Part shown: positions 1 to 43,011 of the stretch, piece by piece
Numbering within the stretch: the first letter of the stretch is position 1
Layout: every line of letters starts with the position of its first letter
Assembly (NCBI GenBank): GCA_019119335.1
Contig: DWXF01000053.1
Location: forward strand, 1 to 43,011
From: Candidatus Flavonifractor merdavium
GTDB taxonomy: Bacteria; Bacillota; Clostridia; Oscillospirales; Oscillospiraceae
DNA length: 43,011 bases
Reading direction: 5' to 3'
Position numbers and translations under genes: made by a program
The notes under the pieces: model-generated
Database searches by the model: none
What the model was told of the DNA's origin: nothing
What the model saw: only the letters and a program-made list of their open reading frames with translations

Positions 1-1
1 A

Positions 2-64
2 TATGAGGAAGAAAGTATGATATGGAAGCAGTTGTGCGAAACAATAGATATGGAAAAAGGATAA
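2..64 (+). CDS. C-terminal end of an unidentified gene, cut by the window edge
   Basis: An open frame runs in from the left edge and ends in TAA at 62-64, leaving about 20 residues (ending LCETIDMEKG). I do not recognise it. The stretch is visibly richer in A and T than the genes that follow, and it faces the truncated small gene at 95-211. Both suggest that it is the last gene of an inserted element. Too short to be sure that it is coding. Confidence 0.3.
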   Translation, partial: YEEESMIWKQLCETIDMEKG

Positions 65-94
65 AGTTGGCCTAGCATATCGGGAAACTGGTAT

Positions 95-211
95 TTAAGA
101 CGCTATATCTTCCTCCTTACAGGAGTCGTAAATCTTTTTCGTGTGTATGCAGACGGCCTCACGGATACAGGCGGAATCCTGCACGGGACCGGGCATAACC
201 TTCTCAGGCAT
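95..211 (-). pseudogene. Truncated 5' fragment of a conserved small-protein gene (38 residues)
   Basis: The reading frame starts at ATG 211-209 behind a perfect AGGAGG (complement of 219-224) and gives a 38-residue product beginning MPEKVMPGPVQ. The stretch ACIREAVCIHTKKIYDSC resembles, from memory, the N-terminus of a longer conserved hypothetical protein of Clostridia that continues with a D-K-D-C-x-E-D-L type motif. Here the similarity stops after the DSC motif, and the frame runs into AT-rich sequence and a TAA at 97-95. The good start and ribosome binding site with a lost 3' part indicate truncation by insertion or deletion. The fragment may still be translated. The family assignment is from memory and unnamed. 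Confidence 0.55.
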
Positions 212-298
212 TGCAATACCTCCTAGCAGATATTGAAAGGGAATCGTCCTTTCGCTCCATTCTATGTGAAGGCTGGCGGTTGGTGCCTGAAGCGGGGT

Positions 299-335
299 AA
301 AAAGGGGGGGCGGCCTCAGCCGCCCCCTCTTTTTA
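299..335 (-). terminator. Strong GC hairpin with T tracts on both sides
   Basis: GGCGGC-CTCA-GCCGCC core, extended by G/C pairs and flanked by A5 and T5 runs. It could stop transcription in both directions. It follows the PH-domain gene that ends at 447 on the minus strand, so it most likely terminates that transcript. Confidence 0.6.
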
Positions 336-446
336 TACTCTGTAATGTACACGCCGCTGTGCTATTTCCACCCGACTGGCCCGGGTCTGACAGACCAGCC
401 GGAAAGCCCCCCTTCAGAGGCTTCATCGTGCCACAGCTGGAAAATA

Positions 447-899
447 TTATCTGTTCAGGTTTTCGTGATTTTCGTAGGCGATCTCCTGAAGGCGCTTGTA
501 CAGCGGCTGGATATTATATTTCTTGGGGAATTCAAAGGTTTTTTCGGATACCGTCACGCCGCCGCTGGCCCGGTAGTACGGGGAGGAGATGTAGGAGAGG
601 TTGATCTCGCTGTCATCCATTCCAAAGCCGGAGGTTTCGGCGGAGACGTGGATGATGCTGGAGAGGTTGATGGAGTCCACCCGCATTTTCTGGCCGGTGG
701 CGCCCTGCTTGTCAAAGTCGATAATCCGCTTGTCGGTAAACAGTACCACGTCCCGGATCAGCCGGAAGCCAAGCTGGATGGTTTCGCCGTCCATGAGATA
801 GGAGCCGTAATCCTTGGCCAGCTCATCCACGGATACCTCATTCATGTTGCCCATTACGCCCTGGGCCAGAGAACCGCCGAGTTTGTCAAAAAGTCCCAT
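447..899 (-). CDS. PH domain-containing protein (bPH_1/YvbH-like)
   Basis: A 150-residue protein with no signal peptide or membrane segment. After a short helical N-terminus (MGLFDKLGG), residues about 30-145 fit a bacterial pleckstrin-homology-like fold of the PF08000 type: a GE-x-I-Q-x-G-F-R strand, then LFTDKRIIDFDKQG, then I-x-x-V-S-A-E-T. The LFTDKRII motif is characteristic of the family. The cellular role is not known; family members are thought to be cytoplasmic or membrane-associated. The start ATG has a GAGGTAA-like site upstream. It is transcribed alone, away from the small genes at 1019-1390, with a hairpin downstream at 299-335. Confidence 0.8.
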   Translation of the reverse strand: MGLFDKLGGSLAQGVMGNMNEVSVDELAKDYGSYLMDGETIQLGFRLIRDVVLFTDKRIIDFDKQGATGQKMRVDSINLSSIIHVSAETSGFGMDDSEINLSYISSPYYRASGGVTVSEKTFEFPKKYNIQPLYKRLQEIAYENHENLNR

Positions 900-983
900 T
901 ACAAATTACCTCGTTTCTTTGCAAATAATATCAGGCAGCCGGTTGGCTGACTCCGATAAGAGAGTTCATCCCGCTCCCGGGCT

Positions 984-1012
984 CAGGCGCCGCCCCCATG
1001 GGGCGGCGCCTG
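984..1012. terminator. Long GC hairpin without T tract
   Basis: CAGGCGCCGCCCC pairs with GGGGCGGCGCCTG around a very short loop, and flanking CCCGG/CCGGG can extend the stem. It lies just past the stop of the 58-residue gene on the minus strand. No T run follows, so intrinsic termination is uncertain. Confidence 0.4.
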
Positions 1013-1018
1013 TCCGGG

Positions 1019-1195
1019 TCAATCCTCGCTGTCCGGGTGGTAGACCTTCATATGGGGGCCGGAAGTGCCGGTGATGATGGGATTCGCCGGTTCCTTTCCT
1101 CGTTTGGCTTTACCCTGAAGTTCCGGGACAGGGGGCTGGTCGTTGCGGGGCTGGGTGTGGGTCCGCTGGGGACGGGCCATGCCTTGCTTGGCCAT
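1019..1195 (-). CDS. Small conserved hypothetical protein, 58 residues
   Basis: A 58-residue basic, proline-rich protein beginning MAKQGMARPQRTHTQPRND and containing PPVPELQGKAK and NPIITGTSGPHMKVYH. The start ATG at 1195-1193 follows GGAGGTGATCGG. I recall near-identical short proteins in other Oscillospiraceae, with the pattern TQPRND-PPVPE-QGKAK, but know of no function. The composition suggests a mostly disordered, nucleic-acid- or protein-binding tail. It begins 21 bases after the 57-residue gene upstream and is probably co-transcribed with it. Confidence 0.65.
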   Translation of the reverse strand: MAKQGMARPQRTHTQPRNDQPPVPELQGKAKRGKEPANPIITGTSGPHMKVYHPDSED

Positions 1196-1216
1196 CCGAT
1201 CACCTCCATGTTCGGG

Positions 1217-1390
1217 TTAAAACAGCTGCTTGACCTCATTGGCCATGCGTTTGAGGTCTTCCAGAGTGGCGGGCTGCCGCTTGCGGGCGCGGATCTGGTC
1301 CTGGATATAGCCGGGCAGCTGAGAGAAATAGGCCTCCATAGCCGGATCTTCCATCAGATTGGCGTATCTGTCGCTGTAAGTGGGTTCCAT
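1217..1390 (-). CDS. Small conserved hypothetical protein, 57 residues
   Basis: The frame is open further upstream, but ATG at 1390-1388 sits behind CGGAGGTGC and is the better start, giving 57 residues beginning MEPTYSDRYANLMEDP. The rest is charged and helical (YIQDQIRARKRQPATLEDLKR), with no membrane segment or cysteine motif. It looks like a small soluble helical protein. The 58-residue gene follows 21 bases downstream, so the two probably form a two-gene unit. I do not recognise a named family. Confidence 0.6.
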   Translation of the reverse strand: MEPTYSDRYANLMEDPAMEAYFSQLPGYIQDQIRARKRQPATLEDLKRMANEVKQLF

Positions 1391-1492
1391 ATAAAGCACC
1401 TCCGACGATAGCTTGCCCACGGACAGCTCGCTTCATGAGAGCCGGAGGGATTGGATGAAATACAAAAATCTGTCCTGCAATAGGCAGCCAAC

Positions 1493-2176
1493 TCAAAAGA
1501 TTGGGCCGCCCTTGCTCTCACTCCTGCGCCGGTGGAACAGGTCGGAGCAGATCAGCGCCCCGCAGCATACCAGAAGCACCACTCCGATGAGAATGGCGCA
1601 ATTGCGAAAGAAGGCCTCCGGCATGACCAGAATGATCTGATCAGTGGCCGGATCAAAGAGCCAGTTATCCTTACCCGGGAAAAAGATGGCGTGGAACACA
1701 GTAAACGCCCGGTTAAAATCCAGCGCAGCCAGGCCGCCGATCACAAGCACCAGCCCGGCGGCCAGCACTCCGGCCCAGAATCCGGGGCCGCGCCCGCCGA
1801 AGCGGTAAAACCGGAGCCTGTCCCGCTTGTGCAGTACCAACAGGAGGACGGTCAACAGGGCGGTGACGGCCAGCACGGCAAAATCCAGAAGAAACAGCCC
1901 CCGTACATCGGCAAAGTGGCTGCGCCCGGACTCCGACCAGGCCAGCTGCCCGGTGCCGAAGGGTTTGCCCAGCACGCAGAAGTCCAGTACCTGGTCGTAG
2001 GCTTCCCGGATGGTTTCCGCCGACCAGCCGGTTCGCTGGGGCAGGTTCAGAGCGTTGATCTGCACGTAGTAGAACGGGCGAAAGAGGATGGGCACGGAGA
2101 TAGAGAAGCTGAGCACCAGCAGAGCCAGCACCACCGTGCAGAGCAGGGAGGCGGGTTTAGAGGGTTTCCTATTCAA
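1493..2176 (-). CDS. DUF1461 / TIGR01906 family integral membrane protein
   Basis: A 227-residue membrane protein with hydrophobic segments near residues 10-32, 95-115, 132-152 and 190-212. A long exported loop carries the family-like pattern N-x-L-N-L-P-x-R-x-G-W, and a second loop has FHAIFFPGKDNWLFDP, which is highly typical of DUF1461. The start is TTG at 2176-2174, overlapping the stop of the upstream gene as TTGA, so translation is coupled. Function is unknown. It is the last gene of a three-gene membrane-protein unit (3527 to 1493). Confidence 0.85.
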   Translation of the reverse strand: MNRKPSKPASLLCTVVLALLVLSFSISVPILFRPFYYVQINALNLPQRTGWSAETIREAYDQVLDFCVLGKPFGTGQLAWSESGRSHFADVRGLFLLDFAVLAVTALLTVLLLVLHKRDRLRFYRFGGRGPGFWAGVLAAGLVLVIGGLAALDFNRAFTVFHAIFFPGKDNWLFDPATDQIILVMPEAFFRNCAILIGVVLLVCCGALICSDLFHRRRSESKGGPIF

Positions 2177-2856
2177 TCGTCACACAACCTTCCGGCAGAG
2201 AGGGAGATCAGCACCTGGGAGGGCAGGTAGAACAGCCACATGCCCACCTGGACAAAGGGGAGAAAAGGGAGGGGCGCCATGCCCGGCAGCGCGGCGGAGA
2301 GGTTGCACAGCCCCACGCACATGTCACAGCCGATAAAGAGAAACAGCCCCAGAGAGAAGCTGTAACCCCTCCGCCCCAGGGAGAGGGAGGCGAAAGCGTT
2401 GGCCAGCAGCTGGGAGAAATAGAACAAGGTCAGCCCCGTGAGGGGAGTCAGCCCGCCCAGCGTTCCGGCGGCGGTCAGCAGGGCCCCGGCCAGCGCTGCC
2501 CGGAGCAGGATCCGAAGAGGCAGCGGCCGGCTGCCCGCCCGATGGAGCCGGGCCAGATAGAGCAGCTGCACCACGCAGAAAGCCGATACTCCAACCAGAT
2601 ACCACCGGTTCAGCACCAGCAGAAACAGGTCGGCCAGCAGCGTGAAGGACAATGCGATACTGGTCAGCCCGCCGTCCCGGTTTCCGGCGGCACCCAGCGT
2701 CCACAGAAAGCACAGCACGATCCCGCCGTATTTCAGCGGCACATCCCAGCCGCTGCCGGGCAGCGCCAGATCCAGGTACAAAAACACGGCGTAGAGCAGC
2801 CCTTCCGTCACAAGAAAGGGGAGCCGCCACTGGCGGGAAAAGGCGGTATGGTTCAT
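2173..2856 (-). CDS. YhhN-like integral membrane protein
   Basis: The start ATG at 2856-2854 overlaps the upstream stop as ATGA; an earlier in-frame start lies inside the upstream gene and is less likely. The 227-residue product has about eight hydrophobic segments. FTLLADLFLL and RRGYSFSLGLFLFIGCD match the spacing of conserved blocks in the YhhN family (PF07947), whose animal member is a lysoplasmalogenase. The match is by pattern, so the enzymatic role is uncertain. It ends in TTGA overlap with the DUF1461 gene. Gene order suggests a shared membrane or lipid-related role with the TVP38 protein upstream. Confidence 0.6.
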   Translation of the reverse strand: MNHTAFSRQWRLPFLVTEGLLYAVFLYLDLALPGSGWDVPLKYGGIVLCFLWTLGAAGNRDGGLTSIALSFTLLADLFLLVLNRWYLVGVSAFCVVQLLYLARLHRAGSRPLPLRILLRAALAGALLTAAGTLGGLTPLTGLTLFYFSQLLANAFASLSLGRRGYSFSLGLFLFIGCDMCVGLCNLSAALPGMAPLPFLPFVQVGMWLFYLPSQVLISLSAGRLCDD

Positions 2857-3527
2857 TTCTTGAATCGCTCCAGCAGTTTGTTTTCCCATTTGTCGCCGTA
2901 TTTCAGACAGATGAGGAACACAGCCGCACCCACCAGAACCAGAGGGATCATGACCGGCAGCGGGATGGAGAGGGCGGAGCCCCCCAGCGCGGAGGCCGCC
3001 AGCAGCCCCCAGGGGCGGGTGAGGAGGGCGATGATGAGGAAACGGCGGAAGGGGATGTCGGAGAGCCCGGCCAGAATACAGATCAGGTCGTCGGGGAAGA
3101 AAGGGAATAGAAAGGCCAGAATGAGGAATACGTCCTGCTTGCGGCGCACCACGTCCAGGTAGCGCTGGGCGACAGAATGGCTGACCATGCGGTCCACAAA
3201 GGGCTGCCCCAGGCTCCGGGCCAGCAGAAAGACCACCACAGAGCCCAGCACCACCGCGCCCCAGGTGAGCAGAAAGGAGACCCAGGTACCGAACAGCACC
3301 CCGCCGGCCAGGGCGGTGACATTGCTGGGGATGGGGGCCAGGATCACGGAGAGGAACTGGAGCAGGAAAAAGAACAGGTGGGAATAGGGGGAGAAGCGCT
3401 GAATATAGTCCCGCATGGCCTGCTGGGAGGAGAGCGCCTCAAAAAATCCGCTCTTCCAGAGCAGCAGCCCTCCGCCCGCCAGCAGCAGCACAGCGGGCAG
3501 CACAGTAATGAGCCATTTCCGTTTCAT
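2853..3527 (-). CDS. TVP38/TMEM64 family membrane protein (VTT domain)
   Basis: A 224-residue inner-membrane protein. There is a signal-anchor-like segment at about 8-28 and then the VTT/SNARE-associated core. Recognisable blocks are the re-entrant segment with APIPSNVTALAGG and GTWVSFLLTWGAVVLGS, and then the FPFFPDDLICILAGLS motif, which is diagnostic. Family members (DedA superfamily) are proposed lipid scramblases or transporters. It is the first gene of the overlapping trio with the YhhN-like and DUF1461 proteins. A strong hairpin (3560-3584) lies in its leader. Confidence 0.88.
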   Translation of the reverse strand: MKRKWLITVLPAVLLLAGGGLLLWKSGFFEALSSQQAMRDYIQRFSPYSHLFFFLLQFLSVILAPIPSNVTALAGGVLFGTWVSFLLTWGAVVLGSVVVFLLARSLGQPFVDRMVSHSVAQRYLDVVRRKQDVFLILAFLFPFFPDDLICILAGLSDIPFRRFLIIALLTRPWGLLAASALGGSALSIPLPVMIPLVLVGAAVFLICLKYGDKWENKLLERFKK

Positions 3528-3559
3528 TGCGGTCCGTCCCCCATCTCTGAAATCAGAAA

Positions 3560-3584
3560 GGACCGGATGGCACCCATCCGGTCC
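3560..3584 (-). promoter_or_regulatory. Leader hairpin ahead of the TVP38 operon
   Basis: GGACCGGATGG pairs with CCATCCGGTCC around a 3-base loop, and on the minus strand the stem is followed by TTTCTGATTTC. It lies about 33 bases before the TVP38 start codon. It could be a back-up terminator for the microprotein gene or an attenuator in the operon leader. I see no clear promoter between it and that gene. Confidence 0.45.
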
Positions 3585-3642
3585 CCTATTTACAGGCTAC
3601 CATGTTTCGCCCGTATCTTCCAGAGATATTTCATTAAAATTT

Positions 3643-3677
3643 ATCAAAAAACAAAAAATCCACACCTGCCGGTGTGG
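3643..3677 (-). terminator. Intrinsic terminator of the 28-residue gene
   Basis: Read on the minus strand, CCACACC-GGCA-GGTGTGG is followed by ATTTTTTGTTTTTT. This is a classic stem plus T tract, 16 bases past the stop codon of the microprotein gene. Confidence 0.8.
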
Positions 3678-3693
3678 CCTTTGTCGCTTCGCG

Positions 3694-3780
3694 TCAACGC
3701 TGGCTGTAAATCACAGACTCGTCGCTGCCGAAAATCATCTCGTCCACATCGGAACTGTCTACTCGATATAACAGGCTCAT
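3694..3780 (-). CDS. 28-residue acidic microprotein, unrecognised
   Basis: ATG at 3780-3778 lies behind a very strong ribosome binding site (AAGGAGGTG, complement of 3788-3796). The product is 28 residues, beginning MSLLYRVDSSDVDEM and ending in SVIYSQR. It is acidic with no hydrophobic helix, so it is likely cytosolic. The case for a real gene is its complete transcription unit: a sigma-A promoter (3814-3842) and an intrinsic terminator (3643-3677). It could be a small regulatory protein or a leader peptide for the TVP38 operon, but it has no run of identical regulatory codons. I know of no family. Confidence 0.65.
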   Translation of the reverse strand: MSLLYRVDSSDVDEMIFGSDESVIYSQR

Positions 3781-3813
3781 GCGGGTTCACCTCCTTTTTG
3801 TGATGTTGGAATC

Positions 3814-3842
3814 ATGATACCACATTGTTGGTAAAAATGCAA
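3814..3842 (-). promoter_or_regulatory. Sigma-A promoter of the microprotein gene
   Basis: Read on the minus strand, TTGCAT-17-TATCAT. The -10 lies about 34 bases before the start codon. Confidence 0.7.
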
Positions 3843-3864
3843 GTGGAAAATATAAAACTTGCAT
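3837..3864. promoter_or_regulatory. Inverted repeat over the -35 region, possible operator
   Basis: ATGCAAG (3837-3843) and CTTGCAT (3858-3864) are perfect inverted arms 14 bases apart. The inner arm contains the -35 box of the microprotein promoter. A repressor or activator site is plausible; the protein is unknown. Confidence 0.45.
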
Positions 3865-3892
3865 ATAGATCGGATCAAGAATTTGTAAAGGG

Positions 3893-3922
3893 AAAACGGG
3901 CCGTCAAATGACGGCCCGTTTT
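3893..3922. terminator. Bidirectional-looking terminator
   Basis: AAAACGGGCCGTCA pairs with TGACGGCCCGTTTT. A-rich and T-rich flanks let it work on either strand. It lies just downstream of the MocR-type regulator gene on the minus strand. Confidence 0.7.
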
Positions 3923-3953
3923 GCGGGACTTTCAAATGGTTTGGGCAGCTTGG

Positions 3954-5357
3954 TCAAAAGCCCCAGGCCAGCTTGAGCCTGTCCAGAGCGGGGGCCATTT
4001 CTCCGGCGGCAATGCGGGTGTAGCCCAGGATCAGGGCGGGCGGGCGCTCCGGGGGCGGAGGGGTCAGGTCGTAGGCGGACAGGGGGGAGAGCCCCACCTC
4101 CGCCTGGGTCGCCCGGGCCACCAGCTGGGCTTCGTTCCACCTCCGGTCCATCCACAGCAGCAGGTGAAGTCCCGCGTCCCCGCCGGAAAAGGAGCCCGCC
4201 TCCAGCAGGCCGGAGCCCCGGGCAGCGGCCAGCAGGGCCTCCCGCCGGGCCTTGTACCGGGTGCGGGTGCGGTTCAGATGCCGCTCAAAGTGGCCCCGCT
4301 CCATGAAGCGGGCCAGTGCGTACTGCTCAAAGGAGGGGACGGTGGAGGAGTAGAACCAGAACTCCCGCCGCCAGCGCTCCAGCAGGGCGGGGGGGAGTAC
4401 CATGTAGCTGATGCGCAGAGAGGGGGCCAGGGTTTTGGCAAAGGTATTCAGATAGATGACCCGGCCCCCGCCGTCCAGACTCTGGAGCGCGGGGATGGGT
4501 TTGCCGGAAAAGCGGAACTCGCTGTCATAGTCGTCCTCGATGACATACCGCTCCGGCGCCTCTGCCGCCCAGCGCAGCAGGGCCTGTCGCCGGGGAGCGG
4601 GCATAATGATCCCCAGGGGAAAGTGGTGGGAAGGGGTGACATGGACCACCCGCACGTCCCGCTGGTCCAGCAGGTCCACCCGCAGGCCCTGCTCATCCAG
4701 GGAAATGGGCTCCACCCGGATGCCGCAGCTGGTGAGGATCCGGTGGGTCTTGGTATAGCCCGGGTCCTCCACGCCGTAGGCCCCCTGGCGGCCCAGCAGC
4801 TGGACCAGCAAGCTGATGAGGGTCTCCGACCCAGCCCCCACTACGATCTGATCCGGGTGGGCCCGGATGCCCCGGAACCGGTAGAGGTGCTGGGCGATGG
4901 CCTGCCGCAGCTCGGGCGCCCCCTGGGGATGGGGGGCGGAGAGAAGTCGGTCCTCCTGCTCGGACAGCACCTCCCGCATCAGCTTGGCCCAGGTGGAGAA
5001 GGGGAAGAGGGCGGTGTCCACCCCGCCGGTGGAGAAATCCCACCGGAAAGCCGGCCTGCGGCGGATTTCCCCCGGCTCCGGCTGGAGAGCGGGCTCCGGC
5101 GGAGCGGGTTCCTGGGCTCCCGCCTGGACAAAAAAGCCCTGCCGGGGCTGGGCCCGGAGGTAGCCCTCTGCCAGCAGCTGTTCATAGGCCCCCTCCACCG
5201 TCACCACGCTGACCTTCAGATGGGCGGCCAATGCCCGTTTGGAGGGCAGACGGGTCCCCGCCGCCAGACGGCCGGCCTCGATCTCGCCCCGGATATGGCG
5301 GTAAAGCTGTTCATACAACGGACGGCGGTCCCCGCCGTCCAGAATGGGGGTGAGCAT
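3954..5357 (-). CDS. MocR/PdxR-type GntR regulator with aminotransferase domain
   Basis: A regulator of about 467 residues. An N-terminal GntR winged helix (PLYEQLYRHIRGEIEAG, then LPSKRALAAHLKVS) is followed by a type-I aminotransferase-like effector domain. Visible pyridoxal-phosphate features are VIEDDYDSEFRF and NTFAKTLAPSLRISYM, with the Schiff-base lysine. The full length is normal for the family. These proteins bind PLP and often control vitamin B6, GABA or amino-acid genes; no such target is adjacent, so the ligand is unknown. The frame has two ATGs: the one at 5363 abuts the AAGGAGG, while the one at 5357 has correct spacing and is preferred. The promoter (5378-5406) gives an mRNA leader of only about 14 bases. 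Confidence 0.9.
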   Translation of the reverse strand: MLTPILDGGDRRPLYEQLYRHIRGEIEAGRLAAGTRLPSKRALAAHLKVSVVTVEGAYEQLLAEGYLRAQPRQGFFVQAGAQEPAPPEPALQPEPGEIRRRPAFRWDFSTGGVDTALFPFSTWAKLMREVLSEQEDRLLSAPHPQGAPELRQAIAQHLYRFRGIRAHPDQIVVGAGSETLISLLVQLLGRQGAYGVEDPGYTKTHRILTSCGIRVEPISLDEQGLRVDLLDQRDVRVVHVTPSHHFPLGIIMPAPRRQALLRWAAEAPERYVIEDDYDSEFRFSGKPIPALQSLDGGGRVIYLNTFAKTLAPSLRISYMVLPPALLERWRREFWFYSSTVPSFEQYALARFMERGHFERHLNRTRTRYKARREALLAAARGSGLLEAGSFSGGDAGLHLLLWMDRRWNEAQLVARATQAEVGLSPLSAYDLTPPPPERPPALILGYTRIAAGEMAPALDRLKLAWGF

Positions 5358-5377
5358 GTCCATCCCTCCTTGCCGTT

Positions 5378-5406
5378 AGTATAAACAAGGCCGCTTCAAA
5401 TAGCAA
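5378..5406 (-). promoter_or_regulatory. Sigma-A promoter of the MocR-type gene
   Basis: Read on the minus strand, TTGCTA-17-TATACT. The predicted transcript start is near 5371, so the leader is very short and begins almost at the ribosome binding site. Confidence 0.65.
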
Positions 5407-5468
5407 GCAGGGCGGCGAAGTCCATCGAATGGAGTCTGACGATAAAAAATATAGCCCCTGTCCCTGCG

Positions 5469-5497
5469 GTATGAAAGCCCCTGCCGCGGAAATACTG
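5469..5497 (+). promoter_or_regulatory. Candidate sigma-F-type promoter of sigG
   Basis: GTATG, 14 bases, then GGAAATACTG, ending 31 bases before the sigG start. This resembles the sigma-F pattern (GYATA, about 15 bases, GGNNANANTR). Transcription of sigG by sigma-F is established in Bacillus; the assignment here is by pattern only. Confidence 0.4.
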
Positions 5498-5528
5498 AAC
5501 TCAGATTTCGAGGCAAGGGGGCAAGAGC

Positions 5529-6299
5529 GTGCAGGGAAAAGTGGAGATCTGCGGCGTCAACACGTCGAAGCTGAAGGTGCTGAAAAATGAGGAGACCATG
5601 GAGCTGCTCCGCCGCACCAAGCAGGGAGACATGGAGGCCAGGGAGCAGCTTATCGCCGGCAACCTGCGTCTGGTGCTCTCGGTGATCCAGAAGTTTGCCA
5701 ACCGGGGAGAGAACGTGGACGACCTGTTTCAGGTGGGCTGCATCGGCCTCATCAAGGCCATCGACAACTTCAACATCGACCTGGACGTGCGCTTTTCCAC
5801 CTACGGCGTGCCCATGATTGTGGGGGAGATCCGGCGGTATCTCCGGGACAACTCCACCCTGCGGGTGTCCCGCTCCATGCGGGACACCGCCTACCGGGTC
5901 CTTCAGACCAAGGAGAAATTCATGGCCGAGCACCAGCGGGAGCCCAGCATCGACGAGATCGCCAAGGCCCTGGACCTGAAGCGGGAGGACGTGGTGTTTG
6001 CCCTGGACGCGGTGCTGGATCCGGTGTCTCTCTACGAGCCGCTGTACGACCACGGAGGAGACACCATCTGTGTGATGGACCAGGTGAAGGACTCCAAAAA
6101 CACCGACGAGAGCTGGCTGGAGCACATCGCCCTGAAGGAGGCCATGGCCCGGCTCACCGAGCGGGAGCGGCACATTCTTGCCCTGCGATTTTTTCAGGGC
6201 AAGACCCAGATGGAGGTTTCCGCCGAGGTGGGAATCTCTCAGGCGCAGGTGTCCAGGCTGGAGAAAAACGCCATCAATCAGATCAAAAAGAATATCTGA
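5529..6299 (+). CDS. sigG: RNA polymerase sporulation sigma factor SigG
   Basis: A 256-residue sigma-70-family factor that directs late forespore transcription after engulfment. The N-terminal signature KVEICGVNTSKLKVLKNEE is specific to sigma-G. Region 2 shows NLRLVLSVIQKF and VDDLFQVGCIGLIKAIDNF, followed by GEIRRYLRDN and the region 3 segment REPSIDEIAKAL. Region 4 has the helix-turn-helix FFQGKTQMEVSAEVGISQAQ. The start is GTG at 5529, behind a purine-rich AGGGGG stretch. The sigE and spoIIGA genes, which often precede sigG, are absent; a divergent MocR-type gene lies upstream instead. A sigma-F-like promoter is present at 5469-5497. Confidence 0.96.
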   Translation: MQGKVEICGVNTSKLKVLKNEETMELLRRTKQGDMEAREQLIAGNLRLVLSVIQKFANRGENVDDLFQVGCIGLIKAIDNFNIDLDVRFSTYGVPMIVGEIRRYLRDNSTLRVSRSMRDTAYRVLQTKEKFMAEHQREPSIDEIAKALDLKREDVVFALDAVLDPVSLYEPLYDHGGDTICVMDQVKDSKNTDESWLEHIALKEAMARLTERERHILALRFFQGKTQMEVSAEVGISQAQVSRLEKNAINQIKKNI

Positions 6300-6318
6300 C
6301 GGGCCGGTGGGAAAGCGA

Positions 6319-6348
6319 TTGCCTTTCCCCGGGGCGGCATGGTACAAT
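6319..6348 (+). promoter_or_regulatory. Sigma-A promoter of the ArgZ/ArgE-like gene
   Basis: TTGCCT-18-TACAAT. The -10 lies over the most upstream in-frame ATG (6339), which supports translation starting at 6387 instead. Confidence 0.6.
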
Positions 6349-6386
6349 GGGAGGGAACACAGAAAGAGAAAGGGGTCCTGTTTGCC

Positions 6387-7469
6387 ATGAGCTTTACGCT
6401 GCCTCTGTATCACGGGCCTGACTTTGCGCAGGCACAGCTGAAAAACGCGCCCGACGCGGAATTCCGCCCCGCCCCCATGGACGGCGTTGCGCCCGAAGGC
6501 TATCACGCTACCAGTATTTTCCCGGAGTATTTTAAGGTAAACGGGACCTGGCTTCTGGCGGAGGAGAGCCGGATGGACTGTGTGCCTGTCCTGCGGGAGG
6601 GGAAGATCGCGGTGGTGGAGTTCCGCAACCTGAAGGCGGGGGAGCCGGTGGTAGTGGGCCGCACCGAGGACGGTTCCCAGGGCATCTATGTCCATGCCAA
6701 TGGCTTTGAAGAGGAGAAGGGGGAGCAGGACACCTTTTCCTTCCGGCAGGGCCGCTCCCGGGAGACAGCCTACTCCATGGACTACGACTCCATTTATGAG
6801 CTGCTGCGCCATGAAAAGGACCACGGCCGGATCCTGTGGGTGATGGGCCCGGCCTGCGCCTTTGACCACGACGCCCGGGACGCCTTTGCCGCTCTGGTGC
6901 GGGGGGGCTATGTCCACGGCCTGCTGGCGGGCAACGCCCTGGCCACCCACGACCTGGAGGCGGGCTATCTCCGCACCGCCCTGGGCCAGGATATCTACAC
7001 CCAGCGGAGCATGCCCAATGGACACTATAACCATATCGACACCATCAACGCCGTCCGGCTGGCGGGCTCCACCGCCGCCTTTGTCCGCTCCGGCAAGGTG
7101 AAGGACGGCATTATCTACGAGTGCGTCAACCACGATGTGCCCTTTGTACTGGTGGGCTCGGTGCGGGACGACGGCCCCCTGCCCGAGGTGTATGGCAACG
7201 TGTACGAGGGGCAGGACGCCATGCGCGCGCTGGTGAAGGAGGCCACTACCGTCATCTGTATGGCCTCCACCCTTCACACCGTGGCTACTGGCAACATGAC
7301 TCCCTCCTACCGGCTGGTGGACGGGGTGGTGCGCCCGGTGTACTTCTACTCGGTGGACGTCTCCGAGTTCGCGGTCAACAAACTGCGGGACCGGGGCAGC
7401 CTGTCGGTGCGTACCATCGTCACCAACGTGCAGGACTTTGTGGTCAACGTCCGCAAGGGCGTGCTGTAA
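6387..7469 (+). CDS. TIGR00300 / ArgZ-ArgE C-terminal-like protein (possible ornithine cyclodeaminase)
   Basis: A soluble protein of 360 residues. The N-terminal half has the block WLLAEESRMDCVPVL seen at the start of the TIGR00300 (LOR/SDH-like) family. The C-terminal Rossmann-like half has LWVMGPACAFDHDARDAF and the diagnostic GLLAGNALATHDLE. Related domains form the C-terminus of cyanobacterial ArgZ/AgrE, and a stand-alone archaeal protein is an NAD-dependent ornithine cyclodeaminase. Conversion of ornithine to proline and ammonia is therefore a reasonable inference, not proven. Start ATG 6387 (MSFTLPLYHG) follows GAAAGGGG; an earlier ATG at 6339 overlaps the promoter. Confidence 0.7.
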   Translation: MSFTLPLYHGPDFAQAQLKNAPDAEFRPAPMDGVAPEGYHATSIFPEYFKVNGTWLLAEESRMDCVPVLREGKIAVVEFRNLKAGEPVVVGRTEDGSQGIYVHANGFEEEKGEQDTFSFRQGRSRETAYSMDYDSIYELLRHEKDHGRILWVMGPACAFDHDARDAFAALVRGGYVHGLLAGNALATHDLEAGYLRTALGQDIYTQRSMPNGHYNHIDTINAVRLAGSTAAFVRSGKVKDGIIYECVNHDVPFVLVGSVRDDGPLPEVYGNVYEGQDAMRALVKEATTVICMASTLHTVATGNMTPSYRLVDGVVRPVYFYSVDVSEFAVNKLRDRGSLSVRTIVTNVQDFVVNVRKGVL

Positions 7470-7482
7470 GAACACGGGCACA

Positions 7483-7510
7483 CAGGGCCGCGCCGTTTGG
7501 CGCGGCCCTG
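7483..7510 (+). terminator. GC hairpin after the ArgZ/ArgE-like gene
   Basis: CAGGGCCGCGCC-GTTT-GGCGCGGCCCTG, a 12-bp perfect stem 13 bases past the stop codon. The following sequence is TAAAGCTTGTGT, not a T run, so efficiency is uncertain. Confidence 0.5.
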
Positions 7511-7530
7511 TAAAGCTTGTGTAAAGTCTA

Positions 7531-7559
7531 TTGCCATTACGGCGAGAATCGCGTAAACT
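7531..7559 (+). promoter_or_regulatory. Probable sigma-A promoter of ppx-ppk1
   Basis: TTGCCA-17-TAAACT, about 36 bases before the ppx start codon. No obvious PhoB/PhoP direct repeats were seen nearby. Confidence 0.5.
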
Positions 7560-7594
7560 ATGCCGTGTTAGGTCAGAAGAAAGGGGGCGGAGCC

Positions 7595-8509
7595 ATGAAA
7601 TGCGGGATTGTGGACGTGGGTTCCAACACCATCCGGCTGTCCATCTATCACTGGGAGGGCCGGAATTTCAAGCTCCTGATGAATAAGAAAGAGATGGCGG
7701 GGCTGGCGGGATATATCAAGAACGGGGTGCTCTCGGACAGCGGGATCCTGGTGGCCTGCCGGGTGCTGGCGGGCTTCAAGGCGCTGCTGCGGAATTTTGA
7801 CATCGACCAGATCCATGTGTTCGGCACCGCCTCACTGCGCAATATCGTCAACACCGAGGAGGCTTTGGAGACCATCCAGGCCGTCACCGACCTGGGGGTG
7901 GAGGTGCTCACCGGGGCGGAGGAGGCCGCCTTCTCCTTCCAGGGGGCCACGGTGGGGGGCGGCGCTCCGGGGGACGGCCTGCTGGCGGATATCGGCGGCG
8001 GCTCCACCGAGCTGGTGTCCTATCAGAACGGGACCATCACCTCCGGCTGCTCTCTGCCCATGGGGTCGCTGTCCCTGTTTGCCAAGCACGTCTCCGGCCT
8101 GTTTCCCACCAAGGAGGAGCGAAAGGCCATCCGTGCCCATGTGGAGGGGGAGCTGGAGAAGGCCCGTACCGCCGGCCTGCACTGCAGCCACCTTACCGGC
8201 GTGGGCGGCACCATCCGGGCGGCGGCCAAGCTGTGCAACGACCTGTCCGGCGCCGATCCGGACAACCGGGTGATTCCGGTGGGGGAGATCAAGGCCCTGT
8301 ACAAGGATTTGAAGAAGGGGGACCAGGACACCCTGCGGCAGATTTTGCGCTCGGTGCCCGACCGGGTCCACACCATTCTCCCCGGCCTGGCCATCCTGAC
8401 CGCCGTTTTGAACGCCTATGAGGTGGAGACGGTATCGGTGAGCACCTGCGGCGTGCGGGAGGGCTATCTGCTCAATCGGGTGATGGGAGTGAAGGGATCG
8501 CATGAATAG
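7595..8509 (+). CDS. ppx: Ppx/GppA family exopolyphosphatase
   Basis: A 304-residue ASKHA-fold phosphatase that removes terminal phosphates from polyphosphate or from pppGpp. The N-terminal P-loop-like motif GIVDVGSNTIRLSIY, the segment FGTASLRNIVN and the second phosphate loop LADIGGGSTELV are all present. The length fits the short, two-domain form without the C-terminal HD domain of E. coli Ppx. The start at 7595 (MKCGIVDVG) follows AAAGGGGGCGG. It overlaps ppk1 by 8 bases, so the two are co-transcribed and probably translationally coupled, pairing polyphosphate breakdown with synthesis. Confidence 0.92.
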   Translation: MKCGIVDVGSNTIRLSIYHWEGRNFKLLMNKKEMAGLAGYIKNGVLSDSGILVACRVLAGFKALLRNFDIDQIHVFGTASLRNIVNTEEALETIQAVTDLGVEVLTGAEEAAFSFQGATVGGGAPGDGLLADIGGGSTELVSYQNGTITSGCSLPMGSLSLFAKHVSGLFPTKEERKAIRAHVEGELEKARTAGLHCSHLTGVGGTIRAAAKLCNDLSGADPDNRVIPVGEIKALYKDLKKGDQDTLRQILRSVPDRVHTILPGLAILTAVLNAYEVETVSVSTCGVREGYLLNRVMGVKGSHE

Positions 8510-10643
8510 AGAAGTGGATACCCGCTACACCCAGGAGCGGGAGCTGTCCTGGCTGCGCTTTAACGAGCGGGTGCTGGAGGAGGCCAAGGACGAGCGGGTG
8601 CCGCTGTTTGAGCGGTTGAAGTTCATTGCTATCTTCACCAGCAACCTGGACGAGTTCTTCATGATCCGGGTGGGCTCCATCACCGATATGACCCTGTCCA
8701 AGCAGACCCACGTGGACAGCAAGAGCGGCCTCACCCCCAGCCAGCAGCTCCAGGCCATTTTCAAAACGGTACCCGGCCTGTACAAGCAGCGGGACAAGAT
8801 CCTCTCCCAGCTGGAGAAGCGGCTGCGCACCTGCAATATCTGCAACCTGTCTCCCTCCGAGCTGGACGGCAAGGAGCGCAAGCAGGTGGAGCGGTGGTTC
8901 CGGGACTATGTGCAGCCGGTGCTCTCTCCCATGGTGGTGGACAGCCACCATCCCTTTCCCCACCTGCCCTCCAACAGCCTGACCATCGCTCTCAGCCTGC
9001 GGATAGGAACCGAGCGCTGCTTCGGCCTGGTGCCCATTCCCCGGAACCTGCCCCCCTACATTCAGCTGGAGGAGCGGGGCCTGCGGTATCTGCTCACCGA
9101 GCAGGTGGTGCTGGCCTATGCCGACACCCTGTTTGAAAACTACCAGGTGGAGGAGAAGTGTGTGGTCTCGGTGACCCGCAACGCCGACATCAGCCCGGAG
9201 GACGAGGATTACGACGTGGGGGAGGACTTCCGGGCCCACATGCAGAAGGTGCTGAAGAAGCGGGCCCGGCTGGCTCCTGTGCGCCTGGAGATCCAGGGAG
9301 GCGCCTCCCCGGAGCTGCAGCAGTATCTGTGCCAGCGGCTGAACCTGACCGATGCGCAGGTGTTCCACGCCAAGGGGCCGCTGAGCATGAGCTACGTCTA
9401 CTCTCTGGAGAGCAAGCTGCCCCAGGAGAGCGCCGCCGCCCTGTGTTATCCCCCCTATACCCCCCAGTGGCCCGCCGGGCTGGTGAAAGGGGAGAAGCTG
9501 ATCCCCCAGGTTTTGCGGCGGGACGCCCTGCTGTTCTATCCCTACCAGAGCATGGAGCCCTTTCTCCAGCTGGTACGGGAGGCGGCCAATGATCCGGCGG
9601 TGCTCTCCATTAAAATTACCATCTACCGCCTGGCCTCCACCGCCAAGCTGGTGGAGTACCTGGCTGCCGCCGCCGAGAACGGCAAGGACGTGACGGTGCT
9701 GATGGAGCTGCGGGCCCGGTTTGACGAGCAGAACAACATCGCCTGGGCCCAGCGGCTGGAAGAGGCCGGCTGCACCATCCTCTACGGCTTTGAGGGCTAT
9801 AAGGTCCACTCCAAGATCTGCCTCATCACCCGCCGGGAAAAGGGCCGCATCCAGTACATCACCCAGATCGGCACGGGAAATTACAATGAAAAGACCGCAA
9901 AGCTTTATACCGACTTCTGCCTGATGACCGCCAGCCCCGCTATCGGGGCGGACGGCGCGGCGTTCTTCCAGAACATGGCCACCTCCAACCTGAACGGAGA
10001 GTACCACCAGCTGCTGGTGGCCCCCCACGGCCTGAAAAACCGGCTGCTGGACCTGATGGACGGGGAGATCGAGAAGGCCCGCCAGGGCAAGCCCGCCCGC
10101 ATTTTTGTCAAGGTCAACTCGGTGACCGACCGGGAGCTCATCGACAAGCTGGCCCAGGCCAGCCAGGCGGGGGTGCCGGTGACCATGAACGTCCGTGGTA
10201 TCTGCTGTCTGCGGCCGGGGGTGCCGGGGCTCACCGACCACATCAAGGTCTTTTCCATCGTGGGCCGGTTTCTGGAGCATCCCCGGATCTACGCCTTCGG
10301 GGTGGGGGAGGAGACCAGAGTCTATATCGGCTCGGCGGACCTGATGACCCGGAATACCGAGCGGCGGGTGGAAATTGCCTGTCCGGTGCTGGACCCGGCG
10401 GTGCGCCGCCAGATCCGCCACTATGTGGAGCTGTACTGTTCTGACAACGAAAAGGCACGGGTCCTCCAGCCCGACGGGTCCTATACCCGGGTAGAGCGGC
10501 CGGAGGGGGCCCCCGGCATAGACGCCCAAGCGGTGCTGATGGACGAGGCCGAGCGGGAGGCGCTGGCGGCGGTCCAGGCCCCGCCGGCGCCGGAGCGGCG
10601 GCCCGGCCTGCTGTCCCGGCTCTTCGGTCGGCGGAAAGGATAA
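8502..10643 (+). CDS. ppk1: Polyphosphate kinase 1
   Basis: A 713-residue enzyme that reversibly transfers the gamma-phosphate of ATP to polyphosphate. The N-terminal domain begins RELSWLRFNERVLEEA with NLDEFFMIRVG. The catalytic half has YPYQSMEPFL, then MELRARFDEQNNI, and the autophosphorylated histidine in YKVHSK at residue 436 (E. coli His435). A second catalytic histidine lies in FLEHPRI at about 593 (E. coli His592). GTGNYNEKTA and SADLMTRNTERRVE follow. It ends with a basic tail (LLSRLFGRRKG). The length is normal. It overlaps ppx at its 5' end and is followed by a strong terminator. Confidence 0.97.
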   Translation: MNREVDTRYTQERELSWLRFNERVLEEAKDERVPLFERLKFIAIFTSNLDEFFMIRVGSITDMTLSKQTHVDSKSGLTPSQQLQAIFKTVPGLYKQRDKILSQLEKRLRTCNICNLSPSELDGKERKQVERWFRDYVQPVLSPMVVDSHHPFPHLPSNSLTIALSLRIGTERCFGLVPIPRNLPPYIQLEERGLRYLLTEQVVLAYADTLFENYQVEEKCVVSVTRNADISPEDEDYDVGEDFRAHMQKVLKKRARLAPVRLEIQGGASPELQQYLCQRLNLTDAQVFHAKGPLSMSYVYSLESKLPQESAAALCYPPYTPQWPAGLVKGEKLIPQVLRRDALLFYPYQSMEPFLQLVREAANDPAVLSIKITIYRLASTAKLVEYLAAAAENGKDVTVLMELRARFDEQNNIAWAQRLEEAGCTILYGFEGYKVHSKICLITRREKGRIQYITQIGTGNYNEKTAKLYTDFCLMTASPAIGADGAAFFQNMATSNLNGEYHQLLVAPHGLKNRLLDLMDGEIEKARQGKPARIFVKVNSVTDRELIDKLAQASQAGVPVTMNVRGICCLRPGVPGLTDHIKVFSIVGRFLEHPRIYAFGVGEETRVYIGSADLMTRNTERRVEIACPVLDPAVRRQIRHYVELYCSDNEKARVLQPDGSYTRVERPEGAPGIDAQAVLMDEAEREALAAVQAPPAPERRPGLLSRLFGRRKG

Positions 10644-10644
10644 G

Positions 10645-10682
10645 AAAAACTGGCTGTCATCTCTGTATGACAGCCAGTTTTT
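10645..10682. terminator. Bidirectional terminator between ppk1 and the MATE gene
   Basis: AAAAACTGGCTGTCAT pairs with ATGACAGCCAGTTTTT around a 6-base loop. It serves the convergent genes ending at 10643 (+) and 10685 (-). Confidence 0.9.
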
Positions 10683-10684
10683 GT

Positions 10685-12049
10685 TTACATGGACAGCAGT
10701 CGCTTGCGGCACCAGGCCCGGCTGCGCCACCGCCATAGAAAGAGCACCGCCCGCAGGCATTCGTCGCAGGCCATGGCGATCCACAGTCCTGCCAGCCCCA
10801 GCCCCATGGGCATGGACAGGAGCAGACCTCCGCCCACGGCGGTGAGCCAGGCGCTGAACACGCAGATGGCGATGGGGAAGCGGATGTCTCCGCAGGCCTG
10901 GAGGGAGCGGCACATGACGATGTTGACCGCCCGGCCGATTTCCAGGGGGATCTCAATGAGCATAATGATGTGGAACAGCTCCAGTACCGCCTGGTCGCTG
11001 GTGAACAGCCGCAGCAGAGGGGTGCTGAAGAGATAGAGTACCACAGACACCAGCGTGGAGATCGCCAACGACGCCAGCAGCGTGCGCTTCACCCTGCGGT
11101 CCACCTCCTCAATCTGTTCGGCGCCCATCAGCCGGGCCACCACCACCTGGGTGGCCTGGGACACCGCGGAGGCGAACATGTAGGTCAGCATGGCGAACAT
11201 ATTGGCGTACACCCGGGTGTTGATGACGAACAGGGCGAAGTTGTTGCAGATGGACTGAATACAGATCTGGGAGAGGTTGTAGGAGATGGACTCTCCTCCG
11301 GTGGGCAGGCCGATGCGCAGCAGCCGCCGGAGCTGGCCCATAGGGAAGGGACGCAGGTGGGACAGGCGGATGACCGGACCAAACCGCCGGCGGAATAGGA
11401 TGGCGATGACCACCACGCCGAAGATCCGGGACACGTCGCTGGACACGGCGGCTCCCGCCACACCCAGGGCGGGCAGCCCGAAGGCGCCGTTGATGAGCAG
11501 GGCGTTGCCGCCAATATTCATCAGATTCATCAGCACCGAGATGAGCATGGTCTCCTTCATCATCTGGCTGCTGCGGAAGAAGGCGGTGAAAGTAAGGTAG
11601 ATGGACTGGAACACCATGCCGCCGCCGATGATCCGGATGTACAGGCAGGTGTCGGCAAAAATCTCCTCCGGCACCTTCATCAGGTGGAAGATGGGCCCGC
11701 ACAGGGCCATAAGCAGCCCGCCGATGGCCAGCCCGAAGATACCGTTGACCACCAGGGAGACGGTGTAGGTCTCGTTGACCCGTCTGGTATCCTCCGCGCC
11801 GATGTACTGGGCGATGAGGATCATGGACGCGGTGCAGATAACGGAAAAGACCAGCAGCAGCAGGTTGGTGATCTGGTTGGCGTTGCCGATGGCGCCCACG
11901 CCGTTGGGGTCGTACCAACCCACCATGATCTGGTCGGCGTTGCCTACCAGCATCTGCAGCAGCAGCTCGATAAAGATGGGCCAGGTGAGAGAGAGGATAC
12001 CCCCGTTCCGGCGGGGGCGTTGCGCGGAGGCGTGCAGTTTCTTTCCCAT
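10685..12049 (-). CDS. MATE family efflux transporter
   Basis: A multidrug or metabolite exporter of about 454 residues with 12 predicted membrane helices in two MatE repeats. Typical features are the first-helix block WPIFIELLLQMLVGNADQI, the following VGAIGNANQI, and the second-repeat segment around LRIGLPTGGESISYNLSQI. Members use H+ or Na+ gradients; the substrate cannot be read from sequence. ATG at 12049-12047 (MGKKLHASAQ) has AAGGAG at good spacing and is preferred to a TTG five codons earlier that lies inside the ribosome binding site. A sigma-A promoter lies at 12093-12120. Confidence 0.93.
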   Translation of the reverse strand: MGKKLHASAQRPRRNGGILSLTWPIFIELLLQMLVGNADQIMVGWYDPNGVGAIGNANQITNLLLLVFSVICTASMILIAQYIGAEDTRRVNETYTVSLVVNGIFGLAIGGLLMALCGPIFHLMKVPEEIFADTCLYIRIIGGGMVFQSIYLTFTAFFRSSQMMKETMLISVLMNLMNIGGNALLINGAFGLPALGVAGAAVSSDVSRIFGVVVIAILFRRRFGPVIRLSHLRPFPMGQLRRLLRIGLPTGGESISYNLSQICIQSICNNFALFVINTRVYANMFAMLTYMFASAVSQATQVVVARLMGAEQIEEVDRRVKRTLLASLAISTLVSVVLYLFSTPLLRLFTSDQAVLELFHIIMLIEIPLEIGRAVNIVMCRSLQACGDIRFPIAICVFSAWLTAVGGGLLLSMPMGLGLAGLWIAMACDECLRAVLFLWRWRSRAWCRKRLLSM

Positions 12050-12092
12050 GGGAACTCCTTCCAATCCTCAATGTCATAATGCGGCAGGCAAT

Positions 12093-12120
12093 ATTATAGG
12101 AACTTTTGTAGGGATTTCAA
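12093..12120 (-). promoter_or_regulatory. Sigma-A promoter of the MATE gene
   Basis: Read on the minus strand, TTGAAA-16-TATAAT, about 43 bases before the start codon. Confidence 0.7.
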
Positions 12121-12182
12121 TGGGAAAATTCCATGGCATTTTTCTCGCTGGAGGGCCTATCTTCGTCAAAGAGCTGAAAGAA

Positions 12183-12217
12183 AAAGGCTGTCCGCCGGAG
12201 CATGGCGGGCAGCCTTT
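12183..12217 (-). terminator. Terminator of the winged-helix regulator gene
   Basis: AAAGGCTGTCCGCC pairs with GGCGGGCAGCCTTT around a 7-base loop, directly after the stop of the minus-strand gene at 12220, with A/T-rich flanks. Confidence 0.75.
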
Positions 12218-12219
12218 GT

Positions 12220-12777
12220 TTATGGAGTGGATTCATCCGGTGCGCGGTAGGTCATAAAGACGTATTCCCAGTGTTCGTCGTCCTGGTTGAGGTGGGCGTT
12301 GTGGGTATCCAGGTATTTCAGAATAAGGGCAAACAGCTCCTTCCGTTCCTCGGGTGAAAGATGAAATGCCCCGAACCGGAGCAGGCAGTGCTGGTCCAGC
12401 TCGTTTTCCGGGTACTGGTGGGTGGCGTTGATCAGGCCGCGAAAGGTGCCGTCCACAATGTTGGCGGCCATGGCCTCCCGCTCCCCCTGAAAGGTGTCTT
12501 TCTTGCCCAGATGGAGGCGGATTTCCACGTCGTCCAGAGTGTAGAGCACCACCTTGCGGTCGTTTATCTCCGTCTCCCGCTGCAGCACCACGCCCATGCC
12601 CACTAGTTTTTTCAGGTGCCCCTGGGCGGCGATGGGGGAGAGGTTCATCCGCCTTGCCACGCCGTTGGCGGACAGGGGCTTTCCGGCCAGACGCAGCAGA
12701 TGGATGATTTCCTGACGGACGGGATGCAGCAGAACCCGAAACTGACATTTTTGCTCCAAATCAATGATTCTGGGCAT
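12220..12777 (-). CDS. ArsR-like winged-helix transcriptional regulator
   Basis: A 185-residue protein. Residues about 10-80 form a winged helix of ArsR/HTH_20 style: HPVRQEIIHLLRLAGKPLSA, then IAAQGHLKKLVGMGVVLQ as recognition helix and wing. The C-terminal 100 residues (TFRGLINATHQYPENELDQ onward) are a helical, non-metal-binding region without cysteine clusters; the ligand is unknown. It has its own promoter (12810-12839) and terminator. It lies between a MATE exporter, also on the minus strand, and the ABC importer operon. Regulation of the exporter is plausible but not shown. Confidence 0.75.
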   Translation of the reverse strand: MPRIIDLEQKCQFRVLLHPVRQEIIHLLRLAGKPLSANGVARRMNLSPIAAQGHLKKLVGMGVVLQRETEINDRKVVLYTLDDVEIRLHLGKKDTFQGEREAMAANIVDGTFRGLINATHQYPENELDQHCLLRFGAFHLSPEERKELFALILKYLDTHNAHLNQDDEHWEYVFMTYRAPDESTP

Positions 12778-12809
12778 GGAGGGGCACTCCTTTTCTCTGA
12801 ATTACCTTT

Positions 12810-12839
12810 ATGATACCATGAAAACTTTGGCTATGACAA
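12810..12839 (-). promoter_or_regulatory. Sigma-A promoter of the winged-helix regulator
   Basis: Read on the minus strand, TTGTCA-18-TATCAT, 33 bases before the start codon. Confidence 0.6.
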
Positions 12840-12879
12840 GAGAAAAGTGTACCCTTTTTATAAATTAAAGTGAAAAAGT

Positions 12880-13749
12880 TCAGCCAGGGAGCCGGCGGGA
12901 ACGGGGGTCCAGGGCATCCCGCAGGCCGTCGCCGATGACCGCCAGGCAGAGGACCGTGAAAATGATGCACAGACTGGGAGGAACCCAGGCCCAGGGGCGG
13001 CTGGTGAGGACGGTCAGGTCGGCAGCGGCCTGGATCAGGCTGCCCCAGGAGGCCTGAGGGGTGCGGATGCCCACCCCCAGAAAGCTGAGGCTGGATTCAG
13101 ACAGGATGGCCCGTCCAGCCCGCAGGGGGATGGAGCACCACACCGGAGAGACCACATTGGGCAGCACGTTGCGCCGCAGAAGGAATCCCCGGCTGGCCCC
13201 CAGGGCCCGGGCGGCCACCACATACTCCTGATCCCGGACGGTGAGGGTGTTGCCGTAGACCAGTCGGGCGATGCCCGTCCAGCCCAGCAGCCCCAGCACC
13301 AGCACGATGTTGAGGGCGGAGGGGCCCACCAGAGCCACCAGGCAGAGCACCAGAATGATGCTGGGAAAAGACTGGACGATGTCGGCCAGCCGCATGAGCC
13401 AGAATTCCCAGGCCCCCCGCCGGTAGCCGGCCAGCAGACCCAGGGGCACGCCCAGCGCTGCGCTGATGGCGGCGGCAGAGAGGCCGATAAGGAGGGAGAC
13501 CTGCCCGCCGCACAGTAAGCGGGCCAGCAGATCCCGCCCCACGTCGTCGGTGCCCAGCCAGTGGGCGGGGGAGGGAGGAGCCCAGAAACCGGCCTCCAGG
13601 TCGCTGACGTTGGGTTCCAGACCCATCAGCGGGGGGAGCAGAAAGACCAGCAGCGGCTCCAGGCACAGCAGGAACAGACAGACCACCGCCCGCCGGTTCT
13701 GGCAAAAGCGGGCCCAGGGGCTTCTGGGATTGCCGCGGAAAGGGGTCAT
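12880..13749 (-). CDS. Peptide/nickel-type ABC transporter permease, DppC-like
   Basis: A 289-residue inner-membrane permease. A first helix (residues about 20-40) precedes the periplasmic DPPAHWLGTDD-like signature, here SPAHWLGTDDVGRDL. Five more helices follow, and the cytoplasmic EAA loop ARALGASRGFLLRRNVLPN would contact the ATPase. It ends with DGLRDALDPR, typical of DppC/OppC/NikC. It starts 4 bases after the DppB-like gene ends. No DppD or DppF ATPase genes follow: the next gene is a separately promoted regulator. Confidence 0.92.
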   Translation of the reverse strand: MTPFRGNPRSPWARFCQNRRAVVCLFLLCLEPLLVFLLPPLMGLEPNVSDLEAGFWAPPSPAHWLGTDDVGRDLLARLLCGGQVSLLIGLSAAAISAALGVPLGLLAGYRRGAWEFWLMRLADIVQSFPSIILVLCLVALVGPSALNIVLVLGLLGWTGIARLVYGNTLTVRDQEYVVAARALGASRGFLLRRNVLPNVVSPVWCSIPLRAGRAILSESSLSFLGVGIRTPQASWGSLIQAAADLTVLTSRPWAWVPPSLCIIFTVLCLAVIGDGLRDALDPRSRRLPG

Positions 13750-13753
13750 GGCG

Positions 13754-14710
13754 TTACTCCTTTCCGTAGCGCACCCTGGGATCGGCCAGTCCGTAGACCA
13801 GGTCCAGGAGCAGGTTGGTCAGGAGCACGCCCAGAGCGATGACCACCGTCACCCCCATCACCACCGGGTAGTCCCGCTGGGAGATGGCGGAGAAAAGGAG
13901 GCTGCCCATGCCGGGCCAGCCGAAAATCTGTTCCACCACCACCGAGCCGCCCAGAATGTGGGGGATATGGCTGAGGATGGTGGTGAGTACCGGCACCAGA
14001 GAGCCACGGAAGGCGTGTCGCACTATGACGGCTCTGTCGGTCAGCCCCTTGGCCCGGGCGGTGAGGATATAGTCCTGGCCCAGGGACTCCAGACAGGCGG
14101 AGCGGGTCTGCTTCACCAGTTCTCCCAGACTGCTGAGGCACACCACCCCGGCGGGGAGGACCAGATGGCGGAGCAGATCGCCCAGGCTGGTGAAGGTGCC
14201 AGCGGCGTACATGCCGTGGGTGGGCAGCCAGCCCAGGGTGACGGCAAAGAGGGCGATTCCTCCCAGGCAGAGCACAAAGCCGGGGACGCCGAAGCTGAGC
14301 AGACTGAGAGCGGCGGCCAGCCGGTCCCAGACCGACCGGGGCTTCCAGGCGGCCAGCACCCCCAGCGGGAGGGCGGCGGCCACCGCCAGAGCCACCCCGC
14401 TGCCGGTGAGCAGCAGGGAGGGCCCCACCCGTTGAAGGATGAGCCGGCTCACCGGCCGGTTGTAGAAGTAGGACTGACCCAGATCTCCCTGAAAGAGACC
14501 GGCCAGCCATCCGGCGTACCGGAGGGGCAGGGGCTGATCCAGTCCCAGAGAGGCCTCCAGCGCGGCCCGGTCGGCGTCGTTGGCGGCTCCCTCGCCCATC
14601 AGGTCGGTGATGGCGCCGGGGGCCAGATTGACCATAAGAAACACAAGCAGGGTAATCCCGAAAAAAACGGGGATAGCCGTAATCAGACGGCTGCGGATAT
14701 AGCGACCCAT
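13754..14710 (-). CDS. Peptide/nickel-type ABC transporter permease, DppB-like
   Basis: A 318-residue permease. ATG at 14710-14708 (MGRYIRSRL) follows GCAGGAGG; the frame is open further upstream but without a start site. The first helix ITAIPVFFGITLLVFLMV and the block LAPGAITDLMGEGA are diagnostic for DppB/OppB. The EAA loop is ARAKGLTDRAVIVRHAFRG, and the C-terminus DPRVRYGKE is typical. It lies between the binding-protein gene and the DppC-like gene in one operon. Confidence 0.93.
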   Translation of the reverse strand: MGRYIRSRLITAIPVFFGITLLVFLMVNLAPGAITDLMGEGAANDADRAALEASLGLDQPLPLRYAGWLAGLFQGDLGQSYFYNRPVSRLILQRVGPSLLLTGSGVALAVAAALPLGVLAAWKPRSVWDRLAAALSLLSFGVPGFVLCLGGIALFAVTLGWLPTHGMYAAGTFTSLGDLLRHLVLPAGVVCLSSLGELVKQTRSACLESLGQDYILTARAKGLTDRAVIVRHAFRGSLVPVLTTILSHIPHILGGSVVVEQIFGWPGMGSLLFSAISQRDYPVVMGVTVVIALGVLLTNLLLDLVYGLADPRVRYGKE

Positions 14711-14737
14711 AAGCGATGCTGCCTCCTGCACTTCCGG

Positions 14738-14779
14738 CCTTTCGGCACGGGCCGCTATGGGCGGCGGCCCTACGGAGGT
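14738..14779. repeat. Possible GC-rich intergenic palindromic repeat
   Basis: In the 97-base gap between the binding protein and the DppB-like gene, GGGCCGC-N7-GGCGGCCC forms a hairpin followed by TACGGAGG. It resembles the short GTAGGG/CGGCCC-type intergenic repeats I recall from related genomes. It may lower expression of the permeases relative to the binding protein, as is common in such operons. I see only one copy here. Confidence 0.35.
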
Positions 14780-14807
14780 TATTTCTATCTCAATGGGGCC
14801 GGTGCGG

Positions 14808-16376
14808 TTATCCGGCCTGGAACGTCCACTCCCACACGTTCTCGTTGGAGAAGCTGGAGGAGGGGTAGTCAATGTTGTCTATGGTGGGGGACTGGGCGTG
14901 GAGGGTGCGGCCGAACCACAGAGGGATAAAGGGCCGCTCCTTGGCCAGCAGCTCCTGCAGCTGGTCCACCAGCGCCTGCCGCTCCGGGCCGCCGGGGGCG
15001 GCCTTGATTTGGGCGATCAGCGTGGTATAGGGGGCCAGATCCGCCACGTGGAAGATGTTGTTGCCCGTGCTGAACCGGCTTTCGGTAAACCACAGGGGAA
15101 GGGCGCCGGGGGTGTGGCTGGCGATGGCCATGTCGTACTTGCCCTCCGCCATGCCGGAGAACAGGGTGGCGGAGTCCACCGTCTCGATGGTGACGGTAAT
15201 GTTCACCTCCGCCAGCTGCTGCTGCATAAGGGCGGCCAGGCCGGAGCGGTTGGAAGTGCAGGCCAGGGTGTAGGTCTGTCCCTCATAGCCGCCCTCCTCC
15301 AGCAGCGCCTTCGCCCCTTCCACGTCCCGGCTCCAGGTGAGGGAGCTGGTGTAGGCCGTGCCCGGGGTCAGATCGGTGGCGGTGGGCTCGCCCAGGCCCT
15401 GAGTGGTGTGGAGACACAGGGCTTCCTTGTCCAGGGCCAGGTCAATGGCCCGGCGGATGGCAGAGCTGCTGATGGTCTCATTGTTGAGCATCAGTTCGTA
15501 AAAACTGTTGGGTACCGTGCCCTCCAGTACCTCGATGCCGCCGTCCTCGGCGGTCTGCCGGTCATCCGCTGCCAGGTTGCCGCCAAAGGCGTAGTAGTCC
15601 AGGTCTCCCGCCATCAGGGAGGGGAGCAGGTTGGACTTGTCCATCACGGTAATGACCAGCGTGTCAAAGCCGGGCCGCCCCAGCTGATAGTCGGGATTGG
15701 CCTGGAGGGTGAGCTGGCTGCCGGGGAGCTCCTCCACAAATTTGAGGGGACCGGAGCCAATGGGGGCCTCCCACAGGTCCAGGTCCATAACCTCCGCCGG
15801 GTCAACCCCCTCCAGCAGGTGGGTGGGCAGCACGTAGAACTCCCGGTTGCGGTCCAGCAGGAAGTCCTCCGGGGCGGTGGGTGATTTGAAGGTGAGCTTC
15901 AGAGTATGCTCGTCCACGGCTTCGGCGCCCAGAGTTTCCCCCTCGATGGCGGCGCCGTTTTCATCGGTGCCGGCCAGCACATTGAATACAGACCGGGCCA
16001 GGGTGGGGCAGTCCGGGTCGGTCATCAGGGCGATGGTGTCCGCCCAGTGCACCGCCGTTACAGGGGTACCGTCGTGGAAGGCGGCGTTTTCGTCCAGATG
16101 GAACACCACCGCCATGCCGTCGTCGGCGCTCTCCCAGGAGGAGGCTCCCCGGGGATCCAGGGAGCCGTCGGCATGGACGTAAGCCAGCCGGTCATAGATC
16201 TTGTCGCACACAATGCGGGTATAATTGCTTCCCGACGGGCTGTTGTAGGGCATCAGGGTATCCCAGGCGTTGGACATGCCGTAGCGCACCACGTCGGCCG
16301 CGTCCTGGCTGGGCCCGCAGGCGGCCAGGGAGAGGGTCAGCAGCAGGGTCAGGAGCAGAGCGGTCAGCTTTTTCAA
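14808..16376 (-). CDS. ABC transporter substrate-binding lipoprotein, family 5
   Basis: A 522-residue lipoprotein. The signal peptide is followed by the lipobox LAAC, with Cys20 as the lipid anchor. The body matches solute-binding family 5 (DppA/OppA/NikA): SNAWDTLMPYN, then KIYDRLAYVHADGSLDP, and ASSWESADDGMAVVFHLDENA with AAFHDGTPVTA. The start is TTG at 16376-16374 behind AAGGAGG. It begins 11 bases after the glmS stop, so it is almost certainly co-transcribed with glmS. Family members bind peptides, nickel, murein peptides or some oligosaccharides. The glmS linkage hints at an amino-sugar or cell-wall substrate, which is inference only. Confidence 0.93.
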   Translation of the reverse strand: MKKLTALLLTLLLTLSLAACGPSQDAADVVRYGMSNAWDTLMPYNSPSGSNYTRIVCDKIYDRLAYVHADGSLDPRGASSWESADDGMAVVFHLDENAAFHDGTPVTAVHWADTIALMTDPDCPTLARSVFNVLAGTDENGAAIEGETLGAEAVDEHTLKLTFKSPTAPEDFLLDRNREFYVLPTHLLEGVDPAEVMDLDLWEAPIGSGPLKFVEELPGSQLTLQANPDYQLGRPGFDTLVITVMDKSNLLPSLMAGDLDYYAFGGNLAADDRQTAEDGGIEVLEGTVPNSFYELMLNNETISSSAIRRAIDLALDKEALCLHTTQGLGEPTATDLTPGTAYTSSLTWSRDVEGAKALLEEGGYEGQTYTLACTSNRSGLAALMQQQLAEVNITVTIETVDSATLFSGMAEGKYDMAIASHTPGALPLWFTESRFSTGNNIFHVADLAPYTTLIAQIKAAPGGPERQALVDQLQELLAKERPFIPLWFGRTLHAQSPTIDNIDYPSSSFSNENVWEWTFQAG

Positions 16377-16387
16377 AAAAATCCTCC

Positions 16388-18220
16388 TTATTCCACGGTC
16401 ACGGACTTGGCCAGGTTCCGGGGCTTGTCAATGTCGCAGCCCCGCTGGAGGGCCACATAGTAGGCCAGCAGCTGCATAGGCACCACCTCCAGGGAGGGGA
16501 GCAGCAGGGGATGGGTGTCGGGGACGGAGATAACGTGATCGGCGGTCTTGGACATCTCGGCCGCCCGGCTTTGAGTGGTGAGGCCCAGCACGTCGGCCCC
16601 CCGGCTCTTGACCTCCACCACATTGCTCATGGTCTTTTCGAAGAGGGCGCCGTATCCCGCCAGAGCCACCACCAGGGTGCCCGGCTCGATGAGGGAGATG
16701 GTGCCGTGCTTGAGCTCTCCGGCGGCGTAGGCCTCCGAATGGATATAGGAGATCTCCTTCAGCTTCAGGGAGCCCTCCAGACCCACGGCGTAGTCCAGGT
16801 TGCGGCCGATAAAGAACATGGAGGGATGGTTGAAATAGATGGAGGCGAAATACTGGATGTCGCTGCGATTTTCCAGAATTTCTTCCATCTTGTCGGGGAT
16901 GGCCTGGAGCTCGGACAGGATGGCGTCGTACTCCTCCTGGGGGATGGAGCCCAGCAGCTGGGCGCAGTACAGGCCGATGAGGTAGATCACCGCCAGCTGG
17001 GTGGAGTAGGCCTTGGTGGTGGCCACGGCGATCTCCGGACCGGCCCAGGTGTAGAGCACCCCGTCGCTCTCCCGGGCGATGGTGGAGCCCACCACGTTGA
17101 CAATGGAGAGTACTTTGGCTCCCAGCCGCTTGGCCTCCCGCATAGCGGCCAGGGTGTCGATGGTCTCGCCGGACTGGCTGATGACCAGAGCCAGGGTGTG
17201 CCCGGTCACGATGGGGTCGCAGTACCGGAATTCCGAGGCCAGGGTCACTTCCACCGGCTTGCGCAGCAGCTTTTCCAGAATATATTTGGCGTTCATGCCC
17301 ACGTGGTAGGAGGAGCCGCAGGCGATGACGCACAGCTTGTCCATCTCGGCCACGTCCTGGGCGGTGAGGGCCAGGTCGTCCAGCACCACCTTGCCTCCCT
17401 GGATCCGGGGGGAGATGGTCTTGCGGATGGCTTCGGGCTGCTCCATAATCTCCTTGGCCATGAAGTGCTCGTACCCGCCCTTTTCGGCGGCGGAGATCTC
17501 CCAGTCCACGTGATGGTGCTCCTTCTCCACCGGGCGGAGGTAGGAGTCGTATACCCACAGGTGGTCGGGGGTGAGCTCGGCGATCTCCCCGTCGTCCAGG
17601 TAGCACACCTCTCTGGTGTACTTGATGAGGGCGGTGACGTCGCTGGCCAGGAAGTGGGCGCCCTGGCCGAAGCCCAGGGTCAAGGGGGAGTCCTTGCGCA
17701 CGGCGATGAGCCGGTCGGGGCAGTCGGCGCACAGGATCCCCAGGGCGTAGGCCCCCTGGATGCGGGAGAGGGTCTTGACCACCGCCTCCAGCAGATCGCC
17801 GTCATAGTAGTATTCCAGCAGCTGGGCCACCACCTCCGTGTCGGTCTGGGAGGCGAAGCGCACCCCCTCCGACTGGAGGAATTCCCGCAGGGCCACATAG
17901 TTTTCGATAATGCCGTTGTGGACCACGGCAAACCGCCCGTCCTGGCTGACCTGGGGGTGGGAGTTGACGTCCGAGGGCTCCCCGTGGGTGGCCCAGCGGG
18001 TATGGCCCAGACCCAGTGTGCCGTGGACGGTGCTGCCGCCCTGCACCAGGTCGCAGAGCACCTGCAGTCTGCCCTTGGCCTTCTCCACCTGAAGGCCCTT
18101 TTCCCGGTTATATACCGCGATACCGGCGGAATCATACCCCCGATATTCCAGCCGGGAAAGGCCGTCCAGCAGGATGGGGGCGGCTTCCTCCCGACCAACG
18201 AATCCAACGATACCACACAT
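16388..18220 (-). CDS. glmS: Glutamine-fructose-6-phosphate aminotransferase (isomerizing)
   Basis: A 610-residue enzyme making glucosamine-6-phosphate from fructose-6-phosphate and glutamine, the first step to UDP-GlcNAc and peptidoglycan. ATG at 18220-18218 follows GGGAGGAACG and places the catalytic Cys2 (MCGIVGFVG). The glutaminase domain shows GLGHTRWATHG and VVHNGIIENY; the two SIS isomerase domains show CGSSYHVGM and SQSGETIDT. The C-terminus DKPRNLAKSVTVE is canonical. The promoter at 18263-18291 leaves a leader of only about 35 bases, so there is no room for a glmS ribozyme. It heads an operon with the ABC importer genes. Confidence 0.97.
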   Translation of the reverse strand: MCGIVGFVGREEAAPILLDGLSRLEYRGYDSAGIAVYNREKGLQVEKAKGRLQVLCDLVQGGSTVHGTLGLGHTRWATHGEPSDVNSHPQVSQDGRFAVVHNGIIENYVALREFLQSEGVRFASQTDTEVVAQLLEYYYDGDLLEAVVKTLSRIQGAYALGILCADCPDRLIAVRKDSPLTLGFGQGAHFLASDVTALIKYTREVCYLDDGEIAELTPDHLWVYDSYLRPVEKEHHHVDWEISAAEKGGYEHFMAKEIMEQPEAIRKTISPRIQGGKVVLDDLALTAQDVAEMDKLCVIACGSSYHVGMNAKYILEKLLRKPVEVTLASEFRYCDPIVTGHTLALVISQSGETIDTLAAMREAKRLGAKVLSIVNVVGSTIARESDGVLYTWAGPEIAVATTKAYSTQLAVIYLIGLYCAQLLGSIPQEEYDAILSELQAIPDKMEEILENRSDIQYFASIYFNHPSMFFIGRNLDYAVGLEGSLKLKEISYIHSEAYAAGELKHGTISLIEPGTLVVALAGYGALFEKTMSNVVEVKSRGADVLGLTTQSRAAEMSKTADHVISVPDTHPLLLPSLEVVPMQLLAYYVALQRGCDIDKPRNLAKSVTVE

Positions 18221-18262
18221 GTGCGTTCCTCCCGGAATTCTGAGTTTGAACAACGATGATAC

Positions 18263-18291
18263 AGTATAGCACGAAAGTATGATTTAGACAA
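18263..18291 (-). promoter_or_regulatory. Sigma-A promoter of glmS
   Basis: Read on the minus strand, TTGTCT-17-TATACT. The predicted start is near 18256, about 35 bases before the glmS ATG. Confidence 0.75.
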
Positions 18292-18314
18292 TGGAGGAAC
18301 CGCTGAAATTGGCC

Positions 18315-18578
18315 TCAGTCCCTCCGGCGGTCCTGGCGCGGAAGGCCCCGGTCCACCAGGATGGTGTCGGCGCCGATGCGCCGTACGGAGGACCAGGGAA
18401 AGACCGCGTCCTCCCACCGGCCCAGCAGGCCGAACAGCCGCAGGCGGCCGGGCACGATAAGCTGGGTGACCTCCCCGGTCTCCAGGTCCACCTCCGCGTC
18501 CCCCACAAAGCCGTAGCGGCAGCCGTCGGCTACGTCGATAATTTCCTTGTACCGCAGCTCTGAGACCCGACATTTCAT
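18315..18578 (-). CDS. YlmC/YmxH family sporulation protein (PRC-barrel)
   Basis: An 87-residue protein with a PRC-barrel-like fold. MKCRVSELRYKEIIDVADG and RYGFVGDAEVDLETGEV, followed by IVPGRLRLFGLLG, are characteristic of the YlmC/YmxH family. These small proteins are linked to sporulation in Bacillus and Clostridia; their molecular role is not settled. ATG at 18578-18576 has GGGAGGTGC upstream. In Bacillus, ylmC lies close to sigG; here the two are 12 kb apart. It is transcribed divergently from the AEC transporter gene. Confidence 0.88.
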   Translation of the reverse strand: MKCRVSELRYKEIIDVADGCRYGFVGDAEVDLETGEVTQLIVPGRLRLFGLLGRWEDAVFPWSSVRRIGADTILVDRGLPRQDRRRD

Positions 18579-18643
18579 ACGCGCAGCACCTCCCGTCTGA
18601 TCAGCATATGCAATCGGGAGGGAAAACAGACGCCCCGGCGCTC

Positions 18644-18672
18644 TTGCAATGGCGAAAACGAGCGGGTATAAT
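18644..18672 (+). promoter_or_regulatory. Sigma-A promoter of the AEC transporter
   Basis: TTGCAA-17-TATAAT, a near-consensus promoter 27 bases before the GTG start. It overlaps the earliest in-frame ATG (18649), which rules that start out. Confidence 0.85.
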
Positions 18673-18699
18673 GAAAGAAATGTCAGGAGGCGACGGTGT

Positions 18700-19647
18700 G
18701 TGCTGGACAATCTGATCTATTGTTTGAATGCCACGGTGCCCATTTTTCTTTTAATGGTGCTGGGCGTTTTTTTGCGGCGGATCGGCTTTCTGGACCAGCA
18801 GCTGGCGGACAAGCTCAACAGCTTTGTATTCAAGGTGGGGCTGCCCGTCATGCTCTTCAAGGATCTGGTGGAGTCGGACTTTTTCGCGGTGTGGGATCTT
18901 TCCTTTGTGCTGTTCTGCTTTTTTGCCACCCTGATGACCATTTTTATCGCAGCGGCGGTGAGCAGGGTCCTCAGAAACCGGTCTCTGGGCGGTGAGTTTA
19001 TTCAGGTCAGCTACCGCAGCAGCATCGCTTTGCTGGGTGCGGCCTTTCTGGAGAACATTTACGGCAACGCCGGGGCGGCCAGCCTGGTGATCATCGGCGC
19101 GGTGCCGCTGTACAACGTGGCGGCGGTGGTGGTGCTTTCCCTGACCAGCCCCAATCAGAAGGGGGTGGACCGGGCGGCGCTGAAAAAGGCGCTGAAGGGC
19201 ATCGTCACCAATCCCATCATTCTGGGCGTGGTGATTGGTATGGTGTGGACTCTGCTGCGGATACCGTTCCCCTTCATCCTGCAGAAAACGGTGGGCAGCG
19301 TGTCCGCCACCGCCACACCTCTGGGGCTGATGGCGCTGGGGGCCTCCTTCGACTGGAAAAAGGCCCTGGGCAGCTGGAAACCGGCGGTGGCAGCCACGGT
19401 GCTCAAGCTGGTGGTGTTTGTGGCGGTGTTCCTGCCCGTTGTCATCGCCATGGGCGCCCGGAACGACAAGCTGGTGGCGGCCCTGGCCATGCTGGGCAGC
19501 CCCACCACGGTAAGCTGCTTTGTTATGGCCAGGAGCATGGGGCATGAGGGGACCCTGACCTCCAGCACCGTCATGCTCACCACCCTCTTCAGCGCCTTTA
19601 CCCTTACCCTCTGGCTGTATTTGTTCCGTACATTGGGCTTGATCTAG
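18700..19647 (+). CDS. AEC family transporter (auxin efflux carrier fold)
   Basis: A 315-residue membrane protein with about ten helices in two five-helix repeats (PF03547). VPIFLLMVLGVFLRRIGFLD, then LNSFVFKVGLPVMLFKDL, and the second-repeat ALGASFDWKKAL and LGSPTTVSCFVMA are typical. Bacterial members carry malate, malonate or other organic acids; the substrate here is unknown. GTG at 18700 follows AGGAGG with 9-base spacing. It has a strong promoter and is followed by a strong terminator, so it is a single-gene unit. Confidence 0.9.
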   Translation: MLDNLIYCLNATVPIFLLMVLGVFLRRIGFLDQQLADKLNSFVFKVGLPVMLFKDLVESDFFAVWDLSFVLFCFFATLMTIFIAAAVSRVLRNRSLGGEFIQVSYRSSIALLGAAFLENIYGNAGAASLVIIGAVPLYNVAAVVVLSLTSPNQKGVDRAALKKALKGIVTNPIILGVVIGMVWTLLRIPFPFILQKTVGSVSATATPLGLMALGASFDWKKALGSWKPAVAATVLKLVVFVAVFLPVVIAMGARNDKLVAALAMLGSPTTVSCFVMARSMGHEGTLTSSTVMLTTLFSAFTLTLWLYLFRTLGLI

Positions 19648-19649
19648 GC

Positions 19650-19687
19650 AAAAGGATGCCCGCCGCAGCCGCGGCGGGCATCCTTTT
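19650..19687. terminator. Bidirectional terminator between the AEC gene and xfp
   Basis: AAAAGGATGCCCGCCGC pairs with GCGGCGGGCATCCTTTT around AGCC. It serves both convergent genes. Confidence 0.92.
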
Positions 19688-19691
19688 GCGG

Positions 19692-22109
19692 TTAAATGCC
19701 TGCTCCGTCGTTCCACTTCCAGTCCCGGATCTCCGGCAGGTCACAGCCATGGGCGGTAATATACTGGCTGTGCTCCACCAGCTTGTCCTTCATCAGCTGG
19801 ATGAGGAAGGCCCCCCGGTTGCCCAGCTGGGGCAGCCGCTTGACGGTGTCGATCACCAGGTCAAACCGGTCAATGGAGTTCTGAACTCTCATATCAAAGG
19901 GGGTGGTAATGGTGCCCTCTTCCTTGTAGCCCCGGACGTGGAGGTTCTTGTTCCGGCGGCGGTAGGTCAGCTCGTGGACCAGGGAGGGATAGCCGTGGAA
20001 GGCGAAGATGATGGGCTTGTCCCGGGTGAACAGCACGTCATAGTCCTCGTCGGTGAGGCCGTGGGGGTGCTCGGTGTGGGGCTGGAGCTTCATCAGGTCC
20101 ACCACGTTGATCACCCGCACCTTCAGCTCGGGCAGGTAGCGGCGGAGGATGGTGACGGCGGCCAGGGTCTCCAGGGTGGGGGTCTCGCCACAGCAGGCCA
20201 GCACCGCGTCGGGCTCCGCCCCCTGGTCGTTGGAGGCCCACTGCCAGATGCCGATGCCGTGGGTGCAGTGCTTGATGGCCTCGTCCATGGTGAGCCACTG
20301 GGGCCGGGGGTGCTTGGAGGTGACCATCACATTGATATAGTTCCGGCTTTTGACGCAGTGGTCAAAGCAGGAAAGCAGGCAGTTGGTGTCGGGGGGAAGA
20401 TAGAGCCGCACCACGTCCGCCTTTTTGTTGGCCACATGGTCCAAAAAGCCGGGGTCCTGGTGGGTAAAGCCGTTCTGATCCTGCTGCCACACGTTGGAGG
20501 AGAGCACGTAGTTGAGGGAGGCGATATCCTGCCGCCAGGGGAGCTGGCCCGCCACCTTCAGCCATTTGGCGTGCTGGCTCACCATGGAGTCCACGATGCG
20601 GATAAAGGCCTCGTAGCTGTTGAGAACGCCGTGCCGTCCGGTGAGCAGATAACCTTCCAGCCAGCCCTGGCACATGTGCTCCGAGAGCATGCCGTCCATA
20701 ATCCGCCCGTCGGGGGAGAGGGCCTCATCGGTGGGCAGCGTGCCGGCGTTCCAGCGGCGGCCGGTCACTTCAAAGACGGCCTTCAGCTTGTTGCTCATGG
20801 CCTCGTCCGGAATAAACAGCCGGAAATTCTTGGCCTTCTGATTGAGCTTGAGCAGATCCCGGATATAGTTGGCCAGCTCCGCCATGTCCTCCGCCTCGGT
20901 AGCGCCGGGGGCGGGCACCTCCACCGCGTATTTGGCAAAGTTGGGGGTGCGCAGATCCCGGAGGAACATTCCGCCGTTGGCGTGGGGGTTGGAGGCCATC
21001 CGCCGCTCTCCCTGGGGAGCCAGGGCCCGCAGGGCGGGGACGGGGGCGCCGGAGGCGTCGAACAGCTCCTCCGGGTGGTAGCTGCGCAGCCACTCCTCCA
21101 GCTGGGTCAGGTGCTCCGGATGCCACTCGTTGACCGCCAGCGGGAGCTGGTGGACCCGGCAGGTGCCGTCGGGCTGGAGCGGGCCGGTCCAGCCCTTGGG
21201 GGAGCGGAACACCACCATGGGCCAGCGGGGCCGCTCCGTTTCACCCAGCTCCCGGGCGCCCTGCTGGATGCGCAGGATCTCCCGCACCGCCCAGTCCAGG
21301 GCGGCGGCCATCTTCTGGTGCATCTGAGCGGGGTCGTCCCCCTCCACAAAGCGGGGGGTCCAGCCGCAGCCCCGGAAGAATTCCTCCACCTCCTCGGTGG
21401 TGATCCGGGCGAACAGGGAGGGGGTGCCGTTTTTGTAGCCGTTCAGGTGGAGGATGGGCAGCACCGCGCCGTCGTCCACCGGATTGAGAAACTTGTTGGA
21501 GTGCCAGGCGGTGGCCAGTGGGGCGGTTTCCGCCTCGCCGTCCCCCACCACGCAGGCGGCAATGAGGGTGGGGTTGTCCATCACCGCGCCGAAAGCGTGG
21601 GCCAGAGAGTAGCCCAGCTCGCCCCCTTCGTTGATGGAGCCGGGGATGTTGGGGGCGCAGTGGCTGCCGATGCCGCCGGGGAAGGAGAACTGGCGGAACA
21701 GCTTGCGCATGCCCTCCTCGTCCTGGCTGACGTTGGGGTAAAACTCGCTGTATGCCCCTTCCAGATAGGCCTGAGCCACCACCGCGCTGCCGCCGTGGCC
21801 GGGCCCGCAGACGTAGATCATGTTCAGGTCGTACTTGGTGATCACCCGGTTCAGGTGGGTGTAGATAAAGTTCTGCCCCGGCACGGTACCCCAGTGTCCC
21901 ACCGGCGTGGGTTTTACGTCCGCGGGGCACAGCGGATGGCGGAGCAGGGGGTTGTCCTGCAGATAGAGCTGACCGGCGGCCAGGTAATTGGCCGCCCGCC
22001 AATAGGCGTCAATTTTCCGCAGCATATCCGGGGTAAGGGGTCCTTTTTTGGACATACGGGTGGAGGTTTTGACCACCACCTTGGTCTTTTCAGCAGGTGC
22101 CTTCGCCAA
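19692..22109 (-). CDS. xfp: Xylulose-5-phosphate/fructose-6-phosphate phosphoketolase
   Basis: An 805-residue thiamine-diphosphate enzyme that splits xylulose-5-phosphate or fructose-6-phosphate with phosphate to acetyl phosphate. Motifs are [19 protein letters not shown] near residue 75, [10 protein letters not shown], the ThDP-binding [19 protein letters not shown], and [19 protein letters not shown] in the C-terminal half. The length is normal. The start is TTG behind AAGGAGG ([10 protein letters not shown]). It has a near-consensus promoter with a palindrome over the start region, suggesting strong, regulated expression. It would feed acetyl phosphate to acetate kinase; no ackA is in view. 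Confidence 0.96.
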
Positions 22110-22137
22110 TCTGACGGCCTCCTTACAGCAAAATAAG

Positions 22138-22178
22138 AATGATAATCTTCATTATACCGGAACCGGATAAGGTGTCAA
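22138..22178 (-). promoter_or_regulatory. xfp promoter with overlapping palindrome
   Basis: Read on the minus strand, TTGACA-16-TATAAT (22178 to 22151). AATGA-N6-TCATT (22138-22153) overlaps the -10 and start region and sits inside GATAAT-rich sequence weakly like Fur or PerR boxes. An operator is plausible; the regulator is unknown. Confidence 0.7.
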
Positions 22179-22294
22179 GTAACGGGGCGGAAAACCGCCG
22201 GTTCCGTTGACATAAAAGAAAAGGATGGAAATATTCCGCCGGCTGTGGTAATATAAATACGTGTGTCCAAAAGTATACTCATGGAGGGATCGCA

Positions 22295-23143
22295 TTGACC
22301 TACCTTTTGTCCATTCTGATGGGAATCATCCAGGGTGTGGCGGAATTTCTGCCCATCTCCAGCTCCGGCCATCTGGCCCTGTTCCAGACCTTTTTCGGTA
22401 TGGAGAACGTGGAAGAGAAGTACATGTTTTTTACCGTCCTGCTCCACTTCGGCACGCTGATTTCGGTGTGCGTGGTCTATTGGCGGGACATCGCGGACAT
22501 GATCCGGGAGTTTTTCCTGGGGATTGCGGCTCTGGCGGGCCGGAAGGATACCGGCGTGACCCCTCCGCCCGCCCGGCGGATGGTCATGCTCATCATCATT
22601 GCCACCCTGCCGCTGTTTATCATGGTTCTGCTGCAGGACGCGATCAATCAGCTGTTTTCCAACTCCATCATGGTCTCCTGTGCGCTGATGGCCACCGGCT
22701 TTATCCTGTTTTTCTCTGACCGGCTGGCCAAGGGCCACAAGACCGCCCGGAATGCCACGGTGGTTGACGCCCTGATCGTGGGCTGCGGCCAGGCTCTGGC
22801 GGTGATCCCTGGCCTGTCCCGCTCCGGCACCACCATCTCCGTGGGTATGCTGCGGGGATTTGACCGCTCGTTTGCCGTGCGGTTTTCCTTCCTGCTGTCC
22901 CTGCCCGCCATCCTGGGGGCCAATGTGCTGGAGATCAAGGATGCGGTGGAGGCCGGCTTCCCCGTGGAGGAGCTGCCTATGTACCTGGTGGGCGTGGCGG
23001 TTGCCGCGGTGGTGGGCTATTTTGCCATCCGCCTGGTGAAGAGCCTGGCCGACAAGGGCAAGTTCGGCAAGTTTGCCTATTATTGCTGGGCGGTGGGCCT
23101 GGGCAGCCTGATTGCCGGTGTGATCAAGACATTCCTCGTGTAA
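22295..23143 (+). CDS. uppP: Undecaprenyl-diphosphate phosphatase (BacA family)
   Basis: A 282-residue membrane enzyme that recycles the undecaprenyl carrier for peptidoglycan and other envelope polymers; its overproduction gives bacitracin tolerance. Both catalytic blocks are present: GVAEFLPISSSGHLAL near the N-terminus and IPGLSRSGTTISVGM near residue 170. About eight helices are predicted. The start is TTG at 22295 behind GGAGGG. The promoter is unclear: TTGACA at 22207-22212 lacks a good -10. ftsK follows after 50 bases with no terminator between, so read-through is likely. Confidence 0.95.
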   Translation: MTYLLSILMGIIQGVAEFLPISSSGHLALFQTFFGMENVEEKYMFFTVLLHFGTLISVCVVYWRDIADMIREFFLGIAALAGRKDTGVTPPPARRMVMLIIIATLPLFIMVLLQDAINQLFSNSIMVSCALMATGFILFFSDRLAKGHKTARNATVVDALIVGCGQALAVIPGLSRSGTTISVGMLRGFDRSFAVRFSFLLSLPAILGANVLEIKDAVEAGFPVEELPMYLVGVAVAAVVGYFAIRLVKSLADKGKFGKFAYYCWAVGLGSLIAGVIKTFLV

Positions 23144-23193
23144 TCCCCGCCCCATGTACCTGTTAGAAACACCCTGGAAAGGATCTGATTGAG

Positions 23194-25872
23194 TTGGCCA
23201 CAGCACGAAAGAAAACCACGGGAGGAAAGCGGGCGGCTCCCGCAAAGAGCCGTTCCGCCTCCTCTGCCCGTTCCTCCGGCAGCCGGAAGAAACCCGCGCC
23301 CAGACCGGTCCGCCGGGAGGTGGGGGCGGTGGTCTGCCTGCTGTTGGCCATCTTTTCCGCCTTTGGCTACTTTCATGTTCAGGCCATCTTCATTGATGTC
23401 TTCTGCGGCCTGGTCAAGGGCCTCATCGGTTATGGCTATTGGCTGCTGCCCCCCATGCTGCTGGTGGCCAGCGGCATTTTGCTGTTCCACCGGGGCCGTC
23501 CGGTGCGCTTCCGGGTGTGCTGCGCCCTGCTCACGCCGGTGCTGTTCGGCTGCCTGTTCCATCTGCTTCTGGCCAAGGGGCCCTATGAGTGGAAGCTGGA
23601 GCTGATTAAGACCCTGTGGACCCAGGGGGAGGGGATGCAAAGCGGCGGTGTGGTCAGCGGTCTGGTGGCGCTGGCCCTGACGGCGGTGTTCAGTAAGATT
23701 GGCGCGGGAGTCATCATTGTACTCATTGCCGCCATCATGCTGATGGTGGCGTTCCATGTCTCCCCGGTGGAGTTGGTGGATCAGCTGCGTTCCCGCCCCC
23801 GGGTGGAGTACGAGGAGGAGGAACTGCCCGAGCCCCGTCCCAGAGAGCGCCGGAAACCCGTCGCCCAGGAGACCCGGCCCGCCCCGGCGGCCAAGCGGCA
23901 GGAGTCTCCTCAGATCGACATTCCGGTGGACGAGGGGCCCCTGGTGGGCAAACAGACAGAGTCCAGGCCGGTGGAGAAGAAGGAGCACTTTTTCAACCGC
24001 AAGGCGGCGGTGCCAACCCCCGACCAGGTGTTGGCCGGTGTGGCGGGGGAGGCTCCGGAAAAGCCCCAGCCTGTGCCGGAGGAGCCGGTATTCCAGCCTT
24101 CGCCCGAACCGGCAGAGGAGGAGCTCCAGCCTGTCATCCCCGTAACCGAGCCGGTCCGGCCCGCGCCCGTCATGCCGGAGATCCAGCGGGAGCCCGCGGT
24201 GCCCGCCGCTCCCAAGAACAAGCGGGAGGAGACCGCCCAGGCCGCCGCGGAGGTGGCCCAGGATATCGCCCGCAACCTGGAGGAGGGTCCGGCTCCGGCC
24301 TATCACTATCCCCCTGTGTCGCTGCTGGCAGAGGGGGACGGCGCCTCCGAGGCCGACGTGGCCGGGGAGCTTCGGGCCAATCAGGCCCGCCTGTCCGATA
24401 CCATCCGCTCCTTTGGCATTGACGCCAGCATCGCCAACGTCACCCGGGGGCCGTCGGTGACCCGGTACGAGGTGGAGCTGGACCAGGGCGTGCGGCTGAA
24501 CAAGCTGACCAACCTGTCCGACGACATCGCTCTGGCGTTGGGCGCCACCGGCGTGCGCATCGCCCCCATTCCGGACAAGATCTCCATGGTGGGTATCGAG
24601 GTGCCCAATAAGCTGGTCTCTCCGGTACACATTCACGACGTGATCGACTCCCGGGAGTTCCGGGACAACCCCTCCAAGGTGTCCTTTGCCGTGGGCAGGG
24701 ACATCGGAAACAAAAACATTGTGGGCAACATTGCCAAGCTGCCCCATCTGCTCATCGCCGGCACCACCGGCTCCGGTAAGTCGGTGTGTACCAACTCCCT
24801 GATCATCTCCCTGCTGTACAAGGCCACCCCGGAGGAGGTCCGCCTGATCATGGTGGACCCCAAGATGGTGGAGCTGGGTATCTATAACGGCATTCCCCAC
24901 CTGCTGATCCCGGTGGTGACCGACCCCAAAAAGGCGGCCGGCGCCCTCCAGTGGGCGGTGGTGGAGATGATGAAGCGCTACCGCGCCTTCTCCGAGGTGG
25001 GGGTGCGGGACCTGGCCAGCTATAACGCCCATGCCGCCAAAACCGAGGGCATGGAGAAGATGCCCCAGATCGTGGTGGTTATCGACGAGCTGGCCGACCT
25101 GATGCTGGTGGCCGCCAAGGAGGTGGAGGAATCCATCTGCCGGGTGGCCCAGATGGGCCGTGCCGCCGGGATGCATCTGATTATTGCCACCCAGCGGCCC
25201 TCCGCCGACGTGATCACCGGCCTGATGAAAGCCAATATCCCAAGCCGCATCGCCTTTGCGGTGGCCTCCTCTCTGGAATCCCGCATCATCCTGGATACTA
25301 CCGGCGCGGAAAAGCTGGTGGGCCGGGGCGACATGCTCTACTTCCCCCTGGGTACCGGCAAGCCCCAGCGGGTCCAGGGCTGCCTGATCTCCGACGAGGA
25401 GGTAGCCGCCGTGGTGGGCTTTATCAAGCAGAACAGCGGCACCGCCCAGTATGACCAGGAGATCATCCACGACATCGAGCAGCATGCCGCCGAGAAGGAG
25501 AAGGGGAGCAAGGGCGTGGGCGGCTCCGCTCCCGAGGATGTGGGAGACGATTACGACGAGCTGCTCCCCTCCGCCATCGAGGTGGTGGTGGAGACCGGCA
25601 TGGCCTCGGTTTCCATGCTCCAGCGCCGCCTGAAGCTGGGCTACTCCCGGGCTGCCCGTCTGGTGGACCAGATGGAGGAGAAGGGAGTGGTGGGTCCCTT
25701 TGAGGGCTCCAAGCCCCGGCAGGTGCTCATCACCAAGGAGCAGTGGCAGGAGATGCAGTTCAAGCAGGATATGGTACCCACAGCCTCCGAGCCAGTCCCC
25801 GACGAGCTGGAGTTTGAGGGGGACGCCATCCCCCAGAGCAGGGATCTGCCGCCCTTCGATATGGATGACTGA
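23194..25872 (+). CDS. ftsK: FtsK/SpoIIIE family DNA translocase
   Basis: An 892-residue hexameric ATP-driven DNA pump that clears chromosomes from the division or sporulation septum. A basic Ala/Ser-rich N-terminus precedes four membrane helices (about residues 45-190), then a proline- and glutamate-rich linker (200-370). The motor has Walker A GTTGSGKS near 523, Walker B VVVIDELADLM near 625 and ATQRPSADVITGLMK. A C-terminal gamma winged helix (SVSMLQRRLKLGYSRAARL) would read polar KOPS/SRS sites. The start is TTG at 23194 behind GGAAAGGATC. In a spore former it may serve as SpoIIIE; FtsK versus SpoIIIE cannot be decided from sequence alone. Confidence 0.95.
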   Translation: MATARKKTTGGKRAAPAKSRSASSARSSGSRKKPAPRPVRREVGAVVCLLLAIFSAFGYFHVQAIFIDVFCGLVKGLIGYGYWLLPPMLLVASGILLFHRGRPVRFRVCCALLTPVLFGCLFHLLLAKGPYEWKLELIKTLWTQGEGMQSGGVVSGLVALALTAVFSKIGAGVIIVLIAAIMLMVAFHVSPVELVDQLRSRPRVEYEEEELPEPRPRERRKPVAQETRPAPAAKRQESPQIDIPVDEGPLVGKQTESRPVEKKEHFFNRKAAVPTPDQVLAGVAGEAPEKPQPVPEEPVFQPSPEPAEEELQPVIPVTEPVRPAPVMPEIQREPAVPAAPKNKREETAQAAAEVAQDIARNLEEGPAPAYHYPPVSLLAEGDGASEADVAGELRANQARLSDTIRSFGIDASIANVTRGPSVTRYEVELDQGVRLNKLTNLSDDIALALGATGVRIAPIPDKISMVGIEVPNKLVSPVHIHDVIDSREFRDNPSKVSFAVGRDIGNKNIVGNIAKLPHLLIAGTTGSGKSVCTNSLIISLLYKATPEEVRLIMVDPKMVELGIYNGIPHLLIPVVTDPKKAAGALQWAVVEMMKRYRAFSEVGVRDLASYNAHAAKTEGMEKMPQIVVVIDELADLMLVAAKEVEESICRVAQMGRAAGMHLIIATQRPSADVITGLMKANIPSRIAFAVASSLESRIILDTTGAEKLVGRGDMLYFPLGTGKPQRVQGCLISDEEVAAVVGFIKQNSGTAQYDQEIIHDIEQHAAEKEKGSKGVGGSAPEDVGDDYDELLPSAIEVVVETGMASVSMLQRRLKLGYSRAARLVDQMEEKGVVGPFEGSKPRQVLITKEQWQEMQFKQDMVPTASEPVPDELEFEGDAIPQSRDLPPFDMDD

Positions 25873-25873
25873 A

Positions 25874-25908
25874 AAAAGAGGCGTCCGGCATAGCCGGACG
25901 CCTCTTTT
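25874..25908. terminator. Bidirectional terminator between ftsK and the DUF4364 gene
   Basis: AAAAGAGGCGTCCGGC-ATA-GCCGGACGCCTCTTTT, a 16-bp perfect stem with A and T flanks, between the convergent stops at 25872 and 25915. Confidence 0.93.
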
Positions 25909-25914
25909 CTATTC

Positions 25915-26442
25915 TTATTCGGGTTCCTCCAGCAGGGCTTCCAGCACCCGGTGGTAGATGTGTTCCGGCCGCTCCTTGAAGTGGGCGGCCAGCCGGTCGG
26001 CCTGCTCCTGGGAGCCGCACAGCAGCTCCAGCGTAAATAGGTTGCCCGCATCGTCATCCAGGATCAGCCGCAGCGTCAGCCCGCCCTCCGGCCGGTCCAG
26101 GATCTCGGCGCGGACCTGGGCGTTGCGGCGGAGGACGCCGTTGACCTTGGAGAGGTTGGCGGTGCATTTCTGCTTCACCGAGTAGGGCAGGCTGCTCTCG
26201 CAGGCGGCTCCGTTCTCCCGGCCCTTGTCTGTAATGGCGTAGCGGTCGTCCTCCAGCGTCAGATGCCCGGACTCCACCAGCTCGGCCACCGCTTCGGCAA
26301 ACTCAAAATAGTCCACGCCGTCGTCGCACATGGTCAGGTCGGTGAGGGTGGGAAAATCCACAGGGGTGGCGACCCGGGCCATGAGGTAGAGAATCAGAAA
26401 CTTGATTTCCAGCTTATCGTGGATGAAACCGTAACGGGGCAT
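25915..26442 (-). CDS. DUF4364 family protein
   Basis: A 175-residue soluble protein of the PF14277 family common in Clostridia. Residues about 5-80 look like a winged helix (HDKLEIKFLILYLMARV, then YFEFAEAVAELVESGHL and YAITDKGRE), so a DNA-binding regulatory role is likely. The C-terminal half has alternating strands (GGLTLRLILDDD, then LFTLELLCGSQEQA). ATG at 26442 follows a GGAAAGGAGCA site. The promoter at 26487-26515 is back to back with that of the DUF3048 lipoprotein, so it could control its divergent neighbour; this is inference. Confidence 0.85.
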   Translation of the reverse strand: MPRYGFIHDKLEIKFLILYLMARVATPVDFPTLTDLTMCDDGVDYFEFAEAVAELVESGHLTLEDDRYAITDKGRENGAACESSLPYSVKQKCTANLSKVNGVLRRNAQVRAEILDRPEGGLTLRLILDDDAGNLFTLELLCGSQEQADRLAAHFKERPEHIYHRVLEALLEEPE

Positions 26443-26486
26443 AGGACTGCTCCTTTCCAGGGGGACTGTTGGTTATAGTAATCATT

Positions 26487-26515
26487 ATTATATCGAAAAA
26501 GGCAAGAAATAACAA
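26487..26515 (-). promoter_or_regulatory. Sigma-A promoter of the DUF4364 gene
   Basis: Read on the minus strand, TTGTTA-17-TATAAT, 45 bases before the start codon. Confidence 0.7.
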
Positions 26516-26531
26516 GGGGATTTTCCCGCCC

Positions 26532-26560
26532 TTGACGGGGCGGGTAGGGTAGGGTATCAT
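26532..26560 (+). promoter_or_regulatory. Sigma-A promoter of the DUF3048 lipoprotein gene
   Basis: TTGACG-17-TATCAT, 32 bases before the ATG at 26592, divergent from the DUF4364 promoter. Confidence 0.7.
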
Positions 26561-26591
26561 AGAAAAAAGGGACTAGAATGGAGGGTTTGCC

Positions 26592-27683
26592 ATGAGCAAA
26601 AAACGGTTGGTTCCACTGCTGCTTCTGCTGGGACTCCTGCCCGCCTGCAGTGGGGGAGGAGACCTGCCGGAGGAGACGGCCTCCGCCTCGCCGACCCCTG
26701 TGGTGGAAGTGACGGCGGAGCCCAGTCCAACGCCCTATGACGGGCCGGTAAGTCCCCTCAGCGGCCTGCCCATCGGGGAGGAGTGGCTGAACCGCCGCCC
26801 GGTGGCCGTCATGCTCAACAATCTGAAAGAGGCCCTGCCTCAGATGGGACAGTCTCAAGCCGATATCATTTATGAGGTGCCGGCAGAGGGGGGGATCACC
26901 CGGATGCTGGCGGTCTACCAGTCCGTGGAGGGCGTGGGGAAGATTGGCTCTATCCGCTCCGCCCGGCCCTATTATCTGGAGCTTGCCCTGGGGCATGACG
27001 CCATATTCATCCACGCCGGCGGCAGCGAGGACGCCTATGCCAGGATCAGCCAGTGGGGGGTGGCCGCTCTGGATGGAGTGCGGGGCCCCTATCTGAGCAA
27101 TCAGGAAAACGGAAACCTGATGTGGCGGGACCCGGAGCGGAAAAAGAGTTACAGCCTGGAGCACACCGTGGTCACCACCGGGGAGGCCATTATCCAGCGG
27201 TTTGCCGGCTACACCAACCTGCGGCAGGAGCACAAGGAGGGCTATGTCTATGAGATGGACTTTACAGAGGATGGCACCCCCTCCGGCGGTTTCTCCGCGG
27301 ACCATCTTCAGGTGCCCTTTTCCCACTATAAGACCGGTGAGTTTCAATATGATCCCCAGAGCGGGCTTTATCTGATCGAGGAGTATGGAGATGCCTACAT
27401 AGACGGGGACACCGGCGAGCAGGTAGGAGTGACCAATGTGGTGGTGCTGAAAACGGCCATCCGGAATACCGGGGACAGCCTGGGCCACATGACGGTGGAT
27501 CTGTCCAGCGGCGGCACCGGTTACTTTGCCTGCGGCGGGCAGGCCATCGACCTGCTCTGGAGCAAGGACTACCCCGACGGTCAGCTTTTTTACACTGATC
27601 TGGAGGGCGACCCCATTATCTTCGGAACCGGGCGCACCTATGTCTGCATCGTACCCCTGGACAGCCAGGTGAGCATTTCTTAA
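26592..27683 (+). CDS. DUF3048 domain lipoprotein (YerB-like)
   Basis: A 363-residue exported lipoprotein. A lysine-rich signal peptide is followed by the lipobox LPAC (Cys19), then a Ser/Thr/Pro linker (SASPTPVVEVTAEPSPTP). The DUF3048 domain shows RPVAVMLNN, then QADIIYEVPAEGGITRM and GSIRSARPYY, which are diagnostic. The C-terminal domain contains DLSSGGTGYFACGGQ. B. subtilis YerB is of this family; the function is not established, though a cell-envelope role is likely from its location. It forms a single-gene unit with its own promoter and terminator. Confidence 0.92.
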   Translation: MSKKRLVPLLLLLGLLPACSGGGDLPEETASASPTPVVEVTAEPSPTPYDGPVSPLSGLPIGEEWLNRRPVAVMLNNLKEALPQMGQSQADIIYEVPAEGGITRMLAVYQSVEGVGKIGSIRSARPYYLELALGHDAIFIHAGGSEDAYARISQWGVAALDGVRGPYLSNQENGNLMWRDPERKKSYSLEHTVVTTGEAIIQRFAGYTNLRQEHKEGYVYEMDFTEDGTPSGGFSADHLQVPFSHYKTGEFQYDPQSGLYLIEEYGDAYIDGDTGEQVGVTNVVVLKTAIRNTGDSLGHMTVDLSSGGTGYFACGGQAIDLLWSKDYPDGQLFYTDLEGDPIIFGTGRTYVCIVPLDSQVSIS

Positions 27684-27694
27684 AGGAAAAAACA

Positions 27695-27724
27695 AAAGAG
27701 GTCAGCCGCAAGGCTGACCTCTTT
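27695..27724. terminator. Bidirectional terminator between the DUF3048 gene and rpmB
   Basis: AAAGAGGTCAGCC-GCAA-GGCTGACCTCTTT between convergent stops. Confidence 0.9.
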
Positions 27725-27736
27725 CCGATCTATGCA

Positions 27737-27925
27737 TTACATAGCGCGGGTGACCTTACCCGAACGGAGGCATCTGGTGCACACATAGACGTGCTTGGGC
27801 GTGCCGTTGACAATCGCCTTGACGCGCTTCACATTGGGCTTCCAGGGACGGTTGGTGCGGCGGTGAGAGTGGGAAACCTGGATACCGAACACAACGCCCT
27901 TGTCGCAGAACTCACATTTGGCCAT
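27737..27925 (-). CDS. rpmB: 50S ribosomal protein L28
   Basis: A 62-residue ribosomal protein of the large subunit. It is the zinc-ribbon (C+) form: CEFC near the N-terminus and CTRC near residue 49 would bind zinc. VSHSHRRTNRPWKPNVKRV is the conserved rRNA-binding block. ATG follows GAGGAGGTATAAGCG. It is monocistronic, with a good promoter at 27981-28009. A zinc-independent paralogue may exist elsewhere, as in many Firmicutes. Confidence 0.96.
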   Translation of the reverse strand: MAKCEFCDKGVVFGIQVSHSHRRTNRPWKPNVKRVKAIVNGTPKHVYVCTRCLRSGKVTRAM

Positions 27926-27980
27926 TCGCTTATACCTCCTCGCTCGTCAGGATACGCTTCATCATAAAGCATCGAATGAT

Positions 27981-28009
27981 ATAATAGCAGAAGCCGACGA
28001 AAATTGCAA
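27981..28009 (-). promoter_or_regulatory. Sigma-A promoter of rpmB
   Basis: Read on the minus strand, TTGCAA-17-TATTAT, 55 bases before the rpmB ATG. Confidence 0.75.
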
Positions 28010-28048
28010 GTATTTTTTTCAAAAACCGCTGAGGATTTTCAAAATGCC

Positions 28049-28187
28049 TCAGGTGTCCCAGGCTTCCGTCAGCAGCAGGCACAGGACTACCCAGGTCTGG
28101 GGGCGGCTCAACCGCCGGAGCAGGGGGGAGCAGGAAAAGCTGGCAGAGGCAGATTACAGAGTAAATGGCGGCCCACAGCGGTTGCAT
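28049..28187 (-). pseudogene. Possible frameshifted small two-helix membrane protein
   Basis: From ATG at 28187-28185 one frame gives MQPLWAAIYSVICLCQLFLL, a good membrane helix. After a run of six identical bases (28123-28128) the neighbouring frame gives TWVVLCLLLTEAWDT and a TGA at 28051-28049. A single-base slip in the run would join them into a protein of about 45 residues with two membrane helices. It may be a decayed gene, a sequencing error or chance: there is no clear ribosome binding site, and its start overlaps the opposite-strand hprK promoter. Confidence 0.25.
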
Positions 28188-28211
28188 TCTAAGAGAGAGG
28201 AATGATATAAT
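28182..28211 (+). promoter_or_regulatory. Sigma-A promoter of hprK
   Basis: TTGCAT-18-TATAAT, 40 bases before the preferred hprK start at 28252. Confidence 0.75.
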
Positions 28212-28251
28212 GCACCCAGGAAAACCTACTTCGGAAAAGGAGGAAGCGGCG

Positions 28252-29208
28252 ATGGAGAGTTTATATAGCGTCAAGTTGGGGGAACTGATCAAGAAGTTTC
28301 ATTTGGAGGTGCTGCGTGGCGGCCAGGGATATGAGGACCTGCCCATCCGTACAGAGGACGTGAACCGGCCCGGCCTGCAGCTGACCGGGTTTTTCGATTA
28401 TTTTGATCCCAGACGGCTCCAGGTGATCGGCAGGGTGGAGGCCACTTATCTGGACGGACTGACGCCGGACCAGCGGCGGGAGCGCTTTGAGCGCCTGCTG
28501 AGCCAGGACATCCCGGCCCTCATTATATCCAGGGGGATCGATCCCTTTCCGGAGTGCATGGAGATGGCGGAAAAATACGACCGAACCGTGCTTCGCAGCC
28601 AGGATACCACCAGCGTGCTGATGAGCACCATCATTGCCTCCCTGAAATCCTATCTGGCGCCCCGGATCACCCGCCACGGCGTGCTGGTGGAGGTGTACGG
28701 CGAGGGCGTGCTGCTGCTGGGCGAGTCTGGAGTAGGGAAGAGCGAGACCGCCATTGAGCTGGTCAAGCGGGGCCACCGGCTGATCGCCGACGACGCGGTG
28801 GAGATCAAGCAGACCGTCACCCGGGGGCTGGTGGGCACCGCCCCCGAGCTGATCCGCCACTATATCGAGCTGCGGGGCATTGGGGTCATCGACGTGCGCC
28901 GTCTGTTCGGTATGAGCGCCGTCAAAGAGGAAGCGGAGATCGATATGGTCATCAACCTGGAGCAGTGGAAGGACGGGGCTATGTATGACCGGCTGGGCCT
29001 GGAGAATCTGTATACCACCATTCTGGACGTGCAGGTACCCTCCCTCACCGTGCCGGTGAAGCCGGGGCGGAATCTGGCGGTGATTATTGAGGTGGCCGCT
29101 ATGAATAACCGACACAAGAAGATGGGCTATAACGCCGCGTTGGAGTTTACCAAGCAGATCAACGAACACTTCGACCAGGCCATGAGCGCCCAGATGAACG
29201 GCCAATAA
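28252..29208 (+). CDS. hprK: HPr kinase/phosphorylase
   Basis: A 318-residue bifunctional enzyme that phosphorylates HPr on its regulatory serine, and removes that phosphate, to set carbon catabolite repression through CcpA. The C-terminal catalytic domain has the P-loop GESGVGKSETAIEL near residue 158, LIADDAVEI, and the HprK signature RGIGVIDVRRLFG near 209. ATG 28252 (MESLYSVKLGELI) lies behind AAGGAGG; the frame is open upstream, but an earlier start would lie in the promoter. No lgt follows, unlike in Bacillus. It is monocistronic, with a strong terminator downstream. Confidence 0.96.
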   Translation: MESLYSVKLGELIKKFHLEVLRGGQGYEDLPIRTEDVNRPGLQLTGFFDYFDPRRLQVIGRVEATYLDGLTPDQRRERFERLLSQDIPALIISRGIDPFPECMEMAEKYDRTVLRSQDTTSVLMSTIIASLKSYLAPRITRHGVLVEVYGEGVLLLGESGVGKSETAIELVKRGHRLIADDAVEIKQTVTRGLVGTAPELIRHYIELRGIGVIDVRRLFGMSAVKEEAEIDMVINLEQWKDGAMYDRLGLENLYTTILDVQVPSLTVPVKPGRNLAVIIEVAAMNNRHKKMGYNAALEFTKQINEHFDQAMSAQMNGQ

Positions 29209-29216
29209 GGGTACGG

Positions 29217-29249
29217 CGGGGCGGGAAACGGATTCCCGCCCCGTTTTTT
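29217..29249 (+). terminator. Terminator of hprK
   Basis: CGGGGCGGGA-N7-TCCCGCCCCG followed by six T, just past the hprK stop codon. Confidence 0.92.
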
Positions 29250-29271
29250 GGGGGCTGTGAGCAAAAAAATC

Positions 29272-29300
29272 TTGCAAAATGGGAAAGAATGTGATATTAT
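29272..29300 (+). promoter_or_regulatory. Sigma-A promoter of rpsB-tsf
   Basis: TTGCAA-17-TATTAT. The predicted start near 29307 leaves an unusually long leader of about 113 bases before rpsB. Confidence 0.75.
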
Positions 29301-29306
29301 ATCCGG

Positions 29307-29419
29307 GCATGTGATTACGCACATCCGCGGACGGGGGGCCAGGTGCTCCTGGAAACAGGGGTCGGCCGGCTCCGGATGAACCGGATGGAGGAATCAACAA
29401 ATAAAGGAGGAAATTTACT
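29307..29419 (+). promoter_or_regulatory. Structured 5' leader of rpsB, candidate S2 autoregulation site
   Basis: The leader can fold. GGCC at 29337-29340 can pair with the GGCC near 29373, enclosing a CCTG/CAGG inner helix, and TCCGG-ATGAA-CCGGA forms a small hairpin before AAAGGAGG. Ribosomal protein S2 often represses its own mRNA through such leaders. No specific published motif was recognised. Confidence 0.4.
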
Positions 29420-30154
29420 ATGGCAGTCGTATCTATGAAGCAGCTTCTCGAGGCGGGCGTCCACTTTGGTCACCAGACCCGCCGCTGGAACCCCAAGATG
29501 GCCACCTATATCTACACCGAGCGCAACGGCATCTATATCATCGACCTGCAGAAGACCGTGAAGAAGCTGGAGGAGGCTTACAACTTCGTCCGCTCTCTGG
29601 GCGAGTCCGGCCAGACCCTGCTGTTCGTGGGCACCAAGAAGCAGGCTCAGGAGGCCATCAAGGAAGAGGCCGAGCGCGTGGGTATGTACTATGTGAACGC
29701 CCGTTGGCTGGGCGGCATGCTCACCAACTTCAAGACCATGCGTGGCCGCGTGGAGCGTCTGAACCAGCTGAAGAAGATGCAGGAGGACGGCACCTTCGAC
29801 ATGCTGCCCAAGAAGGAAGTCATGAAGCACCTGGGTGAGATTGCCAAGCTGGAGAAGTACCTGGGTGGCGTTGTGGAGATGAAGAAGCTCCCCGGCGCGC
29901 TGTTCGTGGTTGATCCCCGCAAGGAGCGCAACGCCATCAACGAGGCCCGCAAGCTGCACATTCCCATCGTGGCCATCGTGGACACCAACTGCGACCCCGA
30001 TGAGATCGACTACGTGATCCCCGGCAACGATGACGCCATCCGCGCCATCAAGCTGATCTCCGGCGTGATGGCCAACGCCATCCAGGAGGGCAAGCAGGGT
30101 CAGGACGCCGCTGAGGCTTCCGCCGAGAAGGACGCCGAGCCCGCCGCCGAGTAA
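29420..30154 (+). CDS. rpsB: 30S ribosomal protein S2
   Basis: A 244-residue small-subunit protein. Canonical blocks are [22 protein letters not shown], quoted here as its parts [13 protein letters not shown] and TRRWNPKM, then [17 protein letters not shown] and [13 protein letters not shown], and [15 protein letters not shown]. It has an alanine- and glutamate-rich tail after residue 225. The ATG is behind AAAGGAGG. It is followed by tsf as in most bacteria, with a large palindrome between them that probably attenuates tsf expression. Confidence 0.98.
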
Positions 30155-30171
30155 TCTGAACGGATGTTTGA

Positions 30172-30197
30172 AGCGCCCGCCCGCGCGGGCGGGCGCT
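30172..30197 (+). terminator. Palindrome between rpsB and tsf, attenuating terminator
   Basis: A perfect 26-base palindrome (arm AGCGCCCGCCCGC) followed by TTCTTTTGATTTTT. It is strong enough to terminate a share of transcripts between rpsB and tsf. No separate tsf promoter was recognised with confidence. Confidence 0.7.
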
Positions 30198-30231
30198 TTC
30201 TTTTGATTTTTATAATGGAGGTAATGTGATC

Positions 30232-31146
30232 ATGGCAATCACTGCGAAAGACGTACAGACCCTGCGCGAGATGACCGGCGTGGGCATGATGGACTGCAAG
30301 AAGGCTCTCACTGAGGCCGAGGGCAACATGGATAAGGCTGTTGAGATCCTGCGGGAGAAGGGCCTGGCTGCTTCTCAGAAGAAGGCCGGCCGCATCGCCG
30401 CCGAGGGTATGGCCTATGCCGCTGTGGTGGACGGCGTGGGCGTGGTGGTCGAGGTCAACGCCGAGACCGACTTCGTGGGTAAGAACGAGAAGTTTGTGGA
30501 TTTTGTTAAGGGCGTGACCGCCGTTGTGGCCGCCAACAAGCCCGCCGACCTGGATGCCCTGATGGCTCTGCCCTACGGCAATGGCCGTACCGTGCAGGAG
30601 GAGCAGCAGGAGATGGTGCTGGTCATCGGCGAGAACATCAAGGTTCGCCGCTTCACTTTCTTTACCGATGGCATTTCCGTGCCCTATGTCCATGCCGGCG
30701 GCAAGATCGGCGTGCTGGTGAACCTGGAGAGCGACCTGTCCGCCGATCAGGTGGAGGCTGTGGGTAAGGACGTGGCTATGCAGATTGCCGCTCTGAACCC
30801 CCGCTTCTGGGACAAGAGCCAGGTGGACCAGGCTACTCTGGATGAGGAGAAGAAGATCCTGCTGGTCCAGATGGAGAATGACCCCAAGATGGCTTCCAAG
30901 CCTGAGAAGGTGAAGGAGGGCATTGTTACCGGTAAGCTGGGCAAGTTCTATAAGGAGAACTGCCTGCTGCAGCAGGAGTTCGTGAAGGACGGCTCCATGA
31001 CTGTGGAGCAGTATATCGCCTCCGCCGCCAAGTCTCTGGGTGGTAGCATCACCTTCAAGAATGCCGTCCGCTTTGAGAAGGGCGAGGGCATCGAGAAGAA
31101 GCAGGAGAACTTCGCTGAGGAGATCGCCAAGCAGCTGGGCAAGTAA
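30232..31146 (+). CDS. tsf: Translation elongation factor Ts
   Basis: A 304-residue guanine nucleotide exchange factor for EF-Tu. The UBA-like N-terminus has LREMTGVGMMDCKKALTEA, followed by AVEILREKGLAAS and the core EVNAETDFVGKNEKF, which contacts EF-Tu. LGKFYKENCLLQQEFVKD lies in the coiled-coil/C-terminal module. The length is typical. ATG 30232 follows GGAGG at 10 bases; a GTG two codons earlier is less likely. It is followed by a terminator. Confidence 0.98.
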   Translation: MAITAKDVQTLREMTGVGMMDCKKALTEAEGNMDKAVEILREKGLAASQKKAGRIAAEGMAYAAVVDGVGVVVEVNAETDFVGKNEKFVDFVKGVTAVVAANKPADLDALMALPYGNGRTVQEEQQEMVLVIGENIKVRRFTFFTDGISVPYVHAGGKIGVLVNLESDLSADQVEAVGKDVAMQIAALNPRFWDKSQVDQATLDEEKKILLVQMENDPKMASKPEKVKEGIVTGKLGKFYKENCLLQQEFVKDGSMTVEQYIASAAKSLGGSITFKNAVRFEKGEGIEKKQENFAEEIAKQLGK

Positions 31147-31436
31147 TTTTGTGCTTATCCCCCCGCAAACCAGCACATTGTCCCTAAATAATGACTCACA
31201 AAAGAGTCCGAGGAAATTCGTTTCCCCGGGCTCTTTTTTGATCTTTACCCGGTTTTTGGCTTGATTTAGATAATTTTTAAATTTTCTCGAAAATAATTTG
31301 TTGAGCGCCCGAAGGTCAAAATGGTGGGACAAACGACCGTTTCCGGGGAGGACGATCGCAAATTTTTTGCTTATCCCACACAAATCAAGCTCATTGTCGC
31401 TAAATAATAACTCCCACAAGAGCCCGGAGAAATTGA
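31147..31436 (+). repeat. Two degenerate direct repeats of about 73 bases downstream of tsf
   Basis: Copy 1 (about 31147-31219) and copy 2 (about 31363-31436) share CTTATCCC, then ACATTGTC/TCATTGTC, CTAAATAAT, AACTC/GACTC and GAGGAAATT/GAGAAATT in the same order. The sequence between them (31240-31362) is AT-rich and holds no convincing gene. The copies may be remnants of the insertion-sequence activity next to gldA. This belongs to the gene-free stretch 31147-31713. Confidence 0.5.
31201..31239 (+). terminator. Terminator of tsf
   Basis: AAAGAGTCCGAGGAAA-TTCG-TTTCCCCGGGCTCTTT with one mismatch and one wobble, followed by TTTT. It lies at the end of direct-repeat copy 1. Confidence 0.75.
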
Positions 31437-31439
31437 AGC

Positions 31440-31614
31440 GGTCCAGCAGAAACGGACAGTGACAAAAGCTCCCCGATGTAGGAAAACAGATTATACCTGT
31501 CCATGATCCGGGACCTCTATGATAAGAGAGGGGCTTAATACGCCTCTCCCCCTAAGGCTTAATCTTTCCTGCAAGGGCTCTTTTTTGTCCTGTCCGTACA
31601 ACCTGGGTAGTTCA
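31440..31614 (+). mobile_element. Left insertion-sequence relic flanking gldA
   Basis: Two blocks match, in the same order, a segment on the other side of gldA. 31440-31490 (GGTCCAGCAGAAACGGACAG and GATGTAGGAAAACAGA) matches 32886-32939. 31553-31614 (TAAGGCTTAATCTTTCC and GGGCTCTTTTTTGTCCTG) matches 33033-33094. The middle differs between copies. No open transposase frame remains. It is interpreted as a decayed insertion sequence of the same kind as the right copy. Confidence 0.5.
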
Positions 31615-31635
31615 CTTTTTTGCCGCAAAAACACA

Positions 31636-31663
31636 TTGACAAAAAAATGTCATGTGATATAGT
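31636..31663 (+). promoter_or_regulatory. gldA promoter with overlapping palindrome
   Basis: TTGACA-16-TATAGT, 50 bases before the gldA ATG. TGACA-N6-TGTCA (31637-31652) is a perfect inverted repeat starting within the -35 box, a likely repressor site. A good AAAGGAGG lies at 31698-31705. Confidence 0.65.
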
Positions 31664-31713
31664 AAACGAGGTGCACACGAGCACCGAGATCATGCACAAA
31701 GGAGGAAGATCCT

Positions 31714-32805
31714 ATGGCAAATATCATCATTGCGCCGGGCCGCTACATTCAGGGCCAGGGCGAACTGAACAACATTGGCAAATACACGCAGCCGCTCGGC
31801 ACGAAAGCCTTCGTGCTCATCAGCGAGTCCGGTTATGGCCGCGTGGGTGAGACAGTGGAAAAGAGCTTTGAAGCCGCTCAGTGCAGCGTTCATTTTGAGT
31901 ATTTCAACGGCGAGTGCTGCAAGACAGAGATCAACCGCCTGAAAGCGCGCTTTGACGAACTCGGCTGCGACGTGTGTGTCGGCATCGGCGGCGGCAAGAT
32001 CCACGACACCTCGAAGGCACTGGCGTATTACGTCAAAAAGCCCGTCGTGGTTGTGCCGACCATCGCGGGAACAGATGCGCCGTGCTCTGCGCTTTCCGTC
32101 ATCTATACGGACGAGGGCGTGTTTGAGGAATACCTGTGGCTGCCCGCGAACCCCAATGTCGTGCTGGTGGATACCGACGTTGTCAGCAAGGCTCCCGCGC
32201 GTCTGCTGGTGTCCGGCATGGGCGATGCGTTGGCCACGTATTTTGAGGCGAAAGCCACGGCGGATGCTGATGCCGCGACCTGTGCAGGCGGTAAAGTGAC
32301 GCACGCCGCGCTCGTCCTGGCCCGTGCGTGTTACGATACGCTGCTGGCTGACGGCCTGAAAGCCTGCCTTGCTGTGGAGCAGCATGTCTGCACGCCCGCT
32401 GTGGAGAACATCATTGAGGCGAATACATATCTGTCTGGCATCGGCTTTGAATCCGGTGGCCTGGCCGGCGCGCATGCCATCCACAACGGCTTTACCGTTG
32501 CGCCCGAAACGCACAAAATGTATCACGGCGAAAAGGTGGCGTTCGGCACGCTCGTTCAGCTTGTGCTGCAGAACGCGGACATGGATCAGATTGAGGAAGT
32601 GCTCAACTTCTGCATGAGTGTCGGCCTGCCCACGACGCTGGCCGATCTTGGCATGGAGAATCCCACCGAGGAGACGCTGCGCACGGTGGCGCAGGCAGCG
32701 GCCGCTCCGGGCGAGACCATCCACAACATGCCTATGGAAGTGACGGCGGACAAGGTCTACGCGGCCATCCTGGCGGCCGATGCTCTTGGCCGTGCATACA
32801 AATAA
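31714..32805 (+). CDS. gldA: Glycerol dehydrogenase (iron-containing/zinc alcohol dehydrogenase family)
   Basis: A 363-residue NAD-dependent enzyme oxidising glycerol to dihydroxyacetone. The Rossmann-like N-terminal domain has GIGGGKIHDTSKA and VPTIAGTDAPCSALSVIY. The metal ligands fit: Asp171 (SGMGDALATYFEA), His254 (GGLAGAHAIHNGF) and His271 (YHGEKVAFGT). The length is typical. Codon choice differs from neighbouring genes by eye: ACG, GCG and AAA/GAA are frequent where neighbours prefer ACC, GCC and AAG/GAG. Together with insertion-sequence relics on both sides this suggests horizontal transfer. It has its own promoter and operator-like palindrome. No dihydroxyacetone kinase is adjacent. 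Confidence 0.95.
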   Translation: MANIIIAPGRYIQGQGELNNIGKYTQPLGTKAFVLISESGYGRVGETVEKSFEAAQCSVHFEYFNGECCKTEINRLKARFDELGCDVCVGIGGGKIHDTSKALAYYVKKPVVVVPTIAGTDAPCSALSVIYTDEGVFEEYLWLPANPNVVLVDTDVVSKAPARLLVSGMGDALATYFEAKATADADAATCAGGKVTHAALVLARACYDTLLADGLKACLAVEQHVCTPAVENIIEANTYLSGIGFESGGLAGAHAIHNGFTVAPETHKMYHGEKVAFGTLVQLVLQNADMDQIEEVLNFCMSVGLPTTLADLGMENPTEETLRTVAQAAAAPGETIHNMPMEVTADKVYAAILAADALGRAYK

Positions 32806-32885
32806 TTACAGAAAACGGCATGATTCCGTTTCCGGACAGACTTTGTCGAATGTCTTTTTCTAACAGTGAACTGGAAAGGCCTGAA

Positions 32886-33094
32886 CAGGTCCAATAAAAA
32901 CGGACAGTGGCAAAAGCCCCCCTGATGTAGAAAAATAGACTGCATCAGGGGGGCTTGTTATGGGAAAACGGAATTATACACATGTCCAGAAGCGGCTACT
33001 ATGCCTTTGTCCGTCGCCAGGATCGGCTCCGCCTAAGCCTCAAGATTTCCCACCAGGGGCTTTTTTATCCTGGCCGCACAACTTGGGGCAGTTC
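32886..33094 (+). mobile_element. Right insertion-sequence relic with IS3-type OrfB fragment
   Basis: It shares two blocks with the left relic (31440-31614). Between them it keeps a short coding remnant, MSRSGYYAFVRRQDRL (32982-33029). The R-S-G-Y-Y-A block is typical of the start of IS3-family OrfB transposases. The frame then leaves transposase similarity. The element is clearly dead. The stretch 32806-33456 otherwise holds no gene I can support. Confidence 0.55.
32914..32956 (+). terminator. Hairpin inside the right insertion-sequence relic
   Basis: AAGCCCCCCTGATG pairs with CATCAGGGGGGCTT around a 15-base A-rich loop. It is followed by GTTATGGG, not a T run. It may act as the gldA terminator or be an internal structure of the element; the left relic has lost it. 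Confidence 0.5.
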
Positions 33095-33393
33095 GCAGTT
33101 CAATCTTGATGGGGGATTTCTTTTTGCGCCCATGACCAAATCGTCTTCTGCATACAATAATCAAAACGCTGTAACCATGGAATGGGAGGGCGGAGCCGTT
33201 TACAAATATGGTTTGCGGTATTCGCAAATGTCCCGCATTCCTGCCATGGAAAAGGTCCAGCTGCTACTGTCTCCTGCGGTGTTCGGACTGCCGTTTGGGG
33301 GACGGTGATTGCCGGAAGCAGTAGATGAGAGTCGCCGTCATATCGAAGTAAATCTCCTTTTGGGGAGTGGATCAGAATCAGTAGTCGGTTGGG

Positions 33394-33427
33394 TGTACTT
33401 GTTTTTGTACAGCCTCGATGATAGAAT
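33394..33427 (+). promoter_or_regulatory. Promoter and operator-like palindrome of the WYL-nuclease pair
   Basis: TTGTTT-17-TAGAAT (33399-33427), 29 bases before the TTG start. TGTAC-N8-GTACA (33394-33411) overlaps the -35 box. WYL regulators often repress their own operon through such sites; binding by the adjacent protein is inference. Confidence 0.5.
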
Positions 33428-33456
33428 GTGGTTATTCTTTGGAAGGAGGGAGTTTC

Positions 33457-34467
33457 TTGTCCACCCATCTGCTTCCTGTTCGGCTATATCAAATTCTGGA
33501 GGAGCACAGTGACCCAGAGCGCCCTCTGTCTATGGGAGAACTGCGCCGCCTGCTTCGGCTGGAGTACGGCCTGACCTGTGACCGGCGGACAGTATATGGG
33601 GCGCTGGATACCCTGCGGCAGGCCGGGTTTGATATCCCGGAGTTCCAGGACAGCGGGGCGGGCTACTATCTGCTCTCCCGGCGGCTGGAGCCGTCGGAAG
33701 TGCGCCTGCTGCTGGACTGCGCCGCCGCCTTTCCCGGAATGGGAGAGCGGCAGTATCAGGACCTGAAAGAAAAGCTGCTCCGGGGGCTGAGCCGTTCCCA
33801 GCGCCAGAGCTGCCGCCCGCTCTCTCTGCCCGCGGTCTATCGGGGGATGAACCGGGAGGTATTACTGGCGGTGGAGGTGCTGGAGGAGGCGATCGCCGCC
33901 GGGCGGCAGGTATCCTTTCAGTATATGGAGTATGGAATGGACAAAAAGCTCCATCCCCGCCGGGAGCGGCCCTACCAGGTCCACCCCTATGGTCTTTGCT
34001 TTGCCAACGGAAATTACTATCTAATCTGCCGATACCTGGGGTATGACAATCTGAGCCACTATCGGGTGGACCGCATCCAGAGTCCTGTCCTGACACAGGA
34101 GCCCGTGGAAGCCCTGCCTCCCGGGCTGGACCTGTCCCGCTATGTGCGGGAGCGGGTCTATCAGATTTCCGGGAAAAGTATCCAGGCCGTTCTGCACTGT
34201 GAGAGCAGCCTGCTCAGCGACATCCTGGACCGCTTCGGTCTGGACACCATGCTCCGCGACAACGGAGACGGTACCTTTGACGCTGTGGTCGCTGCGGAGC
34301 CGGAGGGGCTGAAATTTTGGGCCATACAGTATCTGGAGCGCTGTGAGATCCTGCGGCCCCAGCGGCTGCGGCAGGAGCTGGCTCAAATGCTGCTGGAGGG
34401 CTGGGAGCTCTACCGCTCTTCCTCAATGCCGCTAGCGGAGCATCAGAGTATGGTAGGAGAAACCTGA
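33457..34467 (+). CDS. WYL domain-containing transcriptional regulator
   Basis: A 336-residue protein. The N-terminal winged helix (RLYQILEEHSDPERPLSMGE, then DRRTVYGALDTLRQAGFDI) is followed by the WYL domain: VSFQYMEYG near 153, YGLCFANGNYYLICRYLG near 178, and HYRVDRI near 202. The C-terminal third fits the WCX dimerisation/ligand region. WYL domains sense nucleic acid or nucleotide ligands in several anti-phage systems. The start is TTG 33457, behind GGAAGGAGGGAG; an in-frame ATG 13 codons earlier lies in that site's upstream region. One base separates its stop from the nuclease ATG, so the two are co-expressed. Codon use and location fit an accessory island. Confidence 0.85.
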   Translation: MSTHLLPVRLYQILEEHSDPERPLSMGELRRLLRLEYGLTCDRRTVYGALDTLRQAGFDIPEFQDSGAGYYLLSRRLEPSEVRLLLDCAAAFPGMGERQYQDLKEKLLRGLSRSQRQSCRPLSLPAVYRGMNREVLLAVEVLEEAIAAGRQVSFQYMEYGMDKKLHPRRERPYQVHPYGLCFANGNYYLICRYLGYDNLSHYRVDRIQSPVLTQEPVEALPPGLDLSRYVRERVYQISGKSIQAVLHCESSLLSDILDRFGLDTMLRDNGDGTFDAVVAAEPEGLKFWAIQYLERCEILRPQRLRQELAQMLLEGWELYRSSSMPLAEHQSMVGET

Positions 34468-34468
34468 G

Positions 34469-35821
34469 ATGAACGATGAAGCTAAGTTGGCTGCTGTTTT
34501 TCCCGTGCTGGCGGAGAGTGATCTGCCTATCGGGGAACTGGACATAGAAGTGGCGGCACGTAATTCTCTGCTGCGGAGCGGGATTCATACGGTAGCCCAG
34601 CTGCTGCAGCTGACCCATACGGAACTGGTAGGTCTCTTTCCCAATCGGGGCCTGCCCTTTTACAGCGAGATCATCTCCCGGTTGGCCTGCCTGGCACAGC
34701 CCCCAAAGACTGGAGAAACCAGCCGCACGTATACGGTGAAAAGCCTGTCGGATGGCATCTTGGGGGAAAGCAAGGTGAAAAGATTTAATATCTTTCAGGT
34801 GGCCGGCATCTGGAAATCCGAGGAGATCCACACCCGCATTATCGCGGAGCTGCTCAATCCCAACAGTAAGTTCCATGAAATGGGGACCGCATTTCTGCAA
34901 AAGCTTTTGGACAGACTGGGGCTGAAAGAAGATCTGTCCTTGAAGGAGTCCATTAAGGTAGAAACGGAAGTACATACTGTCGGGGAGGGTAAAGAGAACG
35001 AAAAATGTAAGAACCGGCGCATTGATATGACCATTGAGACCAGGCATTATTATCTGCCCTTTGAGGTGAAGATCTGGGCGGGGGATCAGGAGAGCCAGCT
35101 GTATGACTACTACCAATATGCGTGCTCATACGCGGAACAGCATGGGAAAAACAGACCACCCTGTATTTACTATCTGACCCCTGACGGACACGCACCCAGC
35201 GTTTGGAGCATAAAAAGCAGCACAGGCGATGGCGGACTGGACAACAAAGATTTCTGCCAACTGTCTTTCCGGGAAACTGTCCTCCTCTGGCTGGACGATT
35301 GCATGAATGACACAGACAAGCAGATTTCCGCCGATGTGCTGGAGATTATGCGGCAGCTGCGAGACAATATTGACGCCAACTTTCTGGTCGGTGAGGATAT
35401 CCTGGATGCCGTTCAGCAGGAACTGTCCTGCTATCACATTGAATGGACGGAATGTACAGATAAATATCGTACCTTTACCTTGAAAAAGGAAGGTAACTGG
35501 GAGGTGGCCCTGCGTATCCAAAAGTATTACAGCAAGGTCAAACTGTCCGTGATCTGCGGGCATGTGGAGGATACCGATGATGGGCCGCAGATTAGCTACG
35601 CCGGAAATCGTGAGCGCGAACAGATTCAGCATCTGTTGGAGGATACATTTACCTCTCCCCGGGATTACCTGAAACTCGACGTTGACGCAGCCTGGGACTG
35701 GTTCAGACAATCTCCCACCGCTTCCAAAGGGGATTTCATGAAAACCTTCAAAACATGCGTTTTTGGCCGCCTGGAAAAGTCGGTTCAGGCTCAGCTGTAC
35801 AGAGAAAGCTGCGAAGCCTGA
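34469..35821 (+). CDS. PD-(D/E)XK nuclease (PDDEXK_4-like) with N-terminal RpoA-CTD-like helix-hairpin-helix
   Basis: A 450-residue soluble protein. Residues about 27-72 (ARNSLLRSGIHTVAQLLQL, then ELVGLFPNRGLPFYSEII) follow the pattern of the RNA polymerase alpha-subunit C-terminal domain, a DNA-binding helix-hairpin-helix fold. Residues about 105-330 match PDDEXK_4 (PF14281): EEIHTRIIAELLNPNSKFHE, with Glu127, then RRIDMTIE with Asp186, and LPFEVKIWAGDQESQL with Glu199-x-Lys201. All catalytic residues are present, so it should be an active DNA or RNA nuclease. The C-terminal 150 residues are uncharacterised. It is translationally coupled to the WYL regulator. An anti-phage role is inferred. 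Confidence 0.8.
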   Translation: MNDEAKLAAVFPVLAESDLPIGELDIEVAARNSLLRSGIHTVAQLLQLTHTELVGLFPNRGLPFYSEIISRLACLAQPPKTGETSRTYTVKSLSDGILGESKVKRFNIFQVAGIWKSEEIHTRIIAELLNPNSKFHEMGTAFLQKLLDRLGLKEDLSLKESIKVETEVHTVGEGKENEKCKNRRIDMTIETRHYYLPFEVKIWAGDQESQLYDYYQYACSYAEQHGKNRPPCIYYLTPDGHAPSVWSIKSSTGDGGLDNKDFCQLSFRETVLLWLDDCMNDTDKQISADVLEIMRQLRDNIDANFLVGEDILDAVQQELSCYHIEWTECTDKYRTFTLKKEGNWEVALRIQKYYSKVKLSVICGHVEDTDDGPQISYAGNREREQIQHLLEDTFTSPRDYLKLDVDAAWDWFRQSPTASKGDFMKTFKTCVFGRLEKSVQAQLYRESCEA

Positions 35822-35905
35822 ATCCGGACTATGGGAGGCAGTCTGTTATTTCCAAGCTAGCCTTGCCTCAATCCATAGATATATTGTAATAGGAGGGACG
35901 GTGTA

Positions 35906-37255
35906 TTGATTCAAAAACCAGTTTTGGATCAGATCGGTGAGGTGGTGCGTCTTTGTGAGGACACCGACGGCATTGTCATCGTGAACCGAAATGGGATTGT
36001 AGAGTATCACCGCATCTCGCTGGACAGCTACTGGTGTTCTCAGGAGACAGAGGGGCGCCATATTCTGGAACTCTATCCCGAACTGGACGAGGACAGCAGC
36101 ACCATTCTGCAGGCCCTCAGAACGGGTAAACCTACTTATAATGTATTACAGGACATCAACAACCGGCGGGGCCAACGGGTACTGCTGGAGTCCACCACCA
36201 TTCCCATTGTGGTGGACGGGCAGGTAGAGTGTGTGGTAGATTCCTCCAAGTACCACGCCATTGACCAGCGGGTTATCCGTGGAGACAGCGGGGGACTGTA
36301 CACCCTGGATCATATCATCACTCAGGACGCGGCTATGCTGACCCTGAAGGCGCGCATCCGGGATGTGGCGCCCCTGGACTCCTCCGTGCTTATCTACGGG
36401 GAAACGGGCACGGGCAAGGAGCTGGTGGCCGAGTCCCTCCACAGTGAGGGAAAACGCTCTGGCAAGCCCTTTGTCTCCCAAAACTGCGCCGCCATTCCCT
36501 CCAATTTGCTGGAGAGTCTGTTCTTCGGGACGGAGAAGGGAAGCTACACCGGCGCGCTGACCCGAAAGGGGCTGCTGGAGGAGGCCGACGGCGGTACCCT
36601 CTTCCTGGATGAGATCAACTCCATGGAGATCGGCCTCCAGGCCAAGCTATTAAAGGTATTGGAGGAGAAAAAGGTGCGCCGCCTGGGTGGCAGCCGGGAT
36701 ATCCCCTTCGATGTGCGTATCGTGGCAGCGGTCAACGAGGACCCGGCCAAGCTGATCCGGGAGCACCGTCTCCGGGAGGACCTGTATTACCGGCTGGGTG
36801 TGGTGCGTATCACCCTGCCGCCACTGCGCAAACGGAAGGGGGACATCGCCCTGCTGACCCGCCACTTCATTGATCGCTATAATCAGAAGATGAAGCGGGA
36901 TATCCGGGGTATCAGTGAGCAGGCCCTGCGCCGCCTGGAGCAGTACAGCTGGCCGGGCAATGTACGGGAGTTGCAGAATGTGGTGGAGGGTGCCTATGTC
37001 TCCGCACGGTCCGAGATGCTGTTGGTGGACCATATGGCGGATACCCTGGATCAGGGACTGATGGAGCTGGACCAGGAGCCTGCCGTCGGGGATACCATCG
37101 GAGAGGGCTTTTCTCTGCCCCAGGCCCTGGAGCAGTATGAACGGGAACTGGTGCGCAGGGCCATGGCCCAGTCCACCTCGATCTCCCAGGCTGCCCGCCT
37201 GCTGGGGGTGTCCCGGCAGAATCTGAAGTACAGACTGCAAAAATTTGACCTGTAA
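35906..37255 (+). CDS. Sigma-54-dependent enhancer-binding activator (RocR-like)
   Basis: A 449-residue regulator. An N-terminal PAS-like sensor (residues about 15-115; GIVIVNRNGIVEYHRIS) precedes the AAA+ domain. That domain has Walker A GETGTGKELVAE near 165, the sigma-54-contact loop as GSYTGA (in place of GAFTGA) near 212, and Walker B GTLFLDEIN. SWPGNVRELQNVVEGA is the typical late AAA+ block. A Fis-type helix-turn-helix (SISQAARLLGVSRQNLKYRL) ends the protein. The start is TTG 35906 behind AGGAGGGACGG. It precedes a -24/-12 promoter and three catabolic genes, which are its likely targets. The sensed molecule is unknown; RocR relatives respond to amino acids. Confidence 0.93.
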   Translation: MIQKPVLDQIGEVVRLCEDTDGIVIVNRNGIVEYHRISLDSYWCSQETEGRHILELYPELDEDSSTILQALRTGKPTYNVLQDINNRRGQRVLLESTTIPIVVDGQVECVVDSSKYHAIDQRVIRGDSGGLYTLDHIITQDAAMLTLKARIRDVAPLDSSVLIYGETGTGKELVAESLHSEGKRSGKPFVSQNCAAIPSNLLESLFFGTEKGSYTGALTRKGLLEEADGGTLFLDEINSMEIGLQAKLLKVLEEKKVRRLGGSRDIPFDVRIVAAVNEDPAKLIREHRLREDLYYRLGVVRITLPPLRKRKGDIALLTRHFIDRYNQKMKRDIRGISEQALRRLEQYSWPGNVRELQNVVEGAYVSARSEMLLVDHMADTLDQGLMELDQEPAVGDTIGEGFSLPQALEQYERELVRRAMAQSTSISQAARLLGVSRQNLKYRLQKFDL

Positions 37256-37282
37256 AAAATTTTGCACCGAAAAAAATCTTGC

Positions 37283-37325
37283 GTCATTATGTGACAGATC
37301 CATCCAACAGAAAAGCTGTTCTGTT
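37283..37325 (+). promoter_or_regulatory. Candidate upstream activating sites for the sigma-54 activator
   Basis: GTCA-TTATG-TGAC (37283-37295) and AACAG-AAAAG-CTGTT followed by a second CTGTT (37306-37325) are inverted repeats 80 to 120 bases before the -24/-12 promoter, the usual enhancer distance. Confidence 0.45.
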
Positions 37326-37404
37326 CGCCCGATGAAGGGGGAAAAGACCCTCTTTCCGGCATAAAAGGCGGACAGGACGGCTTTTTTGCGCCGCGGTCAA
37401 AGAG

Positions 37405-37420
37405 TTGGCATATGATTTGC
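37405..37420 (+). promoter_or_regulatory. Sigma-54 promoter (-24/-12)
   Basis: TTGGCATATGATTTGC: the invariant GG (37407-37408) and GC (37419-37420) are separated by exactly 10 bases, and TGGCA and TTTGC match the consensus. It lies about 45 bases before the first enzyme gene and after the activator gene. Confidence 0.88.
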
Positions 37421-37466
37421 CAGTTAAAAAGGCAAAACAAAGCGACAGCAAGAAAGGAAGATGGAT

Positions 37467-39050
37467 ATGCGAAAACTCCGTTACAACGGCGTAGTCACAT
37501 CGATGGATGGCTCCATGAGCCGCTATGAGGCCATCGGTACCCAGGACGGCAAGATCGTGTTTCTGGGTACCAGCCAGGAGGCGCTGGCCCAGCAGTGGGA
37601 TGAAACGGTGGACCTGAAGGGAGCTGCGGTGCTGCCCGGCTTCAGCGATACCCACATGCATCTGCTCCACTACGCCATGTTCCGGCGGAACGTGCCTCTG
37701 TTTGGAGTAAAGACCATCGACGAGGTGGTGGAGCGCTGCAAGGCCCGCATTGACGCGGAGCACCCCGACTACCTCATCGGTATGGGCTGGAACCAGGAGA
37801 CCATGGAGGAGGGGCGGCTGCTGACCAAAGAGGATATGGACCGCATCTCCACTGATATCCCGGTATGTATGCTGCGTACCTGCATCCACATTGCCGCCTG
37901 CAACACGGTAATGCTGGAAAAGATCCGTGCCCTGAAGCATGTAGAGCCCGAGGTCATGGCCCTGGTGGACTTTGAAAACGGCATCCTGCGGGAGAACGCC
38001 GCCCGGCTCTACATGGATGTGCTGCCCCAGGCCGATGATGCCTATGTGAAGCAGCTGATCCGGGAGGGGCAGAGGGAATTGAACGCCGCCGGCATCACCT
38101 GCGTCCACTCTGACGACCTGATGGCCATTGCCGGCATGGACCCTATCCGGCTCATCGGCATTTACCGGGAGATGGAGGCCGACGGAGAGCTGACCGTACG
38201 GGTGTACGAGCAGTGCCTGGTGGAGCCAGAGGACTTTGAACGGCTCAAAGGCGTGCGCAGTGATCCGGCCGACCGGACCAGCCTCTTCCGCACCGGCCCC
38301 CGCAAGCTGCTCCAGGACGGCTCTCTGGGCGCCAAATCCGCCGAGATGATTGACGGCTATGTGGACGAGCGGGATAACCATGGTATTCCGATTTATACAG
38401 AGGAAGAGCTGTGCCGACGCATTCAGGCCGCCCACGACGTACATATGGACGTGGCGGTCCACGCCATCGGTGATCTGGCTTTGAAGAAGGTGTGCGACGC
38501 CATGGAGAAGGCGGAGGGTGCCAACCCCTGGCCGGATCACCGCCACGGCATCGTCCACGCTCAGACCACTACCCCCGCGCTGCTGGAGCGGATGAAGGCG
38601 CTGGGCCTCCAGGCCTATATCCAGCCTATCTTCATTGACGCCGACATGAATATCATCGCTGAGCGGGTGGGGGAGGAGCACGCCAAGGACTGCTACAACT
38701 GGAAGGCCATGCTGGACCTGGGCCTGCGGGTCAGCGGCGGCTCCGACTGCCCGGTGGAGCCCTTCAACGTACTGGACAACATGCGCTCCGCCATTACCCG
38801 GCAGAACCGGACGGGCACCAAGACCTACCTGCCCGAGCAGGCGCTCACCGTGGAGCAGGCTGTCCGCCTCTTTACCTCCGACGCCGCCTGGCCCAGCCGG
38901 GACGAAGCGGTCCGGGGTACCCTGGAGGTGGGCAGGCAGGCCGATCTGGTGGTGCTGGAGGAGGACTTGTTTGACACTGAGCCCAGCCGGTTCCCCCAGG
39001 TCAGAGTACTGGAGACCGTGCTCAACGGAGTTACCGTATATCAGGCATGA
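37467..39050 (+). CDS. Amidohydrolase family protein (Amidohydro_3, YtcJ-like)
   Basis: A metal-dependent hydrolase of about 527 residues. PGFSDTHMHLLHYAMF carries the HxH metal site; RKLLQDGSLGAKSAEM, VAVHAIGDLALKKVCDAME, HRHGIVHAQTT and SGGSDCPVEPFNVLDNM are the expected later blocks, with His and Asp ligands. The substrate is probably an amide or N-acyl compound but cannot be read from sequence. Two ATGs (37461 and 37467) are possible; the second has better spacing from GAAAGGAAG. It is the first gene of the sigma-54 operon, 37 bases before the M20 gene. Confidence 0.93.
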   Translation: MRKLRYNGVVTSMDGSMSRYEAIGTQDGKIVFLGTSQEALAQQWDETVDLKGAAVLPGFSDTHMHLLHYAMFRRNVPLFGVKTIDEVVERCKARIDAEHPDYLIGMGWNQETMEEGRLLTKEDMDRISTDIPVCMLRTCIHIAACNTVMLEKIRALKHVEPEVMALVDFENGILRENAARLYMDVLPQADDAYVKQLIREGQRELNAAGITCVHSDDLMAIAGMDPIRLIGIYREMEADGELTVRVYEQCLVEPEDFERLKGVRSDPADRTSLFRTGPRKLLQDGSLGAKSAEMIDGYVDERDNHGIPIYTEEELCRRIQAAHDVHMDVAVHAIGDLALKKVCDAMEKAEGANPWPDHRHGIVHAQTTTPALLERMKALGLQAYIQPIFIDADMNIIAERVGEEHAKDCYNWKAMLDLGLRVSGGSDCPVEPFNVLDNMRSAITRQNRTGTKTYLPEQALTVEQAVRLFTSDAAWPSRDEAVRGTLEVGRQADLVVLEEDLFDTEPSRFPQVRVLETVLNGVTVYQA

Positions 39051-39087
39051 CGCGGGCAGCCGCGTGGCATAGAAAGGAGAGCTCCCT

Positions 39088-40311
39088 ATGAATGAGATGC
39101 TGGAAAAGGCCCGAGCCATTGAGGCGCAGATCATCGCCGACCGGCGCTGTCTGCATCAGATCCCCGAGGTGGGAGTGTATACCCCCAAAACGGCGGAATA
39201 TGTGAAAAAGCGGCTGACCGAGATGGGCATACCCAATCATGGCTGCGGCGTCCACACCAAGGAGGAACGGGAGAAGATGGTGTTTGCCGGTTATCCCGAC
39301 GCACCTGAATCCACCGGTGTGGTGGGGCTCATCGGAAAAGGCGACCCCTGTATCCTGCTGCGGGCCGATATGGACGGCCTCCCCATGGAGGAGACCACCG
39401 GCCTGGACTTTGCCTCCAAGGGAAACACCGCTCACATGTGCGGCCACGATGCACATGCCGCCATGCTGCTGGGCGCGGCTCAGATCCTGAAAGACATGGA
39501 GGATGAGCTGCCCGGCACTGTGAAGCTGATGTTCCAGCCCGGTGAGGAGATGGGCTATGGCTCCCGCACCATGGTGGATGACGGCCTGCTGGAAAACCCC
39601 AAGGTGGATGCCGCCATGGCCCTCCATGTGGGCTCCCAGGTGGAGGTGGGCAAGCTGAACTATTCTCCCGGTGTAGCCTCCGGCGCCATGGCCACCTTCA
39701 TCGTCAGCATTCAGGGCAAGGGCGGACACTCTTCCGAGCCGCAGAAGACCATCGACCCGGTAAATATCGCCACTCAGGTGTGCTCCGCCCTGAACATGCT
39801 TATTCCCCGGGAGGTGGACCCCGAGGCCTTTGCCACCATGACGGTGGGCGCCCTTAACGGCGGACGGGCCTCCAATATCATCCCCGATACCGCGGAGATC
39901 ATGGTGTCCTTCCGAACCCTCAGCCCGGAAGCCTATGACCATCTGATCGAGCGTATCCCCGAAATTCTGGAGCATTATATCAAGGCCTGGCGGGGCACCT
40001 ACGACGTGCGGGTACTCAAGACCCCCAGCACCGTGTGCGACCCGGACTTCTCCGCGGAGATCGTCCCCTTCGCCGCCGAAATTCTGGGGGAAGAGAACGT
40101 GAAGCCTGTGCCACCCATGAAGGGCGCCGAGGACTTCGGCCATGTGACCCGCCATGTGCCCGGCTTCTATGCCTTTATGGGCGCGGGATCCCCCGACGGC
40201 TATCCCCTGCACAATCCCAACATGGTGCTGGACGAGAGCGCCTTTGCCATCGGCACGGCCATTCTGGCCAACAGCGCGGTAAAGTGGCTCAAGAGCAAGG
40301 CGGACAAGTAA
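39088..40311 (+). CDS. M20 family metallopeptidase / N-acyl amino acid amidohydrolase
   Basis: A 407-residue enzyme of the M20D group (hippurate hydrolase, IAA-amino acid hydrolase, AbgB-like). Metal and catalytic blocks are ILLRADMDGLPMEETTGL, MCGHDAHAAMLLGAA (with the Cys ligand typical of M20D), PGEEMGYGSRTMVDDGLL and KGAEDFGHV. An inserted dimerisation domain lies at about residues 190-310. It would release a free amino acid from an N-acyl or dipeptide-like substrate. ATG 39088 follows GAAAGGAGAG. It lies between the amidohydrolase and the carrier in the sigma-54 operon. Confidence 0.94.
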   Translation: MNEMLEKARAIEAQIIADRRCLHQIPEVGVYTPKTAEYVKKRLTEMGIPNHGCGVHTKEEREKMVFAGYPDAPESTGVVGLIGKGDPCILLRADMDGLPMEETTGLDFASKGNTAHMCGHDAHAAMLLGAAQILKDMEDELPGTVKLMFQPGEEMGYGSRTMVDDGLLENPKVDAAMALHVGSQVEVGKLNYSPGVASGAMATFIVSIQGKGGHSSEPQKTIDPVNIATQVCSALNMLIPREVDPEAFATMTVGALNGGRASNIIPDTAEIMVSFRTLSPEAYDHLIERIPEILEHYIKAWRGTYDVRVLKTPSTVCDPDFSAEIVPFAAEILGEENVKPVPPMKGAEDFGHVTRHVPGFYAFMGAGSPDGYPLHNPNMVLDESAFAIGTAILANSAVKWLKSKADK

Positions 40312-40347
40312 ACACTCCAAGCTGGTAATATAGAGGAGGACCTGAGA

Positions 40348-41733
40348 ATGGGAAAAACACTGCAAAAGAAAAAGGGTTTCAGTTTGCCCCACGTGTACGC
40401 AGTCATTTTGATCCTGATGCTGTTGGTAGCCATCATGACCTATGTGGTGCCTGCCGGCAGCTACGTCCGCGTGGACGGCGCGGTGGACCCTGACAGCTTC
40501 ACCTATGCCGAGCAAACCCCTGTTGGCTTTCTGAGCTTCTTCACCGCCATCCATCAGGGCGTAGTTGAGAGTTCCAGCATCATCGGCGCTGTGCTGCTCA
40601 TCAGCGGCTGCATCCAGATCATCCAGTACACCGGCGCGTTTTCTGCCGGAATCCAGACCCTGATCCGCAAAGCCAATGGCAAGGGCCTGGCCATGGTGAT
40701 CCTGTTCTTCACCCTGTTCACCGGCCTGGGGGTCATCGGCTACCTGGACGCCCTTTATCCCTTCTATCCCATTATTATTTCTCTGTTCATCACATTGGGC
40801 TATGACAAAATGGTGGGTACCGCCATTATCCTGCTGTCCACCGCCGTCGGTTTTACCTGCGGCATGGTCAACCCTTACACCACCGGCGTGGCACAGACTC
40901 TAGTGGGTCTGCCTATGTATTCCGGCATCGGTTTCCGCGCCGTGGGCCTGGTGATCTTCTATGTGATCGCCCTGTTCTTCCTGACCCGCTACTGCATTAA
41001 GATTAAGAAAGACCCCAAGAACAGCGTTATGGGCGAGAACTACCTTCAGGAGCAGACCGCACCCATGGAGTTCGAGGAGGGCTTGCAGTTCACCGCTGGC
41101 CGAATCATCATCATCCTGGCCTTCCTGGTTACCATCGTCATCTCCGTAGTGGGCTCGCTGATGTGGAAGTGGGGCCTGCCTGAGATCACCGCCATTTACT
41201 TCCCCGTGACCATTCTGGCAATTATCATCTCCCGCACCAATGTCTCCAAGGCCTGCGTCGAGTTTGGCAAGGGCATGGCCGGTGTGGTGGCTCCCACCAT
41301 GGTTATCGGCCTGAGCCGCGCCGTGTCCGTGATCCTCACCGAGGGCAATATTACCGACACCATCATCCACGCCATGGCCGACGTGCTGGACGGCAAGAGT
41401 CCGGTTATTACCCTGCTGGTAGTTTATGTATTCGTTACCGCCTTCAACTTCTTCGTGGGTTCCGGCTCCGGCAAGGCTGTGGTTCTGATGCCCATTCTCC
41501 AGCCCATGGGCCAGGTTCTGGGCATCAATCAGCAGGTTATGGTGCTGGCTTACCAGTACGGTGACGGCTTTACCAACACCTTCTGGCCCACCTCCGCTCT
41601 GCTGGCCCTGTCCCTGTGCGACATGGACTATGGCCACTGGTTCAAGTTTGCCTGGAAGATCTATGTCTGCCTGATCGCGGCCGGCTTCGCCCTTGTTGTC
41701 GTCGCCAATCAGATTGGCTACGGACCCTTCTAA
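40348..41733 (+). CDS. YfcC family transporter (C4-dicarboxylate/arginine-ornithine carrier-like)
   Basis: A 461-residue inner-membrane carrier with about 12 helices. The N-terminal block FSLPHVYAVILILMLLVAIM, then TYVVPAGSYVR, and the central VGFTCGMVNPYTTGVAQ are diagnostic of the YfcC/DcuC-type superfamily; FNFFVGSGSGKAVVLMPIL and QYGDGFTNTFWPTS lie in the second half. Relatives move dicarboxylates, amino acids or peptides. In this operon it probably imports the substrate of the two hydrolases. ATG follows AGAGGAGGACC. No terminator is visible before the IS256 element, which begins 8 bases after the stop codon. Confidence 0.92.
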   Translation: MGKTLQKKKGFSLPHVYAVILILMLLVAIMTYVVPAGSYVRVDGAVDPDSFTYAEQTPVGFLSFFTAIHQGVVESSSIIGAVLLISGCIQIIQYTGAFSAGIQTLIRKANGKGLAMVILFFTLFTGLGVIGYLDALYPFYPIIISLFITLGYDKMVGTAIILLSTAVGFTCGMVNPYTTGVAQTLVGLPMYSGIGFRAVGLVIFYVIALFFLTRYCIKIKKDPKNSVMGENYLQEQTAPMEFEEGLQFTAGRIIIILAFLVTIVISVVGSLMWKWGLPEITAIYFPVTILAIIISRTNVSKACVEFGKGMAGVVAPTMVIGLSRAVSVILTEGNITDTIIHAMADVLDGKSPVITLLVVYVFVTAFNFFVGSGSGKAVVLMPILQPMGQVLGINQQVMVLAYQYGDGFTNTFWPTSALLALSLCDMDYGHWFKFAWKIYVCLIAAGFALVVVANQIGYGPF

Positions 41734-41740
41734 GCCGGTA

Positions 41741-43011
41741 GTGTCAACAGTTTTGCGCAAATTGGTTTGCAGACTCTTGGATGAATGAAGTCAGCCGGCA
41801 ATGGAGGCGTCTTCAACGGCAGCCTCCAGGTGCTTCATATTCATGTACTTCTTGTTGCCCCACTGGGTGCCAGCCACATGGCGAAGTCGGGCACAAACCA
41901 GCATGAGGGCGGAGTTGCCGTCTGGGAAGCTGCCCACCACACGAGTGCGGCGGCGGATCTCCCGGTTCAGTCTCTCAATGACATTATTGGTGCGGATGCG
42001 AGTCCAGTGTTCGCTGGGAAAATCGCAGTAGGTCAGCGTTTCCTCAATACCATCCTCCACCTTTTTAGCAGCCTCCTTCAGCTTCATAGAACGTAGTTCC
42101 TCCACCACGGCTTTGGCCTTCTCCCGGGCAGCTTTCTTGCTCTCCTGGGCATGGATCGCCTTGAGCATCTTGGCCACCAGCTTCACCTTGGAGCGAGGCG
42201 TGACAGAGAACACGTTGCGGTAAAAATGGACAGTGCAACGCTGGTACTTGGCTTTGGGGAACACTTCTCCCACAGCCTCCAGCATACCCAAGCACTTGTC
42301 TCCAACCACCAGCTTGACCCCGTCCAAGCCACGGCTACGCAGCCACTGGAAGAAGCTGACCCAGCTGGCCTTGTCCTCTTTCATGCCCTCAGCGGCACCC
42401 AGGACCTCACGGTATCCATCCTCATTGACCGCAATCGCCACCAGAATGGCTACATTTTCAAACTCTCCGCCCCAGTTGCGGCGCAGATAGATCCCATCCA
42501 CATAGACATACGGATACCGCCCACCTTGCAAAGGACGGTTACGCCAATCTTCAATGTGGACATACGCCTTCTTGTTCAGCTCACTGATGGTGGAGGGAGA
42601 CACCTTGCTACCCCACAGAGCCTCGGTAATATCCTCTACACGCCGAACGGATACGCCTGCCTACATCTCAATGAGAGCCTCTTCTACACTGCTTTCCCGG
42701 CGGCGATACCGCTCGATGATGGCAGTTTCAAAAGAGATACCCTTGAGCTTAGGCACCTTCAAGGTAACATCCCCGGAAGTGGTGGTGAGGTTTCGGCTAT
42801 AGTGGCCGCTGCGGTAGCCCTGCCGCTGCTCATTACGCTCGTACCGAGCAGCCTGAGTCAACTTCTCCGCCTCGGCCTCCAGCAACTCGTTGAGGGTTTC
42901 CTCTACACTGCCTCGCACCAACTCCTTGAGCTGCCCCTTGATAACTTCCTCGTTTAGCTGTACAATCTTCTCGGACATGGTTTGCTGTCTCCTTTCAGAA
43001 TGGTGTGTCGC
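41741..43011 (-). mobile_element. IS256 family insertion sequence, cut by the window end
   Basis: The left end is placed at GTGTCAACAGTTTTGCGCAA (41741 onward), directly after the carrier gene. The transposase reads leftward from 42978. The other end lies past 43011, so the inverted repeat and target duplication cannot be confirmed. Confidence 0.8.
41791..42978 (-). pseudogene. IS256 family transposase interrupted by an in-frame TAG
   Basis: One frame of 396 codons runs from ATG 42978 to the stop at 41791 with a TAG at 42663-42661 (residue 106). Before it is the N-terminal domain (RNEQRQGYRSGHYSRNL, then VPKLKGISFETAI). After it is a complete DDE domain: VYVDGIYLRRNWGG with the first Asp near residue 161, LVVGDKCLGML with the second Asp, and the Glu in TNNVIERLNREIRRR. 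Around the stop the usual M-Y-L-A-G-V-S reads M-stop-A-G-V-S, so loss of three bases (ATGTAcctGGCA to ATGTAGGCA) would explain it. Probably inactive unless the amber codon is suppressed. Confidence 0.88.

Follow-up and report, generated by a model that had tools for sequence, protein, structure and literature searches.

A WYL regulator with a conserved predicted operator precedes a PDC-S26-type nuclease with an RNA polymerase alpha-CTD-like head: a candidate defence module in Candidatus Flavonifractor merdavium

The window analysed here is a complete 43-kb contig (43,011 nucleotides) from a 2.76-Mb, 82% complete genome of Candidatus Flavonifractor merdavium. As the sequence-only reading had placed them, two plus-strand genes lie so close together that a single base separates the stop codon of the first from the ATG of the second (Table 1). 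The first encodes a WYL regulator; its open frame runs from 33418 to 34467, with the TTG at 33457 as the likely true start and AAGGAGGG before it at 33443–33450. Pfam identified WYL (5.9e-14) and WCX (3.1e-5) domains in this protein, which matched no NCBIfam family. In the second protein, a segment resembling the C-terminal domain of the RNA polymerase alpha subunit (alpha-CTD) precedes a PDDEXK_4 domain (3.3e-24, residues 106–286), confirming the composition first proposed for it, and the three catalytic residues are invariant in a four-sequence alignment that includes two distant homologues (29% and 26% identical). Among named relatives, an uncultured Flavonifractor (locus L007) is the closest, its WYL protein being 86% identical.

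Table 1. Coordinates of the gene pair, its domains and its upstream elements in the window.
Feature	Position	Strand	Basis
Operator TGTAC-N8-GTACA, TGTACTTGTTTTTGTACA (reverse strand TGTACAAAAACAAGTACA)	33394..33411	.	Conserved upstream of orthologues; overlaps presumed -35
Presumed promoter TTGTTT (33399-33404), 17 bp, TAGAAT (33422-33427)	33399..33427	+	By eye; -35 inside operator
WYL regulator: N-terminal HTH region, WYL, WCX	33457..34467	+	Pfam; start aligned with L003 and L004 orthologues
Alpha-CTD-like / PDDEXK_4 nuclease, 450 aa	34469..35821	+	Pfam, PADLOC; AGGAG at 34455-34459
RNA polymerase alpha-CTD-like domain, residues 16-76	34514..34696	+	Pfam RNA_pol_A_CTD 3.1e-6
PD-(D/E)XK catalytic domain; Asp186, Glu199, Lys201	34784..35326	+	Pfam PDDEXK_4, genome profile search
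Variable C-terminal region, residues 310-450	35396..35818	+	No Pfam match

Nuclease activity is probable from the catalytic triad. The protein matched 12 PDC-S26 models of PADLOC (best E 1.3e-39), so that the earlier idea of an undescribed system is unsupported: the nuclease belongs to a candidate already listed there. The best match covers residues 102–285 against positions 27–197 of a 389-position model and is therefore not full length, leaving the C-terminal half uncovered. All six paired nucleases tested (window, L008, L009, L012, L013 and L082) matched PDC-S26, those of L013 and L082 over nearly the full model length. NCBIfam returned only sub-cut-off rpoA models for the 450-residue protein. 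Only for the nuclease core did AlphaFold give a usable model, with pLDDT values mostly of 73–90. No fold match reached an E value of 0.001 or better: the best (0.03) was no nuclease, the four best were not restriction-type nucleases by title, and Hjc, EcoO109I and McrBC appeared at insignificant E values of 0.19 or worse.

The head itself matched RNA_pol_A_CTD over residues 16–72 with 27.2 bits against a cut-off of 23.8, and the only other match in the genome was rpoA (4.8e-28, compared with 7.5e-7 for the head in the genome-wide search). It is 33% identical to the CTD of the same genome's RpoA, in which VRSFNCL...RNLGRKSL corresponds to VAARNSL...PNRGLPFY in the head. Most residues of what we take to be the alpha-CTD DNA-contact set, the 265 determinant, are changed; among these presumed contacts, all four heads compared retain the Asn of VRSxN, and Arg, Lys and most others are changed. 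Targeting of DNA by a helix-hairpin-helix head, as the sequence-only reading had suggested, is thus unsupported, and we rejected the DNA anchor as a leading idea; we favour protein binding over DNA binding.

Heads occur in four related loci: the window, L007 (by alignment), L009 (7.5e-6, 26.0 bits) and L008 (9.8e-8, 32.1 bits). The L008 head is an intact separate ORF that ends 8 bases inside the nuclease ORF, the nuclease having its own AGGAG; because this is a metagenome assembly, a frameshift may account for the separation. Among 29 PDDEXK_4 proteins scanned with Pfam, a set that does not include L007, the head is fused in two (window and L009), separate in one (L008) and absent from 26. Comparison of the window with L007 indicated purifying selection on the head (84% identity, dN/dS 0.16). 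A structural model of the head was poor (mean pLDDT 50), and its best match was an RNA polymerase alpha-CTD chain, weakly, at E 0.47.

Rates of synonymous difference vary along the pair. Between the window and L007 they were 0.46 in WYL, 0.47 in the head, 0.60 in the nuclease domain and 0.81 in the C-terminus; between L008 and L009 they were 0.25, 0.24, 0.46 and 0.65, respectively. The idea that WYL and alpha-CTD form a constant block recombining as a unit was dropped after a test confined to codons of identical residues: there, no difference between head and catalytic domain remained (pooled P 0.34), that between catalytic domain and WYL was weak (pooled P 0.025), and only the C-terminus stood clearly apart from WYL (P 0.0019 and 0.00096). 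Between the window and L009, moreover, the head diverges like the nuclease and unlike WYL (46–48% versus 74% identity). Since only the C-terminus clearly differed from WYL, the different or faster history that we claim from these codon comparisons is limited to the C-terminal region, which is 30% or 37% identical to that of L007 in two alignments, compared with 86% for WYL and 84% for the head.

The operator-like palindrome, noticed in the shared promoter before any comparison, was borne out by orthologous loci. TGTAC-N8-GTACA occurs exactly in 8 of 13 regions upstream of orthologous WYL genes (window, L007, L011, L012, L013, L014, L016 and L017), with one mismatch in L018 and L019 and with two in L008 and L009; among these 13 regions it is absent upstream of the L010 gene. 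Two-mismatch sites are weak alone, L014 having two such besides its exact one, and that of L008 lies 102 bases upstream, not promoter-proximal. L015, with only 5 upstream bases present, was left out of the count, as was the divergent WYL gene of L082, which is without this operator. Shuffled sequences gave an expectation of 0.0013 exact operators per 13 regions against the eight observed, a comparison that yields no probability because the loci are related; inverted repeats of any 5+5 kind occur in 11 of the 13 regions against 8.0 in shuffles, little above chance. The DNA around the operator aligns poorly among the window, L003 and L004, and the operator is inverted between groups. Genome-wide, exact sites number two, including the pair's own, which is not above the three of a backward control pattern; a wide WYL regulon was rejected on these counts, and the single further site points to local control.

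WYL binding to the predicted operator is likely. The presumed promoter fell below the threshold of a promoter scan and was not listed by it; L009 has the same layout by eye, with TTGTTT in the operator, 17 bp and then TATAAT. Because TTGTTT lies within the operator in both loci, a bound regulator would cover the -35, and this position makes repression rather than activation probable in this genome. In the L011–L018 group the operator is inverted and, by eye, covers the -35 of a divergent promoter, with the gene's own -35 downstream of it; this position would suit activation as well as repression. By sequence, residues 171–315 of the regulator weakly matched five distinct chains of solved WYL structures (E 5e-4 to 1e-3). 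The proteins are not evident from the chain names, and some of the chains are, we presume, DriD, an activator, so these matches do not settle kinship to CapW and BrxR rather than to activators.

The pairing of the two genes recurs. A WYL gene, of one of several types, adjoins 9 of 19 PDDEXK_4 (PF14281) matches, which were found in 16 of 400 genomes of the family; it lies directly upstream in eight (window, G005, G124, G048 C114, the decayed G048 C91, G442, G336 C49 and G264) and directly downstream, in reversed gene order, in one (G226), and the remaining 10 have no adjoining WYL gene in the stretch examined. A sample of the class contained PF14281 in 12 of 391 genomes; one of the 11 matches outside the window had a WYL gene upstream (G638) and 10 had none adjoining within flanks of at most 1.5 kb. 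Adjacency was judged with a profile built from 38 WYL proteins, which may therefore miss distant ones, and in some stretches little sequence is left beside the gene. G264, G226 and G638 have WYL genes that do not belong to the window's clade, and a different PDC-S26 model is the closest to the G264 nuclease, indicating that the two genes became or stayed associated on more than one occasion.

Searches with the nuclease matched 4 of 99 genomes of relatives, its own counted; a contig scan with the nuclease as query confirmed no locus, and one with the WYL alignment as query gave 14 loci, with L020 (28% identity) left out of the counts. No relative of the nuclease was found in 50,697 phage records or in two IMG/VR viral-contig scans limited to short patterns, and no full-length relative was found on plasmids. 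A phage-borne origin was rejected because neither phages nor the two viral-contig scans gave a match.

The gene behind the regulator is not constant. Across 14 loci (window and L007–L019), in which WYL identity to the query is at least 61% except in the decayed L019 (46%), WYL is followed by PDDEXK_4 in eight (window, L007, L008, L009, L012, L013, L018 and the decayed L019), by a protein of 215–220 residues with GESHH and HP motifs in three (L014, L016 and L017) and by neither in three (L010, where an ABC gene lies close to the end of the contig; L011, with a TrkH gene; and L015). The GESHH proteins matched no Pfam family and no significant NCBIfam family, and those of L014 and L017 matched nothing in PADLOC beyond a weak Cas8b match of L014 (0.008). 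The two motifs are reminiscent of uracil-DNA-glycosylase-like proteins. The WYL-operator unit is one with exchangeable cargo.

Mobile-element relics do lie near the pair, as the sequence-only reading had it. A repeat of about 108 bp at 32882–32989, upstream of the pair, recurs in genomes of the genus, and an IS3-like reading frame was recognised by eye beside it; 32955–33308 has no Pfam match. Farther away, a Mutator-family transposase frame occupies 41791–42603 (1e-71). The accompanying claim of a transferred neighbour fared less well: the glycerol dehydrogenase gene had only weak partial DNA matches across 20 genomes, its own included, and its transfer is plausible at most. Beyond the pair comes a sigma-54 activator gene with counterparts that are 96% identical in G014 and 94% in G018. 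DNA similarity to these genomes begins only 41 and 70 bases past the nuclease stop, and rpoB/rpoC-like genes (recognised by eye), not the pair, precede the activator gene in G018 and G002; barring a misassembly of the contig, the pair thus occupies a site in this genome that was rearranged or into which it was inserted. A defence island was not recognised in the window: 8 of 10 other window proteins had no PADLOC match, and we read the remaining two, a Csa3-type HTH match at 12220–12777 (6.7e-7) and SspH, mad8 and HerA matches at 23194–25872, as an unremarkable HTH regulator and a translocase of the FtsK type, respectively.

We consider it fairly probable that the pair forms a nuclease module of two genes under local autoregulation, most likely acting against phages or mobile elements and itself spread by mobile elements. 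Of this reading, the sequences themselves show the recurring gene pair, the operator's conservation, the domains with an intact triad, and a switch of cargo behind one and the same regulator. In the proposed mechanism, a WYL dimer would occupy TGTAC-N8-GTACA across its own promoter's -35 and hold operon expression low until the WYL/WCX part bound a nucleic-acid signal of infection or damage, upon which repression would end and the nuclease would be made. Nucleic acid would then be cut by the PD-(D/E)XK domain, with recognition determined by the rapidly changing C-terminal half; the alpha-CTD-like head would be an adaptor that binds protein or has a structural role, instead of anchoring the nuclease to DNA. 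Precedents are described in three papers: CapW is a repressor of CBASS and binds palindromes that overlap the promoter (PMC9122588), BrxR recognises inverted repeats and adjoins diverse defence systems (PMC9122601), and single-stranded DNA ends repression by CapW and BrxR (PMC13373217). From PDC-S26 membership, patchiness, cargo exchange and the known company of WYL regulators, we infer a defence role.

Other readings of the same pair are less probable. In a DNA-damage or stress operon, the WYL protein would sense damaged DNA and the nuclease would serve repair or a programmed turnover of the cell's own nucleic acid, with no role against phages. PafBC and SiwR are WYL proteins reported to act in damage responses (PMC11804915, PMC10693628), and Holliday-junction resolvases are among the insignificant fold matches to the nuclease core; patchy presence (4 of 99 and 16 of 400 genomes), changing place, exchangeable cargo and a strongly diverging C-terminus are, however, a poor fit to a housekeeping enzyme, and we hold this explanation to be unlikely. 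The nuclease might instead be a weapon that integrative elements or plasmids turn on rival elements, not for the host's benefit. Recombinase or integrase genes or remnants, which also speak for the spread of the favoured defence module by mobile elements, lie near seven related loci (L008, L013, L014, L016, L018, L019 and L082): serine-recombinase parts (DUF4368) lie 18–135 bases past the nuclease in L018 and L013, stand just past the decayed copy in L019 and lie farther off in L008, where a recombinase zinc ribbon accompanies them, and in L014. About 440 bases past the G264 pair lies a gene of the phage-integrase family, related to one that stands before the L016 WYL gene, and PDDEXK_4 relatives on two Vibrionaceae plasmids (H1 and H4) adjoin ParA/ParB-type genes. 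Against this stand the lack of a recombinase or integrase gene in the window, searched with three such sequences as queries, and the absence of relatives from the phage records and from the two short-pattern viral-contig scans, and of full-length relatives from plasmids. We judge such a weapon quite unlikely, although it and host defence are not mutually exclusive.

A toxin-antitoxin-like arrangement, in which WYL would both repress the operon and hold the nuclease, possibly through the head, so that release kills the cell, would suit the single base between the genes, the intact ORF of the L008 head and the conservation of the head at about the level of WYL (84% versus 86% between the window and L007; 86% versus 90% between L008 and L009). 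The divergence of the head between the window and L009 runs against it, as does the lack of a head in 6 of 10 paired nucleases tested (L012, L013, L018, L082, L096 and L142), and we regard it as decidedly improbable. A bolder variant of the module, very unlikely in our estimation, would make the head a molecular mimic of alpha-CTD and a handle by which proteins that grip alpha-CTD, whether its own WYL partner or phage proteins that seize host transcription, bind the nuclease, with the WYL-operator unit, sometimes together with the head, as a constant cassette for sensing and control that recombinases move and that swaps PDDEXK_4 and GESHH-motif cargo.

Two parts of the autoregulated nuclease module are of known kinds, namely WYL control of defence genes, as by CapW and BrxR, and PDC-S26 nucleases. 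The nuclease domain is that of PDC-S26, but the alpha-CTD-like head falls outside the best match and a WYL partner gene is present here, whereas PDCs are spoken of as single-gene candidates (PMC12988326). With CapW and BrxR (PMC9122588, PMC9122601), the pair shares WYL and WCX domains, WYL as the first gene, a palindrome in the promoter and varied cargo; here, in contrast, it is the presumed -35 and not the -10 that the site overlaps, and the cargo is a single nuclease gene. The head resembles RNA polymerase alpha-CTD by its above-cut-off Pfam match and its identity to RpoA, but is fused to a nuclease. Among open-licence PMC papers, no description was found of a WYL-nuclease pair with its own operator, cargo exchange and a polymerase-like head, and the matches listed there for an alpha-CTD fused to a nuclease, or for an alpha-CTD decoy, held nothing relevant.

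Through this locus the PDC-S26 nucleases, which are unvalidated, gain a dedicated regulator that recurs with them and whose predicted operator is open to direct testing. It also presents a case of an RNA-polymerase-like domain joined to a candidate immune nuclease, and a WYL control unit that is reused with different cargo in Oscillospiraceae-type bacteria.

Among the loci whose WYL genes are orthologous to that of the window, three (L014, L016 and L017) have a GESHH-motif protein in the position of the nuclease, preceded by the same WYL gene and operator palindrome, and we regard this protein as a candidate alternative cargo of the WYL gene and operator. At a further locus, L008, the nuclease ORF that follows the ORF for the RNA polymerase alpha-CTD-like head is preceded by an AGGAG of its own, and the separation of head and nuclease could be either a natural split or a frameshift. 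Other PDDEXK_4 genes have neighbours of their own: in genome G355, those at L092 3180-4262 and L094 8344-9537 have TIR-domain genes nearby (TIR_2 matches of 1.5e-10 and 1.1e-9), and the record annotation of an Aliarcobacter plasmid (L147 4866-8295) lists PDDEXK_4, DUF2779 and WYL as consecutive genes.

Decayed or variant modules and mobile-element traces
Feature	Location	Remark
Repeat, about 108 bp	window 32882-32989	
Mutator-family transposase frame	window 41791-42603	1e-71; close to contig end
Decayed WYL-nuclease copy	L019 1737-3504 (= L095)	genome G048
Separate alpha-CTD-like head and nuclease ORFs	L008 6280-7642	8-base overlap
GESHH-motif protein	L014 7020-7667; L016 2993-3646; L017 2422-3084	no Pfam family
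DUF4368 serine-recombinase parts	L013 6623-6964; L018 8243-8638; L008 10629-11429; L014 9119-9439	

The window repeat recurs in many copies across genomes of the genus, several of them close to contig ends, and probably derives from an IS3-type element of which it is a remnant. The L019 copy shows its decay in a WYL frame that runs out and in a nuclease that lacks a start and contains additional breaks, and a recombinase remnant (DUF4368) follows; the same genome also carries an intact pair at another site. At four loci of relatives, DUF4368 parts lie downstream of the WYL modules, suggesting that integrative elements carry these modules.
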